This document shows positions 1 to 64,000 of a stretch of 64,000 nucleotides of DNA, piece after piece. This DNA comes from Micromonospora peucetia. Its GTDB lineage: Bacteria > Actinomycetota > Actinomycetes > Mycobacteriales > Micromonosporaceae. Positions within the stretch are counted from its first letter, which is position 1. Every line of letters begins with the position of its first letter. Made by a program: the position numbers and the translations under genes. The stretch covers positions 4,030,001 through 4,094,000 of the forward strand of contig NZ_FMIC01000002.1 of NCBI RefSeq assembly GCF_900091625.1. The letters run 5' to 3'. The notes under the pieces were generated by a model. The model was not told the DNA's origin. It was given only the letters and a program-made list of their open reading frames with translations, and did no database searches.

Positions 1-214
1 GACTCGGCGGTCGCCGAGGGGCTGCTCAAGCGTTGGCCGGAGGCGGTGGCGGAGTTCACCGCAGTGGTGCCCCGGGACTACCGCCGGGTGCTGGAGATCA
101 TGCGGGCCGCCGAAGCCGCCGGCCGCGACGTCGACGACGCGGTGATGAGCGCACTTGCCGCGAAGTCCGTTCCGACCACGCCCGCCATGCGGGTGCCGGT
201 CCAGGAGGTGGCTC

Positions 215-222
<8 letters not shown>
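1..222 (+). CDS. gltB: Glutamate synthase large subunit, C-terminal end (partial)
   Basis: This is the last 73 codons of a reading frame that enters from the left edge and ends in TGA at 220-222. The sequence ends with a basic/acidic helix of the type RVLEIMRAAEAAGRDVDDAVM, as in the C-terminus of the large subunit of NADPH-dependent glutamate synthase, which makes glutamate from glutamine and 2-oxoglutarate. The stop codon overlaps the start of gltD by 8 nt, which implies translational coupling. The identity rests mainly on the gltD neighbour, since the piece itself is short. Confidence 0.85.
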
Positions 223-1723
<1,501 letters not shown>

Positions 1724-1754
1724 CCGGCGGCACCGGCCGGTCACCGGACCGCTG

Positions 1755-1848
1755 CGTGTCCGACCTGCGGCACCGGCCGGCCACTGGTCGGCGTGTCCGA
1801 CCTGTCACGCCGGCCGGTCACCGGGCCGATGCTTGCGTGTCCGACCTG
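1755..1848. repeat. Three copies of a 13-bp direct repeat
   Basis: The 13-mer CGTGTCCGACCTG occurs at 1755-1767, 1792-1804 and 1836-1848, within related flanks that contain CACCGGCCGG-type sequence. The copies are 37 and 44 bp apart. The spacer 1724-2316 has no convincing gene. Apart from these repeats, the inverted repeat at 1966-2097 and the hairpin at 2220-2236, I see nothing in it. The array may be decayed copies of one intergenic element or a set of binding sites. Confidence 0.7.
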
Positions 1849-1965
1849 CGGCACCTGGGACGGGCTGCGGGTGGCCGACCGGCGGGCGGTGTCCGGCATC
1901 GCTGGGCTTGCGTGGTCGGTGTCGGCCTGGCGTCCGCCGTCCCCGCTGGTGGGTCGGTGTCGGCC

Positions 1966-2097
1966 CTGTCGAGCTGATGTCACAAACGGATCGCTCAGCC
2001 TGCGCCGTGCGCGGGGTGCGCGTGTGGTGTGTGCCGGTTTGGCCCCCCGCAACCTTGGTCGCGGGCGGGTGAGTCGTTGACGACATCAGCTCGACAG
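1966..2097. repeat. Widely spaced inverted repeat, 16-bp arms
   Basis: CTGTCGAGCTGATGTC at 1966-1981 is repeated as its exact reverse complement at 2082-2097, with 100 bp between. The similarity continues imperfectly outward (TCGGCC against TCGGCG). The arms are too far apart for a simple hairpin terminator. They look like two inverted copies of a dispersed element, or the ends of a very small mobile-like sequence. No coding capacity is evident between them. Confidence 0.65.
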
Positions 2098-2219
2098 CGC
2101 CGACGACGGTGGTCCATGGCCCGTGCGGGTGGCGCGGGAGGTGGCCTCGGTAAGCCGCCCAGGAGCGGCCCAGGGCCCCGGTCCGGGCCGTCGGCCCGGC
2201 CAGGCATTCCATTAATGCG

Positions 2220-2236
2220 AATGCTTCGATAGCATT
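2220..2236. promoter_or_regulatory. Small AT-rich hairpin upstream of the SGNH hydrolase
   Basis: AATGCT (2220-2225) and AGCATT (2231-2236) form a perfect 6-bp inverted repeat with a 5-nt loop. They lie in an unusually AT-rich patch about 80 bp before the hydrolase start. Position and composition fit a promoter-proximal operator. No regulator can be assigned. Confidence 0.4.
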
Positions 2237-2316
2237 ACCGCCTGGTAACAAGCCACCCTCCCTGGCCACGCGCGCGGTCACAGGGCCCCACCAGTCGTCC
2301 CCTGTGGAGGTCCCTC

Positions 2317-3117
2317 ATGCCCCACCGTCCGCTGGCCCGCGCCCTCGCCGCGTTGGTCGCCCTGTTCACCGCCGCCCTCGGCGCGGTGCTCGCCCCCGGC
2401 ACCGCCCAGGCCGCCGCGGCCGTCAACTACGTGGCCCTCGGCGACTCCTACTCCTCCGGCGTCGGCGCCGGCCCGTACGACCTCTCCACCTGCCTGCGCA
2501 GCCAGAAGTCGTACGCCCCGCTGTGGGCCGCCGCCAACGCGGTCACCAGCTTCAAGTTTCCCGCCTGCGGCGGCGCCGTCACCGCCGACGTGATCAACAA
2601 TCAGGTCGGTTCGCTGAGCACCGGCACCACCCTGGTCACCATCACCATCGGCGGCAACGACGCCGGTTTCGCCGACGTGATCACCAGTTGCCGCTTCGGC
2701 AGCACCTCGAACTGCACCAACGCCGTGAACCAGGCCAAGGCGTTCGCCACCACGACGCTGCCCGGCCGGTTGGACGCCACCTACGCCGCCGTCCGCACCC
2801 GGGCCCCGAACGCGCGGCTGATCGTGCTCGGCTACCCGCGACTGTTCGAGACCGGATCCTGTGGACTGCTGGCGATGAGCAGCTACAAGCGGACCATCCT
2901 CAACGAGGCCGCCGACGTGCTCGCCACCGTCATCTCCCGCCGGGCCGCCGCAGCCGGTGCCACGTTCGCCGACACCCGGCCATACTTCGCCGGGCACGGG
3001 GTCTGCGCGGCCGACCCGTGGATCCGCGACGTCAGCGGCGTCATCGAGGCCTACCACCCGGACGCCGACGGCTACCGCCACGGCTACCTGCCCGCCCTCA
3101 ACGCCGCCACCCGCTGA
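2317..3117 (+). CDS. Secreted SGNH/GDSL hydrolase (lipase/esterase)
   Basis: The product is 266 residues. An N-terminal signal peptide (basic start, hydrophobic core, AQA-A cleavage region near residue 30) indicates export. Block I is GDSYSSG, carrying the nucleophilic Ser; the oxyanion block is GGNDAGF; the C-terminal block has the catalytic His in YHPDADGY. These match the secreted SGNH esterase/lipase family of actinomycetes, which hydrolyse ester bonds of lipids or small acyl esters. The exact substrate cannot be read. GGAGG at 2306-2310 supports the ATG at 2317. The gene stands alone and ends before a strong hairpin at 3133-3175. Confidence 0.9.
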   Translation: MPHRPLARALAALVALFTAALGAVLAPGTAQAAAAVNYVALGDSYSSGVGAGPYDLSTCLRSQKSYAPLWAAANAVTSFKFPACGGAVTADVINNQVGSLSTGTTLVTITIGGNDAGFADVITSCRFGSTSNCTNAVNQAKAFATTTLPGRLDATYAAVRTRAPNARLIVLGYPRLFETGSCGLLAMSSYKRTILNEAADVLATVISRRAAAAGATFADTRPYFAGHGVCAADPWIRDVSGVIEAYHPDADGYRHGYLPALNAATR

Positions 3118-3132
3118 CCCAGCTCACCCCAC

Positions 3133-3175
3133 CCACCGAGGTGTAAGGAAGAGGCCCTTCCTTACACCTCGGTGG
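3133..3175. terminator. Perfect 19-bp stem-loop after the SGNH hydrolase
   Basis: Positions 3133-3151 and 3157-3175 are exact reverse complements (19 bp) around a 5-nt loop AGGCC. It lies 16 nt after the hydrolase stop and has no T-run. It can act as a terminator, but the AAGGAAG/CTTCCTT core is of the kind that recurs as a dispersed palindrome in Micromonospora-type genomes (from memory), so it may also be a REP-like element. Confidence 0.7.
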
Positions 3176-3291
3176 AGCGGGCGTTCGACGGAGTGCCCGT
3201 CCGACGCGCCCGCCTCGGCACTGTCCGGGTGTCGCCGGTGTCCGTTAGGGTCCTTGGGGATCAGGCGGGGCGACGGCGACGGGAGCAGAGG

Positions 3292-5943
3292 GTGAGCAGG
3301 CTCGCGTCGGCGTACGGGCAGGCGGTCGCGGCGCACCGGGCGGCCCGGACACACCTCGACACCGCCCGTCGGGCGTTGGCCGGGCAGCTGCCCCAGGCCG
3401 GCCCGGTCGGCACGGGCGAGCTGGTCACCCGGCTCGCGGCCCTCGGCGGCGCGCTCGCCACCCCGACCCCCGGGGCCACCCCCGTGGCGGTCGCGCCCGT
3501 TCCGGTCCGGGTCGGTGAGGCGTCCACTCCCGACGGCGGCTTTCCTGTCCTCGTACCGCTGGGTGGCGGCCACCATCTCGCCGTCGACGCGGACGCCCGC
3601 GACCCCAGGGTGGCCGGTTTGCTGCGGGCGCTCGTGCTGCGGCTGCTCGCCACCGCCCCGGCCGGCGGCGTCCGGGTGGCCGGGATCGACACCGCCGCGC
3701 TCGGCGCCACCTTCGGGCCGTTGCGCCCGCTGGTCGACGCCGGCGTGCTCGACCCGCCGGCCACCGGGGAGGCCGAGGTGGCGGAGGTGCTCGACGCCGC
3801 CGAGCGGCACGCCCGCACCGCCCGGCACACCGGCCGCCCCGACCAGGAGTTGCTGCTGGTCGTCGCCGCGTCGGCGCCGCCGCCTCGGGAGGCGGCCCGG
3901 CTCGCCGCGCTCACCCACGCCGGGCCGGCCGCCGCCGTCTGCGTCCTGGCCGCCGGCTGGCAGACCGCCGCGCCGGCGACGCCGGCACCGCAGCTCGGCG
4001 CCACCACCATGATCCGGCTGACCGAGCGGTACGCCCACATCGGAGACCCGCACGGTGCCCCGTTCAGCCACGACGGCACCGGTCTGGCTGCCCCCGTGCT
4101 GCTCGATGGTGACCCGCCGGCCGCGTCGGTGGCCGCCCTCGCCGCGCATCTCGGTGCCGCCGCCCGGCGCAGCGACGCGGTGGGCTTCGCCGAGCTGCTG
4201 CCCGAGCGGCGGTGGGTCGAGTCGGCGGGCAACGGGCTGCGCACCGTGGTCGGCCGGTCCGGCCGCGACCGGGTCACCGTCGCCTTCGACGACGCCACCC
4301 CGCACTGGCTCGTAGGCGGGCGCACCGGCGCCGGCAAGACCGTCTTCCTGCTCGACGTCCTCTACGGGCTGGCCGCCCGCTACTCGCCGGCCGAGCTCCA
4401 GCTCTACCTGCTCGACTTCAAGGAGGGGGTGAGCTTCACCGAGTTCGTCCCCACTCCACGCGACCCGTCCTGGCTGCCGCACGCGCGGGCGGTCGGCATC
4501 GAGTCCGACCGGGAGTACGGCGTCGCCGTGCTGCGCGAGCTGCGCCGCGAGCTGTCCCGGCGGGCCACCACGCTCAAGCGGCACGGCGTCACCAAGCTCG
4601 CCGACCTGCCCCGCGACACCCCGGTGCCCAGGATCGTGGCGGTGATCGACGAGTTCCACGTGCTCCTCGCCGGCAACGACGCGCTGGCCCGCGAGTCGGT
4701 CGACCTGCTGGAGGAGCTGGCCCGAAAGGGCCGCTCGTACGGCGTACACCTGGTCCTGGCCAGCCAGAGCATGACCGGCGTCGAGGCGCTCTACGGCCGG
4801 GCCGAGGCGATCTTCGGCCAGTTCGCACTGCGGGTGGCGCTGCCCGGTGGAGGCGGGGTGCTCGACCCGCTGAACGAGGCCGCCCAGACCCTGCCGGTCG
4901 GCTCGGCCGTGCTCAACACGGCAGCCGGGGCGGTCGGCGCCGACACCGTCGTCCGTTTCCCCGACGCGCACGCCGCCGCCGGGGAGTTGGCCGGGCTGCG
5001 CCACGAGCTGTGGCAGGCCCGACCGGCGGGCGCGCGCTCCCCGTCGGTCTTCAAGGGCTACGAGGCCGCCCATGTCGAGGACGACCCGACCTTTGCCGGG
5101 CTGCGTCCGGGCGGGCGTCGCCCGCTGGCCCTGGTCGGGCGGACGGTCGACGTCGAGGGCACCTCCGCGCTGTTCATGATGGACGTGACTCCCGGCCGGC
5201 ACCTCGCCGTGGTCGGCACCTCGGTCACCGGCGCGGAGGTGCTGCGCGCGGCGACGCTGAGCCTCGCCCGGCAGCACGCCCCGGGCGACGCCCGGTTCCT
5301 GCTAGCCCCGCTGGTCACCGCCGCCGAGCCCGCCGCCGCCGACACCGCCGCCACCCTGGTCGCCGCCGGCCACCCGGTCGACCGTCTCGACGCGGCCGAC
5401 CTTCGCCGGCACGTCGGCGCCCTCGCCGCCGGGTCGTCCGTCCCCGCCGGGTCGCCTGGCGTCGCCGGGTTGCCTGGCGTCGCCGGGTTGTCCGTCCCCG
5501 CTGTATCGCCTGGTGTTGCCACGGCTTCCGTCCCGGCCGGGTCGGCCGGTGCCGCCGAGAGCCGTACCTATCTCGTCGTCTTCGGGATGGACGCCGCCAG
5601 CGGCGTGCTCGCCGCCGCCGACCCCGACACGTTCCGCTCCGGTCACGACGACCTGCGGACCCTGCTGCGACAGGGGCCCGGGCAGGGGGTGCACCTGCTC
5701 GGCTGGTGGCGCGGGCTGCGCCGGCTCGCCGACGACCTCGGCGGCGCCCACAACCGCGACGACGTCGCCTGCCTGGTCGCGTTGAACGTGCCCGGCGCCG
5801 AGCTCGGCCTGCACCTCGGCGTGCACGACCTCGCATACGCGCCCCGGCCCGACCGGGCGCTCCTGATCGACCGGCACGACCAACGCATCCGGCTCATCGT
5901 GCCGTTCGCCCGCGACGGGCACGGCCCGGACGGGGAGGACTGA
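3292..5943 (+). CDS. FtsK/SpoIIIE-type (EccC-like) tandem ATPase with degenerate second domain
   Basis: The product is 883 residues from a GTG at 3292; an upstream ATG at 3172 lies inside the preceding hairpin and is unlikely. Residues about 1-60 are Ala/Arg-rich and probably coiled coil. The first ATPase domain has Walker A GGRTGAGKT near residue 341, a family LLDFKEG motif, Walker B IVAVIDEFH near 448, and sensor LASQS. A second, FtsK-like region begins near residue 620, but its P-loop position reads VVGTSVTGAEV (near 640), without GK[ST], and the Walker B equivalent is YLVVFGMDAA (near 760). A low-complexity Pro/Val/Gly linker interrupts it near residues 715-755. No membrane segment is seen. 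Tandem domains with one active site recall type VII secretion EccC, but no ESX genes are present, so the role (DNA or protein pump) is unknown. The membrane protein at 5948 follows after 4 nt. Confidence 0.8.
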   Translation: MSRLASAYGQAVAAHRAARTHLDTARRALAGQLPQAGPVGTGELVTRLAALGGALATPTPGATPVAVAPVPVRVGEASTPDGGFPVLVPLGGGHHLAVDADARDPRVAGLLRALVLRLLATAPAGGVRVAGIDTAALGATFGPLRPLVDAGVLDPPATGEAEVAEVLDAAERHARTARHTGRPDQELLLVVAASAPPPREAARLAALTHAGPAAAVCVLAAGWQTAAPATPAPQLGATTMIRLTERYAHIGDPHGAPFSHDGTGLAAPVLLDGDPPAASVAALAAHLGAAARRSDAVGFAELLPERRWVESAGNGLRTVVGRSGRDRVTVAFDDATPHWLVGGRTGAGKTVFLLDVLYGLAARYSPAELQLYLLDFKEGVSFTEFVPTPRDPSWLPHARAVGIESDREYGVAVLRELRRELSRRATTLKRHGVTKLADLPRDTPVPRIVAVIDEFHVLLAGNDALARESVDLLEELARKGRSYGVHLVLASQSMTGVEALYGRAEAIFGQFALRVALPGGGGVLDPLNEAAQTLPVGSAVLNTAAGAVGADTVVRFPDAHAAAGELAGLRHELWQARPAGARSPSVFKGYEAAHVEDDPTFAGLRPGGRRPLALVGRTVDVEGTSALFMMDVTPGRHLAVVGTSVTGAEVLRAATLSLARQHAPGDARFLLAPLVTAAEPAAADTAATLVAAGHPVDRLDAADLRRHVGALAAGSSVPAGSPGVAGLPGVAGLSVPAVSPGVATASVPAGSAGAAESRTYLVVFGMDAASGVLAAADPDTFRSGHDDLRTLLRQGPGQGVHLLGWWRGLRRLADDLGGAHNRDDVACLVALNVPGAELGLHLGVHDLAYAPRPDRALLIDRHDQRIRLIVPFARDGHGPDGED

Positions 5944-5947
5944 GGCG

Positions 5948-6979
5948 GTGTCGACCTTCGACGAGTACGCGGCGCTGGCCCGGCAACTCGCCGAGCGGCG
6001 GCGGGCCGGCGAGCGGGGTGCCGCCGCAGACGCCGAGCGCCGACGCAACCTGCACGCCACGGCGGACTATCTCCAGCACCGGCTGACCGCCCAGGGGCAG
6101 CGCCTCGACCAGCTCGGCCAGGCCATCGGCATCCCGGCGTCCAGCGTGCCCACCGGCCCCGCGCCGCACAGCAACGCGTCGCCCGCTACTGCGCCCACCG
6201 GCCCCGCGCCGCACAGCAACGCGTCGCCCGCTACTGCGCCCACCGGCCCCGCGCCGCACAGCAACGCGTCGCCCGCTACTGCGCCCACCGGCGCTGGGCC
6301 ACACGGCAACGCGTCGCTCGCGACTGCGACTGCCGGGCCCGGCGCCGGGTCGTCGGCCGCGTCGGGCGGTGAGGGTGGCTCCGTGGGTGCCCCGTTTGCC
6401 GGCGCCGGGTCGGGGGAGGGGGAGTCCGCCGGCGCAGCCGGCGTGCCGGGGCGGCCGGGTGTCGGGGCGTATCCCCAGGTCGGGGCGGGTGAGACGAGGC
6501 TGGCGCTGCCGACGGCGGTGAGCCCGGCGGCGGGCGGGGTGCCGGCCCCGCGTCCGGCGGAGGCCGACCCGACCGTCGAGCTGGAGCTGGTCCGACGCTA
6601 CGCCGACGAGTCCGACCGGCACGGGCAGCAGACCGAGTTGCTCGCCCAACGGCCGCCGCTGCTGCCGGACTGGTCGCCGGTGGCCCGTGCGGTCGCCGTC
6701 TACGCGGGCTGCGCGGCGGTGGGCGCGACACTAATGATGATCATGGTGCTCGCGTCCGGTGTCGGCCTGGTCGACGGCTTCACCCTGGGTGCGTGGATCT
6801 GTGCCGGCCTGCCCGCGCTCTCCTTCTTCGCCGGCTACCTGGTGCTCGGCCGTTGGGGGCGACCGGCCATGGTCGCCGGCACCCCGCCCCGCTACGTGCA
6901 CTTCGGCTTCCTGATCTGCTTCGCGGCCGTGCCGGTCGCCTACCTGGCCTTCCTGCTGCTGTTCCGCGTCCTGCGCTGA
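5948..6979 (+). CDS. Repeat-containing membrane protein, partner of the FtsK-like ATPase
   Basis: The product is 343 residues from a GTG 4 nt after the FtsK-like gene, so the two are almost certainly cotranscribed. Residues 1-65 are charged and helical (many Arg/Glu/Ala). Residues about 67-126 are four copies of a 15-residue unit (TGPAPHSNASPATAP type). A Gly/Ala/Pro-rich stretch follows to about 210, then a short acidic helix. The last 100 residues hold about three hydrophobic segments (near 243-263, 272-292 and 313-340), so the protein is membrane-anchored by its C-terminus. I recognise no named family. It could be the membrane platform or substrate of the ATPase; this is inference from the pairing only. 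Confidence 0.7.
   Translation: MSTFDEYAALARQLAERRRAGERGAAADAERRRNLHATADYLQHRLTAQGQRLDQLGQAIGIPASSVPTGPAPHSNASPATAPTGPAPHSNASPATAPTGPAPHSNASPATAPTGAGPHGNASLATATAGPGAGSSAASGGEGGSVGAPFAGAGSGEGESAGAAGVPGRPGVGAYPQVGAGETRLALPTAVSPAAGGVPAPRPAEADPTVELELVRRYADESDRHGQQTELLAQRPPLLPDWSPVARAVAVYAGCAAVGATLMMIMVLASGVGLVDGFTLGAWICAGLPALSFFAGYLVLGRWGRPAMVAGTPPRYVHFGFLICFAAVPVAYLAFLLLFRVLR
6146..6325 (+). repeat. 45-bp in-frame tandem repeat, four copies
   Basis: Four consecutive 45-bp units occupy 6146-6190, 6191-6235, 6236-6280 and 6281-6325. The first three are essentially identical and the fourth has diverged at several bases. The unit is a multiple of three, so it encodes a 15-residue repeat and copy number can change without frameshift. 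The near-identity of three copies indicates recent expansion. Confidence 0.95.
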
Positions 6980-7125
6980 GGGGCCGCACGCACGGGCCAG
7001 CCCTTGGCGCGTCAGGCGTCCTGCAATCTGTGCACCGTCTCGTCGTGGTGGGCAAGCCGGGTCCACGCCGCACGCTGCTCGTCGCAGGGCCCTGGCCGTC
7101 CACAACCGCGCTCGCAGGATCGGGC

Positions 7126-7180
7126 GGGTGGAACACCATGGCTGTCACCGGGGCCGGGAGACACCCATGGTGTTCCACCC
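7126..7180. repeat. Perfect 16-bp inverted repeat in the gap 6980-7318
   Basis: GGGTGGAACACCATGG (7126-7141) and its exact reverse complement (7165-7180) flank a 23-nt loop. Each arm ends in CCATGG, itself a palindrome. The element lies between the convergent ends of the membrane protein (+) and the F420-type reductase (-), where a bidirectional terminator would be useful, but it has no T-run. The rest of 6980-7318 shows nothing I can name. Confidence 0.7.
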
Positions 7181-7318
7181 GTGGTCGCCGCCTGGGTCGT
7201 CGTGCGGGACGGGCGGGGGTGTGGATGTTCGATATGCCGCCTTTGAGGGGCTGCGCGACGTGGGTGGCGAGGCCGTGCCCGAAGGTCGTCCCTCGACCGC
7301 TCACCACGCCGGTAGCGG

Positions 7319-7747
7319 TCAGACCCGCTCGACGACGACCACCGGGATCTCCCGGTCGGTGCCCTCCTGGTAGCGGGCGTAGGTCGGGAAGACGCCGGTC
7401 ATCACCTGCCACAGCCCGGGCCGCTCCTCGGCGGTGGCGGTGCGTGCCGTGCCCCGGAACTTCTCGGCCCCGACCTGCAACTCCACCTGCGGGTCGGCGC
7501 ACAGGTTGAGGTACCAGGCAGGGTGTCGCGCCGCCCCGCCGTTCGAGGCCACCAGCAGGTACCGGTCGCCGTCGCGGCCGTACATGAGCGCGGTCCGGCG
7601 CAGCGTGCCCGACCGGCGTCCCCGCGTGGTGATCAGCAGGGCGTGGTAGCCGTGGTACTTGCCGCCGTCGCTGCCGTCGGTCTCCAGGTAGCGGCGTACG
7701 TGGCTGGCCACCCACTCCACCGGACTGTCCACAATGATTTCCGCCAT
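7319..7747 (-). CDS. Deazaflavin (F420)-dependent nitroreductase/quinone reductase family protein
   Basis: The product is 142 residues, the usual size of the Ddn-type split-beta-barrel family that uses reduced cofactor F420 to reduce quinones or nitro compounds. The signature TTRGRRSGTLRRTALMYGRD (near residue 40) and ASNGGAARHPAWYLNL (near 70) match the F420-binding and substrate loop of the family. The ATG at 7747 is preceded at 6 nt by TACGCT (minus strand, 7754-7759), which fits a leaderless transcript. A longer frame on the same strand exists but lacks family similarity upstream. It is a monocistronic gene. Confidence 0.85.
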   Translation of the reverse strand: MAEIIVDSPVEWVASHVRRYLETDGSDGGKYHGYHALLITTRGRRSGTLRRTALMYGRDGDRYLLVASNGGAARHPAWYLNLCADPQVELQVGAEKFRGTARTATAEERPGLWQVMTGVFPTYARYQEGTDREIPVVVVERV

Positions 7748-7854
7748 CGGCGCAGCGTAGCGCTCCCGATGACCGTCCGTGGTCCTTCGACCCCGCGGAA
7801 CGGAAGGCGGCGCGACCACCCGGGGCTTGCCGGGAGGGAGCGGTGCGGGGCTGG

Positions 7855-9207
7855 TCAGGGGTCGGTGAGCAGCAGCCAGTCGTCGTCGAGCGGGGCCACG
7901 GTGGTGCCCTCGGGCCAGACGTGCGGGCCGGCGGCCGTCGCCCGCGCCTGGTCGACCAGGGGGCGCCGGGCGAGCGTCGCCCCGTCGAAGGTGACCGGGC
8001 CGTGGAAGCGGGCCCGGCCGAAGTTCGCCGCGCCCTCGAAGCGGGCCCGCTCGAACCACGTCTGGTCGCCGAACTCGGTCCACCGGAACAGGGCCAGGTC
8101 CGCGAACCGGGCCTGCCGGAAGCCGGCGTACCCCGCGAACGTGGCGTGGTCCATCGAGAGCCCGCTCAGGAAGACCGCCTCGCGGAAGGTGGCGCTGTCG
8201 GTGAAGTGGGTCGAGTCGAAGCTCGCTGTCCCGTGGACCGTGGCGCCCCGGAAGGAGGCCCGGGCGACGGTGGCGTGCCGGCAGGACAGGCCGCCGGCCA
8301 GCTCGGCCCGGTCGAAACTGACCCGGCCGTCGATCCGGGTGTGGTCGAGGACGATCTCGGCGTCCCCGCGCAGGTCGTCGCAGACCAGGTCCGCGAAGGT
8401 CGCGCCCAGGGCCAGCCGACCGCTTACGGTCGCGCCGGCCAAGCTGGTGGTGCCGGCGCAGACCGCGCCGGTGAGGTCCGCGTCGGCCAGCGTGCAGCCG
8501 GCCGCGTCGAACCCGTCGAGCCGGGCGCCGGTCAGGTCCAGCCTGACCCCGGGCCAGAAGGCGTCGTCGTCCGCGCGTAGGTGCCGGGTCAACACCCGCT
8601 GGGCGGTGCGGCGTACCTCCGCCTCACGCGCGTCGTCCTCCGGCGCCGGCATCCGCAGGTACGCGCAGAGCACCGTCACGATCGTCGGCCGCTGCGCGGG
8701 ATTGTCCTGCCCGAGCCGCTCCAGGGCGTGCAGACCGCCCAGGCGTACGGCCGCGTTGTCGTTGCCGAGCAGCTCGACGGCGCCGGTGTACAGCTCGGTC
8801 AGCCGGCGCTCGGCGGCGTCGTGCTCGGCCGCCTCGGCCTGCCGTTCCTGGTGCCGCTGACCGGCCTCGGCGACCGCCTCCGCGTGCGCCTGCACCCGTT
8901 CCCGGTGCGCCTGGTCCTGCGCGGCGACGGCTTCCTGGTGCCGCTGGGCGCGTTCGCCGATCCACTGCCGCCGGGCGGCGAGCAGCAGGGCGAGCCCGCC
9001 GCCGGTGCCGGCCACCACGGTCAGCCCGGTCCGGATGGCGTCGATGCGCAGGGTGGCACGGGTGTCCGGCTGGGCGGCGCGGTCGGCCTCGCCGAGCAGC
9101 CAGTCGAGCACCAGCCAGCCGAGCAACCCGGCGACCAGCAGCCCGACGAGCACCAGCCACCACGGCATCACCCGCAGCGGCTCTTCACGGGGCGGGGTCG
9201 GGCGCAC
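7855..9207 (-). CDS. Membrane-anchored pentapeptide-repeat protein
   Basis: The product is 450 residues. Two hydrophobic segments near residues 14-38 and 60-80 place the N-terminus in the membrane. A long charged coiled coil (RAQRHQEAVAAQDQAHRERV type) follows to about 135. A helical segment containing AVRLGGLHALERLGQD and TVLCAYLRMP comes next, as in many actinobacterial proteins of this kind. The C-terminal half is built of pentapeptide repeats (A[DN]LxG type) forming a beta-helix, first regular then degenerate (FREAVF, FRQARF, FERARF). The function is unknown; such beta-helices usually bind protein partners. The GTG start has CATGCT 7 nt upstream, consistent with leaderless expression. Confidence 0.85.
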   Translation of the reverse strand: MRPTPPREEPLRVMPWWLVLVGLLVAGLLGWLVLDWLLGEADRAAQPDTRATLRIDAIRTGLTVVAGTGGGLALLLAARRQWIGERAQRHQEAVAAQDQAHRERVQAHAEAVAEAGQRHQERQAEAAEHDAAERRLTELYTGAVELLGNDNAAVRLGGLHALERLGQDNPAQRPTIVTVLCAYLRMPAPEDDAREAEVRRTAQRVLTRHLRADDDAFWPGVRLDLTGARLDGFDAAGCTLADADLTGAVCAGTTSLAGATVSGRLALGATFADLVCDDLRGDAEIVLDHTRIDGRVSFDRAELAGGLSCRHATVARASFRGATVHGTASFDSTHFTDSATFREAVFLSGLSMDHATFAGYAGFRQARFADLALFRWTEFGDQTWFERARFEGAANFGRARFHGPVTFDGATLARRPLVDQARATAAGPHVWPEGTTVAPLDDDWLLLTDP

Positions 9208-9303
9208 GGGTCACAGCATGCCACCGCGCCCGGCCGGCGGGGAGCACCGTCCCTCATGGACACGCAGGGGCGGGCGACGTGCCTCGGCCGCCCCCGTGTC
9301 ACG

Positions 9304-9560
9304 TCAGGCGGCCTTGGCGAGGGCCTCGTACTCGTCGTCGGTGAGCCGCACCTCGGCGGCGGACACGTTCTCCTCCAGGTGCGCCACCGACGACCCTGCC
9401 CGGGATCGGCAGCATCACCGGCGATCGGCGCAGCAGCCAGGCCAGGGCGAGCTGGGCGGGCGTCGCACCGTCGTCGGCGTACGGGTGCAGTGCCTCCCGG
9501 ATCAGCAGCTCGCTGACGAAGGGGGCCGTAGGAGTCGGTCGCCCGCACCGCCACCGGGAC
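9304..9560 (-). pseudogene. Aldo/keto reductase relic with internal deletion and two frameshifts
   Basis: Read on the minus strand from about 9560, the sequence gives an N-terminal AKR piece (RATDSYGP, then after one extra base [14 protein letters not shown]). This runs directly into a C-terminal AKR piece ([15 protein letters not shown] and LPIPG, then after a second shift [20 protein letters not shown]) ending in TGA at 9304-9306. The middle of the barrel, normally about 170-200 residues including the catalytic Lys and His, is missing. The gene is therefore dead, and it fills the gap between two minus-strand genes. Confidence 0.8.
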
Positions 9561-9575
9561 GGATCGAGACCGGGA

Positions 9576-10208
9576 CTACCCGCCCTCAGGGCGTACGTGC
9601 ACCGGGGCCGGCACGTGGCCGAGGTGGGCGTCGCGGAAGGGCCGGGTCAGTGGGCACGGGTCCAGTCGCAGTGCGTCGAGGATCGCCCGGTGCTGGCACT
9701 CGGCGAACAGCCGGGGCGCGTCGTCGAGCGGCACCTCCCCACGCAGTGCCGCGCCGAGCGCGGCGATGTCGACCGTGCCCACCCCCAGCGGCGCGAACAC
9801 AGCCGGGTCGGCCCCGCTCGGGCCTGGCGGCGGCGGGGCGTCCAGCGGGTAGATCGTGCCGTCGAAGCCGGCGAGGACCTCGTTGTCGTCGTCGTCCCAG
9901 TATTCGCTCACCCAGCCCCGGTCGGAGAGGTAGCAGTGCGCCTCCTGGCCGTCGACGTGCAGGGTGGCCGTCATGACGTCGGAGTCGAAGACATTGAAGG
10001 TGACCGCCGGCTCGCGCGTGCGCAGGGTGATCAGCTGTGCCAGGTCGTCGACCTCGGCGTAGCAGCTCACCTCGTCCTCGCGGGGGACGACCGCCCACCG
10101 GCGCTCGCCGACCTCCGTCACGTACGCCTCGGTGTCGACGTCGGTCAGCACCGTGCGGATCTCCGCCAGCCCGCCCGAAGCCAGGATCGTCTGGTAGCTC
10201 GTGCCCAT
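9576..10208 (-). CDS. Conserved hypothetical protein, 210 residues
   Basis: I do not recognise this family. The protein is acidic, has no signal peptide or membrane segment, and carries an acidic patch [10 protein letters not shown] and a proline run PPPPGPSG in the middle. The second half has several histidines and cysteines ([22 protein letters not shown]) but no clear metal site. The ATG start is preceded at 6 nt by TATCCT (minus strand, 10215-10220), which fits leaderless expression and supports the start. Its codon use is like its neighbours. It could be a small intracellular domain of the immunity-protein kind, but there is no toxin next to it. Confidence 0.7.
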
Positions 10209-10432
10209 GCCGGCAGGATAGGAGGGGGGTGGGACAGGCTCCGGCCGCCGCGACCCGGGCGCCCCCGGAGCCCCGCCGACGAAACGGCGCGACCGGGGCG
10301 CAACCGGGCCGGAGCGCGGACGAAGTTGACCGGAGCGCCCGTGCCGGCCGACCGCGCGTGCGACGCTGGGCCCGTGCCGGCTCGGCGTCGACCGCAGGTC
10401 GCCGCGTGCGGCGCGACGCGGGAGGGAGCGCC

Positions 10433-10798
10433 ATGACGGGAGTGCCGCAGGTCGACTTCGCGCTCGACACGTACGAGTGCATCGTGCTGTATCCCGGCGC
10501 GGCCGGGCGGGCGCTGCCGGCGGAGACGGTGCAGCGGTTGCAGGCCGAGCACCTGGCGCACGTTCAGGCGCTGCAACGGCGGGGGATCATCCTGATCACC
10601 GGCTCGGTGGACGGCCCGGCCCGTGAACCGGACCCGCCGATCGGCTTCGGCCTGGCCCGCACCGGCTCGGTGGACGACGTGCGCAGCGTGATGGAGGCCG
10701 ACCCGGCCATCCAGGCCGGGCTCTACCGGGTGGACGTGATGACGTTCCTCTGCCCGGCCGGCTCGCTGGAGTTCCCGCTGGTCAAGACGCAGAGCTGA
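10433..10798 (+). CDS. YciI-like (YCII-related) protein
   Basis: The product is 121 residues with the ferredoxin-like fold signature of the YciI family: an N-terminal strand YECIVLYPG, the helix EHLAHVQALQRRG carrying the conserved His, and ADPAIQAGLYRVDVMTF at the C-terminus. Members are thought to be small enzymes or binding proteins; the substrate here is unknown. GGAGGGAG at 10421-10428 is well spaced from the ATG at 10433 and sets the start. Longer in-frame starts would only add Arg/Pro-rich shadow sequence. Confidence 0.8.
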   Translation: MTGVPQVDFALDTYECIVLYPGAAGRALPAETVQRLQAEHLAHVQALQRRGIILITGSVDGPAREPDPPIGFGLARTGSVDDVRSVMEADPAIQAGLYRVDVMTFLCPAGSLEFPLVKTQS

Positions 10799-11144
10799 GC
10801 CACCAGCCGCATGCTGACGGCGGCCGTCCGACACCCCGGCTCTCGCCTCACCGGCCCCGCTCCGACGGCTACCCAGTGCCGGGCGCCGCCGTCGACCCGC
10901 TCGGCGGCGTGCGGCGCGAGGACGCCAGCCGACCCGCAGGCCCGGGCTGACCGGCGGGGAGCACCCGACTGTCCGTTCGCGTCGGGGGCGTACGATTCCG
11001 GCGCGCGGTCGCCGTTGCCCGCCGCCTCGACGTTCCGGTGTGGGTTCCGCCCGCCGGCTGCGCGTGTGACGCGCGTCGTTGGACAATGTTCCGCAGTCCG
11101 CAAGGGGTCGGCCCACAGCCCGACCCGGGGGAGAGACTAGCCTG
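10799..11144. other. Intergenic region upstream of pyk
   Basis: This 346-bp gap has no convincing reading frame on either strand. The only sites I can support are the GGGGGAGAG ribosome binding site at its right end (about 11127-11135) and generally lower GC near 10985-11000 (GTACGATTCC), which could be promoter sequence. I see no tRNA, terminator or strong palindrome. Confidence 0.5.
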
Positions 11145-12593
11145 ATGGGCGTGACACGCCGCGCGAAGATCGTCTGCACTCTTGGTCCTGCCACCTCGTC
11201 GCCGGAGCGCATCCGGGGCCTTGTCGAGGCCGGCATGAACGTGGCCCGGCTCAACTTCAGCCACGGCAGCCACGAGGACCACGAAGCGGTGTACCGGCTG
11301 GTCCGTGAGGCCGCGACCGCGGCCGGGCGGCCGGTGGCCGTGCTGGCCGACCTCCAGGGCCCGAAGATCCGGCTCGGCCGGTTCGCCGACGGCCCGCACG
11401 AGTGGCGCACCGGCGACTCGGTCGTGATCACCGGCGACGACGTCCTCGGCACCAAGGACCGGGTCTCCTGCACCTACCGCAAGCTCCCGCAGGAGGTCAA
11501 GCCCGGCGACCGGCTGCTGATCGACGACGGCCGGGTGGCCGTAGAGGTCACCGACGTCACCGGCAACGACATCCGCTGCCTGGTCACCGAGGGCGGCCCG
11601 GTCTCCAACAACAAGGGCGTCTCGCTGCCGAACGTGGCGGTCAGCGTGCCGGCGATGTCCGACAAGGACGCCGAGGACCTGCGCTTCGCGCTCGGCCTGG
11701 GCGTGGACCTGATCGCGCTCTCCTTCGTCCGCGCGGCCGACGACATCAAGCTGGTGCACAACATCATGGCCGAGGAAGGCGTGCACCGGCCGGTGCTGGC
11801 CAAGGTGGAGAAGCCCGAGGCGGTCGACTGCCTGGAGCAGATCGTGCTGGCCTTCGACGGCGTCATGGTCGCCCGTGGCGACCTCGGCGTCGAGCTGCCG
11901 CTGGACCAGGTCCCGCTGGTGCAGAAGCGCGCCGTGCAGCTCTGCCGGGAGAACGCCAAGCCCGTCATCGTGGCCACCCAGATGCTCGACTCCATGATCG
12001 AGAATTCCCGGCCGACCCGCGCCGAGGCCTCCGACGTGGCCAACGCCGTGCTCGACGGCGCGGACGCGGTGATGCTCTCCGGCGAGACCAGCGTCGGCAA
12101 GTACCCGGTGCTCACCGTCAGCACCATGGCGAAGATCATCACCACCACCGAGGCCGGCTCGATCGGCGTGCCCCGGCTCCAGCACGACCCGCGTACCCAC
12201 GGCGGCGCACTCACTGTCGCCGCCTCCTCGATCGCCCGGGCCATCGGCGCCAAGGCGATGGTCGCCTTCTCGCAGACCGGCGACACCGTCAAGCGGCTCT
12301 CCCGGCTGCACTGCGACCTGCCGCTGCTGGCCTTCACACCGGTGCCCGAGGTGCGCAACCAGCTCGCCCTCTGCTGGGGCGTGGAGACGTTCCTGATGCC
12401 GTTCGTCGAGCACACCGACGACATGTTCCGCCAGGTCGACCAGGCGCTGCTCGGGCTCAACCGGGCCAACCCCGGCGACTACGTGGTGATCGTCGCCGGC
12501 AGCCCGCCGGGCACTCCCGGCTCGACCAACACGCTGCGCGTACACCAGCTCGGGTCACTGGTCGACGCGGCGTCGGCGCGGGCCTTGCAGTGA
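11145..12593 (+). CDS. pyk: Pyruvate kinase
   Basis: This 482-residue glycolytic enzyme transfers phosphate from phosphoenolpyruvate to ADP. It begins RRAKIVCTLGPA, has the substrate/metal motif NFSHGSHEDH, the active-site segment LAKVEKPEAVD and MVARGDLGVE, and the C-terminal allosteric domain (TGDTVKRLSRL). The length is normal for the family. The ATG at 11145 has GGGGGAGAG about 10 nt upstream; a GTG two codons later is an alternative. The stop overlaps the start of the thioesterase gene (GTGA), so the two are cotranscribed, as in mycobacteria where pykA and tesB are adjacent. Confidence 0.95.
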   Translation: MGVTRRAKIVCTLGPATSSPERIRGLVEAGMNVARLNFSHGSHEDHEAVYRLVREAATAAGRPVAVLADLQGPKIRLGRFADGPHEWRTGDSVVITGDDVLGTKDRVSCTYRKLPQEVKPGDRLLIDDGRVAVEVTDVTGNDIRCLVTEGGPVSNNKGVSLPNVAVSVPAMSDKDAEDLRFALGLGVDLIALSFVRAADDIKLVHNIMAEEGVHRPVLAKVEKPEAVDCLEQIVLAFDGVMVARGDLGVELPLDQVPLVQKRAVQLCRENAKPVIVATQMLDSMIENSRPTRAEASDVANAVLDGADAVMLSGETSVGKYPVLTVSTMAKIITTTEAGSIGVPRLQHDPRTHGGALTVAASSIARAIGAKAMVAFSQTGDTVKRLSRLHCDLPLLAFTPVPEVRNQLALCWGVETFLMPFVEHTDDMFRQVDQALLGLNRANPGDYVVIVAGSPPGTPGSTNTLRVHQLGSLVDAASARALQ

Positions 12594-13474
12594 GCGACGC
12601 GGACGTCGCGGTCGGGCAGGCCGCGGTCGACCAGCTCCTGGAGGTTCTCGACCTGGAGCACACCGGCGGGATGACCTTCCGGGGGGTGAGCCCCCCGGTC
12701 GGCCCCCAGCGGGTGTACGGCGGCCAGGTCGCCGGCCAGGCGCTGGTGGCTGCCGGCCGCACCGTCGACCCGGCCCGCTTCGTGCACAGCCTGCACGGCT
12801 ACTTCGTCCGCCCGGGCGACCCGGCCGAGCCGATCGTGTACGAGGTGGAGAACGTCCGCGACGGCCGCTCGTTCTCGGTGCGCCGCTCGGTGGCGCTCCA
12901 GCACGACAAGCCGATCTTCTTCATGTCGGCGTCGTTCCAGCGGACGGAGGAGGGCCTCGACCACCAGGCCCCCACCCCGCTGGACGTGCCGGGGCCGGAC
13001 GAGGTCCCGACGATGGCCGACCGGCTCGCCGGCTATCCGGAGCGGCTCGGCATCTGGGCGCAGATCCCGCGCCCGATCGACGTCCGCTACGTCGGCGAAC
13101 CCGGCTGGGTCCGCCCCGGTGACCGTCCCGCCGACCCGCACCAGCGGGTGTGGATGCGCATCGACGGAAAGCTGCCCGACGATCCGCTGCTGCACGCCTG
13201 CGCGCTGACCTACGCCTCCGACCTGACGCTGCTGGACTCGGTGCTCTCGGTACACGGCGAGGTCTGGGGTCCGGGCGGCGTGGTCGGGGCCAGCCTGGAC
13301 CACGCGCTCTGGTTCCACCGGCCGTTCCGGGCCGACGACTGGTTCCTCTACGACTGCTGGAGCCCGTCGGCCTCCGGCGCGCGAGGGCTCGCCACCGGCC
13401 GCATGTTCACCACCGAGGGGCGGTACATCGCCAGTGCCGTACAGGAGGGGCTGTTGCGTCGCGTCGGCGACTGA
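12590..13474 (+). CDS. tesB: Acyl-CoA thioesterase II
   Basis: This 294-residue double hot-dog thioesterase hydrolyses acyl-CoA to free acid and CoA. N-terminal hot-dog motifs include FRGVSPPVGPQRVYGGQVAG and HSLHGYFVRPGD. The C-terminal hot-dog has ASLDHALWFHRPFRADDW, with the conserved Asp of the family. The GTG start overlaps the pyk stop by 4 nt. Length and domain order match TesB. Its coupling to pyruvate kinase suggests a housekeeping role in CoA recycling rather than a specialised pathway. Confidence 0.93.
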   Translation: MSDADVAVGQAAVDQLLEVLDLEHTGGMTFRGVSPPVGPQRVYGGQVAGQALVAAGRTVDPARFVHSLHGYFVRPGDPAEPIVYEVENVRDGRSFSVRRSVALQHDKPIFFMSASFQRTEEGLDHQAPTPLDVPGPDEVPTMADRLAGYPERLGIWAQIPRPIDVRYVGEPGWVRPGDRPADPHQRVWMRIDGKLPDDPLLHACALTYASDLTLLDSVLSVHGEVWGPGGVVGASLDHALWFHRPFRADDWFLYDCWSPSASGARGLATGRMFTTEGRYIASAVQEGLLRRVGD

Positions 13475-13601
13475 CCGTCCGGAGCGGCTGAGCCACCGGG
13501 TGTCACCGACTCGTCGCCGGGGTGCCGACGGGCATCGCCATTGGCTGATCGGCCGAGGGGCGATCGTCCGGGCGGGGCGGCCAGGCGACTAACCTTGCCG
13601 C

Positions 13602-14072
13602 ATGCGCCTATCCGCTCGGGTCGACTATGCCCTCCGTGCCGTCGCCGAGCTCGCCTCGGTGACCGGTGACGCCGGGCCGGGGCGTGGCCGGCCCGTGACG
13701 GCCGACCAGATGGCCCGCGCCCAGGAGATACCGCCGAAGTTCCTGGAGAGCATCCTGCTGCAACTGCGCCGGGGCGGCATCGTGCAGGCCCAGCGCGGCC
13801 CGGAGGGCGGCTACTGGCTGGCCCGGCCGGCCGGGGAGATCTCGCTGGCCGAGGTGATCCGGGTGATCGACGGCCCGCTCGCGCACGTGCGCGGGCATCG
13901 GCCCGAGGACCTCGGCTACCACGGGGCGGCCCGGGCCCTCCAGGAGGTCTGGATCGCGCTGCGGGCCAGCGAACGCGAGATCCTGGAACTGGTCACCGTT
14001 GCCGACGTGGCCGGCGGCACCCTGCCCGGTCGGGTCGTCGAGTTGGCCGCCGACCCCCGCGCCTGGACCTGA
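13602..14072 (+). CDS. Rrf2-family transcriptional regulator (cysteine-free)
   Basis: The product is 156 residues. The winged helix-turn-helix is typical of Rrf2: LSARVDYALRAVAELA, then IPPKFLESILLQLRRGGIV and GPEGGYWLARP. The protein contains no cysteine at all, so it cannot carry the Fe-S cluster of IscR/NsrR-type members and resembles CymR-type sulfur regulators instead. TAACCT 6 nt before the ATG (13590-13595) suggests a leaderless transcript. The next gene is a TSUP exporter whose promoter carries a palindrome (14313-14325), which fits control of sulfur-compound transport. That link is inference. Confidence 0.88.
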   Translation: MRLSARVDYALRAVAELASVTGDAGPGRGRPVTADQMARAQEIPPKFLESILLQLRRGGIVQAQRGPEGGYWLARPAGEISLAEVIRVIDGPLAHVRGHRPEDLGYHGAARALQEVWIALRASEREILELVTVADVAGGTLPGRVVELAADPRAWT

Positions 14073-14312
14073 CCCGTGTCCCGGCACCGTTCCCCGGGCC
14101 GGTCCTGCCGCTCCCGGTGACCTCGCGGCCCCCGTGTCGCCTCACCCGCCGACTCGACCCCGGTGATACCTCCGCCGCGCCGATCCGTGCCCGGCCCGCC
14201 CTGACGTGCCCTGGCCTGCCCCGGCGTGCCCGCCGTGGGTGCCGGCCGCGCGAAGTCTGTCGTCTCACTGACCGATTGAGGGCTTGACCGGGACACGCCC
14301 CGTGCCGCATTG

Positions 14313-14325
14313 TCGACCAAGTCGA
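14313..14325. promoter_or_regulatory. Palindrome in the TSUP promoter, candidate Rrf2 operator
   Basis: TCGAC-CAA-GTCGA is a perfect 5-bp inverted repeat. It immediately follows a possible promoter (TTGACC at 14284-14289, CATTGT at 14308-14313, 18-bp spacing), so a protein bound here would block the transcription start. The adjacent Rrf2 gene is the obvious candidate regulator. Confidence 0.5.
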
Positions 14326-14355
14326 TAGGAGATGCCGAAAAGCAAGGGGGCGCTC

Positions 14356-15399
14356 GTGCGCAAGCTGCTGGTCCTCGCACTGGTCGGGCTCGTCGCGCAG
14401 CTCATCGACGGCGCGCTCGGCATGGCGTACGGGCTGACCTCCTCCACGTTGCTGCTGCTCGTCGGGGTGGCGCCGGCCGCCGCGTCGGCGTCGGTGCACC
14501 TGGCCGAGATCGGCACGACGCTCGCCGCCGGGGTGTCGCACTGGCGGTTCGGCAACGTCGACTGGCGGGTGGTCTCCCGGATCGCCCTCCCCGGCGCCGT
14601 GGGCGCGTTCGCCGGCGCGACCTTCCTCAGTTCGATCTCGACCGAGTCGGCCGCCCCGTGGATGGCCGGCATCCTGTTCACTCTCGGCGCGTACCTGCTG
14701 GTGCGATTCTCCCGGCCACTACGGACCGACCGGCGCGGCGGACGACTGCGTAGCCGCTTCCTCGGCCCCCTCGGCCTGGTCGCCGGTTTCGTCGACGCCA
14801 CCGGCGGCGGCGGGTGGGGGCCGGTCGCCACGCCCGCCCTGCTGGTCAGCGGGCGGATGGAGCCGCGCAGGGTGATCGGCTCGGTGGACACGTCCGAGTT
14901 CGTGGTCGCCGCCGCCGCCAGCCTCGGCTTCCTGATCGGCCTCGGCTCCGAGGGCTTCCTGCTGCCCATGGTGGCGGCGCTGCTCATCGGCGGCCTGATC
15001 GCCGCGCCGATCGCGGCCTGGTTGGTACGCATCGTCCCCGCCCAACTGCTCGGCGCGGCGATCGGCGGCGTGATCGTGCTGACCAACGCCCGTGTCCTGA
15101 TGCGCTCGGCCGACGTCGCCGGCCAGGCCCGACCGGCCGTCTACGCGCTGCTGGCCGTCGGCTGGGTCGCCGCCCTCACGTTGGCCGTCCGGGTGCTGCT
15201 GCGCACCCGCCGGGAGCGGGCCATCGCCGCGACCGCCCTGGCGGCCGGCGCCTCGACCCAGGCCGACGCCCATCCGGCGGTGACCACGGCAGCGGTTGAC
15301 GGCTACCCGACCGCAGACACGGCCGAACCGTCGCCGCGGTCACCGGAACACGCGGTCGCTCCCCAGCCGGCAGCCGCCGGTGCCCCCGACCGCCGCTGA
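14356..15399 (+). CDS. TSUP-family (TauE/SafE) sulfite/sulfonate exporter
   Basis: The product is 347 residues from GTG 14356, supported by AAGGGGG 5 nt upstream. An ATG at 14332 directly abuts AGGAG with no spacing and is less likely. About seven to eight membrane helices cover residues 1-285, with family motifs LIDGALGMAYG, LAEIGTTLAAGVSHWRFGN and DATGGGGWGPVATP. A hydrophilic Ala/Pro tail of about 60 residues follows. TSUP proteins move sulfite, sulfonates or related small anions across the membrane. The neighbouring cysteine-free Rrf2 regulator and the operator-like palindrome agree with a sulfur role. Confidence 0.85.
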   Translation: MRKLLVLALVGLVAQLIDGALGMAYGLTSSTLLLLVGVAPAAASASVHLAEIGTTLAAGVSHWRFGNVDWRVVSRIALPGAVGAFAGATFLSSISTESAAPWMAGILFTLGAYLLVRFSRPLRTDRRGGRLRSRFLGPLGLVAGFVDATGGGGWGPVATPALLVSGRMEPRRVIGSVDTSEFVVAAAASLGFLIGLGSEGFLLPMVAALLIGGLIAAPIAAWLVRIVPAQLLGAAIGGVIVLTNARVLMRSADVAGQARPAVYALLAVGWVAALTLAVRVLLRTRRERAIAATALAAGASTQADAHPAVTTAAVDGYPTADTAEPSPRSPEHAVAPQPAAAGAPDRR

Positions 15400-15405
15400 C
15401 GGCTC

Positions 15406-15475
15406 CACCCGCTGGAGATCTTGGTACGAAAGTGCCCCCAGGGGGGCCATTTCTCACCATGATCCCCAGCGGGTG
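15406..15475. repeat. 70-bp imperfect palindrome between convergent genes
   Basis: CACCCGCTGG-AGATC at the left mirrors GATC-CCCAGCGGGTG at the right. Inside, TTGGTACGAAAGTGCCCCC mirrors GGGGGGCCATTTCTCACCA with a few mismatches, closing on a tight loop near 15440. The element sits between the 3' ends of the exporter (+) and the decarboxylase (-). It could be a bidirectional terminator; its length and GAAA/TTTC core also fit a dispersed palindromic repeat. Confidence 0.7.
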
Positions 15476-15522
15476 TCAACGACGCGCCGGGGAGCGGCGG
15501 GGCGGGGTGCGGGGCGGGGTGG

Positions 15523-16956
15523 TCAGCGGGGGAGGAGAGCGGTCGCGGCGTCGACGAGGAGGGTCCACGCCTCGTCGACGTGGACCTCGGTGGTCTGCGG
15601 GGAACCGACGGCCAGCCGCAGCGTGTACCGGCCGTTCACCCGGGTGTGCGTCAGGTGCACCCGACCCGTGGCGTTCACCCGGGCCAGCAGTTCCGCGTTG
15701 ACCTCGTCGTCCGCCGCCATCCGGAAGCACACCAGCGAGTACGGGTGCGCCCCCACCAGCGTGAACCGGTTGTCGGCGCGTACCCGGCCGGCGAACCGGG
15801 CGGCGAGCGCCACACCGGAGCGGATGTGCGCCCGCAGCCCCTCGACGCCGTACCAGCGCAGCACGAACCAGAGCTTCAACGCCCGGAACCGGCGGCCCAG
15901 CGGCACCTGCCAGTCCCGGTAGTCGATCACCGCGCCGGACTCGGACGCGGCGTTGCGCAGATACTCCGGCAGCACGCTCAGCGCCTCGATCAGTTCGGCC
16001 GTGTCAGCCACCCAGAACGCGTCGCAGTCGAAGCCGGTGAGCAGCCACTTGTGTGGGTCGAAGCAGTACGAGTCGGCGTACTCCAGTCCGACGTGCCCGA
16101 ACCGCAGCTCCGGGCAGACCGCCGCCGCCCCCGCGTACGCGGCGTCGACGTGCAGGAAGACCCCGTGCTCGGCACAGATCGCGCCGATCTCCGGCAGCGG
16201 GTCGATCGCGGTCGTGGACGTGGTGCCGACGGTGGCCACCACGATCGCCGGCACCACACCGGCGGCCAGGTCCGCCTCGATCGCCGCGCGCAGCGCCGCC
16301 GGGGACATCGCCTGCGTCTGCGGGTCCACCTCGACCGGCCGTACGCCGTCGGCGCCCAGCCCGGCGATCCGCGCGGCCTTCTCGATGGACGAGTGGCCCT
16401 GGGTCGAGGCGTAGGCGCGGTAGCGGCGGTCGACGCCGACCTCGCGCCACCGGCCGCCGCCGGCCCGGTGCAGAGCGACCAGGGTCGCCACCAGCGTCGC
16501 CGAGGACGCCGAGTCCTGGATCACCCCGCCGCCCGCAGACCCGGAGCGGAACCGCTTCGGCAGCTCCAGCAGGTCGGCGAGCCAGTCCAGCAGCACCGTC
16601 TCCAACTCGGTGCACGCCGGCCCGGTCGCCCAGAGCATCCCCTGCACGCCGAGCCCGGCGCTGACCAGGTCACCCAGCACGCTGGGCCCCGAGGTGTTGG
16701 CCGGAAAGAACCCGAAGAAGCCCGGATGCTGCCAGTGGGTCAGCCCCGGGGTGATCAGGGTGTCCAGGTCGGCGAGGACCGCCTCCACCGGCTCGCCGTG
16801 CTCCGGTGGGCCGGCCGGCAGCCTGGCGGCCACCGCCCCGGGCGGATCCTGCGAGGTCACCGGTCGCTGCCCCACCGTCGCCCAGTAGTCGGCGATCCAG
16901 TCCACCACGGCGTGCCCGGCGCGTCGGAACTCGTCGGGGGTCATGTGCTCAGCCAC
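15523..16956 (-). CDS. PLP-dependent amino acid decarboxylase (group II, aromatic-L-amino-acid type)
   Basis: The product is 477 residues. It carries the group II decarboxylase motifs HWQHPGFFGFFPANTS (substrate side), QDSASSATLVATLVALHRA, the cofactor Asp segment LHVDAAYAGAA, and PHKWLLTGFDCDAFWV, whose Lys binds pyridoxal phosphate. Length and order match aromatic-L-amino-acid (DOPA/Trp/Tyr) decarboxylases; the precise substrate cannot be assigned. Start is GTG 16956; an ATG at 16944 is an alternative, and neither has a clear ribosome site. It is transcribed away from the LLM oxidoreductase gene and appears monocistronic. Confidence 0.9.
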   Translation of the reverse strand: MAEHMTPDEFRRAGHAVVDWIADYWATVGQRPVTSQDPPGAVAARLPAGPPEHGEPVEAVLADLDTLITPGLTHWQHPGFFGFFPANTSGPSVLGDLVSAGLGVQGMLWATGPACTELETVLLDWLADLLELPKRFRSGSAGGGVIQDSASSATLVATLVALHRAGGGRWREVGVDRRYRAYASTQGHSSIEKAARIAGLGADGVRPVEVDPQTQAMSPAALRAAIEADLAAGVVPAIVVATVGTTSTTAIDPLPEIGAICAEHGVFLHVDAAYAGAAAVCPELRFGHVGLEYADSYCFDPHKWLLTGFDCDAFWVADTAELIEALSVLPEYLRNAASESGAVIDYRDWQVPLGRRFRALKLWFVLRWYGVEGLRAHIRSGVALAARFAGRVRADNRFTLVGAHPYSLVCFRMAADDEVNAELLARVNATGRVHLTHTRVNGRYTLRLAVGSPQTTEVHVDEAWTLLVDAATALLPR

Positions 16957-17156
16957 GCCCAGAGTCGATCAAGAATCCGGGTGGGGGGCAAGGGGACAGG
17001 CACCGGGCCGCAGCCGCGGAATCCGCACAGCTCCGGCCCGGTGCCCCACACCGCGGCATCCCCGACCCGTCCCGACCGGGAATGCCGTACCACCACCGAG
17101 GACAAAACTAGGCGGGCCACGCGTCGCCCCGGTGACGCCGACGTGAAGATCGTGTT

Positions 17157-18167
17157 TCAGCTCTTCCGGTGCAGGCCACCGACCACCTGATCGGCGATCA
17201 GCTCGTACGAGCGCACCCGGTCGGCCACGTCGTACACCAGCGTGGTCAGCATCAGCTCGTCCGCGCCGGTACGCGCCAGCAGCTCGCCGAGCTGCCGCCG
17301 TACCGTCTCCGGTGAGCCCGTCGCCTGCCCGTCCCGGCGCTGCCGCACGAACTCCCGCTCGGCTTCCGTGTACGGATACGCCGCCGCCTCGTCCGGCGTC
17401 GCCAGGGGCTCCGGCCGACCCGAGCGCAGCCGCAGGAACGACAGCGCCGCCGGCCCCGCCAGCCACTCCGCCCGCTCGTCGGTGTCCGCACAGACGGCGT
17501 TGACGGCCACCATCGCGTACGGCTCGTCCAGCCACTTCGACGGCCGGAAGTGCTGCCGGTACAGCGCCAGCGCGGGCACCGTGTTCTGCGAGCTGAAGTG
17601 GTGCGCGAAGGAGAACGGCAGGCCCAGCAGCCCGGCCAGTTGGGCGCTGAACCCGCTGGAGCCGAGCAGCCAGACCGCCGGCTGCTCGCCGAGACCGGGA
17701 GTGGCCGTGATCGGCCCCGGCCGCTCGCCGCTGAAGAAGTTCATCAGGTCCGCCAGCTCCCGGGGGAAGCCCTCCGCCGACAGCCCTTCCATCGTCCGGC
17801 GCAGGGCCAGCGCGGTCACCTGGTCGGTGCCCGGGGCGCGGCCGATGCCCAGGTCGATCCGGCCCGGGTGCAGCGCCTCCAGCGTGCCGAACTGCTCGGC
17901 CACCACCAGTGGAGCGTGGTTGGGCAGCATCACCCCGCCCGAGCCCAGCCGGATCGTCGACGTGTGCGCCGCCAGGTGCGCGAGCAGCACGGCCGGAGCG
18001 GAACTCGCGATCGCCGGCATGTTGTGGTGCTCGGCCACCCAGAACCGGCGGTACCCGAGTTCCTCGGTGCGCCGGGCCAGCTCGGTGGTGTGCCGCAGGG
18101 CCGCGCCGGCGGTGGCGCCGGCCGCGACCGGGGCAAGATCGAGAACAGACAGCGGTACGTTGATCAC
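17157..18167 (-). CDS. LLM-class flavin-dependent oxidoreductase (MsnO8-type)
   Basis: This 336-residue luciferase-like TIM-barrel monooxygenase uses reduced flavin. Family motifs are LSVLDLAPV at the N-terminus, RRFWVAEHHNMPAIASSAP, GSGGVMLPNHAPL, GTLEALHPGRIDLGIGRAPGTD and a C-terminal LTTLVYD. Start GTG 18167 gives the typical family N-terminus; a frame continuing upstream is Arg-rich and unlike the family. A 12-bp palindrome GGTTGACCAACC at 18170-18181 lies immediately before the start and may be regulatory. The substrate is unknown. Lrp lies 180 bp upstream in the same direction. Confidence 0.88.
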   Translation of the reverse strand: MINVPLSVLDLAPVAAGATAGAALRHTTELARRTEELGYRRFWVAEHHNMPAIASSAPAVLLAHLAAHTSTIRLGSGGVMLPNHAPLVVAEQFGTLEALHPGRIDLGIGRAPGTDQVTALALRRTMEGLSAEGFPRELADLMNFFSGERPGPITATPGLGEQPAVWLLGSSGFSAQLAGLLGLPFSFAHHFSSQNTVPALALYRQHFRPSKWLDEPYAMVAVNAVCADTDERAEWLAGPAALSFLRLRSGRPEPLATPDEAAAYPYTEAEREFVRQRRDGQATGSPETVRRQLGELLARTGADELMLTTLVYDVADRVRSYELIADQVVGGLHRKS

Positions 18168-18345
18168 ACGGTTGACCAACCCCGCCCACCTCGGGTTTGT
18201 TCCCCTGGAGCACCGTGCGGTCGACCTCATCGCCCGGCGGTCCCGGCTACGTGAGGTGATCGAGCTACTGCGGGCGAGCGCACGCCGGGCCGCGACCGGC
18301 CGCACGGTGCGCCCACCCCGTGCCGGCTGCCGTGGCCTGCCGGGC

Positions 18346-18825
18346 TCAGCCCATGCCGCGCGCCTGCTCGAAGATCAGACTCGTCTGGGTGTGCAGCACG
18401 GCCGGGTCCACGGCCAGGTGGTCCAGCACGAAGTCCCGCAGCGCGTCCGCCGAGGCGGCCCGTACGTGCAACACGTAGTCCTCCGCGCCCGCCACGTGGA
18501 ACACCGCCACCACCCCCGGCAGCCGCACCGACCGGGCCCGGAACGCGTCCACCGCCGCCCGCTCGTGCGCGGTCAACCGCACCGACACCAGCGCCTGCAA
18601 CGGCAGCCCCACCGCAGCCGGATCCACCTCCGCGTGGAACCCGCGGATCGCCCCGCACTCGCGCAGGGCCCGGGTGCGGGTCAGGCATGTCGAGGGGGCC
18701 ACGCCGACCCGCTCGGCGAGGGCGTTGTTCGGCAGCCGCCCGTCGGCGGTCAGTTCCGACAGGATCGCCCGGTCGGTGTCGTCCAGCTCGGCGAACCGCC
18801 GCACATTCTTCGTCGCAAGGGGCAT
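18346..18825 (-). CDS. Lrp/AsnC-family transcriptional regulator
   Basis: This 159-residue protein has an N-terminal helix-turn-helix (LDDTDRAILSELTADGRLPN, then ERVGVAPSTCLTRTRALRE) and a C-terminal RAM ligand domain (VRLTAHERAAVDAFRAR, VFHVAGAEDYVLHVRA). Lrp proteins sense amino acids and bind as octamers. The ATG at 18825 is preceded by GGAGGA at about 18833-18838. It is divergent from the Cys/Met PLP enzyme at 18908, with palindromes in the 82-bp gap, so it probably controls that gene and itself in response to an amino acid. Confidence 0.92.
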   Translation of the reverse strand: MPLATKNVRRFAELDDTDRAILSELTADGRLPNNALAERVGVAPSTCLTRTRALRECGAIRGFHAEVDPAAVGLPLQALVSVRLTAHERAAVDAFRARSVRLPGVVAVFHVAGAEDYVLHVRAASADALRDFVLDHLAVDPAVLHTQTSLIFEQARGMG

Positions 18826-18840
18826 GGAGGCATCCTCCAC

Positions 18841-18885
18841 CGAATTGTTCGCGTTGCAAAGGGTATTGTCCGAATTATCTTCGGA
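18841..18885. promoter_or_regulatory. Two palindromes in the Lrp/PLP-enzyme divergent promoter
   Basis: CGAA-TTG-TTCG (18841-18851) and TCCGAA-TTATC-TTCGGA (18869-18885) are perfect inverted repeats whose centres lie about 31 bp (three helical turns) apart. The surrounding 60 bp are much richer in A+T than the flanking genes. This arrangement is what a multimeric Lrp-family protein would bind. Confidence 0.6.
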
Positions 18886-18907
18886 ACTATTGCTTGAGGG
18901 CCGCGCT

Positions 18908-20086
18908 ATGTTCGATCCTTCCCGCATGACGACCGTGGACACCAGAGCCGTGCACGCCGGCCGCGCCGACCTCGCCGCCCTCGGCGTCCACGTGCCGCCG
19001 ATCGACTTCTCCACCACCAACCCGCTGCCGTCGGTCGACGCCGGCGGCGACGCGTACGAGACCCTGGCCACCGGAGGCACCCTCCCCGCCGGCGGCAGCG
19101 CCGTCTACCAGCGCCTGTGGAACCCCACCGTGGCCCGCTTCGAGACCGCCCTCGCCGACCTCGAAGACACCACCGACGCCGTCGCCTTCGCCAGCGGCAT
19201 GGCCGCCCTCACCGCCGTCCTGCTCGCCGCCACCCGGGACGGCAAGCGGCACCTCGTCGCCGTCCGCCCGCTCTACGGCGGCACCGACCACGTGCTCGCC
19301 ACCGGCCTGCTCGGCACCACCGTCACCTGGGCCCGAGCCGACGAGGTCGCCGCCGCCGTCCGACCCGACACCGCCCTGGTGATCGCCGAGACCCCGGCCA
19401 ACCCCACCCTCGACCTGGTCGACATCGCCGCCCTCGCCCGGGCCGCCGGCGAGGTGCCGCTGCTCGTCGACAACACCGTCGCCACCCCCGTGCTCCAACA
19501 GCCCACCCGGCACGGCGCCGCACTCGTCCTGCACAGCGCCACCAAGAGCATCGGCGGGCACGGCGACGTCCTCGCCGGCGTCATCGCCTGCGACGCCGAC
19601 TGGGCCGCCCGACTGCGCCAGGTCCGCGCGCTCACCGGTGCGATCCTGCACCCCCTCGGCGCGTACCTGCTGCACCGCGGCCTGCAGACCCTGCCGGTGC
19701 GGGTCCGTGCCCAGCAGGCCGGCGCCGAGAAGCTCGCCGGCTGGCTCGCCACCCACCCGGCCGTCGCGCGGGTGCACCACCCGTCGCTGCACGATCCCGC
19801 CGGGCTCGTCGGACGGCAGATGAGCGGCCCCGGCAGCCTTCTCGCCTTCGAGGTACGCGGCGGCGCGTCTGCCGCGGCCGCCGTGGCGAACGCCTGCCGG
19901 CTGATCACCCACGCGGTCTCGCTGGGCGGCGTCGACACCCTCATCCAGCACCCCGCCTCGCTGACCCACCGGCCCGTCGAGGGGGAAGCCAAGCCGTGCG
20001 GCGGCCTGCTGCGCGTCTCCGTCGGTCTGGAGGACCCGGAGGACCTACGCGCGGACCTGGCCCAGGCCCTCGCCGAACTCGGCTGA
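18908..20086 (+). CDS. PLP-dependent Cys/Met metabolism enzyme (cystathionine gamma-synthase/lyase family)
   Basis: The product is 392 residues. Fold-type I motifs are VYQRLWNPTVARFE (Tyr/Arg contacting the PLP phosphate of the partner subunit), FASGMAALTAVL, ETPANPTLDLVDI, LLVDNTVATPVLQQP and SATKSIGGHGDVLAG, whose Lys binds PLP. Family members are cystathionine gamma-synthase, gamma-lyase and methionine gamma-lyase; sequence alone does not choose. The presence of a private Lrp regulator hints at a degradative role such as sulfur amino acid breakdown. GAGGG at 18896-18900 supports ATG 18908; a second ATG six codons later lacks such a site. Confidence 0.88.
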   Translation: MFDPSRMTTVDTRAVHAGRADLAALGVHVPPIDFSTTNPLPSVDAGGDAYETLATGGTLPAGGSAVYQRLWNPTVARFETALADLEDTTDAVAFASGMAALTAVLLAATRDGKRHLVAVRPLYGGTDHVLATGLLGTTVTWARADEVAAAVRPDTALVIAETPANPTLDLVDIAALARAAGEVPLLVDNTVATPVLQQPTRHGAALVLHSATKSIGGHGDVLAGVIACDADWAARLRQVRALTGAILHPLGAYLLHRGLQTLPVRVRAQQAGAEKLAGWLATHPAVARVHHPSLHDPAGLVGRQMSGPGSLLAFEVRGGASAAAAVANACRLITHAVSLGGVDTLIQHPASLTHRPVEGEAKPCGGLLRVSVGLEDPEDLRADLAQALAELG

Positions 20087-20108
20087 TCTGGCAGTTCCAC
20101 CCGTCGGG

Positions 20109-20865
20109 TCAGGATTTCGGGCCGACGTGGCGGTCGAGAGCGAGGACGGCTTCCCGGCGGGCCACCGAGAGGGAGTTGCGGCGGTTCATCCGCCAGGCGA
20201 TGCCGAGCAGGTCCAGCGCCCACTGGCAGAGCCCCATGATGTCAGCCGACTCGTTGACGAACATGTAGCGCGGGTAGCCGTACTTCCTGCCGCGGACAGT
20301 CACCCGGTTGGTGACCCGACACCCGTCGGAGTGGAACAGGCCCCGCAGCAGGCCGCCGGGGTGCGATGTGACGATCTTTCTCTGCCAGTCGGAGAGGACG
20401 ATCGGCCGCTCATGCTTCTTGCCCGGCCCGTGCTGCGGAAGCAGAGCACGGCCAATGCTTGCCCGTGCTCTGCACCGCCACGCAGCCCTTCTTCTGTATC
20501 CGCTGGACCTTGTTCGGGAGCACGGCCTTCATCGCGGCGTCGCAGAGGTCAACCAGATGAGGCCACGCATCGGAGCAGTAGATCCGCAGGACCGGCACCC
20601 TGTCGGTGGTGACCAGATGCCCGTCGCCGAGGTAGAGGCCCAGCAGGTAGGAGTAGGCCGCCGGATCGGTCGGATAGTCGACATCGGGCGAGCAGCGGAA
20701 GCAGCGTGCGGCGGTGCCGGTCATCAGCGGTTCGGGCCGGTCGACGCACCAGTGCCAGACGGTGGTGTAGGGCAGTCACAGCGCGCGGGCAACCGACCGG
20801 ATGTCGTTGCCTCGGGCGCGCAGGGCGCGGGCACGGGCACGGGCACGCATCTCGGGTGGGTGCAC
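20109..20865 (-). pseudogene. Decayed HTH-LAGLIDADG (homing-endonuclease-like) protein
   Basis: Read on the minus strand, the first part is a helix-turn-helix region (ARALRARGNDIRSVARAL) stopped by an in-frame TGA at 20776-20778. The frame continues with PYTTVWHWCVDRPEP and a Cys pair RCFRCSPDVDYP. The first LAGLIDADG motif is YLLGLYLGDGHLV. A frameshift near 20440 (after KHWPC) is followed in the new frame by LPQHGPGKKHERPIVL, the second LAGLIDADG motif LLRGLFHSDGCRV, and the C-terminus GIAWRMNRRNSLSVARREAV. An intact version would be about 250 residues. Related genes are usually labelled transcriptional regulators in actinomycetes. The gene ends up 33 bp from tRNA-Leu, and two disabling changes indicate decay. 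Confidence 0.82.
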
Positions 20866-20897
20866 CCGTACATCATGGAACAGGTGTATGACAGGGG

Positions 20898-20980
20898 TGC
20901 CGGGAGCGGGATTCGAACCCGCAAGCCCTTTCGGGCAGAAGTGTTTGAGACTTCCGTGTATGCCGTTCCACCATCCCGGC
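20898..20980 (-). tRNA. tRNA-Leu (CAA anticodon)
   Basis: The minus strand folds as a class II tRNA of 83 nt. The 7-bp acceptor stem is GCCGGGA/TCCCGGC with discriminator A. The anticodon stem GAAGT/ACTTC encloses the loop CTCAAAC with anticodon CAA (reads UUG). A variable arm GCCCGAAAGGGC and the T arm GCGGG-TTCGAAT-CCCGC follow. CCA is not encoded. Confidence 0.96.
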
Positions 20981-21061
20981 GAGTGCGGCTTACTGTACCC
21001 GACTACGCTCGTGCGGGAGCATGGGTGGTAGCCGTGCCGGGAACAATGGTGGGAGTGGCTC

Positions 21062-21682
21062 GTGGCCGAGACGCAGACGGACGTCGAGCGCAGGCGCGTT
21101 CTGATCGCCGAGGACGAGGCGCTCATCCGGCTGGACCTCGCCGAGATGCTCGTCGAGGAGGGGTACGAGGTCGTCGGGGAGGCCGGTGACGGGGAGACCG
21201 CCGTCCGGCTCGCCGAGGAGCTCAAACCGGACCTGGTCATCCTCGACATCAAGATGCCGATCATGGACGGGCTGGCCGCCGCTGAGCGGATCGCGGGGGC
21301 CCGGATCGCCCCGGTGATCATCCTGACCGCGTTCAGCCAACGTGACCTGGTGGAGCGGGCCCGGGCGGCCGGCGCGATGGCGTACCTCGTGAAGCCCTTC
21401 CAGAAGAGCGACCTGGTGCCGGCGGTGGAGATCGCGCTGTCGCGCTACTCGGAGATCGCCGCCCTGGAGGCGGAGGTCGCGGGGCTGACCGACCGGCTGG
21501 AGATCCGCAAGACGGTCGAGCGCGCCAAGGGCGCGCTGATGATGACGTACGGGATGACCGAGCCGCAGGCGTTCAAGTGGATCCAGCGCACGGCGATGGA
21601 CCACCGGATGACCATGAAGGAGGTCGCCGAGCGGATCCTCGCCGAGACCGCCGGCGGCGAGGTGGCGCAGCCCGCCTCCTGA
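21062..21682 (+). CDS. pdtaR: ANTAR-domain response regulator
   Basis: The product is 206 residues. The receiver domain (residues 10-125) has the acidic pair in LIAEDEALIRLD, the phosphorylation Asp in VILDIKMPIMDG, and Lys in YLVKPFQ. The C-terminal ANTAR domain (about 140-195: ETRL-type helix, KGALMMTYGMTEPQAFKWIQRTA) binds paired RNA hairpins and acts as an antiterminator once phosphorylated. Length and gene neighbourhood (before polA, rpsA, coaE, uvrB) match mycobacterial PdtaR. GTG start with GGGAG 6 nt upstream. Its partner histidine kinase is not in this window. Confidence 0.93.
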   Translation: MAETQTDVERRRVLIAEDEALIRLDLAEMLVEEGYEVVGEAGDGETAVRLAEELKPDLVILDIKMPIMDGLAAAERIAGARIAPVIILTAFSQRDLVERARAAGAMAYLVKPFQKSDLVPAVEIALSRYSEIAALEAEVAGLTDRLEIRKTVERAKGALMMTYGMTEPQAFKWIQRTAMDHRMTMKEVAERILAETAGGEVAQPAS

Positions 21683-21763
21683 CGCGCCACCGGGACGACG
21701 CGACACGCCGGAGACCGCTGGCGGGGCTCCACGCGGGACCAGTTGATCGATAACATCTGATCC

Positions 21764-22930
21764 ATGTGGACCCGGCGGCTGGGGGCGGTGCTCGGGGTCC
21801 TCGCGGTGCTGGCGGCCGGCTGTGATCGGGTCCCGGCGGAGCCCGCCGACAAGCCGCTGCGTCCGCGGTGGCAGTCGCTGACCCTGCCGGCGCCGCCGGG
21901 AGTCCCCGGCCGGCCGCTGCTGCGCGCCGCCGTGGCCTGTGCCGGGCGGTGGTACGTGGTCGGCGGGCTCGCCGACGCGGCGGGGGAGACCCGTCCGGCG
22001 GCCTGGGGCAGTGGGGACGGCGTGTCGTGGGCGGCGCTGCCGGTGTCGCCGTCGAGCTTCTACGGCCGCCAGCACGTGCTCTACGCGGCGGCCTGCCGGG
22101 ACGGCCGGCTGGCGGCGCTCGGGGCGAAGAACGGCGGCGCGCACGGCAACCCCCGCACGGGCACCTGGTCGCAGTCGCCGGGCGGGGAGCTCCGGGAGGC
22201 GCCGGCGCCCTTCGAGCTGTACGCCGGGCCGCGCGCGGTGAGCGTGGCGCGGCTGGCGGCGGGCCCGGCCGGTTGGCTGGTCGCGGGGGCGCGGGTTGAC
22301 GGGGCGGCGGTCTGGACGTCGCCGGACGGTGAGCGGTTCACGATCCGGGAGGGTGCGCCGGAACTCGCCGGTGACGGGCGCGGCCGGACGGTCGCGTACG
22401 ACGCGGTGGCCGCGCCGACCGGCTGGTGGGTGGTGGGGGCGGTGCTGCCGCCCGGCACGACGGCGCTGGCGCCCCTGGCCTGGAGTTCCGCCGACGGGCG
22501 GGCCTGGCGGCGGGTGGCGCTGCCGGCGCCGGACGGGCGTGGCCAGGCGCAGCGGGTGGCGTCGGTCGACGGCGCGGTGGTGGCGGTCGGGCCGGTGCGC
22601 GACGGTTTCGGGGCCTGGCGGCTGGCGGGCGACGAGTGGCGGCGGGTCGGTGGGTTCGGCGCGGCCGGCCCGGGGGTGTCCTCGGTCGACGGTCTGGTGC
22701 CGGCCGGGCGGGAGTTGGTCGCGGTCACGGCGGACGGCGGCGGTCACGGACTGTGGCTCTCGGTCGATTCGGGAGATTCATGGCGGGTGATGGCAATGCC
22801 GGGTGCCGTGCCGGATGGTGGGAACACCGCCGTGGCGGTGGCGTCGCAGGGTGATCGACTGCTGTTGGTGTCGGACGACGGTGAGACGTCCCGTGCCTGG
22901 TCAGTCGGGTTGCCGGCCGTCGGTCGGTAG
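21764..22930 (+). CDS. Lipoprotein with Asp-box (BNR-type) repeats
   Basis: The product is 388 residues. The N-terminus MWTRRLG followed by VLAVLAAGC is a lipoprotein signal with a lipobox ending at Cys about 20. The rest shows several Asp-box-like motifs (SGDGVSWAAL, SPDGERFTI, SADGRAWRRV, SVDSGDSWRVM) spaced as in a sialidase-type beta-propeller, so it is probably an extracytoplasmic propeller. No catalytic sialidase residues are evident, so binding rather than hydrolysis is likely. TAACAT 7 nt before the ATG suggests leaderless expression. It lies between pdtaR and livK. Confidence 0.8.
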   Translation: MWTRRLGAVLGVLAVLAAGCDRVPAEPADKPLRPRWQSLTLPAPPGVPGRPLLRAAVACAGRWYVVGGLADAAGETRPAAWGSGDGVSWAALPVSPSSFYGRQHVLYAAACRDGRLAALGAKNGGAHGNPRTGTWSQSPGGELREAPAPFELYAGPRAVSVARLAAGPAGWLVAGARVDGAAVWTSPDGERFTIREGAPELAGDGRGRTVAYDAVAAPTGWWVVGAVLPPGTTALAPLAWSSADGRAWRRVALPAPDGRGQAQRVASVDGAVVAVGPVRDGFGAWRLAGDEWRRVGGFGAAGPGVSSVDGLVPAGRELVAVTADGGGHGLWLSVDSGDSWRVMAMPGAVPDGGNTAVAVASQGDRLLLVSDDGETSRAWSVGLPAVGR

Positions 22931-23190
22931 GGGGTAGATGGCCTTCGACCCGTTACCGACGAAACGAAGGTGAAAAGGTTTCGTGGCCGACGGTTCTTAC
23001 AGCGATCGTTTCCAATCCGCCACGGCGTGTAACGGTTCGGTCAACCCGCTCCCCTGGGGCTTTCGTCACAGCTCAAAGGTGGGATAGCGTCCGGCCCCAG
23101 ACCGGCGACGACGGTCTGGTTCGTCCGCCCCCGCAAGGGCCAATCGGCAGCGGGTGGTTCGGACCATGGGACGGAGGAGGGGTTCGGGCC

Positions 23191-24348
23191 TTGAGGCAGA
23201 AGCTCGCGCGCGTTATCGGTGGGGTTGCCATGCTGGCGCTCGTCGCCGGCGGCACCGCATGCTCCAGCAGCGACGACACGGCGTCCGGTGGTGACGCCTG
23301 CGGCAACAAGATCGCATTCTTCGGCGCGCTGACCGGTCCCTCGGCGGCGCTCGGCATCAACGAGAACAACGGCGTCAAGCTGGCCGTCGACAAGTACAAC
23401 AAGGAGAACACCGACTGCAAGGTCGAGTTGGTTCCCCTGGACTCGCAGGGCAGCCCGGACCAGGCCCCGCAGCTGGCCCAGAAGGCCATCGACGACACCA
23501 AGATCCTCGGCATCATCGGCCCGGCCTACTCGGGTGAGTCGGAGGCCGCCGGACCGCTGTTCAACGAGGCCGGCCTGGTGACCATCACCCCCTCCGCGAC
23601 CCGCCCGAGCCTCTCGGAGCAGAAGTGGAAGACCTTCTTCCGCGCGGTCGGCAACGACTTCAGCCAGGGCCCGGCGGCCGGCAACTACATCAAGAACGTG
23701 CTGAAGGCCGACACGGTCTTCGTCATCGACGACCAGTCCGCGTACGGCGCCGGCCTGGCTGACGAGGTCAAGAAGGTGCTCGGCCCGTCGGTCGTCGGCT
23801 CGGACAAGGTCCAGGGCGATGGCAAGCAGGTCGAGTTCTCCGCCGTCGTCACCAAGGTCAAGGCCGCGAACGCCAAGGCGATCTTCTACGGCGGCTACTA
23901 CCAGGAGGCCGGCCTGATCCGCAAGCAGCTCACCGCTGCCGGGATCACCGCTCCGTTGGTCGCCGGCGACGGCGTCAACGACGGCGCCTACATCACCTCC
24001 GCGGGTGCGGCGGCGGCCGAGGGCACCATCCTCACCTGCCCGTGCCAGCCGGCCGCCGAGGCGCGCGGCACCTTCGTCCAGGAGTACAAGGCCCTCAACG
24101 GCACTGACCCGGGCACCTACAGCGACACCGCCTACGACGCGGCGAACATCCTGCTCGCCGGCATCAAGGCGGGCAAGACCAGCCGCGAGGGCCTGCTGGA
24201 GTTCGTGAAGGGCTACAGCGGCGAGGGCGTCGCGGCGAAGTACAAGTTCGTCGAGGGTGGCGAGCTCGACCCGGCGGAGGTCAAGGTCTGGGCCTTCAAG
24301 GTCGTCGGCGGCAAGGTCGTTCCGGACCAGGAGATCCCCAAGTCCTGA
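23191..24348 (+). CDS. livK: Branched-chain amino acid ABC transporter, substrate-binding lipoprotein
   Basis: The product is 385 residues. The TTG start at 23191 follows GGAGGAGGGG (23173-23182). The signal LALVAGGTAC is a lipoprotein processing site. The mature protein has the type I periplasmic-binding fold (KIAFFGALTGPSAALG, IIGPAYSGESEAAGPLF, RAVGNDFSQGPAAG, YSDTAYDAANILLAGI). It captures branched-chain or related amino acids and delivers them to LivHM. A strong terminator hairpin with a T-run follows (24385-24426), so this gene should be expressed above the downstream membrane genes. Confidence 0.93.
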   Translation: MRQKLARVIGGVAMLALVAGGTACSSSDDTASGGDACGNKIAFFGALTGPSAALGINENNGVKLAVDKYNKENTDCKVELVPLDSQGSPDQAPQLAQKAIDDTKILGIIGPAYSGESEAAGPLFNEAGLVTITPSATRPSLSEQKWKTFFRAVGNDFSQGPAAGNYIKNVLKADTVFVIDDQSAYGAGLADEVKKVLGPSVVGSDKVQGDGKQVEFSAVVTKVKAANAKAIFYGGYYQEAGLIRKQLTAAGITAPLVAGDGVNDGAYITSAGAAAAEGTILTCPCQPAAEARGTFVQEYKALNGTDPGTYSDTAYDAANILLAGIKAGKTSREGLLEFVKGYSGEGVAAKYKFVEGGELDPAEVKVWAFKVVGGKVVPDQEIPKS

Positions 24349-24384
24349 CGTCAGTCGCTGCTACGGCGATTGAGTGGTGATCGC

Positions 24385-24426
24385 GGGCGCGGCCGGGAGC
24401 TGTGCTCCCGGCCGCGCCCCACTTTT
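24385..24426 (+). terminator. Rho-independent terminator/attenuator between livK and livH
   Basis: A perfect 16-bp GC stem (24385-24400 with 24404-24419) closes a 3-nt loop TGT and is followed by CACTTTT (T-run 24423-24426). It is the best intrinsic terminator in the window and lies inside an otherwise tight operon. It would leave partial read-through into livHMGF and give excess binding protein. Confidence 0.85.
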
Positions 24427-24456
24427 CTCTCCAGACCCTGATGGAGTGTCCCTTCA

Positions 24457-25407
24457 TTGAACTTCGACGACCTGTTCTCCAACTTCGGGACATACACGAC
24501 GACCGGCCTGACCCAGGGTGCGATCTACGCCCTGGTCGCGCTCGGCTACACGCTGGTCTACGGCGTGCTGAGACTCATCAACTTCGCCCACTCCGAGGTC
24601 TTCATCGCCGGCGCGTTCGCGGCGATCTGGACCTGGAACGGCTTCGGGCTCGACCAGAACTCGCAGGTCAGCGGCATCGGGTCGATCATGTTCTACCTGC
24701 TGGTTGCGATGATCGTCGCGGCGATCGCCTCCGCCGGCACGGCCACCGTGATCGAGCGGGTGGCGTACCGGCCGCTGCGTAGGCGAAACGCGCCGCCGCT
24801 GGCCTTCCTCATCACCGCGATCGGCGCGTCCATCGCCATCTCCGAGGCGTTCGGCATCTGGACCCGCCGCCGCCCCGAGGGCGCCCCGATCCTGGTCAGC
24901 CAGGATCCGCTGTTCCACATCTTCGGCGTGCCGATCGACGCGGTGCAGCTGCTCACCCTCGGCTCCGCGCTGGTGATGATGATCGCGCTGGACCTGTTCA
25001 TCAACCGCAGCCGGGTCGGCCGCGGCATCCGGGCGGTCGCCCAGGACTCCAACACCGCCGCGCTGATGGGCGTGAACAAGGACCGGATCATCCTGATCGT
25101 CTTCATCGCCGGCGGCAGCATGGCCGGTGTCGCCGGCCTGCTCTACGACGTGCGGATCCAGACCCTCACCTACAGCGTCGGCTTCCTGCTCGGCCTCAAG
25201 GCGTTCACCGCCGCCGTGCTCGGCGGCATCGGCAACCTGCGGGGCGCGCTGGTCGGCGGCCTGTTGCTGGGCTTGATCGAGAACTACGCCTCCGGCCTGT
25301 TCGGCAGCCAGTGGAAGGACTTTGCCGCCTTCGCGCTGCTGGTGGTGCTGCTGATGTTCCGGCCGACTGGTCTGCTGGGTGAGTCGCTGGGGAGGGCACG
25401 GGCATGA
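24457..25407 (+). CDS. livH: Branched-chain amino acid ABC transporter permease
   Basis: The product is 316 residues from TTG 24457, with GGAG at 24443-24446 upstream. It is a polytopic LivH-type permease (about eight helices) with QGAIYALVALGYTLVYGVLRLINFAHSE-type N-terminal sequence and the cytoplasmic coupling loop near residues 190-215 (GRGIRAVAQDSNTAALMGVN), which contacts the ATPases. It ends in an ATGA overlap with livM. Confidence 0.93.
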   Translation: MNFDDLFSNFGTYTTTGLTQGAIYALVALGYTLVYGVLRLINFAHSEVFIAGAFAAIWTWNGFGLDQNSQVSGIGSIMFYLLVAMIVAAIASAGTATVIERVAYRPLRRRNAPPLAFLITAIGASIAISEAFGIWTRRRPEGAPILVSQDPLFHIFGVPIDAVQLLTLGSALVMMIALDLFINRSRVGRGIRAVAQDSNTAALMGVNKDRIILIVFIAGGSMAGVAGLLYDVRIQTLTYSVGFLLGLKAFTAAVLGGIGNLRGALVGGLLLGLIENYASGLFGSQWKDFAAFALLVVLLMFRPTGLLGESLGRARA

Positions 25408-26513
25408 CGAACGTCCTGGAGAAGGTGCGCTCCGGCCGCGAGGCGGCCGGGGAACGGTGGCGCGGTGCCCCGCGCTGGGTGCGTTGGGCGCTGCTGATCG
25501 CGGTGATCGCGTTCTTCTACGCGCTGCCGAACAAGGAGTTCTACCAGTACCTCGGGCCGATCCCGACCCCCGGTGCGAACTTCACCCAGGTGATGTTCAC
25601 CGTCTCGATCTACGTGCTGCTGGCCGTCGGTCTGAACATCGTGGTCGGCTTTGCCGGCCTGCTCGACCTCGGCTACTTCGGCTTCTTCGCCGTCGGCGCG
25701 TACACCGTGGCGGTGCTGACCTCGCCGAGCAGTGACCTCAAGACGCTGTGGCCGTGGCTGCTGGCGGTGCCGGTGGCGATCGCCCTGACGATGGTCTCCG
25801 GCGTGATGCTCGGTACGCCGACCCTGCGGCTGCGGGGCGACTACCTGGCGCTGGTGACGCTCGGCTTCGCCGAGATGATCCGGATCGGTGCGGTCAGCTC
25901 GGAGTTCCTCAAGGGCCAGCGCGGCTTCAACCAGATCCCGCACCCGCCGGGCGAGTACGCCGACGGCAAGCCGTTCTTCGGCGTGCTCGACGCCCGGCCG
26001 TACTACTGGCTGGTGCTCACGGTGATCATCCTGGTGGTGATCGGGGTGCGGAACCTGACCAACAGCCGGGTCGGGCGGGCCTGGATCTCCATCCGGGAGG
26101 ACGAGGACGCCGCGCAGCTGATGGGCGTGCCGACGTTCAAGTTCAAGTTGTGGGCGTTCGCCGCGGGCGCCGCGATCGCCGGCCTGGCCGGCGCGTTGTT
26201 CGCGGGCAAGCAGAACTTCGTCAACTCGCAGAACTTCGAGCTGCTGAACTCGATCATCATCCTGGCCGCGGTCATCTTCGGTGGCTCCGGCAACATCGTC
26301 GGCGCGATCGTCGGCGGCGGCCTGGTGGCGTACATGATCGAGCGGTTCCGTGGCATCGAGCTGCTCGGCGTCGAGCTGTACGAGTACCGGTTCCTGTTCT
26401 TCGGCCTGGTGCTGGTGGTCATGATGATCTTCCGGCCGGAGGGTCTGATACCCAACCGACGACGTGCGGCGGAGTTCAAGGATCGCCGCAAGGAGGTGAC
26501 CGTCGGTGAGTGA
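25404..26513 (+). CDS. livM: Branched-chain amino acid ABC transporter permease
   Basis: The product is 369 residues. A charged 25-residue N-terminus is followed by about eight to nine membrane helices. The coupling loop RVGRAWISIREDEDAAQLMG and the LivM signature VGFAGLLDLGYFGFFAVGAY are clear. The start overlaps livH by 4 nt and the stop overlaps livG by 8 nt, indicating translational coupling. It forms the second half of the channel with LivH. Confidence 0.94.
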   Translation: MTNVLEKVRSGREAAGERWRGAPRWVRWALLIAVIAFFYALPNKEFYQYLGPIPTPGANFTQVMFTVSIYVLLAVGLNIVVGFAGLLDLGYFGFFAVGAYTVAVLTSPSSDLKTLWPWLLAVPVAIALTMVSGVMLGTPTLRLRGDYLALVTLGFAEMIRIGAVSSEFLKGQRGFNQIPHPPGEYADGKPFFGVLDARPYYWLVLTVIILVVIGVRNLTNSRVGRAWISIREDEDAAQLMGVPTFKFKLWAFAAGAAIAGLAGALFAGKQNFVNSQNFELLNSIIILAAVIFGGSGNIVGAIVGGGLVAYMIERFRGIELLGVELYEYRFLFFGLVLVVMMIFRPEGLIPNRRRAAEFKDRRKEVTVGE

Positions 26514-27351
26514 CACCGAACAGACGCCGGCCATTCCGGCGCAGGCCGGCGCGCCGGCCGTGGAGGCGGTGCCCACCCGGGAGCCGCTGCTGGAGGTCGA
26601 CAAGGTCACGCTGCGCTTCGGCGGCGTGGTCGCGCTGAACGAGGTGGACTTCACCCTCTACAAGGGGGAGATCCTCGGTCTGATCGGCCCGAACGGTGCC
26701 GGCAAGACCACCTGCTTCAACGCCATGACCGGCATCTACCAGCCCACCGAGGGGCAGATCCGGTTCCGCGGCCAGAAGATCAGCGGCAAGAAGCGGCACC
26801 AGATCACCAAGATGGGCATGGCGCGGACGTTCCAGAACATCCGCCTCTTCCCTGAGATGACGGCGCTGGAGAACGTCCTGGTCGGCACGGACGCGCACAA
26901 CAAGACCAGCGTCATCTCCGCGCTGTTCCGCCTGCCGCGGTACTGGAAGGAAGAGCGCGAGAGCCGGGAGAAGGCCGAGCGCCTGCTGGAGTTCGTCGGC
27001 ATCCGCGGGCGGCTGCACGAGTTCGCCCGCAACCTCTCCTACGGCGAGCAGCGGCGGCTGGAGATCGCCCGCGCGCTGGCCACCGACCCTGCGCTGCTCT
27101 GCCTGGACGAGCCGGCTGCCGGCTTCAACCCGGCGGAGAAGGAGGAACTGCTCCAGCTCATCCGGCAGATCCGGGACACCGGCGTGACCGTGCTGCTCAT
27201 CGAGCACGACATGCGCCTGGTCATGGGGGTCACCGACCGGATCGTGGTGCTGGAGTTCGGAAAGAAGATCGCCGAAGGGCTGCCCGCCGAGGTGCGGGAC
27301 AACCCGAAGGTGATCGCGGCGTACCTGGGGGTGCCGGACGATGCTGCTTGA
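26506..27351 (+). CDS. livG: Branched-chain amino acid ABC transporter ATP-binding protein
   Basis: The product is 281 residues. The ATPase has Walker A GPNGAGKTT, the Q-loop (FQNIRLFPEM), the signature LSYGEQRR, Walker B LLCLDEP and switch His in LLIEHDM. A 30-residue N-terminal extension (rich in Ala/Pro, containing PAQAGAPA) is unusual for LivG; the same octapeptide occurs near the start of the second transporter's ATPase at 29976. Start GTG overlaps livM by 8 nt. Confidence 0.94.
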   Translation: MSDTEQTPAIPAQAGAPAVEAVPTREPLLEVDKVTLRFGGVVALNEVDFTLYKGEILGLIGPNGAGKTTCFNAMTGIYQPTEGQIRFRGQKISGKKRHQITKMGMARTFQNIRLFPEMTALENVLVGTDAHNKTSVISALFRLPRYWKEERESREKAERLLEFVGIRGRLHEFARNLSYGEQRRLEIARALATDPALLCLDEPAAGFNPAEKEELLQLIRQIRDTGVTVLLIEHDMRLVMGVTDRIVVLEFGKKIAEGLPAEVRDNPKVIAAYLGVPDDAA

Positions 27352-28051
27352 GATCGACGATGTGAGCCTGCTCTACGGGCGGATCCAGGCGCTGCACGGC
27401 ATCAGCCTGACGGTGGACGAGGGCGAGATCGTCGCCCTGATCGGTGCCAACGGCGCCGGCAAGTCGACGACGATGCGGGCGATCTCCGGCATTCGGCCGG
27501 TCGCCAGCGGCAGCATCCGGTTCAACGGCGAGGACATCACCAAGCTCCGGGCGGACCTGCGGGTCCGGCGCGGGCTGTGCCAGGCACCCGAGGGCCGCGG
27601 GATCTTCCCGGGCATGACGGTGCTGGACAACCTGGACATGGGCGCGTACACCCGGCGTGACCGGGCCGGCATCGCCCAGGACCTCGACCGGGTGCTGAAC
27701 CTCTTCCCGCGCCTGGCCGAGCGGCGCAAGCAGGCCGGTGGCACCCTCTCCGGCGGTGAGCAGCAGATGCTGGCCGTCGGGCGGGCGCTGATGAGCCGGC
27801 CGAAGCTGCTGCTGCTCGACGAGCCCTCGATGGGGCTGGCGCCGATGCTGATCCAGCAGATCTTCGACATCATCGTCGAGATCAACCAACAGGGCACCAC
27901 CATCCTGCTGGTCGAACAGAACGCCCAGCAGGCGCTGGCCCGGGCCCACCGGGCGTACGTGCTGGAGACCGGCCGGATCGTCAAGAGCGGCACCGGTGCG
28001 GAACTATTGCACGACCCGGCGGTCAAAGAGGCCTACCTCGGCGTGGCCTGA
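27341..28051 (+). CDS. livF: Branched-chain amino acid ABC transporter ATP-binding protein
   Basis: The product is 236 residues, the normal LivF size. Walker A GANGAGKST, signature LSGGEQQM, Walker B LLLLDEPSMGLAP and a switch Gln/Glu region LLVEQNAQQAL are all present. Start ATG overlaps livG by 11 nt. It forms the ATPase heterodimer with LivG and completes the livKHMGF set. Confidence 0.94.
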   Translation: MLLEIDDVSLLYGRIQALHGISLTVDEGEIVALIGANGAGKSTTMRAISGIRPVASGSIRFNGEDITKLRADLRVRRGLCQAPEGRGIFPGMTVLDNLDMGAYTRRDRAGIAQDLDRVLNLFPRLAERRKQAGGTLSGGEQQMLAVGRALMSRPKLLLLDEPSMGLAPMLIQQIFDIIVEINQQGTTILLVEQNAQQALARAHRAYVLETGRIVKSGTGAELLHDPAVKEAYLGVA

Positions 28052-28084
28052 CCAGCCGCCACCCCTCATCGCAAGGAGTACCCC

Positions 28085-28996
28085 ATGTTCCACATCAGTG
28101 GTGGCCGCCGGGCCGCCCTCGGCGTCACGAGCGCCGCGCTGCTGGCCCTCTCGCTGGCCGGCTGCGGCGAGAAGGAGAACACCGAGCAGCCCGGCGCCGG
28201 CCCCAGCGTCACCGCCGCCGCCGACTCGGCGCTGGCCGGGAAGGTGCCCGACGCCATCAAGGCCGACGGCGTGATCAAGGTCGGCACCGACTCGACGTAC
28301 GCCCCGGCGGAGTTCCTCGACGCCGACGGCAAGACGGTCGTCGGCTTCGACATCGAGCTGTTCAACGCGGTCGCGCAGAAGCTCGGCCTGAAGGCCGAGT
28401 ACGAGTCGGCGCCGTTCGACGCGATCCTGCCCGGCGTCGACTCCGGCAAGTACGAGGTCGGTGTCTCCTCGTTCACCATCAACGCCGAGCGGATGAAGAC
28501 CGTCAACATGGTCAGCTACTACTCGGCCGGCACCCAGTGGGCGACCAAGGCCGGCAACCCGGCCAAGGTCGACACCGAGAACGCCTGCGGCAAGAAGATC
28601 GCCGTGCAGGTCGGCACCGTGCAGCTCGACGACATCACCGCCCGGTCGAAGAAGTGCACCGACGCCGGCAAGCCGGCGATCACCATCGACCAGTACCAGG
28701 CGCAGAGCGACGCCACCGCCGCCGTGGTCAGCGGCAAGGACGACGCCATGCTGGCCGACTCCCCGGTCGGCGCGTACGCGGTGAAGCAGAGCAACGGCCA
28801 GCTGGAGCTGCTCGGCGACATCTACGAGTCGGCCCCGTACGGCTACGCGGTGAAGAAGGACCAGGCCGCGTTCGCCGAGGTGCTGAAGGAGGCCGTCGCG
28901 GCGGTCATCGCCGACGGCTCGTACGAGGGCGCGCTGAAGAAGTGGGGCGTCGAGGGCGGCGCCATCACGACCCCGGCACTGAACCCGACCAGCTGA
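28085..28996 (+). CDS. Polar amino acid ABC transporter, substrate-binding lipoprotein
   Basis: The product is 303 residues. The N-terminus ends in the lipobox ALSLAGC. The mature part is the SBP_bac_3 fold ([36 protein letters not shown] shape, [18 protein letters not shown]), as in glutamine, cystine or histidine-type importers; the ligand is not certain. AAGGAG at 28072-28077 supports the ATG. It follows livF by 33 bp and may be read from the same transcript. Permease and ATPase genes follow at 2 nt and by overlap. Confidence 0.9.
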
Positions 28997-28998
28997 CC

Positions 28999-29979
28999 AT
29001 GTCGGTCGAGTCAGACACATCCGAACGGGCACGGCCGGAACCCATCCAGGCCGTGCCCGTGCGGCATCCCGGGCGGTGGGTCGCCGTCGCCGTGATCGGG
29101 GTGCTGGTGGCCATGTTCGTTCACCTGCTGGTGACGAACAAGGCGTTCAACTGGTCGTTCATGGTCGACGAGATGTTCCGCCCGCCGATCATGGAGGGCG
29201 TACGCGGAAGCATCGCGCTGCTGCTGACCGCCATGTTGATCGGCATCGGGCTGGGCGTCGTCATCGCCATCATGCGGCTGTCGGAGAACCCGGTCCTGCG
29301 CGGCGTCGCCTGGGCGTACACCTGGTTCTTCCGGGCGGTGCCCCGGCTGGTGCTGGCGATCCTCTTCGGCAACCTGGGCATCCTCTGGGCGCGCATCGAG
29401 TTCGGGCTGCCCTTCGACCGGCAGATCGGCGCCCTGTTCGGGGTCGACGACTTCGAGGCGCGGCTGTTCGGCTTCTCGGCGGTGGACATCCTCACCGGCT
29501 TCGTGGCCGGCATGCTGGCGCTGGGCCTGTCGGAGGCCGCCTACATGGCGGAGATCGTCCGGGCCGGCATCCAGTCGGTCGACGAGGGGCAGACCGAGGC
29601 CGCACAGGCGCTCGGTCTGAAGCGTGGGCAGATCCTGCGCCGCATCGTGCTGCCGCAGGCCATGCGGGTGATCGTCCCGCCGACCGGCAACGAGACCATC
29701 GCGATGCTCAAGGACACCTCGCTGGTCGCCTTCGTGCCGGTATCGATGGAGCTGTTCTTCCAGCTCAGGGCCGTCGGCAGCCGCACCTTCCAGGTCTTCC
29801 CGATGCTGGTCGCGGCGACCATCTGGTACCTGCTGCTGACCAGCGTGCTGCTGGTCGGGCAGTACTACCTGGAGCGGCACTTCTCCAAGGGCGTCGGGCG
29901 CAGCGTACGGGCGAAGACCAAGCTGCGGGGGATCGCCGCAGAGAGCGGCGGAACGACCGGGAAGGTGGACGGCGCATGA
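28999..29979 (+). CDS. Polar amino acid ABC transporter permease
   Basis: The product is 326 residues. A cytoplasmic N-terminus of about 28 residues precedes a first helix near 30-47. The HisM-type permease core ([20 protein letters not shown], then the coupling motif [20 protein letters not shown] with [11 protein letters not shown]) is clear. An extra segment of about 70 residues between the second and third core helices ([20 protein letters not shown]) is also found in actinomycete homologues. ATG follows the binding protein stop by 2 nt and the stop overlaps the ATPase start (ATGA). Confidence 0.9.
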
Positions 29980-30785
29980 CCGAGCTGACAGTGCCGGCCC
30001 AGGCCGGCGCGCCCGCGACGGAGTCCGGGCCGATGGTCCGGGCCGAGCAGGTACACAAGTCGTTCGGGCCGATCGAGGTGCTCAAGGGCATCGACCTGGA
30101 GGTCCGCAGCGGCGAGGTGTGCTGCCTGCTGGGTCCCTCGGGCTCCGGCAAGTCGACGTTCCTGCGCTGCATCAACCACCTGGAGAAGATCAACGCCGGT
30201 CGGATCTGGGTGGACGGCGACCTGATCGGCTACCGCGAGCGCGGCGGGAAGCTGCACGAGATGCGGGAGTCCGACGTCGCCGCCCAGCGCCGGGCGATCG
30301 GCATGGTGTTCCAGCGGTTCAACCTCTTCCCGCACATGACCGCCCTGCAGAACGTCGCCGAGGCGCCGGTACTGGTGGGCCGGGAGAAGAAGGCCGCCGC
30401 CCGGGACCGGGCCGCCGCCCTGCTGGAGCGGGTGGGGCTGGGCGACAAGCTCGGCAACTACCCGAGCCAGCTCTCCGGCGGGCAGCAGCAGCGGGTGGCG
30501 ATCGCCCGGGCGCTGGCCATGCAGCCGAAGCTGATGCTCTTCGACGAGCCGACCAGCGCGCTCGACCCGGAGCTGGTCGGCGAGGTGCTCGACGTGATGA
30601 AGGACCTGGCCCGCGACGGCATGACGATGATCGTGGTCACCCACGAGATCGGCTTCGCCCGCGAGGTCGGCGACTCGCTGGTCTTCATGGACGACGGCGT
30701 CGTGGTCGAGTCCGGCGCGCCCCGCGAGGTGATCGCCAACCCCCGGCACGACCGGACGAAGGCGTTCCTGGCGAAGGTGCTCTGA
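29976..30785 (+). CDS. Polar amino acid ABC transporter ATP-binding protein
   Basis: The product is 269 residues with Walker [11 protein letters not shown]-loop [12 protein letters not shown], signature LSGGQQQR, Walker [14 protein letters not shown] and switch His VVTHEIGFA, as in GlnQ-type ATPases. About 20 extra N-terminal residues include PAQAGAPA, shared with LivG upstream. The start overlaps the permease stop. A hairpin at 30792-30828 follows the stop closely. Confidence 0.93.
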
Positions 30786-30791
30786 GACGGT

Positions 30792-30828
30792 ACGCCGGCG
30801 AGGCCCGACCCCCGGGCCGCGCCGGCGT
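30792..30828 (+). terminator. Hairpin after the amino acid transporter operon
   Basis: ACGCCGGCG (30792-30800) pairs with CGCCGGCGT (30820-30828). Inside, GGCCCG pairs with CGGGCC around a short loop, with one mismatch between the two helices. It begins 6 nt after the ATPase stop and has no T-run, which is common for terminators in high-GC genomes. Confidence 0.6.
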
Positions 30829-30893
30829 CCGTGCCGGTGACGTCCGTCGCGGTCGCGCCCGTGCCGGTGTCCCGGAGTGTCGGAGCGGACGAC

Positions 30894-30899
30894 TAGAGT
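30894..30899 (+). promoter_or_regulatory. polA -10 element, leaderless start
   Basis: TAGAGT lies 7 nt before the GTG of polA, so transcription would begin at or next to the start codon. No ribosome binding site is visible before the GTG. Confidence 0.5.
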
Positions 30900-30906
30900 C
30901 GCTGCC

Positions 30907-33606
30907 GTGACAGCTACGACGCCGCGCCTGCTCCTCGTCGACGGACACTCCATGGCATATCGGGCCTTCTTCGCCCTGCCGGTGGAAAACTTCTCCACCA
31001 CGACGGGGCAGCCGACCAACGCGGTCTACGGCTTCACGTCCATGCTGATCAACGTGCTGCGCGACGAGCGGCCCACCCACATCGTGGTCACCTTCGACGT
31101 CTCCCGCCGTTCCTTCCGTACGGAGAAATACGCGGAGTACAAGGCCGGCCGCAGCGAGACCCCGACCGACTTCAAGGGCCAGGTCAGCCTGGTCAAGGAG
31201 GTCCTCGCGGCGCTGCGCATCCCGGTGGTGGAGAAGGAGGGCTTCGAGGCCGACGACCTCATCGCCACCCTCGCCTGCCAGGCCCGCGACCAGGGCATGT
31301 CGGTGCTGATCAGCAGCGGCGACCGGGACGCGTTCCAGCTCGTCGACGACCAGATCACCGTGCTCTACCCGCGTAAGGGCGTCTCCGACCTGGCCCGGAT
31401 GGACCCGGCGGCGATCGAGGCGAAGTACGGCGTCGCCCCGGACCGCTACCGCGACCTGGCCGCCCTGGTCGGCGAGACCAGCGACAACCTGCCCGGCGTC
31501 CCGGGCGTCGGCCCGAAGACCGCCGCGAAGTGGATCAATTTGTACGGCGGAGTCGACGGGGTCATCGCGCGGGCCGACGAGATCAAGGGCAAGGCCGGTG
31601 ACAGCCTGCGCGAACGGCTCGCCGACGTGATCCGCAACTACGAGATCAACTGTCTCGTCTCCGACCTGGAGCTGCCGCTGCGCCCCGAGGACGCGCGTTG
31701 GGAGGGATGGGACCGCGAGGCGGTCCACCAGGTCTTCGACACCCTTGAGTTCCGCATCCTGCGCGACCGGCTCTACCAGTACCTGGAGGCGGTGGAGCCG
31801 GAGGCCGAGTCCGGCTTCGACCTGACCGGCGAGGTGCTCACCACCCCCGGGGCGCTCGCCGGGTGGCTGGAGACGCACGCGTCGGCCGGCACCCCGGTGG
31901 GCGTGGCGGCGAAACTCGACACCGGCCCCAACCGGCGGCACACCGCCTCGGTGACCGGGATGGCGCTGGCCACCGCCGGCGGCGCGGCGGCCTGGTTCGA
32001 CCCCGCCACGTTGGAGCCGGCCGACGAGACGGCCCTGGCGACCTGGCTGGCCGACGCCGGGCGGCCCAAGGTGCTGCACGACAGCAAGCCGGCGGTGCTG
32101 GCGTTCGGCGCGCACGGCTGGAGCCTGGAGGGCATCCTCCGCGACACCCAGATCGCCGCCTACCTGGCCCGCCCCGACCAGCGGTCCTACGACCTGACCG
32201 ACCTGGCCCTGCGCTACCTGCACCGCGAGCTGCGGGTCGACGCGCCGGAGACCGGCCAGCTCACCCTCGACGGGCTCGGCGACGACGGCGAGGTGGAGCA
32301 GAACCTCATGCTCCAGGCCCGGGCCACCCTCGACCTGGCCGACGCGATCGACGCCGAGCTGTCCCGCGACGGCGAGCAGTCGGCGCGGCTGATGGCCGGG
32401 GTGGAGCTGCCGCTGATGCGGGTGCTCGCCGGGATGGAAAACACCGGCATCGCCGCCGACACGCACTACCTCTCCGAGCTGGAGGCGCACTTCGCCGCCG
32501 AGGTGAAGGCCGCCGCCCAGGGGGCGTACGCGGCGGTCGGCCGGGAGTTCAACCTCGGCTCGCCGAAGCAGTTGCAGGAGATCCTCTTCGGCGAGCTGGG
32601 CCTGCCCAAGACCAAGAAGATCAAGACCGGCTACACCACCGACGCCGACGCCCTCCAGTGGCTGCACGCACAGAACCCGCACCCGGTGCTGGCCCACCTG
32701 CTGCGCCACCGGGACGTGGCCAAGCTCAAGACGACCGTCGACGGCCTGCTCAAGTCGGTCTCCGACGACGGCCGGATCCACACCACGTTCAACCAGACGG
32801 TGGCGGCCACCGGCCGGCTCTCCTCGACCGAGCCCAACCTGCAGAACATCCCGATCCGCACCGAGGAGGGGCGCCGGATCCGCCGCGCCTTCGTGGTGGG
32901 GGAGGGCTACGAGTGCCTGCTCACCGCCGACTACAGCCAGATCGAAATGCGGATCATGGCGCACCTGTCGTCGGACGACGCGCTCATCGAGGCGTTCAAC
33001 TCCGGCGCCGACTTCCACGCCGTCACCGCCTCGTCGGTCTTCGGGGTGCCGGTCGGCGAGGTCACCGCCGACCAGCGGCGCAAGATCAAGGCAATGAACT
33101 ACGGCCTGGCGTACGGGCTGAGCGCGTTCGGCCTCTCCCAGCAGCTCGGGATCACCGCCGAGGAGGCGCGTGGGCTGATGGAGGACTACTTCGCCGGGTT
33201 CGGCGGGGTACGCGACTACCTCCAGGAGGTCGTCGACCGGGCCCGGCGCGACGGCTACACCTCGACCATCCTGGGCCGTCGGCGTTACCTGCCCGACCTG
33301 GTCAGCGACAACCGGCAGCGCCGGGAGATGGCCGAACGGATGGCGCTCAACGCCCCCATCCAGGGCTCGGCGGCCGACATCATCAAGGTCGCCATGCTGC
33401 ACGTCGACACCGCGCTGCGCGAGGCGGGCCTGCGCTCGCGGATGCTGCTCCAGGTGCACGACGAGCTGGTCTTCGAGGTCGCCCCGGGAGAGCGGGAGAC
33501 GCTGGAGGCGCTGGTGCGGCGGGAGATGGGCGGGGCACACCCGCTGTCGGTGCCGCTGGAGGTCTCGGTCGGCGAGGGGCGGGACTGGAACAGCGCCGAC
33601 CACTGA
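30907..33606 (+). CDS. polA: DNA polymerase I
   Basis: This 899-residue enzyme fills gaps and removes primers. Residues 1-about 300 form the 5'-3' exonuclease (LLLVDGHSMAYRAFFALP, EADDLIATLA, SSGDRDAFQLV, DNLPGVPGVGPKTAAKW). Residues about 310-500 correspond to the 3'-5' exonuclease fold but lack the usual acidic catalytic set (HDSKPAVLAF), so proofreading is probably absent, as in other actinobacterial PolA. The polymerase domain carries motif A DYSQIEMRIMAHLS, motif B RRKIKAMNYGLAYGLSAFG and motif C QVHDELVFEV. GTG start supported by TAGAGT 7 nt upstream. Confidence 0.96.
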   Translation: MTATTPRLLLVDGHSMAYRAFFALPVENFSTTTGQPTNAVYGFTSMLINVLRDERPTHIVVTFDVSRRSFRTEKYAEYKAGRSETPTDFKGQVSLVKEVLAALRIPVVEKEGFEADDLIATLACQARDQGMSVLISSGDRDAFQLVDDQITVLYPRKGVSDLARMDPAAIEAKYGVAPDRYRDLAALVGETSDNLPGVPGVGPKTAAKWINLYGGVDGVIARADEIKGKAGDSLRERLADVIRNYEINCLVSDLELPLRPEDARWEGWDREAVHQVFDTLEFRILRDRLYQYLEAVEPEAESGFDLTGEVLTTPGALAGWLETHASAGTPVGVAAKLDTGPNRRHTASVTGMALATAGGAAAWFDPATLEPADETALATWLADAGRPKVLHDSKPAVLAFGAHGWSLEGILRDTQIAAYLARPDQRSYDLTDLALRYLHRELRVDAPETGQLTLDGLGDDGEVEQNLMLQARATLDLADAIDAELSRDGEQSARLMAGVELPLMRVLAGMENTGIAADTHYLSELEAHFAAEVKAAAQGAYAAVGREFNLGSPKQLQEILFGELGLPKTKKIKTGYTTDADALQWLHAQNPHPVLAHLLRHRDVAKLKTTVDGLLKSVSDDGRIHTTFNQTVAATGRLSSTEPNLQNIPIRTEEGRRIRRAFVVGEGYECLLTADYSQIEMRIMAHLSSDDALIEAFNSGADFHAVTASSVFGVPVGEVTADQRRKIKAMNYGLAYGLSAFGLSQQLGITAEEARGLMEDYFAGFGGVRDYLQEVVDRARRDGYTSTILGRRRYLPDLVSDNRQRREMAERMALNAPIQGSAADIIKVAMLHVDTALREAGLRSRMLLQVHDELVFEVAPGERETLEALVRREMGGAHPLSVPLEVSVGEGRDWNSADH

Positions 33607-33621
33607 GTCTTCTTCGTGGGT

Positions 33622-33697
33622 GGGGTTCCGGGGCAGCCCGACCCGCTCCGGGCGGTCAGGCTTGATCCCTGCGCGGGTCGGGCTGCCCCGGAACCCC
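33622..33697. terminator. Perfect 25-bp stem-loop after polA
   Basis: Positions 33622-33646 and 33673-33697 are exact reverse complements over 25 bp (arms begin GGGGTTCCGGGG) with a 26-nt loop. It starts 15 nt after the polA stop and lies before the convergent DUF3140 gene. No T-run is present. It can terminate both directions, or be a dispersed palindrome. Confidence 0.7.
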
Positions 33698-33808
33698 GTC
33701 GTGGGCATGGTCGTCGGCGCTGTTGCGGGGAGAGTGGGTCAGAGGGCTGGTCGGATCGGCGGGGCCGTCGGGTGACTGCGGCTCCCCGTCACTGCTCGCC
33801 GGGTTCGG

Positions 33809-34156
33809 TTACTTGAGGGGGTCGTGGCCCCAGTTCATCAGGGACCAGCGCCACTTCGTGTCGCGTACGTCGCCGGAGGGGCGCTGGGCCAGGTGCCGGC
33901 GGACGTAGCCGACGACCTTGCGCATGTGCCGGTAGTCGCCCTCGGAGAGTTCACCGCGTTTACGTCGCAGCAGGTTGATGATCTTCCGGCCGGAGTCGTG
34001 TCCGACGGACTCGCCGCCGCCGGAACGTCCACCCTTGTGCCAGCCGACCCGCTTCGACTCGTCGGTCTCCAGCCACGTCGACAGCTCGGCGGGCTTCATG
34101 TTCACCGCCCCGGTGAACTCCCGGTAGGTGTCCCGGCCCTCGTCAGCCCCGCTCAT
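33809..34156 (-). CDS. DUF3140 domain protein
   Basis: The product is 115 residues. The N-terminal half TYREFTGAVNMKPAELSTWL and ETDESKRVGW and the C-terminal half YRHMRKVVGYVRRHLAQRP, DTKWRWSLMNWGHDP match DUF3140, small proteins often encoded next to DUF2945 proteins in soil bacteria. It is basic, has no membrane segment, and may bind nucleic acid; the function is unknown. Its start overlaps the DUF2945 gene by 14 nt, so the two form an operon. Confidence 0.82.
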   Translation of the reverse strand: MSGADEGRDTYREFTGAVNMKPAELSTWLETDESKRVGWHKGGRSGGGESVGHDSGRKIINLLRRKRGELSEGDYRHMRKVVGYVRRHLAQRPSGDVRDTKWRWSLMNWGHDPLK

Positions 34157-34364
34157 GGCGCAGCGCCTCCGGTCGGTGCGCGACGTCCCGGCCCGAGTCG
34201 TCGTTTCGGATCCGGTACTGCGGGTCGCCCGGGGACGCGTTCACGGTGTGCCCGCGTACGTGCGTCCGTTCGGTGATCTTCTCCTTGACCACGCCGTACG
34301 CCCGGCCGCTGTGGCTGGCCCAGGAGACGTGGTCACCCCTGCGGAAGTCGCTCTGCTCGGCCAT
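34143..34364 (-). CDS. DUF2945 (Tudor-like) small protein
   Basis: The product is 73 residues. FRRGDHVSWASHSGRAYGVV and the later QYRIRNDDSGRDVAHRPEAL are the typical DUF2945 pattern, an SH3/Tudor-like barrel. It is encoded first in a two-gene operon with DUF3140. Homologues have been called hypervirulence-associated proteins in fungi; the bacterial role is unknown. Confidence 0.82.
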   Translation of the reverse strand: MAEQSDFRRGDHVSWASHSGRAYGVVKEKITERTHVRGHTVNASPGDPQYRIRNDDSGRDVAHRPEALRHERG

Positions 34365-34421
34365 GCGACGCGGGTACCCGTCGTCGATGCCCCGAAACGA
34401 CGGGCGGCCCTGGCGGAGCGT

Positions 34422-35225
34422 TCAGGCGGGCTTCTCGGCGACGAAGATGGCGGTGCCGGGGAAGAGGCGGCCGCGCAGCGGGCTCCACTGCCCCCAGATC
34501 CCCTCGTGCCCCTCGGGCCACTCCGGCTCCACCAGGTCGGCCAGCCGGAACCCGGCGCCCACCAGCTCCCGGACCCGGTCGCCGAGCGTGCGGTGCTGCT
34601 CGACGTAGGTGGCCTCGCCGGCCTCGTCCTGCTCGACGTAGGGGGAGCGGTCGAAGTACGAGTGCACGGCGGTCAGCCCGCCCTCGCCGGGATCGTCGAG
34701 GAAGATCCACCGCATCGGGTGGGTCACCGAGAACACCCACCGGCCGCCGGGGCGCAGCACCCGGAACACCTCGCGCATGACCGCCGCCGAGTCGGCCACG
34801 AAGGGGACCGCCCCGAACGCCGTGCAGGCCGTGTCGAACGCGGCGTCGGCGAAGGGCAGCGCCAGCGCGTCGGCCTGCACCAGCGGCACGCGTACGCCGG
34901 TGCGGTCGGCTGCCAGCGCGGCGTGCCGCAGCATCCCGGCGGAGAGGTCCAGGGCGACCGGCCGGGCGCCCCGGGTGGCCAGCCACCGCGCGGCGGCGGC
35001 GGCACCGCAGCCGAGCTCCAGCACCCGCCGCCCGGCCAGTTCGCCCAGCAGCCGTACGTCGGCCTCCCGCACGCCCTCCGGACACCAGACGAAGTCCAGG
35101 TCGCCGAGGAAGCGACCGTGTTCGGCCTGGTAGTCGTCGGCGTCGGTGTCCCACCAGCGGCGGTTGGCCCGGCGGGCCTCGGCGTTGCCGACCCGGCGCC
35201 GGGTCACCCGGCTGTCGTCATCCAC
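34422..35225 (-). CDS. Class I SAM-dependent methyltransferase
   Basis: The product is 267 residues. Motif I is VLELGCGAAAAARWLA, followed by VALDLSAGML (acidic end of strand 2), ADALALPFADAAFDTACTAF and a motif IV/post region GGRWVFSVTHPM. This is the UbiE-like small-molecule methyltransferase type; the substrate is unknown. GTG start has TAGCGT 6 nt upstream (minus strand, 35232-35237), consistent with leaderless transcription. Confidence 0.88.
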   Translation of the reverse strand: MDDDSRVTRRRVGNAEARRANRRWWDTDADDYQAEHGRFLGDLDFVWCPEGVREADVRLLGELAGRRVLELGCGAAAAARWLATRGARPVALDLSAGMLRHAALAADRTGVRVPLVQADALALPFADAAFDTACTAFGAVPFVADSAAVMREVFRVLRPGGRWVFSVTHPMRWIFLDDPGEGGLTAVHSYFDRSPYVEQDEAGEATYVEQHRTLGDRVRELVGAGFRLADLVEPEWPEGHEGIWGQWSPLRGRLFPGTAIFVAEKPA

Positions 35226-35627
35226 CCGCTCACGCTAGGCCCATGTCGCGCGCGCGGCCGGCTGGCCCCCGGAGTGCGCAGGTGCGGTGTCCGGCGCTAC
35301 CGTTCACGATGGTGCCCGTGTGACGGAGGCGACACCTGCGACGTCTTCCTGCCGATATCTCCGCTTTAGCAGCTGACGGGGCGGCGAGAGGACGGGAGGG
35401 CTTGCACGCTGTGGTAATGCAGCGGGTAGGCTAGACGATGCGCTCGCGGATCGTGTGCCTCGGCAGGGAGCAGGTGCGCGGTCTCCGGGACCACTGGCGG
35501 AGCCACATCCATGATCTTCTCACGCGATGATCTCTCAGTGTGCCCGGCGACGGATCCGCTGGCGCGAACAGGTCACCGCGACACTCAGCCTGCTGTGACA
35601 CACCATCCGACCGGAGCAACCGCCCAC
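35226..35627 (+). other. Long leader region upstream of rpsA
   Basis: This 402-bp gap contains the divergent methyltransferase promoter at its left end and the rpsA promoter near 35402-35432. The transcribed leader of rpsA would then be about 190 nt, long enough for structure-based autoregulation as in Escherichia coli rpsA. I see no convincing gene or perfect palindrome here. Confidence 0.45.
35402..35432 (+). promoter_or_regulatory. Candidate rpsA promoter
   Basis: TTGCAC (35402-35407) and TAGGCT (35427-35432) resemble -35 and -10 elements of the main sigma factor, with a rather long 19-bp spacer. The region is locally AT-richer than its surroundings. Confidence 0.45.
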
Positions 35628-37121
35628 ATGACGAGCAGCATCGAGGCCCCCTCGAGCGCCACCCGGGTCACCCACGACGATCTCGGTTCCGAGGAGGCTT
35701 TCCTCGCCGCGATCGACGAGACCATCAAGTACTTCAACGACGGCGACATTGTCGAAGGCACCGTCGTCAAGGTCGATCGGGACGAGGTCCTGCTCGACAT
35801 CGGCTACAAGACCGAGGGTGTCATCCCCTCTCGTGAGTTGTCGATCAAGCACGACGTGGACCCGGCCGAGGTCGTTTCGGTTGGAGACCACATCGAGGCC
35901 CTGGTCCTCCAGAAGGAGGACAAGGAGGGTCGTCTGATCCTCTCCAAGAAGCGGGCGCAGTACGAGCGGGCCTGGGGCACCATCGAGAAGATCAAGGACG
36001 AGGACGGTGTCGTCCGCGGCTCGGTCATCGAGGTGGTCAAGGGTGGTCTCATCCTCGACATCGGGCTGCGGGGCTTCCTGCCCGCCTCCCTGGTCGAGAT
36101 GCGTCGGGTGCGCGACCTGCAGCCGTACGTCGGCCGCGAGCTCGAAGCCAAGATCATCGAGCTGGACAAGAACCGCAACAACGTGGTCCTGTCCCGCCGG
36201 GCCTGGCTGGAGCAGACGCAGTCCGAGGTGCGCACCGAGTTCCTCAACAAGCTGCAGAAGGGCCAGGTCCGCAAGGGCGTCGTGTCCTCGATCGTCAACT
36301 TCGGCGCGTTCGTCGACCTGGGCGGCGTGGACGGCCTGGTGCACGTCTCCGAGCTGTCCTGGAAGCACATCGACCACCCGTCCGAGGTCGTCGAGGTGGG
36401 CCAGGAGGTCGAGGTCGAGGTCCTGGACGTCGACCTGGACCGCGAGCGGGTCTCGCTGTCGCTGAAGGCGACCCAGGAGGACCCGTGGCGTCAGTTCGCC
36501 CGCACCCACGCGATCCAGCAGATCGTGCCGGGTAAGGTCACCAAGCTGGTGCCGTTCGGCGCCTTCGTCCGGGTGGACGACGGCATCGAGGGCCTGGTCC
36601 ACATCTCCGAGCTGGCCGAGCGCCACGTGGAGATTCCGGAGCAGGTCGTCCAGGTCGGCTCCGAGGTCATGGTCAAGGTCATCGACATCGACCTGGAGCG
36701 TCGCCGGATCTCGCTGTCGCTCAAGCAGGCCAACGAGGGCTTCGTCGAGGGCGAGGAGCACTTCGACCCGACCCTCTACGGCATGGCCGCGACGTACGAC
36801 ACCGAGGGCAACTACATCTACCCGGACGGCTTCGACCCGGAGACGGGCGAGTGGCTCGAGGGGTACGACAAGCAGCGCGAGACCTGGGAGAACCAGTACG
36901 CCGAGGCTCGTACCCGCTGGGAGGCCCACACCAAGCAGGTGCAGACCTCCCGGGCTGCCGACGCCGAGGCCGCTGCCAACCCGGCTCCGCCGGTCACCGG
37001 CGGTGGCACCACCACCTCGACGAGCGCGGCCCCGAGCCGCCAGGCCGAGGAGCCGGCCGGCACCCTGGCCACCGACGAGGCGCTCGCCGCTCTGCGGGAG
37101 AAGCTCGCCGGCGGCAAGTGA
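35628..37121 (+). CDS. rpsA: 30S ribosomal protein S1
   Basis: The product is 497 residues. Four S1 RNA-binding domains follow one another: GDIVEGTVVKVDRDEVLLDI, then GSVIEVVKGGLILDI, GVVSSIVNFGAFVDLGGVDG and GKVTKLVPFGAFVRVDDGIEG, each ending in a GL/GF(VHISEL)-type segment. The C-terminus is a flexible acidic and Ala/Thr-rich tail, as in actinobacterial S1. It delivers mRNA to the ribosome. ATG 35628 is preferred over an upstream in-frame start because the protein then begins like other actinobacterial S1 and GGAG lies at 35612-35615. Confidence 0.96.
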   Translation: MTSSIEAPSSATRVTHDDLGSEEAFLAAIDETIKYFNDGDIVEGTVVKVDRDEVLLDIGYKTEGVIPSRELSIKHDVDPAEVVSVGDHIEALVLQKEDKEGRLILSKKRAQYERAWGTIEKIKDEDGVVRGSVIEVVKGGLILDIGLRGFLPASLVEMRRVRDLQPYVGRELEAKIIELDKNRNNVVLSRRAWLEQTQSEVRTEFLNKLQKGQVRKGVVSSIVNFGAFVDLGGVDGLVHVSELSWKHIDHPSEVVEVGQEVEVEVLDVDLDRERVSLSLKATQEDPWRQFARTHAIQQIVPGKVTKLVPFGAFVRVDDGIEGLVHISELAERHVEIPEQVVQVGSEVMVKVIDIDLERRRISLSLKQANEGFVEGEEHFDPTLYGMAATYDTEGNYIYPDGFDPETGEWLEGYDKQRETWENQYAEARTRWEAHTKQVQTSRAADAEAAANPAPPVTGGGTTTSTSAAPSRQAEEPAGTLATDEALAALREKLAGGK

Positions 37122-37129
37122 CCCGCTGA

Positions 37130-37187
37130 ACGACGACGGCCCCGTCCCCGCGATCGAGAGATCGCCGGGGGCGGGGCTCCGTCGTCT
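37130..37187 (+). terminator. Terminator after rpsA
   Basis: A long stem pairs ACGACGG-CCCCGTCCCCG with the later GGGGGCGGGGC-TCCGTCGTC and closes at CGATC-GAGA-GATCG. It begins 8 nt after the rpsA stop and lies between convergent genes. A short TCT follows on the plus strand. Confidence 0.8.
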
Positions 37188-37209
37188 CGGCTCGCGTCGG
37201 TCGTTTCAG

Positions 37210-37845
37210 CTACGCGCTCGACGCGGCGGCGATGGTGACCGGTTGCCTCAGGATGGTGCGTTGCTTCCCGGGTGTGACCCTGCGGGAGTCGCTGAGGTAG
37301 ATCTCGTGGTGTCTGCCGACCATCCGCAACCCGTTGCCCGGCACGAACTCGTGGTGCAGGTACGCCAGCACCTCGGCCTCGTCGTCGAAGGACCCGACGT
37401 GCAGCGTCTGCACGCACCGCCCCTCGGACAGTGTCCCCAGGCGGGTGTCGTCGAGACGCGCCGGGCGATTCCTGGCTCCGGCCTGCTCCACGGCGGCGGT
37501 GAACATGTCCTGGTCGATCCAGTCCGGAACCATGATCATCATGGTCCAGGACCACCGTGACTTGTCGCGTTGCACGGTGAAGGAGTCCATGTCCTCGGCC
37601 CACCACAGGCCCTCCAGGGGCGGGACGACGTAGTCACGTCCGAGGTCTCGTCTGCTGGCGAACTTCAGTTTGTAGGCCACCGGGTAGAGGGCTTCGACGG
37701 CGTCGGTGAACGCCGGTGAGGTGTTCGGGTCGCCGTGGCCGTCGATCATGAGGTACTGCATGTCGCGTACGTCCACGATCCGGAACTGGCCCCGCTTGGC
37801 CTGGTAGGCGTCGAGGGTCTTCTTGAAGTCAGTCTTGTCCGTCAT
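37210..37845 (-). CDS. GyrI-like small-molecule-binding protein
   Basis: The product is 211 residues. FRIVDVRDMQYLMIDGHGDPN, YPVAYKLKF, LEGLWWAEDM and the later EIYLSDSRRVTPGKQRTILR are characteristic of the GyrI-like (SOUL/effector-binding) family, which binds hydrophobic small molecules. ATG 37845 overlaps the upstream PadR gene by 17 nt, so the two form an operon in which PadR probably controls both. Confidence 0.88.
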   Translation of the reverse strand: MTDKTDFKKTLDAYQAKRGQFRIVDVRDMQYLMIDGHGDPNTSPAFTDAVEALYPVAYKLKFASRRDLGRDYVVPPLEGLWWAEDMDSFTVQRDKSRWSWTMMIMVPDWIDQDMFTAAVEQAGARNRPARLDDTRLGTLSEGRCVQTLHVGSFDDEAEVLAYLHHEFVPGNGLRMVGRHHEIYLSDSRRVTPGKQRTILRQPVTIAAASSA

Positions 37846-38362
37846 CGGGCACCTGGGCTCGGGTGGCGAGCCACTGCCTTTCCGCCTCAAGGAGGCTCAG
37901 CGAGTACGAGAACACCTCACGCGCCGGTCGTGGGAGGAGGGCTTGCGCCTGTTGCGCCACCTGGACCGCCTCGATGCGGGCTTCGACCCGTGTCAAGCGG
38001 GTGCGTAGCGCCTGTGCGTACTCCCGATCGGAGAGCAGGGGCAGGTTGGCGATCCCGACGAGAAGCGGGTGCGGGACCGGCCGTGGTTGCTCGATGAGAG
38101 CCAGCGCGGTGCGCGCCGCAACCTCCCGGCCCTCGGCGGTGGCGTGGTGCACACGGCGGGACTTCGGGGCGGCGGGAGCCTCGGGAACGTGGACCAGGCC
38201 ACGCTTCTCCAGCTTGGCGAGCAGGTAGTAGATCGAGGAGAACCCGACATCGGACCACTGCCGGATGCCGCGTTGCTCGATCACCTGCTCCAGGTCGTAG
38301 CCGTGCCGGGCGCGTTCGATGACCAAGCCCAGCACGGTCAGCTCAGCGGAAGTCAGCTCCAC
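37829..38362 (-). CDS. PadR-family transcriptional regulator
   Basis: The product is 177 residues. The N-terminal winged helix has LTVLGLVIERARHGYDLEQVI, SSIYYLLAKLEKRGLV and SRRVHHATAEGRE, typical of PadR. The C-terminal half is helical for dimerisation. It starts at GTG 38362 without a ribosome site; TAGAAT 6 nt upstream makes a leaderless transcript likely. A 26-bp palindrome covers exactly this -10 (38364-38389), so the protein should repress its own operon, which also encodes the GyrI-like ligand-binding protein. Confidence 0.92.
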   Translation of the reverse strand: MELTSAELTVLGLVIERARHGYDLEQVIEQRGIRQWSDVGFSSIYYLLAKLEKRGLVHVPEAPAAPKSRRVHHATAEGREVAARTALALIEQPRPVPHPLLVGIANLPLLSDREYAQALRTRLTRVEARIEAVQVAQQAQALLPRPAREVFSYSLSLLEAERQWLATRAQVPDDGQD

Positions 38363-38363
38363 G

Positions 38364-38389
38364 TTCCTATTCTATTACTAGAATAGGAA
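38364..38389. promoter_or_regulatory. PadR operator, 11-bp perfect inverted repeat
   Basis: TTCCTATTCTA (38364-38374), spacer TTAC and TAGAATAGGAA (38379-38389). The palindrome covers the -10 hexamer of the padR-type gene and lies 1 bp from its start codon. It is strikingly AT-rich in this genome. Confidence 0.75.
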
Positions 38390-38451
38390 CGCTGGCAGGC
38401 TCCGTAGTGTCCCTTCAAGGGATTGGCAGGGGCCCGGCCTGCCCCGCCCCG

Positions 38452-38522
38452 GCGATCTTGCACTTTCTGCCTCGGCAAAGGGGACATTGCTCGCGATTCG
38501 CGGGCGCAAAGTGCAAGATCGC
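38452..38522. repeat. Inverted repeat with GCGATCTTGCACTTT arms
   Basis: GCGATCTTGCACTTT (38452-38466) is mirrored exactly at 38508-38522, with a 41-bp centre that contains CCTCGGCAAAGGGGACATTG. Outer bases are partly complementary (CCCC/GGGG). It sits between divergent padR and coaE. The motif is of a kind I associate with dispersed palindromes in Micromonospora, which is memory and not checked here. Confidence 0.65.
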
Positions 38523-38591
38523 GGGGGCTGTGCGGCTGGGGGCTGATGAGCGGCCCCGGTGCTGGCGGTGCGGTGGTGATCCGGTTGACTG

Positions 38592-39779
38592 GTGCCCGTG
38601 CTGAAGGTGGGACTGACCGGGGGAATCGGGTCCGGCAAGAGTGCCGTGGCGAGTCGACTGGCCGGGTGCGGTGCGTTGGTGATCGACTCCGACCGGGTGG
38701 CCCGGGAGGTGGTCGCGCCGGGCACGCAGGGGCTGGCCGAGATCGTCGCGGCCTTCTCCGACCGGGTCCTCGACGCCGACGGTGCCCTCGACCGGGCGGC
38801 GCTGGGCGCGCTGGTCTTCGCCGACGAGACGGCGCGCCGCCGGTTGGAGGCGATCACCCACCCGCGGGTACGGGCCCGGAGCGCCGAGCTGGCCGCCGCG
38901 GCGGCACCCGACGCGATCGTGGTCAACGACGTGCCGCTGCTGGTGGAGGTGGGGCTCGCGCCCACGTACCACCTGGTGGTCGTGGTGCAGACGGAGGTCG
39001 CCACCCGGCTGGCGCGGCTGGCCCGTGACCGGGGGATGGACCGGGCGGAGGCCGAGCGGCGGATCGCCGCGCAGGCCGACGACACCCAGCGCCGGGCCAC
39101 GGCGGACGTGCTGCTGACCAACGACGGCAGCCTCGCCGACCTGCACGCGGCGGTCGACGTCCTGTGGCGCGAACGGCTGCGGCCCTACGAGGCGAACCTG
39201 CGCGAGCGGCGGCCGGCGCGGTCGGACCACGTCGTGCTGGCGGAGGCCGACCCGACCTGGCCGCAGCAGTACGCGCGGCTGGCGGCCCGGATCCGGCACG
39301 CGGTCGCCCCCGCTGACCTGCGCATCGACCACATCGGCTCGACCGCGGTCCCCGGGCTCGCCGCCAAGGACGTGATCGACATCCAGCTCACCGTACCCAC
39401 CCTCGCCGACGCGGACGGCCCGCTGGCCGAACGCCTCGCGGCGGCGGGGTTCCCGCGCCTGCCCGGCGAGTGGTGGGACAACCCCCGCCCGCCCGGCAGC
39501 GGCCGGTGGGAGAAGCGGCTGCACGGCAGCGCCGACCCGGGCCGACCCGTGCACCTGCACGTCCGCCCGGCGGACTCGCCCGGCCGGCGGTATGCGCTGC
39601 TGATCCGCGACCACCTGCGCGCCGACCCGGACCAGCGGGCGGCCTACCTGATGCTGAAGCGGGAACTGGCGGCCTCCGCCCCGGACAGCGCCACCTGGAG
39701 CACCGCGAAGGACCCGTGGTTCGACGAGGAGCACCTGCGCGCCGAGCAGTGGGCGGCGCAGACGAACTGGCGTCCCTGA
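38592..39779 (+). CDS. coaE: Dephospho-CoA kinase fused to a GrpB/UPF0157 domain
   Basis: The product is 395 residues. Residues 1-about 200 are dephospho-CoA kinase, the last step of CoA synthesis: P-loop GLTGGIGSGKSAV, the CoA-binding ALVIDSDRVAREV, VVNDVPLLVEVGL and a lid helix. Residues about 210-395 are a GrpB-type nucleotidyltransferase-fold domain (DPTWPQQYARLAARI, IDHIGSTAVPGLAAKDVIDI, VHLHVRPA). The same fusion is known in mycobacterial CoaE. GTG 38592 is used; a second GTG two codons on is possible. It lies between rpsA and uvrB as in other actinobacteria. Confidence 0.93.
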   Translation: MPVLKVGLTGGIGSGKSAVASRLAGCGALVIDSDRVAREVVAPGTQGLAEIVAAFSDRVLDADGALDRAALGALVFADETARRRLEAITHPRVRARSAELAAAAAPDAIVVNDVPLLVEVGLAPTYHLVVVVQTEVATRLARLARDRGMDRAEAERRIAAQADDTQRRATADVLLTNDGSLADLHAAVDVLWRERLRPYEANLRERRPARSDHVVLAEADPTWPQQYARLAARIRHAVAPADLRIDHIGSTAVPGLAAKDVIDIQLTVPTLADADGPLAERLAAAGFPRLPGEWWDNPRPPGSGRWEKRLHGSADPGRPVHLHVRPADSPGRRYALLIRDHLRADPDQRAAYLMLKRELAASAPDSATWSTAKDPWFDEEHLRAEQWAAQTNWRP

Positions 39780-39783
39780 CCGG

Positions 39784-41265
39784 TCAGCGACCCCCGGCCG
39801 GACGACCGGGCACCGGGGCGAGCCGGGGCACCGTGGCGGGCGTCAGGTCGAGCTGGGCCCAGGCACCGGTGCGGGTACGCAGCTCCAGCCGGCTCAGCGT
39901 GCCGGACCGGTCGATCCAGTAGCGCAGCGGTCCTCCGGAGCCGGGCAGCTCGACGACGTCGACAGCCTTCCCGGCGACGCTGTCGCCACGTACCCGCAGG
40001 GCGGCGTCCCGTCCGCCGGGCGACCTGGCGGCCCGCAGCGCCGCGTCGAGCAGCAGGCCCAACTCCCCGGCGCGTCGCGGGTCGGCGAGCCAGCCCTGGG
40101 CGGGCGGCGGCAGCGGCGGCCGGCCGGGTGACTCCACGGTGCCCGGGACCGTCGTGGCCGGTACCTCCGCCCGGGTCACGCCGGCGCTGTCGACGCGCAG
40201 CAGCGTCCGGCGGTCCGGCACGCCGAGGTCGGCGACGGCCACGTACGCGGCCCGACCGCTCCAGCTCACCCAGCCGGATCCGCGCAGGTTCGTGGCGGCG
40301 ACGGGTGCGGTCAGGGTCACGGCGGCGCCGCCCCGGGCGCGAAGCCGGGCGGGCAGCCGGTCCAGCCGGTCCCGCTCGGCGGCGGTCAGGGCGCGGGGCT
40401 GACCGGGACGGCCGCCGAGGGCGTCGACCGGCCGAAGCGTGGGCCGGTCGGCCCGGTTCAGTTGTACGGTCACCGGTCCGACGCCGGCCAGCCCGGTCTC
40501 CAGCCGGTGCAGCCGGGCGTCGTGGTCGAGCCAGTAGCGCGGGTGTCCGCCCGGCGGGGTGGGCGGCACGGACGCGCCGGGGGCGGGCGGCGGTGCCTGG
40601 AGGATGTCGACCGGGACCGCGCCGACCATGGCGCCGCCGACCCGGCGGGCGGCATCGGCCGGTGGCTCCGGGCGGTCCGCGGCGAGGCGGAAGAGCAGGT
40701 CGAGCACGGCGGCCAGCCCCTGCCCCGCGGGCGGGTCGTGCCGCAGCCAGCGGTCCGCCGGCGGCACCAGCGGGGGCGGCGCGGGGGTGGGCACCGCCGT
40801 CGGGTCGGGGCGCAGCAGGGCCACCGTCGGGGTGGCCTGGAGCAGCCCGCGCTCGGCGCCCGCGCCGGGCCCGCCGACGTCGAGGTAGACCAGCGGCCGG
40901 GACCAGTCGACCCAGCCGACCAGTTCGGTACGCGTCGCGCCGGTACCCGCCGTCACACGCACCCCGGCGCGCAGGTCGCGGTAGTTGGTGACCCGCATCG
41001 CGGCCAGTCGCTCGCGTTCGTCGCCGGTCAGCGCCCTGGGTTGCGCCGGCCGGTCGGGCGCCCAGCTCAGCAGGCCCGCCACCAGCGCGGCGGCGGAGAG
41101 CACCGCCGCGGCCGCGAGCACCAGCAGGACGGTGCGTCGCCGGCCGGTCACCACCCGGGGGATGCCCCCGGTGTGGGCGTCGTCGGGCGGCGGGCGGTCC
41201 TGCGGCGGGTGCGTCGGGCCGGGACGGGCGGCGGAGGTCTCCACGGGAGGTTGAACGGGATTCAC
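39784..41265 (-). CDS. Membrane-anchored protein with an internal duplication, unknown function
   Basis: The product is 493 residues from GTG 41265; a frame extending further upstream is Arg-rich and not convincing. A Pro-rich cytoplasmic N-terminus precedes one membrane helix (VLLVLAAAAVLSAAALVAGLL, near residues 45-65). The outside part has two homologous halves. Each begins with QPRALT and an E-R-rich helix, then a GWV(D/S)WS(R/G) strand, a long Pro-rich stretch, an A(A/D)RWL-type helix, AVDVVEL/PVDILQA and RYW(L/I)D(H/R)(D/S)xxLxRLE. The RYW(I/L)D pair looks like a LolA/LppX-type lipid-binding or sensor fold. The gene is convergent with coaE, with 4 bp between stops. Confidence 0.7.
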   Translation of the reverse strand: MNPVQPPVETSAARPGPTHPPQDRPPPDDAHTGGIPRVVTGRRRTVLLVLAAAAVLSAAALVAGLLSWAPDRPAQPRALTGDERERLAAMRVTNYRDLRAGVRVTAGTGATRTELVGWVDWSRPLVYLDVGGPGAGAERGLLQATPTVALLRPDPTAVPTPAPPPLVPPADRWLRHDPPAGQGLAAVLDLLFRLAADRPEPPADAARRVGGAMVGAVPVDILQAPPPAPGASVPPTPPGGHPRYWLDHDARLHRLETGLAGVGPVTVQLNRADRPTLRPVDALGGRPGQPRALTAAERDRLDRLPARLRARGGAAVTLTAPVAATNLRGSGWVSWSGRAAYVAVADLGVPDRRTLLRVDSAGVTRAEVPATTVPGTVESPGRPPLPPPAQGWLADPRRAGELGLLLDAALRAARSPGGRDAALRVRGDSVAGKAVDVVELPGSGGPLRYWIDRSGTLSRLELRTRTGAWAQLDLTPATVPRLAPVPGRPAGGR

Positions 41266-41543
41266 CCCCGCGGGGTGACGAGCAAGGGGCGCTCGCGGCG
41301 GCCGGTCAGCGCATCGCGCGCGACCACATCGGGTGCGCACGCCGGGAATGCCGGGTGCTGCGACCTTCTGCGCCGGGGGCGGCCGGCCGTGACGGCCTGG
41401 CCACCTGCCCGGGCGGCCGCCGCGAGCGGCCTACTCGCAGAGGGTAGTCCGGTGAGATGCGCCACACAATGCGAATATTGAAGCCGATCACGGACCGGAC
41501 GTAGTCGTCTCGTGGTGTCGGACCCCCGGCGTACCGTTGGGTC

Positions 41544-43652
41544 ATGGCGCTCGACATTCCTCGGCTCGACGGTCGTTTCCAGGTCGTCAGCGATTTCCAG
41601 CCGGCCGGCGACCAGCCGGCGGCCATCGACGACCTGGAGCGTCGGGTCCGACGCGGCGACCGCAACACGGTGCTGCTCGGCGCGACCGGCACCGGCAAGA
41701 GCGCCACCACCGCGTGGCTGATCGAGCGGGTGCAACGCCCGACGCTGGTGCTGGCGCCCAACAAGACGCTCTGCGCGCAGCTGGCCAAGGAGTTCAGTGA
41801 GCTGCTGCCGCACAACGCGGTCGAATACTTCGTCTCCTACTACGACTACTACCAGCCCGAGGCCTACATCCCGCAGACCGACACCTACATCGAGAAGGAC
41901 TCCTCGATCAACGAGGAGGTGGAGCGGCTGCGGCACTCGGCCACCATGTCGCTGCTCACCCGCCGCGACGTGATCGTGGTGGCCACCGTCTCGGCGATCT
42001 ACGGCCTGGGCACCCCGGAGGAATACCTCGACCGCGCCGTGCGGGTCGCGGTCGGGCAGGAGCTCGACCGCGACCAGCTGCTGCGCCGGCTGGTCGACAT
42101 CCAGTACACGCGCAACGACATGGCCTTCAACCGGGGCACCTTCCGGGTCCGTGGCGACACGCTGGAGATCATCCCGGCCTACGAGGAGCTCGCCGTCCGG
42201 ATCGAGCTCTTCGGTGACGAGGTGGAGAAGCTCTACTACCTCAACCCGCTCACCGGCGACGTGGTCAGGGAGGTCGACGGGCTGGTGATCTTCCCGGCCA
42301 CCCATTACGCGGCCGGCCCGGAGCGGATGGAACGGGCGATCCGCGACATCGAGGTGGAGCTGGCCGAGCGGCTGGCCGAGCTGGAGCGGCAGGGCAAGCT
42401 GCTGGAGGCGCAGCGGCTGCGGATGCGCACCACCTACGACATCGAGATGATGCGCCAGGTCGGGTTCTGCTCCGGCATCGAGAACTACTCGATGCACATG
42501 GACGGGCGGCTGCCGGGCAGCCCGCCGCACTGCCTGCTCGACTACTTCCCCGACGACTTCCTCACCGTCGTCGACGAGTCGCACGTGACCATCCCGCAGA
42601 TCGGCGGCATGTACGAGGGCGACGCGTCGCGCAAGCGGATGCTGATCGACCACGGCTTCCGGTTGCCCAGCGCCGCCGACAACCGGCCGCTGCGCTTCGA
42701 CGAGTTCCTGGAGCGGGTCGGCCAGCTGGTCTTCCTCTCCGCCACGCCCGGCCCGTGGGAGCTGGAGCAGGCCCAGGGCGAGTTCGTCGAGCAGGTGATC
42801 CGGCCCACCGGCCTGATCGACCCGGAGGTCGTCATCAAGCCCACCAAGGGCCAGATCGACGACCTGATGCACGAGATCAAGCTACGCACCGAGCGCGACG
42901 AGCGGGTACTGGTCACCACGCTGACCAAGAAGATGGCCGAGGACCTGTCCGACTACCTCCTGGAGAACGGCATCCGGGTGCGCTACCTGCACTCCGAGGT
43001 CGACACGCTGCGCCGGGTGGAGCTGCTGCGGGAGCTGCGCAAGGGCGACTACGACGTGCTGGTCGGCATCAACCTGCTCCGGGAGGGTCTCGACCTGCCG
43101 GAGGTGTCGCTGGTCGCCATCCTCGACGCCGACAAGGAGGGCTTCCTGCGTAGCGGCCGGTCGCTGATCCAGACCATCGGCCGGGCGGCCCGGAACGTCT
43201 CCGGCCAGGTGCACATGTACGCCGACAAGATCACTCCCTCGATGGCCCAGGCGATCGAGGAGACGGACCGGCGGCGGGCCAAGCAGATCGCGCACAACGA
43301 GGCGCACGGCATCAGCCCCGAGCCGCTGCGCAAGAAGATCCACGACATTCTCGACGACATCTACCGCGAGGCGGAGGACACCGAGAACAGTCGGGTCGGC
43401 GGCGCGGCGCGGCAGCTCTCCCGGGGGAAGGCACCGGTCAAGGAGACCCGCAGCCGTAGTCGGGCTGGCGGCGCCGGGCCCGCGCGGGAGGGGATGGCCC
43501 AGGCCGAGCTGGCCCAGCTCATCCAGGAGCTCAACGACCAGATGCTGGCCGCGGCCCGGGAGCTTCAGTTCGAGCTGGCGGCCCGGATCCGCGACGAGGT
43601 CTCCGACCTCAAGAAGGAGTTGCGCGGCATGGAGGCCGCGGGCGTGAAGTGA
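41544..43652 (+). CDS. uvrB: UvrABC excinuclease subunit B
   Basis: The product is 702 residues. It is the DNA-damage verification helicase of nucleotide excision repair: Walker [14 protein letters not shown], beta-hairpin region [18 protein letters not shown], Walker B VVDESH, helicase motif VI (QTIGRAARN), and a C-terminal UVR motif that contacts UvrC. Residues about 615-655 are a basic low-complexity linker. TACCGT lies 6 nt before the ATG (41532-41537), fitting leaderless expression. I see no LexA-type box nearby. Confidence 0.97.
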
Positions 43653-43717
43653 CGGCGGGGCAGGACGGTGGCGCCCGGGCGACGGGAACTGGTCAGCGTG
43701 ACCGGGGGCGCTCAAGG

Positions 43718-43762
43718 TCAGTGATTGCGTTAAGCGAGCAGGCTATTGCGCTCAGTGATCGC
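43718..43762. promoter_or_regulatory. Direct repeats in the promoter of the XRE regulator
   Basis: TCAGTGATTGC (43718-43728) and TCAGTGATCGC (43752-43762) are 34 bp apart, start to start. The second lies inside the spacer between TTGCGC (43746-43751) and TAGTCT (43769-43774), a promoter with 17-bp spacing. They are candidate binding sites for the adjacent XRE protein. Confidence 0.5.
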
Positions 43763-43780
43763 CCTGCGTAGTCTGCCTCG

Positions 43781-44659
43781 ATGGGGAGGCTGGGGATGCC
43801 GTTGCCAACGAGTCCGGTCATTCGTCGCGCCCGGCTGGGCGCCGAGCTGCGCCAGCTGCGACGGCGGGAGGCACTGACCCTGGAGCAGGTCTGTGACCGG
43901 CTGGGTTGGGCCTCCACATCGAAGCTGTCCCGCATCGAGCTGGGGCAGAGCCGGCCGGACCTGGCCGACGTGCTCGACCTGCTCGACGTCTACGAGGTGC
44001 CGCCGCCGCAACGCGACGCACTCATCGTCATCGCCCGTGACGCCGCCACCAGCCGGGGCTGGTGGAAGTCGTTGGGGGAGATGGGCGAGCGGCAGCGCAC
44101 CTATGCCGAGTTGGAGGCGGGGGCGGCGAGCATCGTCGACTGGCAGCCCGCCGTCGTGCCGGGGTTGCTCCAGACCCCGGCGTACGCCCGGCTGCGGATC
44201 GCCGCCGGCCGGCTGTTCGACCCGGCCCTCGACGTGGACGCCGACGTGCGCGCCCGGGCGCTGCGGCACGAGGTGCTGCGGCGGGTCGACCCGCCCCGCT
44301 ACACGGCGGTGCTCGCCGAGCCGGCCTGCGAGGCCGGCGCCGACATCTCGCCGAAGGTGTGGCGGGAGCAGTTGCGGCACCTGGTCGACCTGGCCGGCCT
44401 GCCGCACGTGACGATCCGGATGCTGCCCAGGGGAGTCACCGCGCGGGGCGGGGCGCAGCCGCTCACGCCATACTCCTGCTACTCGTTTCCGGATCCGGCC
44501 GACCCGCGCACGGTGATGCTGGAAGCGCTGACCACCGACGTGCGTCTGGTGACGGCGGCCGACGTCGACCGCTACGAGCAGCTCACGGGCTGGCTGCTGG
44601 ACGCGGCCCTCGGCCCGGACGAGACGGTCGCGGTGCTGGACCGGCTCGCCGCCGACTGA
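43781..44659 (+). CDS. XRE-family helix-turn-helix regulator with DUF5753 (Scr1-type)
   Basis: The product is 292 residues. An N-terminal Cro/CI-type HTH (LGAELRQLRRREALTLEQVCDRLGWASTSKLSRIE spans about residues 18-52) is followed by the DUF5753 domain (VDWQPAVVPGLLQTPAYAR, LRRVDPPRYTAVLAEPA, LPHVTIRMLPRG). In actinomycetes such genes are normally followed by a small DUF397 gene; none is present here, so this is an orphan. Two starts are possible: ATG 43781, supported by TAGTCT 6 nt upstream (leaderless), and ATG 43796, which has GGGGAGG at 43783-43789. Confidence 0.88.
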   Translation: MGRLGMPLPTSPVIRRARLGAELRQLRRREALTLEQVCDRLGWASTSKLSRIELGQSRPDLADVLDLLDVYEVPPPQRDALIVIARDAATSRGWWKSLGEMGERQRTYAELEAGAASIVDWQPAVVPGLLQTPAYARLRIAAGRLFDPALDVDADVRARALRHEVLRRVDPPRYTAVLAEPACEAGADISPKVWREQLRHLVDLAGLPHVTIRMLPRGVTARGGAQPLTPYSCYSFPDPADPRTVMLEALTTDVRLVTAADVDRYEQLTGWLLDAALGPDETVAVLDRLAAD

Positions 44660-44915
44660 CCCGGGTCACAGGTGGCGGCGGAAACCGCCCGCCGGGCCGA
44701 TCACGGCTGGGCGGTCGACCGGCGCTGCGGCCCAGTGCGATCCGCACGGTCTTCACCGCCGCCCCGTCACCCGGCTCCGCCGGGCCCGGGCGCGCGCACG
44801 GTGACCGGAGGGCAGCGGACATCGCCGCGCGGCAACCGGGCCCGGCGCCCCCGAGCCCGTCGGGACCGGCGGCCGACGCGTGCACGGCGCACCATAGAGC
44901 AGGCGTACGACAGAC
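44660..44915. other. Gap after the XRE regulator
   Basis: This 256-bp interval between convergent genes has no supported gene, no strong hairpin and no DUF397 frame. I see nothing further in it. Confidence 0.5.
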
Positions 44916-45209
44916 TCAGGCCGGCACGTCCACGAAGTGCTCGACCAGTGGCGGGTTGGCGAAGTGCGGGCCGATCAGCGCCCGCCACCGCGCGAAGCGT
45001 TCGGTGCCCCGGAAGTTGTCGTTGTGCGCCTCGACGGAGTCCCACTCGACCAGCAGCACGAACCGGCTCGGGGACTCGACGCCCCGGGTCATCCGTACCG
45101 ACCGGCAGCCGGGCGTCCCGGCGAGCACCGGATGCCCCTCGGCGTACGCGGCGGCGAACTCGTCCTCGTGGCCCGGCAGTACGTCGATGAGCGCGACCTC
45201 AAGCACCAT
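44916..45209 (-). CDS. Antibiotic biosynthesis monooxygenase (ABM) domain protein
   Basis: This 97-residue dimeric alpha-beta barrel protein has LEVALIDVLPGHEDEFAAAY, GCRSVRMTRG, FVLLVEWDSVEAHNDNFRG and FARWRALIGP, as in the ABM/YgiN-like family, which includes quinol monooxygenases and heme-degrading enzymes. The substrate is unknown. AAAGG about 8 nt upstream supports the ATG. An 18-bp near-palindrome 60 bp upstream (45269-45286) is probably an operator for a MarR-type regulator that is not in the window. Confidence 0.82.
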   Translation of the reverse strand: MVLEVALIDVLPGHEDEFAAAYAEGHPVLAGTPGCRSVRMTRGVESPSRFVLLVEWDSVEAHNDNFRGTERFARWRALIGPHFANPPLVEHFVDVPA

Positions 45210-45268
45210 GCCGGAAGCCTTTCACGCCGCCGCGCGGGCCGGATACCGCGGGCCCCACCTGGAACACC

Positions 45269-45286
45269 TAGCCTCCTAGGAAGCTA
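45269..45286. promoter_or_regulatory. Near-perfect 18-bp palindrome, MarR-type operator
   Basis: TAGCCTCCTAGGAAGCTA differs from its own reverse complement at only two symmetric positions. It sits between the divergent ABM gene and the terC leader. A second inverted repeat GTGTGCC-CCGTCAC-GGCACAC lies at 45294-45314. Either could regulate either gene. Confidence 0.55.
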
Positions 45287-45392
45287 ACCGGTGGTGTGCC
45301 CCGTCACGGCACACGTCGATAGACGTTCGCGAGTGGGGAAGGACACCGGCCGCCCGGGCTGCGGGCGCTCGCCGCGATGGGCAACAATGACG

Positions 45393-45511
45393 GTCGAGGA
45401 GGGGAGTATTCCCTCGCGACGGAGTCGTCAGCACGGTCGATCAGCCATCCTGGACGCTCGACCCGGCCCGTCGGTCACCGCCCTCGGGCGGTGGTGGAAG
45501 AGACCTCCGAC
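45393..45511 (+). ncRNA. yybP-ykoY (manganese) riboswitch upstream of terC
   Basis: The leader holds the conserved 5' element GGGGAGTA (45401-45408) directly after GGAGG. The 3' element GGAAGAGACCTCC lies at about 45496-45508. GTCG..GGAGG (45393-45402) pairs with CCTCCGAC (45504-45511) as the closing P1 helix, and CACCGCCC/GGGCGGTG (45476-45493) forms an 8-bp inner hairpin. This layout is that of the Mn2+-sensing yybP-ykoY class, which commonly precedes TerC and MntP genes. It ends about 90 nt before the TTG start, leaving room for an expression platform that includes the ribosome site. Confidence 0.78.
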
Positions 45512-45599
45512 AGTCACCACAGTCAGCGTCGCGGCACACCGCGCCCGCCAAGGGCGTACGGTGTGCCCGTCGTTGCGTGTCTGCCGGAGGAAAAGAGCC

Positions 45600-46601
45600 T
45601 TGGACGTGTCCGGACTGGTCTGGGCGGGAACGCTCGTCGCCCTGACGGGGATCCTGCTCGTGGATCTGCTGATCGTCGGTCGGCGACCGCACGAGCCCAG
45701 CGTGCGCGAGTCGAGCCTCTGGGTCGGTTTCTACGTGGCCCTGGCCCTTCTCTTCGGTGCCGGCCTCTGGCTGGCCTCCGGAGCCAGCGTGGCCGGGCAG
45801 TTCTACACCGGCTGGCTGACGGAGTACAGCCTCTCGGTCGACAACCTGTTCGTCTTCGTGATCATCATGGCCCGGTTCGGGGTGCCCCGGCAGTACCAGC
45901 AGAAGGTGCTGCTCATCGGCATCGTGCTGGCGCTGGTCATGCGGGGCGGTTTCATCGCCGCCGGCGCGGCGCTGATCTCCCAGTTCTCCTGGGTGTTCTA
46001 CATCTTCGGCGCGTTCCTGATCTACACCGCGATCAACCTCGCCCGGCAGGGTGAGCCGGACGAGGACGAGTTCTCCGAGAACATGTTGATCCGGTGGAGC
46101 CGCAAGGCACTGCCGATCTCCCGGGACTACGACGGCGCCAGGATGACCACCCACACGGAGACCGGCAAGCGGATCTTCACCCCGATGCTGATCGTCATGA
46201 TCGCCATCGGCACCACCGATCTGATCTTCGCGCTCGACTCGATTCCGGCGATCTTCGGCATCACCCAGGAGCCGTACCTGGTCTTCACCGCCAACGTCTT
46301 CGCGCTGATGGGCCTGCGGCAGCTCTACTTCCTGCTCGGCGGCCTGCTGAACCGTCTGATCTACCTCAGCTACGGCCTGGCCGTGGTGCTCGGCTTCATC
46401 GGCGTCAAGCTGGTGCTGGAGGCCCTCGCCGACAACCGCCTGTCGTTCGTCAACGGCGGCGAGCACGTCTCCTGGGCCCCGCACATCCCGATCTGGCTCT
46501 CGCTGACGATCATCCTCGGCACTCTCGCGGTGGCCACCGTGGCCAGCCTGGTCAAGTCCTCCCGGGACCGGCGGCGGGTGCTGACCGACGCCCGCCACTG
46601 A
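45600..46601 (+). CDS. TerC-family membrane protein (probable Mn2+ exporter)
   Basis: The product is 333 residues with about nine membrane helices. TerC motifs are FYTGWLTEYSLSVDNLFVF, FGVPRQYQQKVLLIGIVLALVMRG, GTTDLIFALDSIPAIFGIT and FALMGLRQLYFLLGG, with the conserved Asp residues that bind metal in helices 3 and 6. TTG 45600 follows GGAGG at 45586-45590; a GTG two codons on is possible. The manganese riboswitch in the leader fits a role in Mn2+ efflux or metalation of exported proteins, as proposed for Alx/TerC relatives. Note that in-frame starts upstream would run through the riboswitch and are not used. Confidence 0.9.
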   Translation: MDVSGLVWAGTLVALTGILLVDLLIVGRRPHEPSVRESSLWVGFYVALALLFGAGLWLASGASVAGQFYTGWLTEYSLSVDNLFVFVIIMARFGVPRQYQQKVLLIGIVLALVMRGGFIAAGAALISQFSWVFYIFGAFLIYTAINLARQGEPDEDEFSENMLIRWSRKALPISRDYDGARMTTHTETGKRIFTPMLIVMIAIGTTDLIFALDSIPAIFGITQEPYLVFTANVFALMGLRQLYFLLGGLLNRLIYLSYGLAVVLGFIGVKLVLEALADNRLSFVNGGEHVSWAPHIPIWLSLTIILGTLAVATVASLVKSSRDRRRVLTDARH

Positions 46602-46611
46602 GGCGTACGCG

Positions 46612-46660
46612 ACACGACGAGGGGGCGCTCCCGGACCGGGAGCGCCCCCTCGTGTCGTGT
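46612..46660. terminator. Bidirectional terminator between terC and NlpC/P60
   Basis: A 17-bp GC stem CGAGGGGGCGCTCCCGG mirrors CCGGGAGCGCCCCCTCG around a 1-nt centre, with ACGAC/GTCGT extending outward. It lies 10 nt after the terC stop and just beyond the convergent NlpC/P60 stop. Confidence 0.85.
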
Positions 46661-46664
46661 GTGG

Positions 46665-47639
46665 TCAGAACCGGTGCACGCCGACCAGGGTGGCGGTGCG
46701 TTCGTCGGGCAGTCGCTCCTCCAGCACCCGGCGTTGCAGGTAACAGGCGTGCAGCATCCGCCGGTCGTCGTCGGGGCGCGGGTCGGCGGTGACGATGCCG
46801 ATGTGGTGGATCCGGCGTCCGGGCCGGGCGAAGAAGTAGAGGTCGCCGGGGCGTTCCGCGCCCAGCGGCACCGGCGTGGTGGCCGTCGCCTGGTCGCTGG
46901 CGTCGCGCGGCAGCAGTACGCCGAGCCGCCGCCCGGCCAGGTGGACGAGGCCGGAGCAGTCGATGCCGTACGCCGACACCCCACCCCAGATGTAGACGAC
47001 GTCGACCAGCCGCTGGGCCACGGCCAGCATCTCGTCGGCCGACGGCGGTGTGGTGGGCACCGGTACGGCATCGTCGCTGGGCAGCCAGAGCGGCTCGGCG
47101 TGGCCCGGCGCGTGCACGGGAAGCCAGCCGTCGACCGCCGGCCCGGCGGGGGTCAGCCGGGTGCCGAGCACGACTCCGGGGAGCACCTCGGCGCCGCCCG
47201 GGGCGGCGCGCAGGGCGGTGACGGTGGCGTCGACCACGAGCGGGTCGGCGTCGGCGGTGCCGGCGGCCGGGGCGAGCTGCTCGACGGGCAGCCAGCCGGG
47301 GTAGCCGTCCGGGTGCAGCCGGGGGGCCGGCTGCTCGACCGCCACCACGTGCGCCCAGCCGTCGGGGCGCAACTCGGTGACGAGCACCCGCTCGCCGAGC
47401 AGCAGCTGGGTCAGCACGCAGTCGCCGACCTGCTGGTCGATGTCCATGCCGGAGATCCAGGCGGCGATGTCGGTACGCGTGGCCAGGGCGGGGCCGTCGA
47501 CGGGTCGTACCGCCTCGGGGCCGCTCCAGAGGGTCGCGACGGCGACCCGGATCACGGCCTCCCGGCCCGGTTGCAGCTCCACGTCCACCCCCAGCTCGCG
47601 CCGAATGCCCTCGACCCTATGAAAGTTTTCGACAGGCAT
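46665..47639 (-). CDS. NlpC/P60 endopeptidase with SH3-type domains (YkfC-like)
   Basis: The product is 324 residues. The N-terminal 200 residues look like bacterial SH3 domains (repeated DGWAHVVAVEQ, YPGWLPVEQL, DGWLPVH). The C-terminal NlpC/P60 domain has the catalytic Cys228 in YGIDCSGLVHL, His in RRIHHIGIV and a third polar residue in MLHACYLQ. YkfC-type enzymes cleave gamma-D-Glu-L-diamino acid bonds in murein peptides inside the cell, and no signal peptide is seen here. The start overlaps the stop of the dipeptide epimerase gene by 1 nt. Together they resemble the ykfB-ykfC recycling pair of Bacillus. Confidence 0.88.
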   Translation of the reverse strand: MPVENFHRVEGIRRELGVDVELQPGREAVIRVAVATLWSGPEAVRPVDGPALATRTDIAAWISGMDIDQQVGDCVLTQLLLGERVLVTELRPDGWAHVVAVEQPAPRLHPDGYPGWLPVEQLAPAAGTADADPLVVDATVTALRAAPGGAEVLPGVVLGTRLTPAGPAVDGWLPVHAPGHAEPLWLPSDDAVPVPTTPPSADEMLAVAQRLVDVVYIWGGVSAYGIDCSGLVHLAGRRLGVLLPRDASDQATATTPVPLGAERPGDLYFFARPGRRIHHIGIVTADPRPDDDRRMLHACYLQRRVLEERLPDERTATLVGVHRF

Positions 47640-48736
47640 CAACTATGAGCCTGCATTTTTACTTCAGTCACGGAGCTGATGCCGAGGCCGGGCGCGTCCG
47701 GCAGCACGACGGTCGCACCCTCGTAGCGCAGGCCGCCGCGCACCGGCGACCAGGCCAGCCACCAGGCGGCGTCCAGGTCGGCCACGGCCGTGGTGCCGTA
47801 GGCGCCGACCAGGCTCGCGGCGGCGCCGATGCCCACCTGGCTCTCCATCATCGACCCGACGACGGTGCCGAGGCCGTGCGCGGCGGCCAGGTCGAGCAGG
47901 GTCCGGGCCGGGTGCAGGCCGCCGCACTTGGCGAGCTTGACGTTGACCATGTCGGCGGCCCGGCGGCGGATCACCTCGACCAGGTCACGGACGCCGAAGA
48001 CCGACTCGTCGGCGAGGATCGGCACGTCCACCCGGTCGCTGACCCAGGCCAACCCGTCCAGGTCCCAGCGGGCGACCGGCTGTTCGACCAGTTCCACGTC
48101 CAGCCCGGCGTCCTCGACGCCCCGGATCACCCGGACCGCCTCGCGCGGAGTCCAGCCCTGGTTGGCGTCGAGCCGGATCCGCACCCCGTTGCCGACGGCG
48201 GAGCGCACCGCGCGGACCCGCTCCAGGTCGCCGGCGGCGTCGGTGCCCACCTTCAGCTTGAGCACGCCGAAGCCCTCCGCCCGCCGCTGCCGGGCCGCCG
48301 CCGCCAGGTCCACCGCCTCGCCCGCGGCGAGCGTGACGTCCGTGGGCACCCGCAGGGCGGTGCCTCCGAGCAGCCGGACCAGCGGTACGCCGAGCCGCCG
48401 AGCCGCCAGGTCGTGCAGCGCGACGTCGACGGCCGCCTTGGCCGCCTCGTTGCCGACGACCACCCGTTGCACCTCCGTGCAGCGGGCCACCAGGTCGTCG
48501 GCATCGCGGCCGGTGACCGCCGGGCCGATCAGTTCGCGGACGCACGCCTCGGAACCGGCGACCGACGCCCCGGTCACCTGCCACACCTGTGGCGCCTCGC
48601 CGTAGCCGGACCGGCCGTCGGCATCGACCACCTCCACCACCAGGGTCTCCACAGTGGTGGTACGGCGCAGCGCGGTGACGAACGGCGTGTGTAAGGGGGC
48701 GGAAAGCCGATGCGTGCGTACCGCGGCGATCGTCAT
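47639..48736 (-). CDS. Dipeptide epimerase (L-Ala-D/L-Glu epimerase type, enolase superfamily)
   Basis: The product is 365 residues. Enolase-superfamily motifs: the catalytic LKLKVG (KxK), metal ligands in IRLDANQGW, VELVEQP and PILADESVFG, and the second catalytic Lys in VNVKLAKCGG; GMMESQVG-type sequence (GSMMESQVGIGAAA) follows. This pattern is that of the muconate-lactonising/AE-epimerase group, and the adjacent YkfC-like peptidase points to L-Ala-D/L-Glu. ATG 48736 has TAGGGT 7 nt upstream (leaderless). Product and partner would convert cell-wall tripeptides to usable L-amino acids. Confidence 0.9.
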   Translation of the reverse strand: MTIAAVRTHRLSAPLHTPFVTALRRTTTVETLVVEVVDADGRSGYGEAPQVWQVTGASVAGSEACVRELIGPAVTGRDADDLVARCTEVQRVVVGNEAAKAAVDVALHDLAARRLGVPLVRLLGGTALRVPTDVTLAAGEAVDLAAAARQRRAEGFGVLKLKVGTDAAGDLERVRAVRSAVGNGVRIRLDANQGWTPREAVRVIRGVEDAGLDVELVEQPVARWDLDGLAWVSDRVDVPILADESVFGVRDLVEVIRRRAADMVNVKLAKCGGLHPARTLLDLAAAHGLGTVVGSMMESQVGIGAAASLVGAYGTTAVADLDAAWWLAWSPVRGGLRYEGATVVLPDAPGLGISSVTEVKMQAHS

Positions 48737-48776
48737 GTGGGGCACCCTATACGGACGCGAGCAGGCGAAGGGGAGG

Positions 48777-48863
48777 CCGGCATGAGCGAGCGTGGTGAGC
48801 GAATCGGCGGGCGCGGGGTGTCTCATGGCGGTACGGAGCGGAGCGGAGGACCGGCATGAGCGA
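48777..48863 (+). repeat. 74-bp repeat unit duplicating a start-codon region
   Basis: CCGGCATGAGCGA is present at 48777-48789 and again at 48851-48863, exactly 74 bp apart, with the ATG at the same position in both. Each is preceded by a good ribosome site (GGGGAGG and GGAGGA). The intervening sequence is rich in GAGCGGAGCGGAGG-type repeats and resembles dispersed sequence common in Micromonospora (from memory). Confidence 0.75.
48782..48859 (+). CDS. 25-codon ORF coupled to the phosphatase gene (possible leader peptide)
   Basis: ATG 48782 with GGGGAGG upstream opens a 25-residue frame rich in Ser/Gly/Arg/Glu (starts MSERGERIGG) that ends in TGA overlapping the phosphatase ATG (ATGA). It lies inside the 74-bp repeat. 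It may simply be a by-product of the duplication, or be translated and couple the phosphatase. Confidence 0.35.
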   Translation: MSERGERIGGRGVSHGGTERSGGPA

Positions 48864-49653
48864 ACGGGACTGGGAACTGGTGGGCGCGCCGAACGCGCGG
48901 GACCTCGGCGGCCTGGTCGGCGCCGATGGCCGGAAGGTGCGTCCGGGAGTGCTGATCCGCACTCCGGCGCTGGGTCGGCTGATCGACGAGGATCTGCCGG
49001 TGCTGGCCAAGCTCGGCCCGGCCTGCGTGGTGGACCTGCGGGACCAGTCGGAGATGGTGGTCGCCCCGCCGGACCGGCTGGCCGGGGAACCGAGGGTGGT
49101 GCACCTGCCGGTGCACGACGCCGAGCACCCCGTCTTCACGTACGTCTCGGCGGTGCTGCTCGGGCACGACCTGGGCGCGTACGCGGCGTTGGCGGAGCAG
49201 GGCACCCCGGCGGCGATGGCGTCGATCTACCGGTGGTTCGTCAGCGGGGAGTCGGCGCGGGCGAGCTTCGGTGCGGCGGTGCGGTTGGCGGCGGAGGCGG
49301 AGAACCTGCCGTTGGTCTACCACTGTTCGGCGGGGAAGGACCGGACCGGCTGGTTGACGGCGTTGCTGCTCGGCGCGCTGGGGGTGGACGAGGCCGCGAT
49401 CCGGGCGGACTACCTGGCGAACAACCGGCTGACCGAGAGCCTGCGGGAGGTCATCCTGGAGGCGATGCGGCGCCGGATGCCGGGGCTGGACGCCGAGGCG
49501 GTGCGGCCGGTGCTGGAGGTGCGTCCGGAGTACCTGGACGCCGCGTACGCGGAGGTGTACCGGGTGCACGGGTCGTTCGGGGCGTACCTGCGCGACGGGC
49601 TCGGGGTGACCGACGACGTCCGGGCGGCGCTGCGGGCGCACCTGCTGGAGTGA
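48856..49653 (+). CDS. Protein tyrosine/serine phosphatase (MptpB-type)
   Basis: The product is 265 residues. The P-loop is HCSAGKDRTG with catalytic Cys157 and an AGKDR lysine typical of the triple-specificity bacterial PTPs such as MptpB; N-terminal NARDLGGL and VVDLRDQSE are family motifs. It is cytosolic with no signal peptide. Possible substrates are phosphoproteins or phosphoinositides. GGAGGA at 48845-48850 fixes the ATG. It is convergent with the serine hydrolase, 12 bp between stops. Confidence 0.9.
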   Translation: MSERDWELVGAPNARDLGGLVGADGRKVRPGVLIRTPALGRLIDEDLPVLAKLGPACVVDLRDQSEMVVAPPDRLAGEPRVVHLPVHDAEHPVFTYVSAVLLGHDLGAYAALAEQGTPAAMASIYRWFVSGESARASFGAAVRLAAEAENLPLVYHCSAGKDRTGWLTALLLGALGVDEAAIRADYLANNRLTESLREVILEAMRRRMPGLDAEAVRPVLEVRPEYLDAAYAEVYRVHGSFGAYLRDGLGVTDDVRAALRAHLLE

Positions 49654-49665
49654 CGGCTCCGACCG

Positions 49666-50523
49666 TCACAGGTCGTGTCGGGCGGCCCAGGCCGCGGCGG
49701 AGACGCCCGCGATCAGCCGGCAGGCGTCGTCCTCGTCCTCGCCGGAGGGGCCGCCGTCGGCGAGGTCGGTGGTGGTGCAGACGACGATCGCGTACGGCGG
49801 CGCGTCGCCGGGGAAGACCACCCCCGCGCCGTGCCGCACGCCGCGCACCCAGCCGTTCTTGTGCGCGATGCGGGTGCCCTCGGGCAGCCCGGCGGCCAGG
49901 TCCTCGCGGTGTTCCTGGGCGAACAGCACGTCGAGCATGGCGGCGCAGCCGGCGGGCGAGGCGAGCGGGCCCGGGGCGTGTGCGCCGGCGGCCAGCGCGC
50001 CGAGCAGCGCGGCCAGGTCGGCGGCGGTGACGAGATTGGTGACGCCCGCCTCGCGGGCGGAGAAGTCCTCGATGCCCCGGCCGGTGACGCTGTGCCGGGC
50101 ACCGGCGAGCTCCCACACCCGGGCCACGGCGGGCAGTCCGACGTGGTCGATGACCAGGTTGGTGGCGAGGTTGCTGGAGCGGACGATCATCCGGTGGGCG
50201 AGCCAGCGCAGCGGCGCTTCGCCGCCGACCCGCTCCCAGACGGCCTCGTCGTTGTCGTAGTGCCGGGCGCAGGAGAACCGGGGCGCGCCGGGCAGCGCCG
50301 AGTCGAACTCGTTGCGTACCGGCGCCGGGGTGTCCAGGTCGAGGGTGCCGGCCTCGGCGGCGCGGTGCAGCGCGACGAGCACCGCGGCTTTCATCGTGCT
50401 GGCCGCGTAGTGGGACTCGTCGGCGTGCCGGGTCCAGGCGGGGGCGGCGCCGACCCGCCCCAGGTACGCCGACACGGTGCCGGGCACCCCGTCCAGGCGG
50501 GCGTCGAGCTGGTCCCAGGTCAT
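49666..50523 (-). CDS. Class A beta-lactamase-like serine hydrolase
   Basis: The product is 285 residues. The SxxK motif is S42-T-M-K45 (YAASTMKAAVLV), SxN is S116-S-N118 (RSSNLATNLV), and HKNGW replaces the KTG box. No signal peptide or lipobox is present, unlike secreted beta-lactamases, so it is probably a cytoplasmic peptidase or esterase of the fold. The ATG is preceded by TACGGT at 7 nt (minus strand 50531-50536), consistent with leaderless expression. It is divergent from the methyltransferase at 50589. Confidence 0.86.
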   Translation of the reverse strand: MTWDQLDARLDGVPGTVSAYLGRVGAAPAWTRHADESHYAASTMKAAVLVALHRAAEAGTLDLDTPAPVRNEFDSALPGAPRFSCARHYDNDEAVWERVGGEAPLRWLAHRMIVRSSNLATNLVIDHVGLPAVARVWELAGARHSVTGRGIEDFSAREAGVTNLVTAADLAALLGALAAGAHAPGPLASPAGCAAMLDVLFAQEHREDLAAGLPEGTRIAHKNGWVRGVRHGAGVVFPGDAPPYAIVVCTTTDLADGGPSGEDEDDACRLIAGVSAAAWAARHDL

Positions 50524-50588
50524 GCGGCTGACCGTAGCGGATCGCCGACGGGGCGGCGGGGCGGGGCGATCGGTCATATCGTGCGGGG

Positions 50589-51254
50589 ATGACGGTTGCC
50601 GCCTACGACGCGTACGCAGACTGGTACGAGGCGTTCGCCACCGACACCTCCAACGACTACATGACCCAGGTCCGTAGCCGGCTGCGTGACCTGCTGGGCG
50701 CGGGCTCCGGCCGCTGCCTCGACCTGTGCTGCGGCACCGGGCTCCAGGCGGCGGAGCTGCGCGCGCTGGGCTGGCATCCGGTCGGGGTCGACCTGTCCGC
50801 CGGGCAGCTACGGCACGCCCGGCCACGCCTGCCGGTTGCCCGCGCCGACGCGGCGGCGTTGCCGGTGGCCGACGCCTCGGTGCCGGCGGTGGCGTGTGTG
50901 CTGGCCCACACCGACGTGCCGGACTACCCGGCGGTGATCGCCGAGGCCGCGCGGGTGCTCGCGCCCGGCGGGCGGTTCGTCCACGTGGGAGTGCACCCGT
51001 GTTTCACCGGGGCGTTCGCCGACCGTTCCGACCGGGAGCGGATCGTGATCGACGGCGGGTACGCCGAGCGGGAGCGCAGCTTCCGGGCCTGGTCGCCGCA
51101 CGGGGTGCGGGTGCGGGTCGGCGCGTGGCACGTCCCGCTGGCCGACCTGCTCAACGCGGTCACCGACGCCGGCCTGACCTTGGTCCGCACGGCCGAGGCC
51201 GGTCTCGGCCCGGTGCCCGACCTGTTCGCCTTCCTCGCCATCCGTCCCGCCTGA
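50589..51254 (+). CDS. Class I SAM-dependent methyltransferase
   Basis: The product is 221 residues. It starts YDAYADWYEAF, has motif I CLDLCCGTGLQAAELRA, VGVDLSAGQL, ADAAALPVADASVPAVACVL and GGRFVHVGVHPCF. These are UbiE/COG2226-type features; the substrate is unknown. TATCGT 6 nt before the ATG (50577-50582) suggests leaderless transcription from the promoter shared with the divergent serine hydrolase. Confidence 0.88.
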   Translation: MTVAAYDAYADWYEAFATDTSNDYMTQVRSRLRDLLGAGSGRCLDLCCGTGLQAAELRALGWHPVGVDLSAGQLRHARPRLPVARADAAALPVADASVPAVACVLAHTDVPDYPAVIAEAARVLAPGGRFVHVGVHPCFTGAFADRSDRERIVIDGGYAERERSFRAWSPHGVRVRVGAWHVPLADLLNAVTDAGLTLVRTAEAGLGPVPDLFAFLAIRPA

Positions 51255-51325
51255 ACTCCGCGGCACAGCGGCCGGAGCCCGGACCGCGCGGGGCGGTCCG
51301 GGCTCCGGGTGGCTGTCGTCGTACG

Positions 51326-53194
51326 TCAGCCGGCGTGCTTGCGGCGGGCGGCGGCCCGACCACGGGTGGTCTGGTCGAGCACCAGCTTGCGGATCCGGAT
51401 GGTGGCCGGGGTGACCTCGACGCACTCGTCCTCGCGGCAGAACTCGAGAGCCTGCTCCAGCGACAGCTTGCGCGGCGGGATCAGCTTCTCGGTCTCGTCG
51501 GACGAGGACGCCCGCATGTTGGTGAGCTTCTTCTCCTTGGTGATGTTGACGTCCATGTCGTCGGAGCGGGAGTTCTCCCCGACGATCATGCCCTCGTACA
51601 CCTCGGTGGTCGGCTCGACGAAGAGCTGGCCGCGCTCCTGAAGGTTGATCATGGCGAACGAGGTGACCGCGCCCGACCGGTCGGCGACCAGCGAGCCGTT
51701 CTGCCGCGTGCGCAGCTCGCCGAACCACGGCTCGTACGACTCGAAGACGTGGTGCAGGATGCCGGTGCCCCGGGTGTCGGTGAGGAACTCGGTGCGGAAG
51801 CCGATCAGGCCCCGGGCCGGGACCAGCCACTCCATCCGGATCCAGCCGGTGCCGTGGTTGACCAGCTGTTCCATCCGGCCCTTGCGGGTGGCGAGGAGCT
51901 GGGTGATCGCGCCGAGGTACTCCTCGGGAGAGTCGATGGTGAGCCGCTCGACCGGCTCGCAGGTCTTGCCGTCGATCTCCCGGGTGACGACCTGCGGCTT
52001 GCCGACGGTCAGCTCGAAGGACTCGCGGCGCATCTGCTCGACCAGGATGGCCAGCGCCAGCTCGCCACGGCCCTGCACCTCCCAGGCGTCGGGGCGCTCG
52101 GTGGGCAGCACCCGCAGCGACACGTTGCCGACCAGTTCCTTGTCGAGCCGGTCCTTGACCATCCGCGCGGTGACCTTGGCGCCCTTGACCCGGCCGACCA
52201 GCGGCGAGGTGTTGGTGCCGATGGTCATCGAGATGGCCGGCTCGTCGACGGTGATCAGCGGCAACGGCCGCGGGTCCTCCGCGTCGGCCAACGTCTCACC
52301 GATCATGATCTCGGGAATGCCGGCGACGGCGATGATGTCGCCAGGACCCGCCGAGTCGGCCGGCTTGCGCTCCAGGCCCTCGGTCATCAGCAGCTCGGAG
52401 ATGCGGACCCGCTGGGTGTTGCCGTCGGTGCGGCACCAGGCCACCGTCTGGCCCTTGCTGATGGTGCCCTGCCGCACCCGGCACAGCGCCAGCCGGCCGA
52501 GGAACGGGGAGGCGTCGAGGTTGGTGACGTGCGCCTGCAACGGCGCCCCCTCCTCGTACGCGGGCGGCGGGATGGTGTCCAGCAGGGTGCGGAACAGCGG
52601 CTCCAGGCTGTTGCTGTCGTCGGGAATGGCGCCGTCGGCGGGCTGGGTCAGCGAGGCGATGCCGTCGCGGGCGCAGGCGTAGACGATCGGGAAGTCGATC
52701 TGCGCCTCGTCGGCGTCCAGGTCGAGGAAGAGCTCGTAGGCCTCGTCCACGACCTCCTTGATCCGGGCGTCGGGACGGTCCACCTTGTTGATCACCAGGA
52801 TGATCGGCATGCGCGCCTTGAGCGCCTTGCGGAGCACGAACCGGGTCTGCGGCAGCGGGCCCTCGCTGGCGTCCACCAGCAGCACCACACCGTCGACCAT
52901 GGTCAGGCCGCGCTCCACCTCGCCGCCGAAGTCGGCGTGGCCGGGAGTGTCGATGATGTTGATGGTCACCGGGTCGGAGCCGTCGGCCGGCATGTACCGC
53001 ACGCCGGTGTTCTTGGCCAGGATGGTGATGCCCTTTTCCCGTTCGAGGTCCATCGAGTCCATGACCCGTTCGGTTACCTCGCCGCGGGCGCCGTAGGCGC
53101 CGGCCTGCCGCAACATGGCGTCGACCAGGGTCGTCTTACCGTGGTCGACGTGGGCGATGATGGCGACGTTGCGGAGGTCGGTGCGAAGCTGCAT
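51326..53194 (-). CDS. typA: Ribosome-associated translational GTPase TypA/BipA
   Basis: The product is 622 residues. GTPase motifs: G1 [10 protein letters not shown]2 REKGITI, G3 [12 protein letters not shown]4 NKVD. Elongation-factor domains II, III and V follow, then the TypA-specific C-terminal region ([14 protein letters not shown]). It acts in ribosome assembly and stress growth. Start ATG 53194 (MQLRTDLRN) has AGGAG about 10 nt upstream; an ATG three codons earlier is possible, and a longer frame is not supported. Confidence 0.95.
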
Positions 53195-53329
53195 ACCCTC
53201 CATACTCCTGTCTACGGTTGCCGGGGCATGCGTCGGGGTCTCCCCCCAGATGGCCCGGATCTCTGCCGAAACTGATGTTCCGACCGTTTCAGCGCCTGGC
53301 ATGCTGACCCCCGTGGGAATGGGGGCCCG

Positions 53330-54727
53330 ATGCACGACCTGCTGACCTCGCTACAGGGCCTGCCGCCCCTGCTGATCTATGTGATCGCCGCGATGATCGT
53401 CGCGGGGGAGACCGCCGTGATCTTCGGTCTGCTGGTGCCGGGCGAGGCGACCCTGCTGCTGGTCGGTTTCCTAGCGTACGCGGGGACGCTGCGGCTCGCG
53501 CCGGCACTGGCAGTGATGATCGTTGCAGCAGTGATCGGCGACACACTGGCGTACCGGTCGGGCCGGCGGCACGGGCCCCGGCTGCGCGCCGGCCGACTGG
53601 GCGCCCGGGTGGGTCACGAACGGTGGGGCCGGGCCGACGCGATGCTGGGCCGGCTGGGCGGGCGCGGGGTGTTCACCGCCCGCTGGGTGGCCTTCGCCCG
53701 CACCCTGGTGCCTCGGCTGGCGGGGGCGGCCGGCATGCCGTACCGGCGGTTCGCGCCGTGGAACCTGGCCGGGGTGGTGACCTGGGTGGGCGGCTCGGTG
53801 CTCGTCGGCAACCTGGCCGGCGAGTCGTACGAGACGGTCTCCCGGCTGCTCGGGCGGGCCACCGGCGCGGTGCTGGTGCTGGTGGTCGCGTTGGTCGCCG
53901 TGGTGCTGGCGGGGCGGTGGTTGGGCCGTAACCCGGACCCGGCCAGGGCGCTGGCGGCCCGCGCCGCGGGGCTTCGGCCGGTGCGCTGGCTCAGCGGCCG
54001 GTACGGGGTGCTGTTCTTCCTGCTTGCCATGTACGTCGGGCCGGCGTGGACGCTGTTGATCAACCTGGTCGCCGGTCTGCTGCTGCTCTTCGTGGCCGGG
54101 CTCGCCATCGCCTGGGTGCTCGGGGCGGTGGTCCGGCACAGCGGGCTGGCGGTGCTCGACGGCGTGATCGCCGACTGGTTCGCCGACCGGCGTACGCCCG
54201 GGGCGGTCGACGTCACGCTCGCGGTGGTCTCGGCGCTGCGCGGGTCGTCCCTGATCGTGCTGGTGGCCGTCGTCGCGGCGGTGCTGGCCTGGCGGAACCG
54301 GCCCTGGCGGGCGGACCTGCTCAGCGTGGTCGGCACGGTCGGGGCGTTCGTGCCGCTGGTGGTCCTGGCCGTGGTGGTCGACCTGGCCGGGCCGACGGCC
54401 GGCGGGCCGGAGGGCCGGGACGCCGCCCTGTTCCCGACGCAGAACGCCGTGGTGGCGGCGAGCCTCTGCACCCTCGCCTGGCTGTTGTCCCGCAGGGCGC
54501 GCTGGCCGGTGGCGGTGGCCGCCTGGACCGCCGCGGCGGCCGGGGTGGTCGGCATCGCCGGCGCCCGCCTCTACCTGGGGCTGAGCACCGCCAGCGGCAG
54601 TGTCACGGCGGTGCTGCTCGGGGTGGCCTGGACGGCGTTGTTCGTGGTCGCCTGGGCCACCCGCGACAAGGCGGTGGGCGACGACCGGGCGGAGCCCGGC
54701 CCGGTGGCGGTCCGCGCCGACGCGTGA
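53330..54727 (+). CDS. DedA-type membrane protein fused to a degenerate PAP2 domain
   Basis: The product is 465 residues with about 11 hydrophobic segments. Residues 1-about 200 are Ded[56 protein letters not shown]. Residues about 220-450 have the layout of a PAP2/lipid phosphatase. The second catalytic motif, normally PSGH, reads [11 protein letters not shown], and the third, normally SRxxxGxHxxxD, reads [15 protein letters not shown], so both catalytic His and the Asp are lost. DedA domains flip or transport lipids; the C-terminal half probably no longer hydrolyses phosphate but may bind lipid. The gene stands alone and is convergent with MMPL. Confidence 0.85.
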
Positions 54728-54732
54728 GCCGC

Positions 54733-54890
54733 GGCGTGATCCTGGGCGTCCCGTGTGACCCTGGCGTCCCGCGTGGCCCTGGCCGTCCCGCGTGGGCTGG
54801 TGTCCGGCGTGCTCCTGGGCCGTCCCGCGTGGGCCTGGCTGTCCGGCGTAGTCCGGGGCCGCCCGGCGTGATCTTGGGCGTGCGGGATGG
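54733..54890. repeat. Degenerate tandem repeat array after the DedA-PAP2 gene
   Basis: About six diverged copies of a GGCGTCCCGCGTG-GCCCTG-type unit (roughly 20-28 bp, with CCGTCCCGCGTGGG twice and GTCCGGCGT three times) run from just after the stop codon to the terminator. There is no reading frame across them. Confidence 0.55.
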
Positions 54891-54902
54891 TCGTGCGCTG
54901 AC

Positions 54903-54942
54903 GGAACTGGGGCCGTGGCGGTGACGCCACGGCCCCAGTTCC
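54903..54942. terminator. Bidirectional terminator, perfect 18-bp stem
   Basis: Positions 54903-54920 and 54925-54942 are exact reverse complements with a GTGA loop. The hairpin lies between the convergent DedA-PAP2 (+) and MMPL (-) genes. Confidence 0.85.
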
Positions 54943-54952
54943 GGCGGCCCGG

Positions 54953-57088
54953 TCAGTCCCGGGCGGTCACCGCCTCGTGTCCCGCCGACGCGTCGGCGTC
55001 GCCCTCGGCGGGCTGACGCGCGATCCGTCCGGGCCACCAGAAGCGGTCGCCGAGCGTGAACGCCAGCGCCGGCACCAGGACCGTCCGGACGAGCAGGGTG
55101 TCCAGCAGCACGCCGATGCAGACGATGATCCCGATCTGGGTCAGCAGGATCAACGGCAGGACGCCCAGGACGGCGAAGACCGCGGCGAGCAGGACGCCGG
55201 CGCTCGTGATGACGCCGCCGGTGACCCGCAGGGCCGAGAGCATGCCGGCCCGGGTGCCGGTGCGCCGGGCGTCCTCGCGGGCCCGGGTGACGAGGAAGAT
55301 GTTGTAGTCCACGCCGAGCGCCACCAGGAACACGAAGGCGAGCAGCAGGACGCCGCTGTCGAGCGCCGGCATGTCGAGCACGTGGTCGAAGAGCAGCCAC
55401 GACGCGCCGATGCTGGCGAAGAACGACGCGATCACGGTGAGCACCAGCAGCAGCGGGGCGACCAGGCCGCGCAGCAGCAGCACCAGGACCGCGCCGACGA
55501 GCAGCAGGATGATCGGCAGGATCAGCCGCAGGTCCTTGCCGTTGGCCTCGTTCTCGTCGTAGGTGGCCGCGACGGCGCCACCCACCACCGCGCCGTCGAA
55601 CGCGGGTGCGCCGTCGACCGCGGGCGGCGCGGAACCGGGGATCGCCGCGACCGCGTCCCGCAGCGCCTCGACGGCCCGGTTCGCGGCGTCGGTGCCGGGC
55701 TCGGCCTCCAGCACGACGTCGACCTGGGCGACCTGGGCGCCCGCCTCACCGGGACGTGCGGAGGCGACGCCGGGGACGGCCGCGACGGCGTCCGTGACGG
55801 CCCGTACCGCCGAGGGCGTGGTGAGCACGGCGACCGGTTGGGTCGTGCCAGCGGGGAAGGACCGGGCGAGGGTCTCCGCGCCGGCGACCGCTTCCGGCTT
55901 GACCCGGAACTGCTCGGTCTCGGACAGGCCGGTGCGGATGCCGAGCCCACCGAGGGCGAGCCCGGCGAGCAGCAGCGTCGCGAGCAGCGCGACCGGTGCG
56001 GGACGGCGCTCGACGGCGGCACCGAGCCGGCCCCACAGCCGGCCCTCGCGGACCTCGCCGCCGACCCGGGGCACGAACGGCCAGAACAGGCCGCGACCGA
56101 AGGTCACCAGTACCGCCGGGAGGACGAACAGCGCCGAGAGCATGGCGAGGATGACGCCCGTCGCGCAGGCGATGGCGAGGGCGCGGTTGAGCTCCTGCTC
56201 GGACAGCAGCAGGGTGAGCACGCCGAGGACGACGGTGGAGCCGCTGGCGAGGATGGGCTCGGCGGTACGGCGCAGCGCGGCGCGCATCGCCACGAAGCGG
56301 TCCTCCTCGCGGCGCAGTTCCTCGCGGTAGCGGGCGATGATCAGCAGGGCGTAGTTGGTGGCGGCGCCGAAGACGAGGACGCTGGCGATGCCGGTGACGG
56401 CGCCGCCGGGCAGGTTGATGCCGAACGCCGGGACGACCGTTTCGAGGGCCCGTAGGGTGAGCTGCTCCGTCGCCGCGACGACGACGAGCGGCACGATCCA
56501 GAGGAACGGGCTGCGGTAGGTGATGAGCAGCAGCAGCGCCACGACCGCGGCGGTGACGGCGAGCAGCGTGGTGTCGGCGCCGTCGAAGACCTTGGTCAGG
56601 TCGGTGGCGAACGCGGGCCCGCCGGTCACCTCCACGGTGAGGGTGCCGGGCGTGTCGTCCAGGGACGCGCGGAGCTGGTCGATCCGGCCCGCGATCTCTT
56701 CCTGCCCGCCGCCGGTGGAGAGCGGTACGGCGACGAGCGCGACGGCACCGTCGGGGGAGACCTGCGGCGGGCTGACCCGTCCGCCGACGGCGAACTGGCC
56801 GAGGTCGCCGGACCGGTCGGTGACCGCCTGGCGGTCGGCCTCGGTGAGCGGGCCGCCGTCGGTGCGGCTGACGACGACGATCGCGGCCTGGACGTCGCGG
56901 GAGGGCAGTTGATCCTGGAGGCGCTCCACCTGGGTCGACTGCCACTGCGCGGACAGGCCGGTGGAGGACACGGGCGCCGGGTTGTCGGGCTTGGGTAGCC
57001 CGAAGACGGCCGCGCCGAAGACGATCGCGGCGACCACGGTGAGCCACGCGGCGAGCCGTCCGCGTGCCACGCGGGTGAACACTGACAT
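54953..57088 (-). CDS. MMPL/RND-family transporter
   Basis: The product is 711 residues, with about 11-12 membrane helices in the MMPL arrangement: one N-terminal helix, a large extracytoplasmic loop (residues about 35-175), a five-helix block with FGAATNYALLIIARYREELRR, a second loop, then a second block with DYNIFLVTRAREDARR. These (D/N)Y motif segments carry the proton-relay residues. It likely exports lipids or drugs. ATG 57088 is chosen because GAGG lies 6 nt upstream; a GTG four codons earlier is less likely. It is divergent from a MarR regulator with a shared operator. Confidence 0.93.
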   Translation of the reverse strand: MSVFTRVARGRLAAWLTVVAAIVFGAAVFGLPKPDNPAPVSSTGLSAQWQSTQVERLQDQLPSRDVQAAIVVVSRTDGGPLTEADRQAVTDRSGDLGQFAVGGRVSPPQVSPDGAVALVAVPLSTGGGQEEIAGRIDQLRASLDDTPGTLTVEVTGGPAFATDLTKVFDGADTTLLAVTAAVVALLLLITYRSPFLWIVPLVVVAATEQLTLRALETVVPAFGINLPGGAVTGIASVLVFGAATNYALLIIARYREELRREEDRFVAMRAALRRTAEPILASGSTVVLGVLTLLLSEQELNRALAIACATGVILAMLSALFVLPAVLVTFGRGLFWPFVPRVGGEVREGRLWGRLGAAVERRPAPVALLATLLLAGLALGGLGIRTGLSETEQFRVKPEAVAGAETLARSFPAGTTQPVAVLTTPSAVRAVTDAVAAVPGVASARPGEAGAQVAQVDVVLEAEPGTDAANRAVEALRDAVAAIPGSAPPAVDGAPAFDGAVVGGAVAATYDENEANGKDLRLILPIILLLVGAVLVLLLRGLVAPLLLVLTVIASFFASIGASWLLFDHVLDMPALDSGVLLLAFVFLVALGVDYNIFLVTRAREDARRTGTRAGMLSALRVTGGVITSAGVLLAAVFAVLGVLPLILLTQIGIIVCIGVLLDTLLVRTVLVPALAFTLGDRFWWPGRIARQPAEGDADASAGHEAVTARD

Positions 57089-57166
57089 CGGTTGCCTCAC
57101 GGTCTCTCGACGGGATTCCTTCGACGTTCAGACCTCGCGAACGACGCAACATGACGAACGTCGAGT

Positions 57167-57189
57167 ATCTCGATAAACGAGATTATCGA
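57167..57189. promoter_or_regulatory. MarR operator between MMPL and marR-type genes
   Basis: TCGATAA-ACGAGA-TTATCGA (57170-57189) is a perfect 7-bp inverted repeat, and ATCTCG-ATAAA-CGAGAT (57167-57172/57178-57183) is a second one interleaved with it. The stretch is AT-rich and lies in the 151-bp divergent gap. It is the expected binding site for the MarR protein. Confidence 0.65.
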
Positions 57190-57239
57190 CTGCTGAGTTA
57201 TGCTGCAACCGGAACGGACGGCAGGAGGAAGCGACCGAC

Positions 57240-57770
57240 GTGACAGGTCACGGCATGTACCGGCGGCGCGACACGCACCGCGATCGGCTGGTCGCCCAGA
57301 TCACGGCCGAGCTGCGGCGCTACTCGGTCGACGCGCAGCACATCGGGCACGCCTTCGCCGGCCTGCACGGGCTCAACGCCACCGACCTACAGGCGCTGAT
57401 CGCGGTGATGGACGCCGAGCTGTTCGGCCAGCCGATCACCCCCGGCCGCCTCGGCGAGCAGCTCAACCTCTCCTCCGGTTCGGTCACCGCCCTGATCGAT
57501 CGACTGGAGCGCGCCGGGCACATCCGCCGTGACCGCGACACCGCCGACCGGCGGAAGGTCTTCCTGCACTACGCCGAGCGGGGCGCCGCGCTGGCCGTGG
57601 AGTTCTTCCGCCCCCTGGGCCGGCGCACCGACGAGGTGATGGCCGGCTTCAGCGACGATGAGCTGGAGGTGGTGCAGCGGTTCATGGCCGCGATGACCAC
57701 CTCGATGGGGGAGCACCGCGACGCGGTGCGCGCCGCCCGGGACGAGCCGGCCCGGCGCGCGAACGGGTGA
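57240..57770 (+). CDS. MarR-family transcriptional regulator
   Basis: The product is 176 residues. The winged helix has LNATDLQALIAVMDAE, ITPGRLGEQLNLSSGSVTALIDRLERAGHI and DTADRRKVFLHYAE, typical of MarR. It starts at GTG 57240, with GGAGGA at 57223-57228. It is divergent from the MMPL exporter and very likely represses it until a toxic ligand binds. The CocE-type hydrolase follows with 1 nt between stop and start, so it is in the same operon. Confidence 0.92.
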   Translation: MTGHGMYRRRDTHRDRLVAQITAELRRYSVDAQHIGHAFAGLHGLNATDLQALIAVMDAELFGQPITPGRLGEQLNLSSGSVTALIDRLERAGHIRRDRDTADRRKVFLHYAERGAALAVEFFRPLGRRTDEVMAGFSDDELEVVQRFMAAMTTSMGEHRDAVRAARDEPARRANG

Positions 57771-57771
57771 C

Positions 57772-59469
57772 GTGGTGATCGACCGGTTGGCGACCCGCCT
57801 CGCCACCGCCGCGCTGCGGTTGCCGCCCGCACGCACCCGTCGGGTCACCCTCAGCCGGGACATCCCGGTGCGGGTGCGCGACGGCGTGCCGCTGCGTACC
57901 GACCACTACGCCCCGGACCTGCCCGACACGCCCACCGTGCTGATCCGCACCCCGTACGGGCGGGGCGGGCCGATGCGGCTGCTCGGCCGGATCGTGGCCG
58001 AACGCGGTTACCACGTGGTGATCCAGTCCTGCCGCGGCACGTTCGGCTCGGGCGGCACGTTCGCCCCGCTGGTGCACGAGCGCGAGGACGGCTTCGACAC
58101 TCTCGACTGGCTGCGCCGCCAGCCCTGGTGGTCCGGCGCGTTCGGCATGTTCGGCGCCAGCTACCAGGGCTTCGTGCAGTGGGCCCTCGCCGCCGACGCC
58201 GGAGAGGAACTGCGCGCGATGGTCGCGGTGGCGACCGCCTCGGGCACCCGCGACTCGACGTACGCCGGAGAGTCCTTCGCCCTGGACACCGTGCTCACCT
58301 GGGCCGAGCTGCTCCAGGCGCAGACCGTGCCGTGGCTGGCCCGGCAGTGGGAACTCAAGCGCGGCCAGCCCCGGCTGGTCGCGGCGCTGGCCCACCTGCC
58401 GCTGGCCGAGGCGGACCGGGTGGCCACCGGCGTCACCGTGCCGTTCTTCCAGGAGTGGCTGCGCCACCACACCCCGGACGCCGACTACTGGCGTACGCGC
58501 GTCTTCGGCGACCGGATCGCCGAGGTCCACGCGCCGGTGGCGATGGTGAGCGGCTGGCACGACATCTTCCTGCCGGCCCAGTTGCGTGACTTCGTGGCGC
58601 TGCGCGCGGCCGGGGCCCGTCCCCGGCTGACCGTCGGGCCGTGGACCCATGGCAGCCCCGGGCTCCTCCTCGCCGCGCTACGCGACGGGCTGGACCACCT
58701 CGACGAGCACCTCGCCGGGCGGCGCCCGGGGCTGCGGACCGGCACCGGTCCGACCACCCCGGTGCGGGTGCACGTCGGCGGCGCGGGCGGCGGCTGGCGG
58801 GACCTGCCCGACTGGCCGCCCCCGTCGGTGCCGACCCCGTGGCACCTGCACCCGGACGGCGGGCTGAGCCCCGCCGCGCCGGTCCCGTCGGCGCCGGACG
58901 GCTTCCACTACGACCCGGCTGACCCGACGCCCTCGCTCGGTGGCCCGCTGCTCGTCGCCCAGCGGGCCGGGCCGGTGGACAACCGCCCGGTCGAGGCCCG
59001 GCCCGACGTGCTCACCTTCACCAGCATCCCGCTCGATGTGCCCGTCGAGGTGATCGGCCCGGTACGCGCCGAGATCCATCTGCGCAGCGAGCTGTCCCAC
59101 CTGGACGTCTTCGTGCGACTGTGCGACGTGGACCGGCGCGGCCGGTCCTGGAACGTCTGCGACGGGCTGGTCCGGGTCGCGCCCGACCGGTTCCCCGCCG
59201 ACGCCACGGGCGTGGTGCGCGTACCGGTGGAGACCTGGCCCACGGCACACCGGTTCGCGGCGGGGCACCGGCTGCGGGTGCAGGTCTCCGGCGGCGCCCA
59301 TCCCCGCTACGCGCGCAACCCCGGCACCGGCGAACCTCTCGGCGCAGCCGTTACCCTGCGTGCCGGATGGCGGGAGGTCCTGCATGATCCGCAGTGTCCG
59401 TCCGCAGTGGTCCTGCCGATCATGCCACCTGTCACGCAGCTTTCCGTTGGCCGAAAAAACCCCTCCTGA
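57772..59469 (+). CDS. CocE/NonD-family hydrolase (S15 alpha/beta-hydrolase)
   Basis: The product is 565 residues. The alpha/beta-hydrolase core has VLIRTPYGRGGPM, QSCRGTFGSGGTF (oxyanion region), nucleophile Ser in FGASYQGFVQW, an Asp region VSGWHDIFLPAQ, and His in VGPWTHGSPG. The C-terminal jelly-roll (residues about 400-550) matches the X-Pro dipeptidyl-peptidase/cocaine esterase family (DVFVRLCDVDRRGRSWNVCDG). GTG start follows the marR stop by 1 nt, so it is coexpressed with the regulator; it may modify the compound that the MMPL system exports, which is inference. Confidence 0.9.
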   Translation: MVIDRLATRLATAALRLPPARTRRVTLSRDIPVRVRDGVPLRTDHYAPDLPDTPTVLIRTPYGRGGPMRLLGRIVAERGYHVVIQSCRGTFGSGGTFAPLVHEREDGFDTLDWLRRQPWWSGAFGMFGASYQGFVQWALAADAGEELRAMVAVATASGTRDSTYAGESFALDTVLTWAELLQAQTVPWLARQWELKRGQPRLVAALAHLPLAEADRVATGVTVPFFQEWLRHHTPDADYWRTRVFGDRIAEVHAPVAMVSGWHDIFLPAQLRDFVALRAAGARPRLTVGPWTHGSPGLLLAALRDGLDHLDEHLAGRRPGLRTGTGPTTPVRVHVGGAGGGWRDLPDWPPPSVPTPWHLHPDGGLSPAAPVPSAPDGFHYDPADPTPSLGGPLLVAQRAGPVDNRPVEARPDVLTFTSIPLDVPVEVIGPVRAEIHLRSELSHLDVFVRLCDVDRRGRSWNVCDGLVRVAPDRFPADATGVVRVPVETWPTAHRFAAGHRLRVQVSGGAHPRYARNPGTGEPLGAAVTLRAGWREVLHDPQCPSAVVLPIMPPVTQLSVGRKNPS

Positions 59470-59615
59470 GCTGGGCATTCATTCATCGATGGGGTTATCG
59501 TTGGGCCAACGCCCGACGCTGTGCACCACTCGGTCGGGCCTGCGTGTGAGGCTCCCACATCGCCTACGCGGTGTCACCGTCATGCCCGGCCCCCGACCCA
59601 TACAAGGGGGAACCC

Positions 59616-60482
59616 ATGACGCGGGCACCGGGAAACCTGCTGACCGTCCGCCGCCTGCTGCTCGACCACCTCAACGTCGACCCCGACACCTCGCGCGATC
59701 AGGACCTCGAACCCGCCGAGGTCGGCATCGTCGGCGACCCCGCCCACCGGGGCGGCTACCACTGCGGTTCCGACCGGGTGGTGACCAGGGACTACTCCGT
59801 CGTCGAGTCGACTCGGGACTCCGCCGGGCTGACCCTCGACGCGGCCGCTCTCGACGTCGGCTTCTTCGAGGTCCGCGCCGCGGGTGGAAGACACGACCTT
59901 CGCAGCTTCTCCGCCTGGTGTGTCGCGCAGTGCGTCGCCGGCACCTCGGACAGCCGAGACATTCGGGAGATCATCTACTCCCCGGACGGCAGGGTGGTCC
60001 GGCGGTGGGACCGCCTGCGCAAACGCACGAGCGGCGACAACTCCCACCTGTGGCACACCCACTTCAGCTTCTTCCGTGACTCGATCAAGGCGAACCGGGA
60101 CCAGACCCCGCTGTTCCGCCGTTACCTGAGCACCATCGGACTCCTGGAGGACGGCATGGACCGTAGTGAGTTCCTCGGACACTTCAAGGCCGCACTGGCC
60201 GACCCGAACATCGCCCCCCTGCTGCGGGCGATCCCCTGGCAGTACGTCGGCGGTGGCATCCCCAGGGACATGTCCACCCTCAACGTGCTGAACGAGATGC
60301 TCACGCTGAGCCGGACGACCGCGGCGCAGGTCGGCGGCGACCTTGTCGACGAGGACGCGATCGTCACCGGGGTGGTCGCCGGCCTGGACCCGGCGGGCCT
60401 GGCCGAGCGGATCGCCGCCGCGCTCCCCGCCGACCAGGCCAAACAGGTCGCCGACGAGCTGGCCCGCCGCCTGGTCGACTGA
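59616..60482 (+). CDS. Phage-like M15-type (Hedgehog/DD-peptidase fold) protein
   Basis: The product is 288 residues from ATG 59616, with AAGGGGG at 59604-59610. I recognise the pattern of a phage/actinomycete family: GYHCGSDRV with His49, RDYSVVESTRD, LTLDAAALDVG with Asp80, and SHLWHTHFSFFRD with His147/His149. A His, Asp, HxH set is what a zinc M15-type peptidase would use to cut peptidoglycan peptides. REIIYSPDGRVVRRWDR is another family segment. The last 130 residues are a separate helical domain of unknown function. No signal peptide is present and no other phage gene is nearby, so it may be a domesticated endolysin-like or polysaccharide-associated protein. Confidence 0.65.
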   Translation: MTRAPGNLLTVRRLLLDHLNVDPDTSRDQDLEPAEVGIVGDPAHRGGYHCGSDRVVTRDYSVVESTRDSAGLTLDAAALDVGFFEVRAAGGRHDLRSFSAWCVAQCVAGTSDSRDIREIIYSPDGRVVRRWDRLRKRTSGDNSHLWHTHFSFFRDSIKANRDQTPLFRRYLSTIGLLEDGMDRSEFLGHFKAALADPNIAPLLRAIPWQYVGGGIPRDMSTLNVLNEMLTLSRTTAAQVGGDLVDEDAIVTGVVAGLDPAGLAERIAAALPADQAKQVADELARRLVD

Positions 60483-60511
60483 CCAGCCCGCACCCGGCGG
60501 CCGACAGATCC

Positions 60512-60555
60512 GGCAACGACAGTTGCGCAATACCTGTTGCGCAACTGTCGTTGCC
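60512..60555. promoter_or_regulatory. Duplicated operator upstream of the ArsR-MFS operon
   Basis: A perfect 19-bp inverted repeat (60512-60530 with 60537-60555) has a 6-bp centre TACCTG. Each arm contains the 8-bp palindrome TTGCGCAA (60523-60530 and 60537-60544), so two dimer sites sit 14 bp apart. The element lies 18 bp before the regulator start. It is the expected binding site of the ArsR-type protein and would block transcription. Confidence 0.8.
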
Positions 60556-60573
60556 GATGTCACGCTGTCCGGT

Positions 60574-61149
60574 ATGACGAATCCCGACGTACGCCACGTG
60601 ACCGACTCGCGGGTGCTCGCCGCGTTGTCCCATCCGCTGCGCCGCCGGTTGATGGACGTGCTCAAGGTGCACGGCCCGTCGACCGTCGGCCAGCTCGCCG
60701 AGCGGACCGGTCAGGCGCCGGCGAACACCAGCCACCACCTCAAGGTGCTGGCCGGCGCCGAACTGGTCGAGGAAGCGCCCGAACTGGCCCGTGACCGGCG
60801 GGAACGGTGGTGGCGCCTGGTCACCCGCGGGGTCCGGTGGTCCCAGTCCGACTTCGACGCCGACCCCGCCGCACGGGCCGTAGCCGACGCTGCCACCTCG
60901 CTCAACCTGGACCGGCACGTCGCCCTCGCCCGGGCCTGGCAGGCCACCGACGACCCCAGCCGGGCCGCCTGGGGGGAGGGCCCGTTCTCCACCGACCGGT
61001 GGCTGCGCCTGACGCCGGAGGAACTGGCCGAGCTGGGCAGCGAGATGAACGACCTGCTCGCCCGGTGGGCCGAGCGGGACGTGCCCGACGACGGGCGGCA
61101 GCGCGAGCCGGTCTTCCTGTTCGCCTACGGCGTCCCGGCCACGCCGTGA
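60574..61149 (+). CDS. ArsR-like winged-helix regulator
   Basis: The product is 191 residues. The HTH is LAALSHPLRRRLMDVLKVHGPS, VGQLAERTGQAPANTSHHLKVL and AELVEEAPELARDRRERWWR, typical of the HTH_20/ArsR group; no metal-binding Cys motif is present, so the ligand is probably organic. The C-terminal half (ARAWQATDDPSRAAWGEGPF) is helical. The ATG has CACGCT 7 nt upstream. It overlaps the MFS gene by 4 nt and likely represses that exporter through the duplicated operator. Confidence 0.9.
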   Translation: MTNPDVRHVTDSRVLAALSHPLRRRLMDVLKVHGPSTVGQLAERTGQAPANTSHHLKVLAGAELVEEAPELARDRRERWWRLVTRGVRWSQSDFDADPAARAVADAATSLNLDRHVALARAWQATDDPSRAAWGEGPFSTDRWLRLTPEELAELGSEMNDLLARWAERDVPDDGRQREPVFLFAYGVPATP

Positions 61150-62456
61150 CGCCGCCCGCCCGCGCAACCCCGTCGACGCGGACCGCCCACGCCACGCCCG
61201 CGCCGACCGCCACGCCCCGTGGCGGGCTGCTGCGGCACCGGGACTTCCGGCTGCTCTGGGCCGGCCAGACCGCCAGCGCCGTCGGTAGCAATGTCACCGC
61301 CGTCGCGCTGCCCCTGGTCGCGGTGACCGTGCTCGACGCCAGCACCTTCGTCGTCGCGGTGCTGACCGCCGCAGCCTGGCTGCCGTGGCTGCTCGTCGGT
61401 CTGCCGGCCGGCGCCTGGGTGGACCGGCTGCCGCGTCGGCCCGTGATGATCGTCTGCGACCTGGCTTCCGCGCTGCTGTTCCTCAGCGTGCCCGTCGCCG
61501 CCGCGATCGGCGCGCTCACCGTGACGCAGTTGCTCGTGGTGGCGCTGGGCGCCGGCCTGGCCCGGGTCTTCTTCGAGACGGCCGACCAGGTCTACCTGCC
61601 CGTGCTGCTGCGCCGCGAGCAGGTGCCCGAGGGCAACGCGAAACTCCAGGCCACCCAGACGGCGAGTTATGTGCTCGGCCCCGGTCTCGCCGGTGTGACC
61701 GCGCAGCTCGCCGGCGCCGTCACCGCGCTGCTGCTCGACGCGCTGAGTTTCCTCTTCTCCGCCGCGTGTCTGCTCCGCATCCGCACCGTCGAACCCCGTC
61801 CCGAGCACGCGGGGCGCTCCCGGTCGCTGCGACGGGAGATCGGCGAGGGGCTCCGGTTCGTCGCCCGGGACCCGTACCTGCGGGTGCTCACCGCCTTCGG
61901 GGCGGCCAGCAACGTCGGGCTGGTCGGCTACCAGGCGGTCCTGGTGGTCTTCCTGGTCCGGGAGGCGCGACTCGCGCCGGCCTCGGTGGGCGCGCTGGTC
62001 GCGGCGATGAGTCTCGGCGGCATCGTCGGCGCGCTGCTGGCCACCACACTCGGCCGGCGACTCGGCTCCGCCCGGGCCATGTTCCTGGCGGCGGCGTTCA
62101 CCGGACCGCCGGCGTTGCTCATCCCGCTCGCCGGGCCCGGCGAGCAGCTCGCCCTGCCGGCGATCGGGGGGATGCTGGTCAGCTTCGGGGTGGCCGTCGG
62201 GAACGTGCTCAAGGGCAGCTTCCGGCAGACCTACACCCCGCACCAACTGCTGGGCCGCGTCACGGTGAGCATGCACATGCTCAACTACGGCACGATCCCG
62301 CTGGCTGCGGTGCTGGCCGGGGCGGTCGGCTCGGCGTACGGAGCCGGCACCGCGATCGCGGTGATGACAGGCTGGCTGGCGCTCACCCCGGCGATCCTGC
62401 TGATCGGGCCGCTACGGCAGCGACGGGACCTGCCCGTCGCGCCGAAGCTGCCCTGA
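61146..62456 (+). CDS. MFS exporter
   Basis: The product is 436 residues with 12 membrane helices. Signature motifs are FRLLWAGQTASAVGSNVTAVALPL at the first helix, motif A region GAWVDRLPRRPVM, and a long central loop (RTVEPRPEHAGRSRSLRREI). This is the enterobactin-exporter/MFS_3-like group of drug or siderophore exporters. A 30-residue Thr/Pro/Ala N-terminus precedes the first helix. GTG start overlaps the ArsR stop (GTGA). Confidence 0.92.
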   Translation: MTPPARATPSTRTAHATPAPTATPRGGLLRHRDFRLLWAGQTASAVGSNVTAVALPLVAVTVLDASTFVVAVLTAAAWLPWLLVGLPAGAWVDRLPRRPVMIVCDLASALLFLSVPVAAAIGALTVTQLLVVALGAGLARVFFETADQVYLPVLLRREQVPEGNAKLQATQTASYVLGPGLAGVTAQLAGAVTALLLDALSFLFSAACLLRIRTVEPRPEHAGRSRSLRREIGEGLRFVARDPYLRVLTAFGAASNVGLVGYQAVLVVFLVREARLAPASVGALVAAMSLGGIVGALLATTLGRRLGSARAMFLAAAFTGPPALLIPLAGPGEQLALPAIGGMLVSFGVAVGNVLKGSFRQTYTPHQLLGRVTVSMHMLNYGTIPLAAVLAGAVGSAYGAGTAIAVMTGWLALTPAILLIGPLRQRRDLPVAPKLP

Positions 62457-62466
62457 GACGCGCTGC

Positions 62467-62493
62467 GGCGGCGGCCGTCAACCGGCCGCCGCC
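62467..62493. terminator. Hairpin between MFS and cspA
   Basis: GGCGGCGGCCG (62467-62477) pairs with CGGCCGCCGCC (62483-62493) around TCAAC. It lies 10 nt after the MFS stop and 12 nt before the cspA stop, so it serves both convergent genes. Confidence 0.75.
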
Positions 62494-62505
62494 ACCGGCA
62501 CGGAT

Positions 62506-62709
62506 CTACAGAGGACGGACGTTGTCCGCCTGCGGACCCTTCTGCCCCTGGGTCACCTCGAACTCGACCTTCTGGCCCTCGTTCAGCTCCCGGTAACCAC
62601 TCGACGCGATGGCCGAGTAGTGGACGAATACGTCCGGCCCTCCGCCGTCCTGCTCGATGAAGCCGAAGCCCTTTTCCGAGTTGAACCACTTAACCGTGCC
62701 GGTTGCCAT
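62506..62709 (-). CDS. cspA: Cold shock protein (CspA family)
   Basis: This 67-residue single cold-shock domain has RNP1 KGFGFI and RNP2 VFVHYS, the usual nucleic-acid-binding aromatic set, and ends QADNVRPL. It binds single-stranded RNA/DNA and melts RNA structure. GGGAGAG just upstream of the ATG is a good ribosome site. A leader of perhaps 60-80 nt upstream to about 62790 could allow temperature-dependent folding, as in other csp genes. Confidence 0.96.
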
Positions 62710-62895
62710 GCATCTCTCCCTGTTCCAAAGCGGGTGACCCTCGGTCTTCGACCGATGATCGCCCGGTGCTACCCCGAGAGTAGCTGGCCAAACCCGGATC
62801 CGCTGGCCGAAGTGCCGCAGGTAATGCGGTGAACTCTCGGCGCGGGCGACGCGAATGCCGGGCGGTGCCCACCGACCTGCGGCATGCTTGCCCCG

Positions 62896-63579
62896 ATGAG
62901 GGGTGCCACAGCCGACGCGCTGACCGAGCTGGAGCAGGAAATCGACGCTCCGGGCGGCGGGCTGGACCGGCTCCGGCTGGTGCCGATCCCGTTCGTCCCC
63001 GAGGTCCGGCTACACCTGGCCGAGGACGCCATCGTCTGGTGGGCCCGGATGGAGGCGTACGCCGGGCACGCCCTGCCCGCGCCGTACTGGGCCTCGGTCT
63101 GGGCCGGCGGCCAGGCCCTCGCCCGTCACCTGCTGGACCACCCCGAACTCGCGGCCGGACGCCGGGTGCTCGACCTCGCCGCCGGGTCCGGCCTGGTGGC
63201 GGTCGCCGCCGCGCTCGCCGGCGCCGAGCGGGTGGTCGCCAACGACATCGATCCGTACGCGGTCGCGGCGGTGACCGTCAACGCCCGGGCCAACCGTGTG
63301 ACGGTGGCGGCCACCGGCGGCGACCTGCTCGACTCCGACCCAGACGAGGTGGACCTGCTGGTGGCCGGGGACGTGCTCTACGACCCGATGATGGCCGCGC
63401 GGGTGCTGCCCTTCCTGCAACGTGCCGCCGCCACGGGCGCCGACGTGCTGATCGGCGACCCCGGGCGGGGCCACCTGCCGCCGGGCGTGTTGACGGCGGT
63501 GGCGAGCTACCCCGTGCCGACCACCGAGCCCTCCGTCGACTCGTCCATGCGCCGGGTACAGGTGCTGCGCCCCCGGTGA
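62896..63579 (+). CDS. Class I SAM methyltransferase (L11/ETFB lysine methyltransferase-like)
   Basis: The product is 227 residues from ATG 62896. Motif I is [17 protein letters not shown], then [11 protein letters not shown] and [14 protein letters not shown]. The [18 protein letters not shown] segment before motif I is typical of the methyltransferase-16/ETFB-Lys-MTase group, which methylates lysines in proteins. An in-frame ATG at 62884 lies inside the probable -10 (CATGCT at 62883-62888, 7 nt before ATG 62896), so the later start is preferred. The target protein is unknown. Confidence 0.82.
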
Positions 63580-63678
63580 CCACGGGGCTCTCAGGGTCGA
63601 CCCCGAGACCGATACCAGGGGGCGGTGGGGGAACGGACCCGATGCCCGGGGTGGCCGGGCGGCCATAGCGTACGGGGC

Positions 63679-64000
63679 ATGTCGGATTGGCTGACCCAGC
63701 TCGGAGAGCTCCCCACCACCCTGCTCATGGGGGTGCTCGGGGTGGTGATGCTCTTCGACGCCGTACCACTGCTCGGGGTGTTGGTCCCCGGCGACGTGGC
63801 GATCCTGGCCGCGATGGGGGTCGGCGGCCCGACCACCGGCGTCGTCACCTTCGCGGTCGTGGTGGCCGGCTGCCTCGCCGGCTGGTCGCTGAGCTTCCTC
63901 GCCGGCCGCCGCTTCGGCGACCGCCTGCGGCGCAGCCGCTTCGGCGACTGGATCGGCGAGGAGCGCTGGGCGGCGGCGGAGGGAATCCTCCAGCGCGGGG
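63679..64000 (+). CDS. DedA-family membrane protein (partial, runs off the right edge)
   Basis: The first 107 codons are present. Motifs MLFDAVPLLGVLVPGDVAILAA, VVVAGCLAGWSLSFLAGRRFGDRL and IGEERWAAAEGILQRG match the DedA start, with PGD in place of the PGE of the fused protein at 53330. TAGCGT 7 nt before the ATG (63666-63671) suggests leaderless expression. It is a second DedA paralogue within 10 kb. Confidence 0.88.
   Translation, partial: MSDWLTQLGELPTTLLMGVLGVVMLFDAVPLLGVLVPGDVAILAAMGVGGPTTGVVTFAVVVAGCLAGWSLSFLAGRRFGDRLRRSRFGDWIGEERWAAAEGILQRG

Follow-up and report, generated by a model that had tools for sequence, protein, structure and literature searches.

We interpret two adjacent genes of Micromonospora peucetia, P0001 and P0002, as encoding a split and reduced motor of the EccC type, which would handle helical-hairpin proteins at the membrane and, we infer, export them. 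We place the probability of this reading at about 0.45. On it, the set is best read as an uncharacterised variant of a kind of type VII-like motor already known. P0001, over its full length, resembles EccC, the motor of type VII secretion, more than it resembles FtsK. The genes lie 4 bp apart in a 64,000-nucleotide stretch of contig C2, here called the window. Their features, in window positions, are as follows.

3133..3175, no strand: perfect inverted repeat with arms of 19 nt and a loop of 5 nt, separating the GDSL gene from P0001; likely the terminator of the gene upstream of P0001
3292..5943, + strand: P0001, 883-aa soluble ATPase of EccC-like type, starting at GTG
3292..3468, + strand: N-terminal helices of P0001, residues 1-59, with modelled helices at 2-30 and 41-55
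3469..4182, + strand: NBD0, degenerate domain without a P-loop, residues ~60-297, placed where EccC has its DUF domain
4183..5076, + strand: NBD1, intact ATPase domain most like ATPase1 of EccC, residues ~298-595
4315..4341, + strand: Walker A of NBD1, GGRTGAGKT, residues 342-350
4648..4653, + strand: Walker B DE (D453, E454), kept in 62/62 relatives
5077..5940, + strand: NBD2, FtsK-fold domain without a P-loop, residues ~596-883
5209..5241, + strand: dead P-loop position of NBD2, VVGTSVTGAEV, residues 640-650
5443..5553, + strand: repetitive low-confidence insert in NBD2, residues ~718-754
5948..6979, + strand: P0002, partner, 343 aa, with an N-terminus that reads as helical, a Pro/Ala/Gly-rich linker and three transmembrane (TM) segments
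6148..6347, + strand: 4.4 tandem copies of a 45-bp repeat in the P0002 linker
6716..6964, + strand: three-TM region of P0002, residues 257-275, 282-300 and 321-339
7125..7181, no strand: 28-nt inverted repeat, 89% complementary, 3' of P0002; likely the terminator of the two-gene unit

The gene names gltD, pyk, trxA and trxB are presumptive, having been assigned partly by sequence recognition.

Architecture and affinity of the ATPase

P0001 is an ATPase of the FtsK/SpoIIIE superfamily, and its structure model contains three nucleotide-binding domains, in the order NBD0 (dead), NBD1 (active) and NBD2 (dead). A preliminary description, made from the sequence alone, had recognised an EccC-like ATPase with an intact first P-loop and a dead second domain, and both are borne out by a profile alignment of relatives, in which GK[ST] is found at the NBD1 site in 62 of 62 and at the NBD0 and NBD2 sites in 0 of 62. 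The second half of the protein (residues ~596-883) also has the FtsK-fold similarity that had been expected of it. The tandem layout then proposed holds for the active domain followed by a dead one, but it missed the third, N-terminal dead domain; the loss of the second P-loop is real but, like the dead site of NBD0, is an ancestral trait of the family as judged from the alignment. A simple predictor, positive for 39 of 42 EccC controls, found no TM segment in P0001. By the same method borderline windows (1.71-1.92) turn up in 19 of the 62 relatives, at least one in each; all of them correspond to the stretch of P0001 residues 77-761, and none falls in the N-terminal helices.

EccC is the closest solved structure to P0001 over its full length, in support of the EccC likeness given in the preliminary description. 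Compared with the PDB, a profile of the family gave E 2.2e-39 for EccC (4nh0, with one segment spanning NBD0 and NBD1) against 5.5e-13 for the best FtsK entry; Foldseek, given the P0001 model, likewise placed 4nh0 first (E 1.2e-29; best FtsK 4.4e-13), and NCBIfam ranked EccCa first (E 7.5e-24; FtsK 1.8e-4). P0001 falls below the NCBIfam equivalog cut-offs for EccCa (84.4 bits vs 509), EccCb (64.2 vs 346.6), EssC (61.7 vs 778) and FtsK (19.3 vs 1566). In profile-profile comparison residues 6-850 pair with EccC 105-1032 (99.4%, E 4.4e-21), this best alignment stopping in EccC ATPase2, while an alternative full-length alignment, one domain out of register, reaches 97.9% (E 4.4e-13). Taken singly, NBD1 matches EccC ATPase1 (hhalign, 99.6%, E 4e-24); NBD0 gave no match with the DUF domain of EccC (0.3%), and no EccC domain matched it well.

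The partner and the neighbours of relatives

The pairing of the ATPase with a membrane protein, proposed from this one locus, is conserved across the genus, and of 121 loci in six groups that we chose, 108 have the next gene directly downstream, on the same strand and less than 60 bp away. The repeat and the three C-terminal helices ascribed to the partner correspond to the 45-bp tandem repeat and the three TM segments of P0002. Among relatives from Frankia, Pseudonocardiales and Micromonosporales, the ATPase gene is usually followed at once by a partner gene, and often one or two helical proteins of 81-90 aa, many of which terminate in Tyr-x(2-4)-Leu, are encoded there as well. A small helical neighbour lies at most two genes away in 62 of 80 loci of a first set and 41 of 81 of a second (8 loci are in both), compared with 10 of 212 control genes, and tblastn recovers one in 10 of the 18 first-set loci that lacked it. 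The tail [YFW]x(2-4)[LIVM] ends 80 of 106 distinct small helical proteins and 24 of 1829 other proteins; these hairpin counts are phylogenetically non-independent, the motif occurring in 9 of 19 clusters.

WXG100-like neighbours are restricted to a divergent clade of relatives, where they replace the hairpin proteins: of all Pfam families, the small neighbours of three divergent ATPases score best with WXG100, though short of its cut-off (E 1.6e-5, 2.1e-5 and 4.3e-4). Between the hairpin families and WXG100 no profile similarity was detectable, the highest value being 4.2%, and 1.8% for coiled-coil controls. Taken together, the hairpin operons of many relatives and the WXG100-like neighbours of the divergent clade point to the handling of protein rather than DNA.

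No hairpin gene was found in the window by tblastn with all 106 small proteins (E 1e-3), so the ligand in M. peucetia would be encoded elsewhere or have been lost. One candidate is DUF6244 (PF19757), a protein of ~87 aa that in 26 of 37 genus genomes is encoded within 10 kb of the P0002 homologue and is weakly linked to the hairpin families (57% with one, at most 13.5% with the others); the Tyr-x-Leu tail is absent from the five distinct members clustered. It is likewise missing beside the window's own pair, the single DUF6244 gene of the genome lying 1.7 Mb away at C2:2322080. Up to three paralogous copies occur in one Micromonospora-type genome; the sister copy, group B, is apparently catalytically dead, and tblastn found no hairpin gene in 13 of 13 of its loci.

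Neither EccB nor WXG100 was found in the window (4.03-4.09 Mb), in agreement with the earlier statement that no ESX genes occur there; on C2 the genome has EccB matches at 1.54 and 6.04 Mb and WXG100 matches at 1.53, 1.54, 1.68, 5.73 and 5.88 Mb, with standard EccC genes also present elsewhere. The preliminary description was thus sound in what it observed but incomplete as to the number of nucleotide-binding domains, the antiquity of the dead sites, the hairpin and WXG100-like neighbours and these standard EccC genes. P0001 and P0002 are part of a widespread actinobacterial gene set that appears to be unstudied: a literature search, with most subscription-journal papers and all bioRxiv preprints outside it, returned no account of such a set and nothing on DUF6244.

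Proposed mechanism and competing explanations

In the mechanism that we favour, P0001 would be a reduced, soluble EccC with stalk-like N-terminal helices, a DUF-type NBD0, a catalytic ATPase1-type NBD1 and a non-catalytic ATPase2-type NBD2, having neither the membrane anchor nor the fourth nucleotide-binding domain of EccC. P0002 would provide the anchor in trans, through pairing of its N-terminal helical region with the ATPase, and so the two would together place an EccC-like motor in two pieces at the membrane. ATP hydrolysis would fall to NBD1 in an oligomeric, probably hexameric, state, with NBD0 and NBD2 serving as structural or ligand-binding domains. The ligand in the wider family would be one small protein of helical-hairpin form, or two of them, often with a Tyr-x(2-4)-Leu tail, which may dock on a dead domain as the EsxB tail does on EccC ATPase3, and the docked protein would then be exported or assembled. 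More tentatively, there may exist across several orders of Actinobacteria an undescribed EccC-derived system of this sort, a minimal type VII-like machine without EccB and the other T7SSa membrane parts, in which a soluble motor of dead-active-dead layout and its coiled-coil anchor would serve one or two hairpin substrates without detectable WXG100 kinship.

The Pseudonocardiales sit less easily with export. Their partners, 42 of 42, lack a TM segment; they still align with the partner of group C in Micromonosporales (85.8%, E 5e-6) and have no recognised channel-like gene beside them, so that export is hard to picture there. They would suit a cytoplasmic or peripheral EccC-derived machine, in which the ATPase and a coiled-coil partner scaffold remodel or polymerise hairpins inside the cell without exporting them and TM helices belong to some lineages only; the lack of an EccB match near the window fits this too. 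We nonetheless consider it unlikely, given that elsewhere, in the remaining five groups, 2-4 TM segments are predicted for the partner in 66 of 66 loci examined, and that the hairpin tails resemble the EsxB secretion signal, a likeness to other substrates' tails that was judged partly by sequence recognition.

Somewhat less likely again is a DNA-handling pump, FtsK/SpoIIIE-like or HerA-like, that the partner brings to the membrane or septum. FtsK_SpoIIIE (PF01580) is the top Pfam domain of P0001 (86.4 bits; gathering cut-off 24), a residue-level structure aligner scores NBD1 highest with FtsK motor domains (Z 28.9, 265 aligned; EccC 25.4), HerA and TcpA structures match too, and a membrane partner is compatible with recruitment. 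The Streptomyces SffA-SmeA pair has a comparable layout. However, full-length E-values favour EccC by at least 16 orders of magnitude, the Pfam scan (E up to 1) found no FtsK gamma domain, and the neighbours of relatives suit protein handling. That P0001 is an anti-phage defence ATPase of the SspH, MADS8 or HerA type is very improbable, for although PADLOC finds matches (SspH, E 1.2e-18; mad8, E 6e-16), their best stretches all fall inside residues 314-497 of 883, the ATPase core, EccC models match better, the best plasmid or phage record spans 64% of P0001, none reaching 80%, and the locus keeps its neighbours in 10 of the 13 genus contexts compared, unlike defence islands.

Relation to known motors

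If our reading of a split EccC-type motor is correct, a soluble three-domain relative with a single active site, of ATPase1 type, and a candidate membrane anchor carried by another protein would reveal what EccC can do without, and the set would offer a two- or three-component system for testing hairpin recognition by an EccC motor. Many genes named only 'FtsK/SpoIIIE domain-containing protein', and DUF6244 as well, would gain a testable role.

Among known systems, the FtsK/SpoIIIE DNA translocases give a much weaker full-length match to P0001 than does EccC. With the EccC/EssC ATPases of T7SSa-T7SSj, P0001 shares, in the best full-length alignments, the order of N-terminal helices, DUF-type, ATPase1-type and ATPase2-type domains, and small helical proteins adjoin many of its relatives. 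EccC/EssC are described as membrane-bound, with four NTPase domains (PMC11217815); P0001 differs in lacking the N-terminal TM segments, in having three such domains with a single P-loop left, and in having no EccB nearby. The EccC of ESX-1 is described as split into separate polypeptides, EccCa1 and EccCb1 (PMC6954902), the break falling between ATPase1 and ATPase2. P0001 and P0002 would differ in that membrane anchor and ATPase are separate and the fourth domain is absent, and EccCa1/EccCb1 would stand as a precedent for a divided EccC such as we propose here.

The P0001–P0002 pair and its conservation

The EccC-like ATPase P0001 (883 aa) and its partner P0002 (343 aa) are arranged as follows.

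3133-3175: inverted repeat, before the pair
3292-5943: P0001 gene; GTG start, purine-rich site upstream
5948-6979: P0002 gene; GTG start, purine-rich site upstream
7125-7181: inverted repeat, after the pair
P0002 residues 257-275, 282-300 and 321-339: predicted transmembrane segments

Both genes are real, and the preliminary description had placed them correctly. They are 4 bp apart and, because inverted repeats flank the pair on both sides, the arrangement suggests a single two-gene transcription unit. In Pfam, P0001 matches FtsK_SpoIIIE (86.4 bits) and P0002 matches no family. The linker of P0002 carries a 45-bp repeat (4.4 copies).

An AlphaFold model of P0001 (input alignment of 62 sequences, mean pLDDT 87.8) places N-terminal helices ahead of three alpha/beta domains, NBD0 (~60-297), NBD1 (~298-595) and NBD2 (~596-883). 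Only NBD1 has Walker A and B; there, GK[ST] and DE are kept in 62/62 aligned sequences, as against 0/62 for GK[ST] at the columns inspected in NBD0 and in NBD2. The two-domain ATPase first proposed thus stands as to its intact P-loop domain and dead last domain, having overlooked NBD0. Ten pairwise comparisons gave dN/dS of 0.19-0.61 for the structured parts of NBD2 and 0.19-0.38 for NBD1. Given that range in NBD2 and the absence of GK[ST], the dead domain is an old and maintained feature.

The conservation survey covered 61 genomes: a single genus supplied 37 of them, the own genome counted, and 24 came from outside it. Single-sequence searches found a P0002 homologue in 37/37 genus genomes and 0/24 outside and, among the matches listed, a close ATPase relative (identity 55% or more over most of its length) is present in at least 33/37, so the two genes co-occur within the genus. 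Among those same matches, the draft assemblies G010, G014 and G023 show no close ATPase, and the one-contig genome G012 has it only as a fragment containing TGA. At that locus (G012:C1:6396285-6397229) the match to the group A ATPase covers only ~324 residues at its N-terminus, the TGA lies inside, and the partner gene is retained. Of 13 genus contexts that contain the ATPase, 10 also have genes beside the pair that flank it in the window (exceptions L053-L055).

In a class-wide sample, 47/296 genomes had an ATPase match at E 1e-40 or better. A one-genome-per-species scan matched at least 514 relatives, some possibly outside the P0001 family, and 80 were kept. Those retained come from Frankia and its kin, Saccharopolyspora, Saccharothrix, Lentzea, Amycolatopsis, Pseudonocardia, Micromonospora, Salinispora, Amorphoplanes and others. 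A same-strand gene begins <60 bp downstream of the ATPase at 108 of 121 loci in six hand-chosen groups, the remaining loci having been looked into only in part. Partners outside Pseudonocardiales have 2-4 predicted transmembrane segments (66/66 loci); those of Pseudonocardiales have none (42/42).

Loci with a close downstream gene, by group
Group A: 19/20
Group B: 7/13
Group C: 26/26
Frankia: 8/12
Pseudonocardiales: 42/43
f34 genomes: 6/7

The window's copy and its paralogues

Of the 37 genus genomes, 26 have DUF6244 no more than 10 kb from the P0002 homologue, and in 13 the distance is at most 1 kb; the own genome has one match, 1.7 Mb from the window. Since the window holds neither DUF6244 nor any of 106 small helical proteins found beside relatives, the unit has shrunk here to a pair of genes.

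The genome encodes two further paralogues, one of group C (L048, with a hairpin and a second protein) and one of group B:

L047:7263-9803 (G000:C2 about 2460262-2462802): group B ATPase
L111, L112, L115-L117, L123-L125, L127: nine further group B genus loci

At 10/10 genus loci examined, group B has arginine in place of the Walker A lysine and asparagine in place of the Walker B glutamate; relatives in other genera (L209, L213, L222) have intact Walker residues. By the motif in PMC6954902, Walker A of EccC ATPase3 tolerates arginine, and for this reason we regard group B as only probably inactive. This seemingly dead EccC-like protein is retained throughout the genus. About 14 kb from the group B paralogue is a second full-length EccC (L232:6345-10310, G000:C2 about 2442344-2446309; 1321 aa), which exceeds the NCBIfam EccCa and EccCb cut-offs; neither of the genome's EccB matches is close by.

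Small helical neighbours

A helical protein of 70-100 aa lacking transmembrane segments is encoded no more than two genes away from the ATPase at 62/80 loci of a first set and 41/81 of a second (eight loci shared), against 10/212 control genes. The tail [YFW]x(2-4)[LIVM] ends 80 of 106 distinct neighbours, 2/109 other small helical proteins and 24/1829 other proteins. By tblastn, hairpins are present in 10 of 18 first-set loci previously scored without one; of the eight remaining, three belong to group B (L209, L213, L222) and the other five sit on short contigs. The neighbours form 19 clusters, including a few unrelated by-catch, and nine contain the motif.

Ahead of the ATPase, Pseudonocardiales commonly have a pair of hairpin genes, for proteins of 86 and 81-83 aa; Frankia has one, after the partner; Micromonosporales group C has one plus a 259-426-aa protein whose start, by eye, resembles the second hairpin. 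Profile comparisons show that the first-hairpin families are mutually related: those of Pseudonocardiales matched those of group C at 97.7% and of Frankia at 89%, hairpins matched WXG100 at no more than 4.2% (coiled-coil controls, 1.8% at most), and DUF6244 matched group C at 57% and others at 13.5% or less.

The 259-426-aa protein lies between hairpin and ATPase genes at L048:6306-7550 and 25 other group C loci (e.g. L214:4770-5666). Its N-terminal hairpin precedes a conserved helical region whose WW pair is invariant in 17 aligned sequences, and a low-confidence model gave no clear fold match. The f34 loci (e.g. L103:9172-11715) directly follow genes reading as trxB and trxA, and a 201-aa helical protein 3' of the partner replaces the short hairpin.

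Small proteins also adjoin the divergent ATPases L094, L095, L097 and L105; in three scanned, WXG100 was the top Pfam family, under cut-off. With L098, these ATPases form a separate clade (support 0.9) in an NBD1 tree rooted with EccC. Beside the ATPase and WXG100-like gene of L105 is a 338-aa protein (L105:4883-5899) with a sub-threshold DAHL-domain match at residues 19-137 and a C-terminal half resembling a separate domain.

A tentative mechanism and its EccC counterpart

That P0001 has an affinity with EccC is, taken alone, highly probable. The most likely composite reading, to which we assign a probability of roughly 0.45, is a split EccC-like motor with anchoring, docking and a hairpin ligand or cargo. 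ATP hydrolysis would take place in NBD1, the dead domains may serve as scaffold and docking site, P0002 would anchor the ATPase to the membrane, and hairpins would be the motor's ligand or cargo; hexamer, anchoring, docking and export are what we infer. In the literature available to our search we found no description of a soluble EccC-like ATPase and partner gene set. The putative tail docking is modelled on EccC ATPase3, which is bound by the C-terminal tail of EsxB (PMC6954902). The parallel with NBD2 is a loose one, because EccC ATPase3 has a highly conserved ATP site whereas NBD2 has none.
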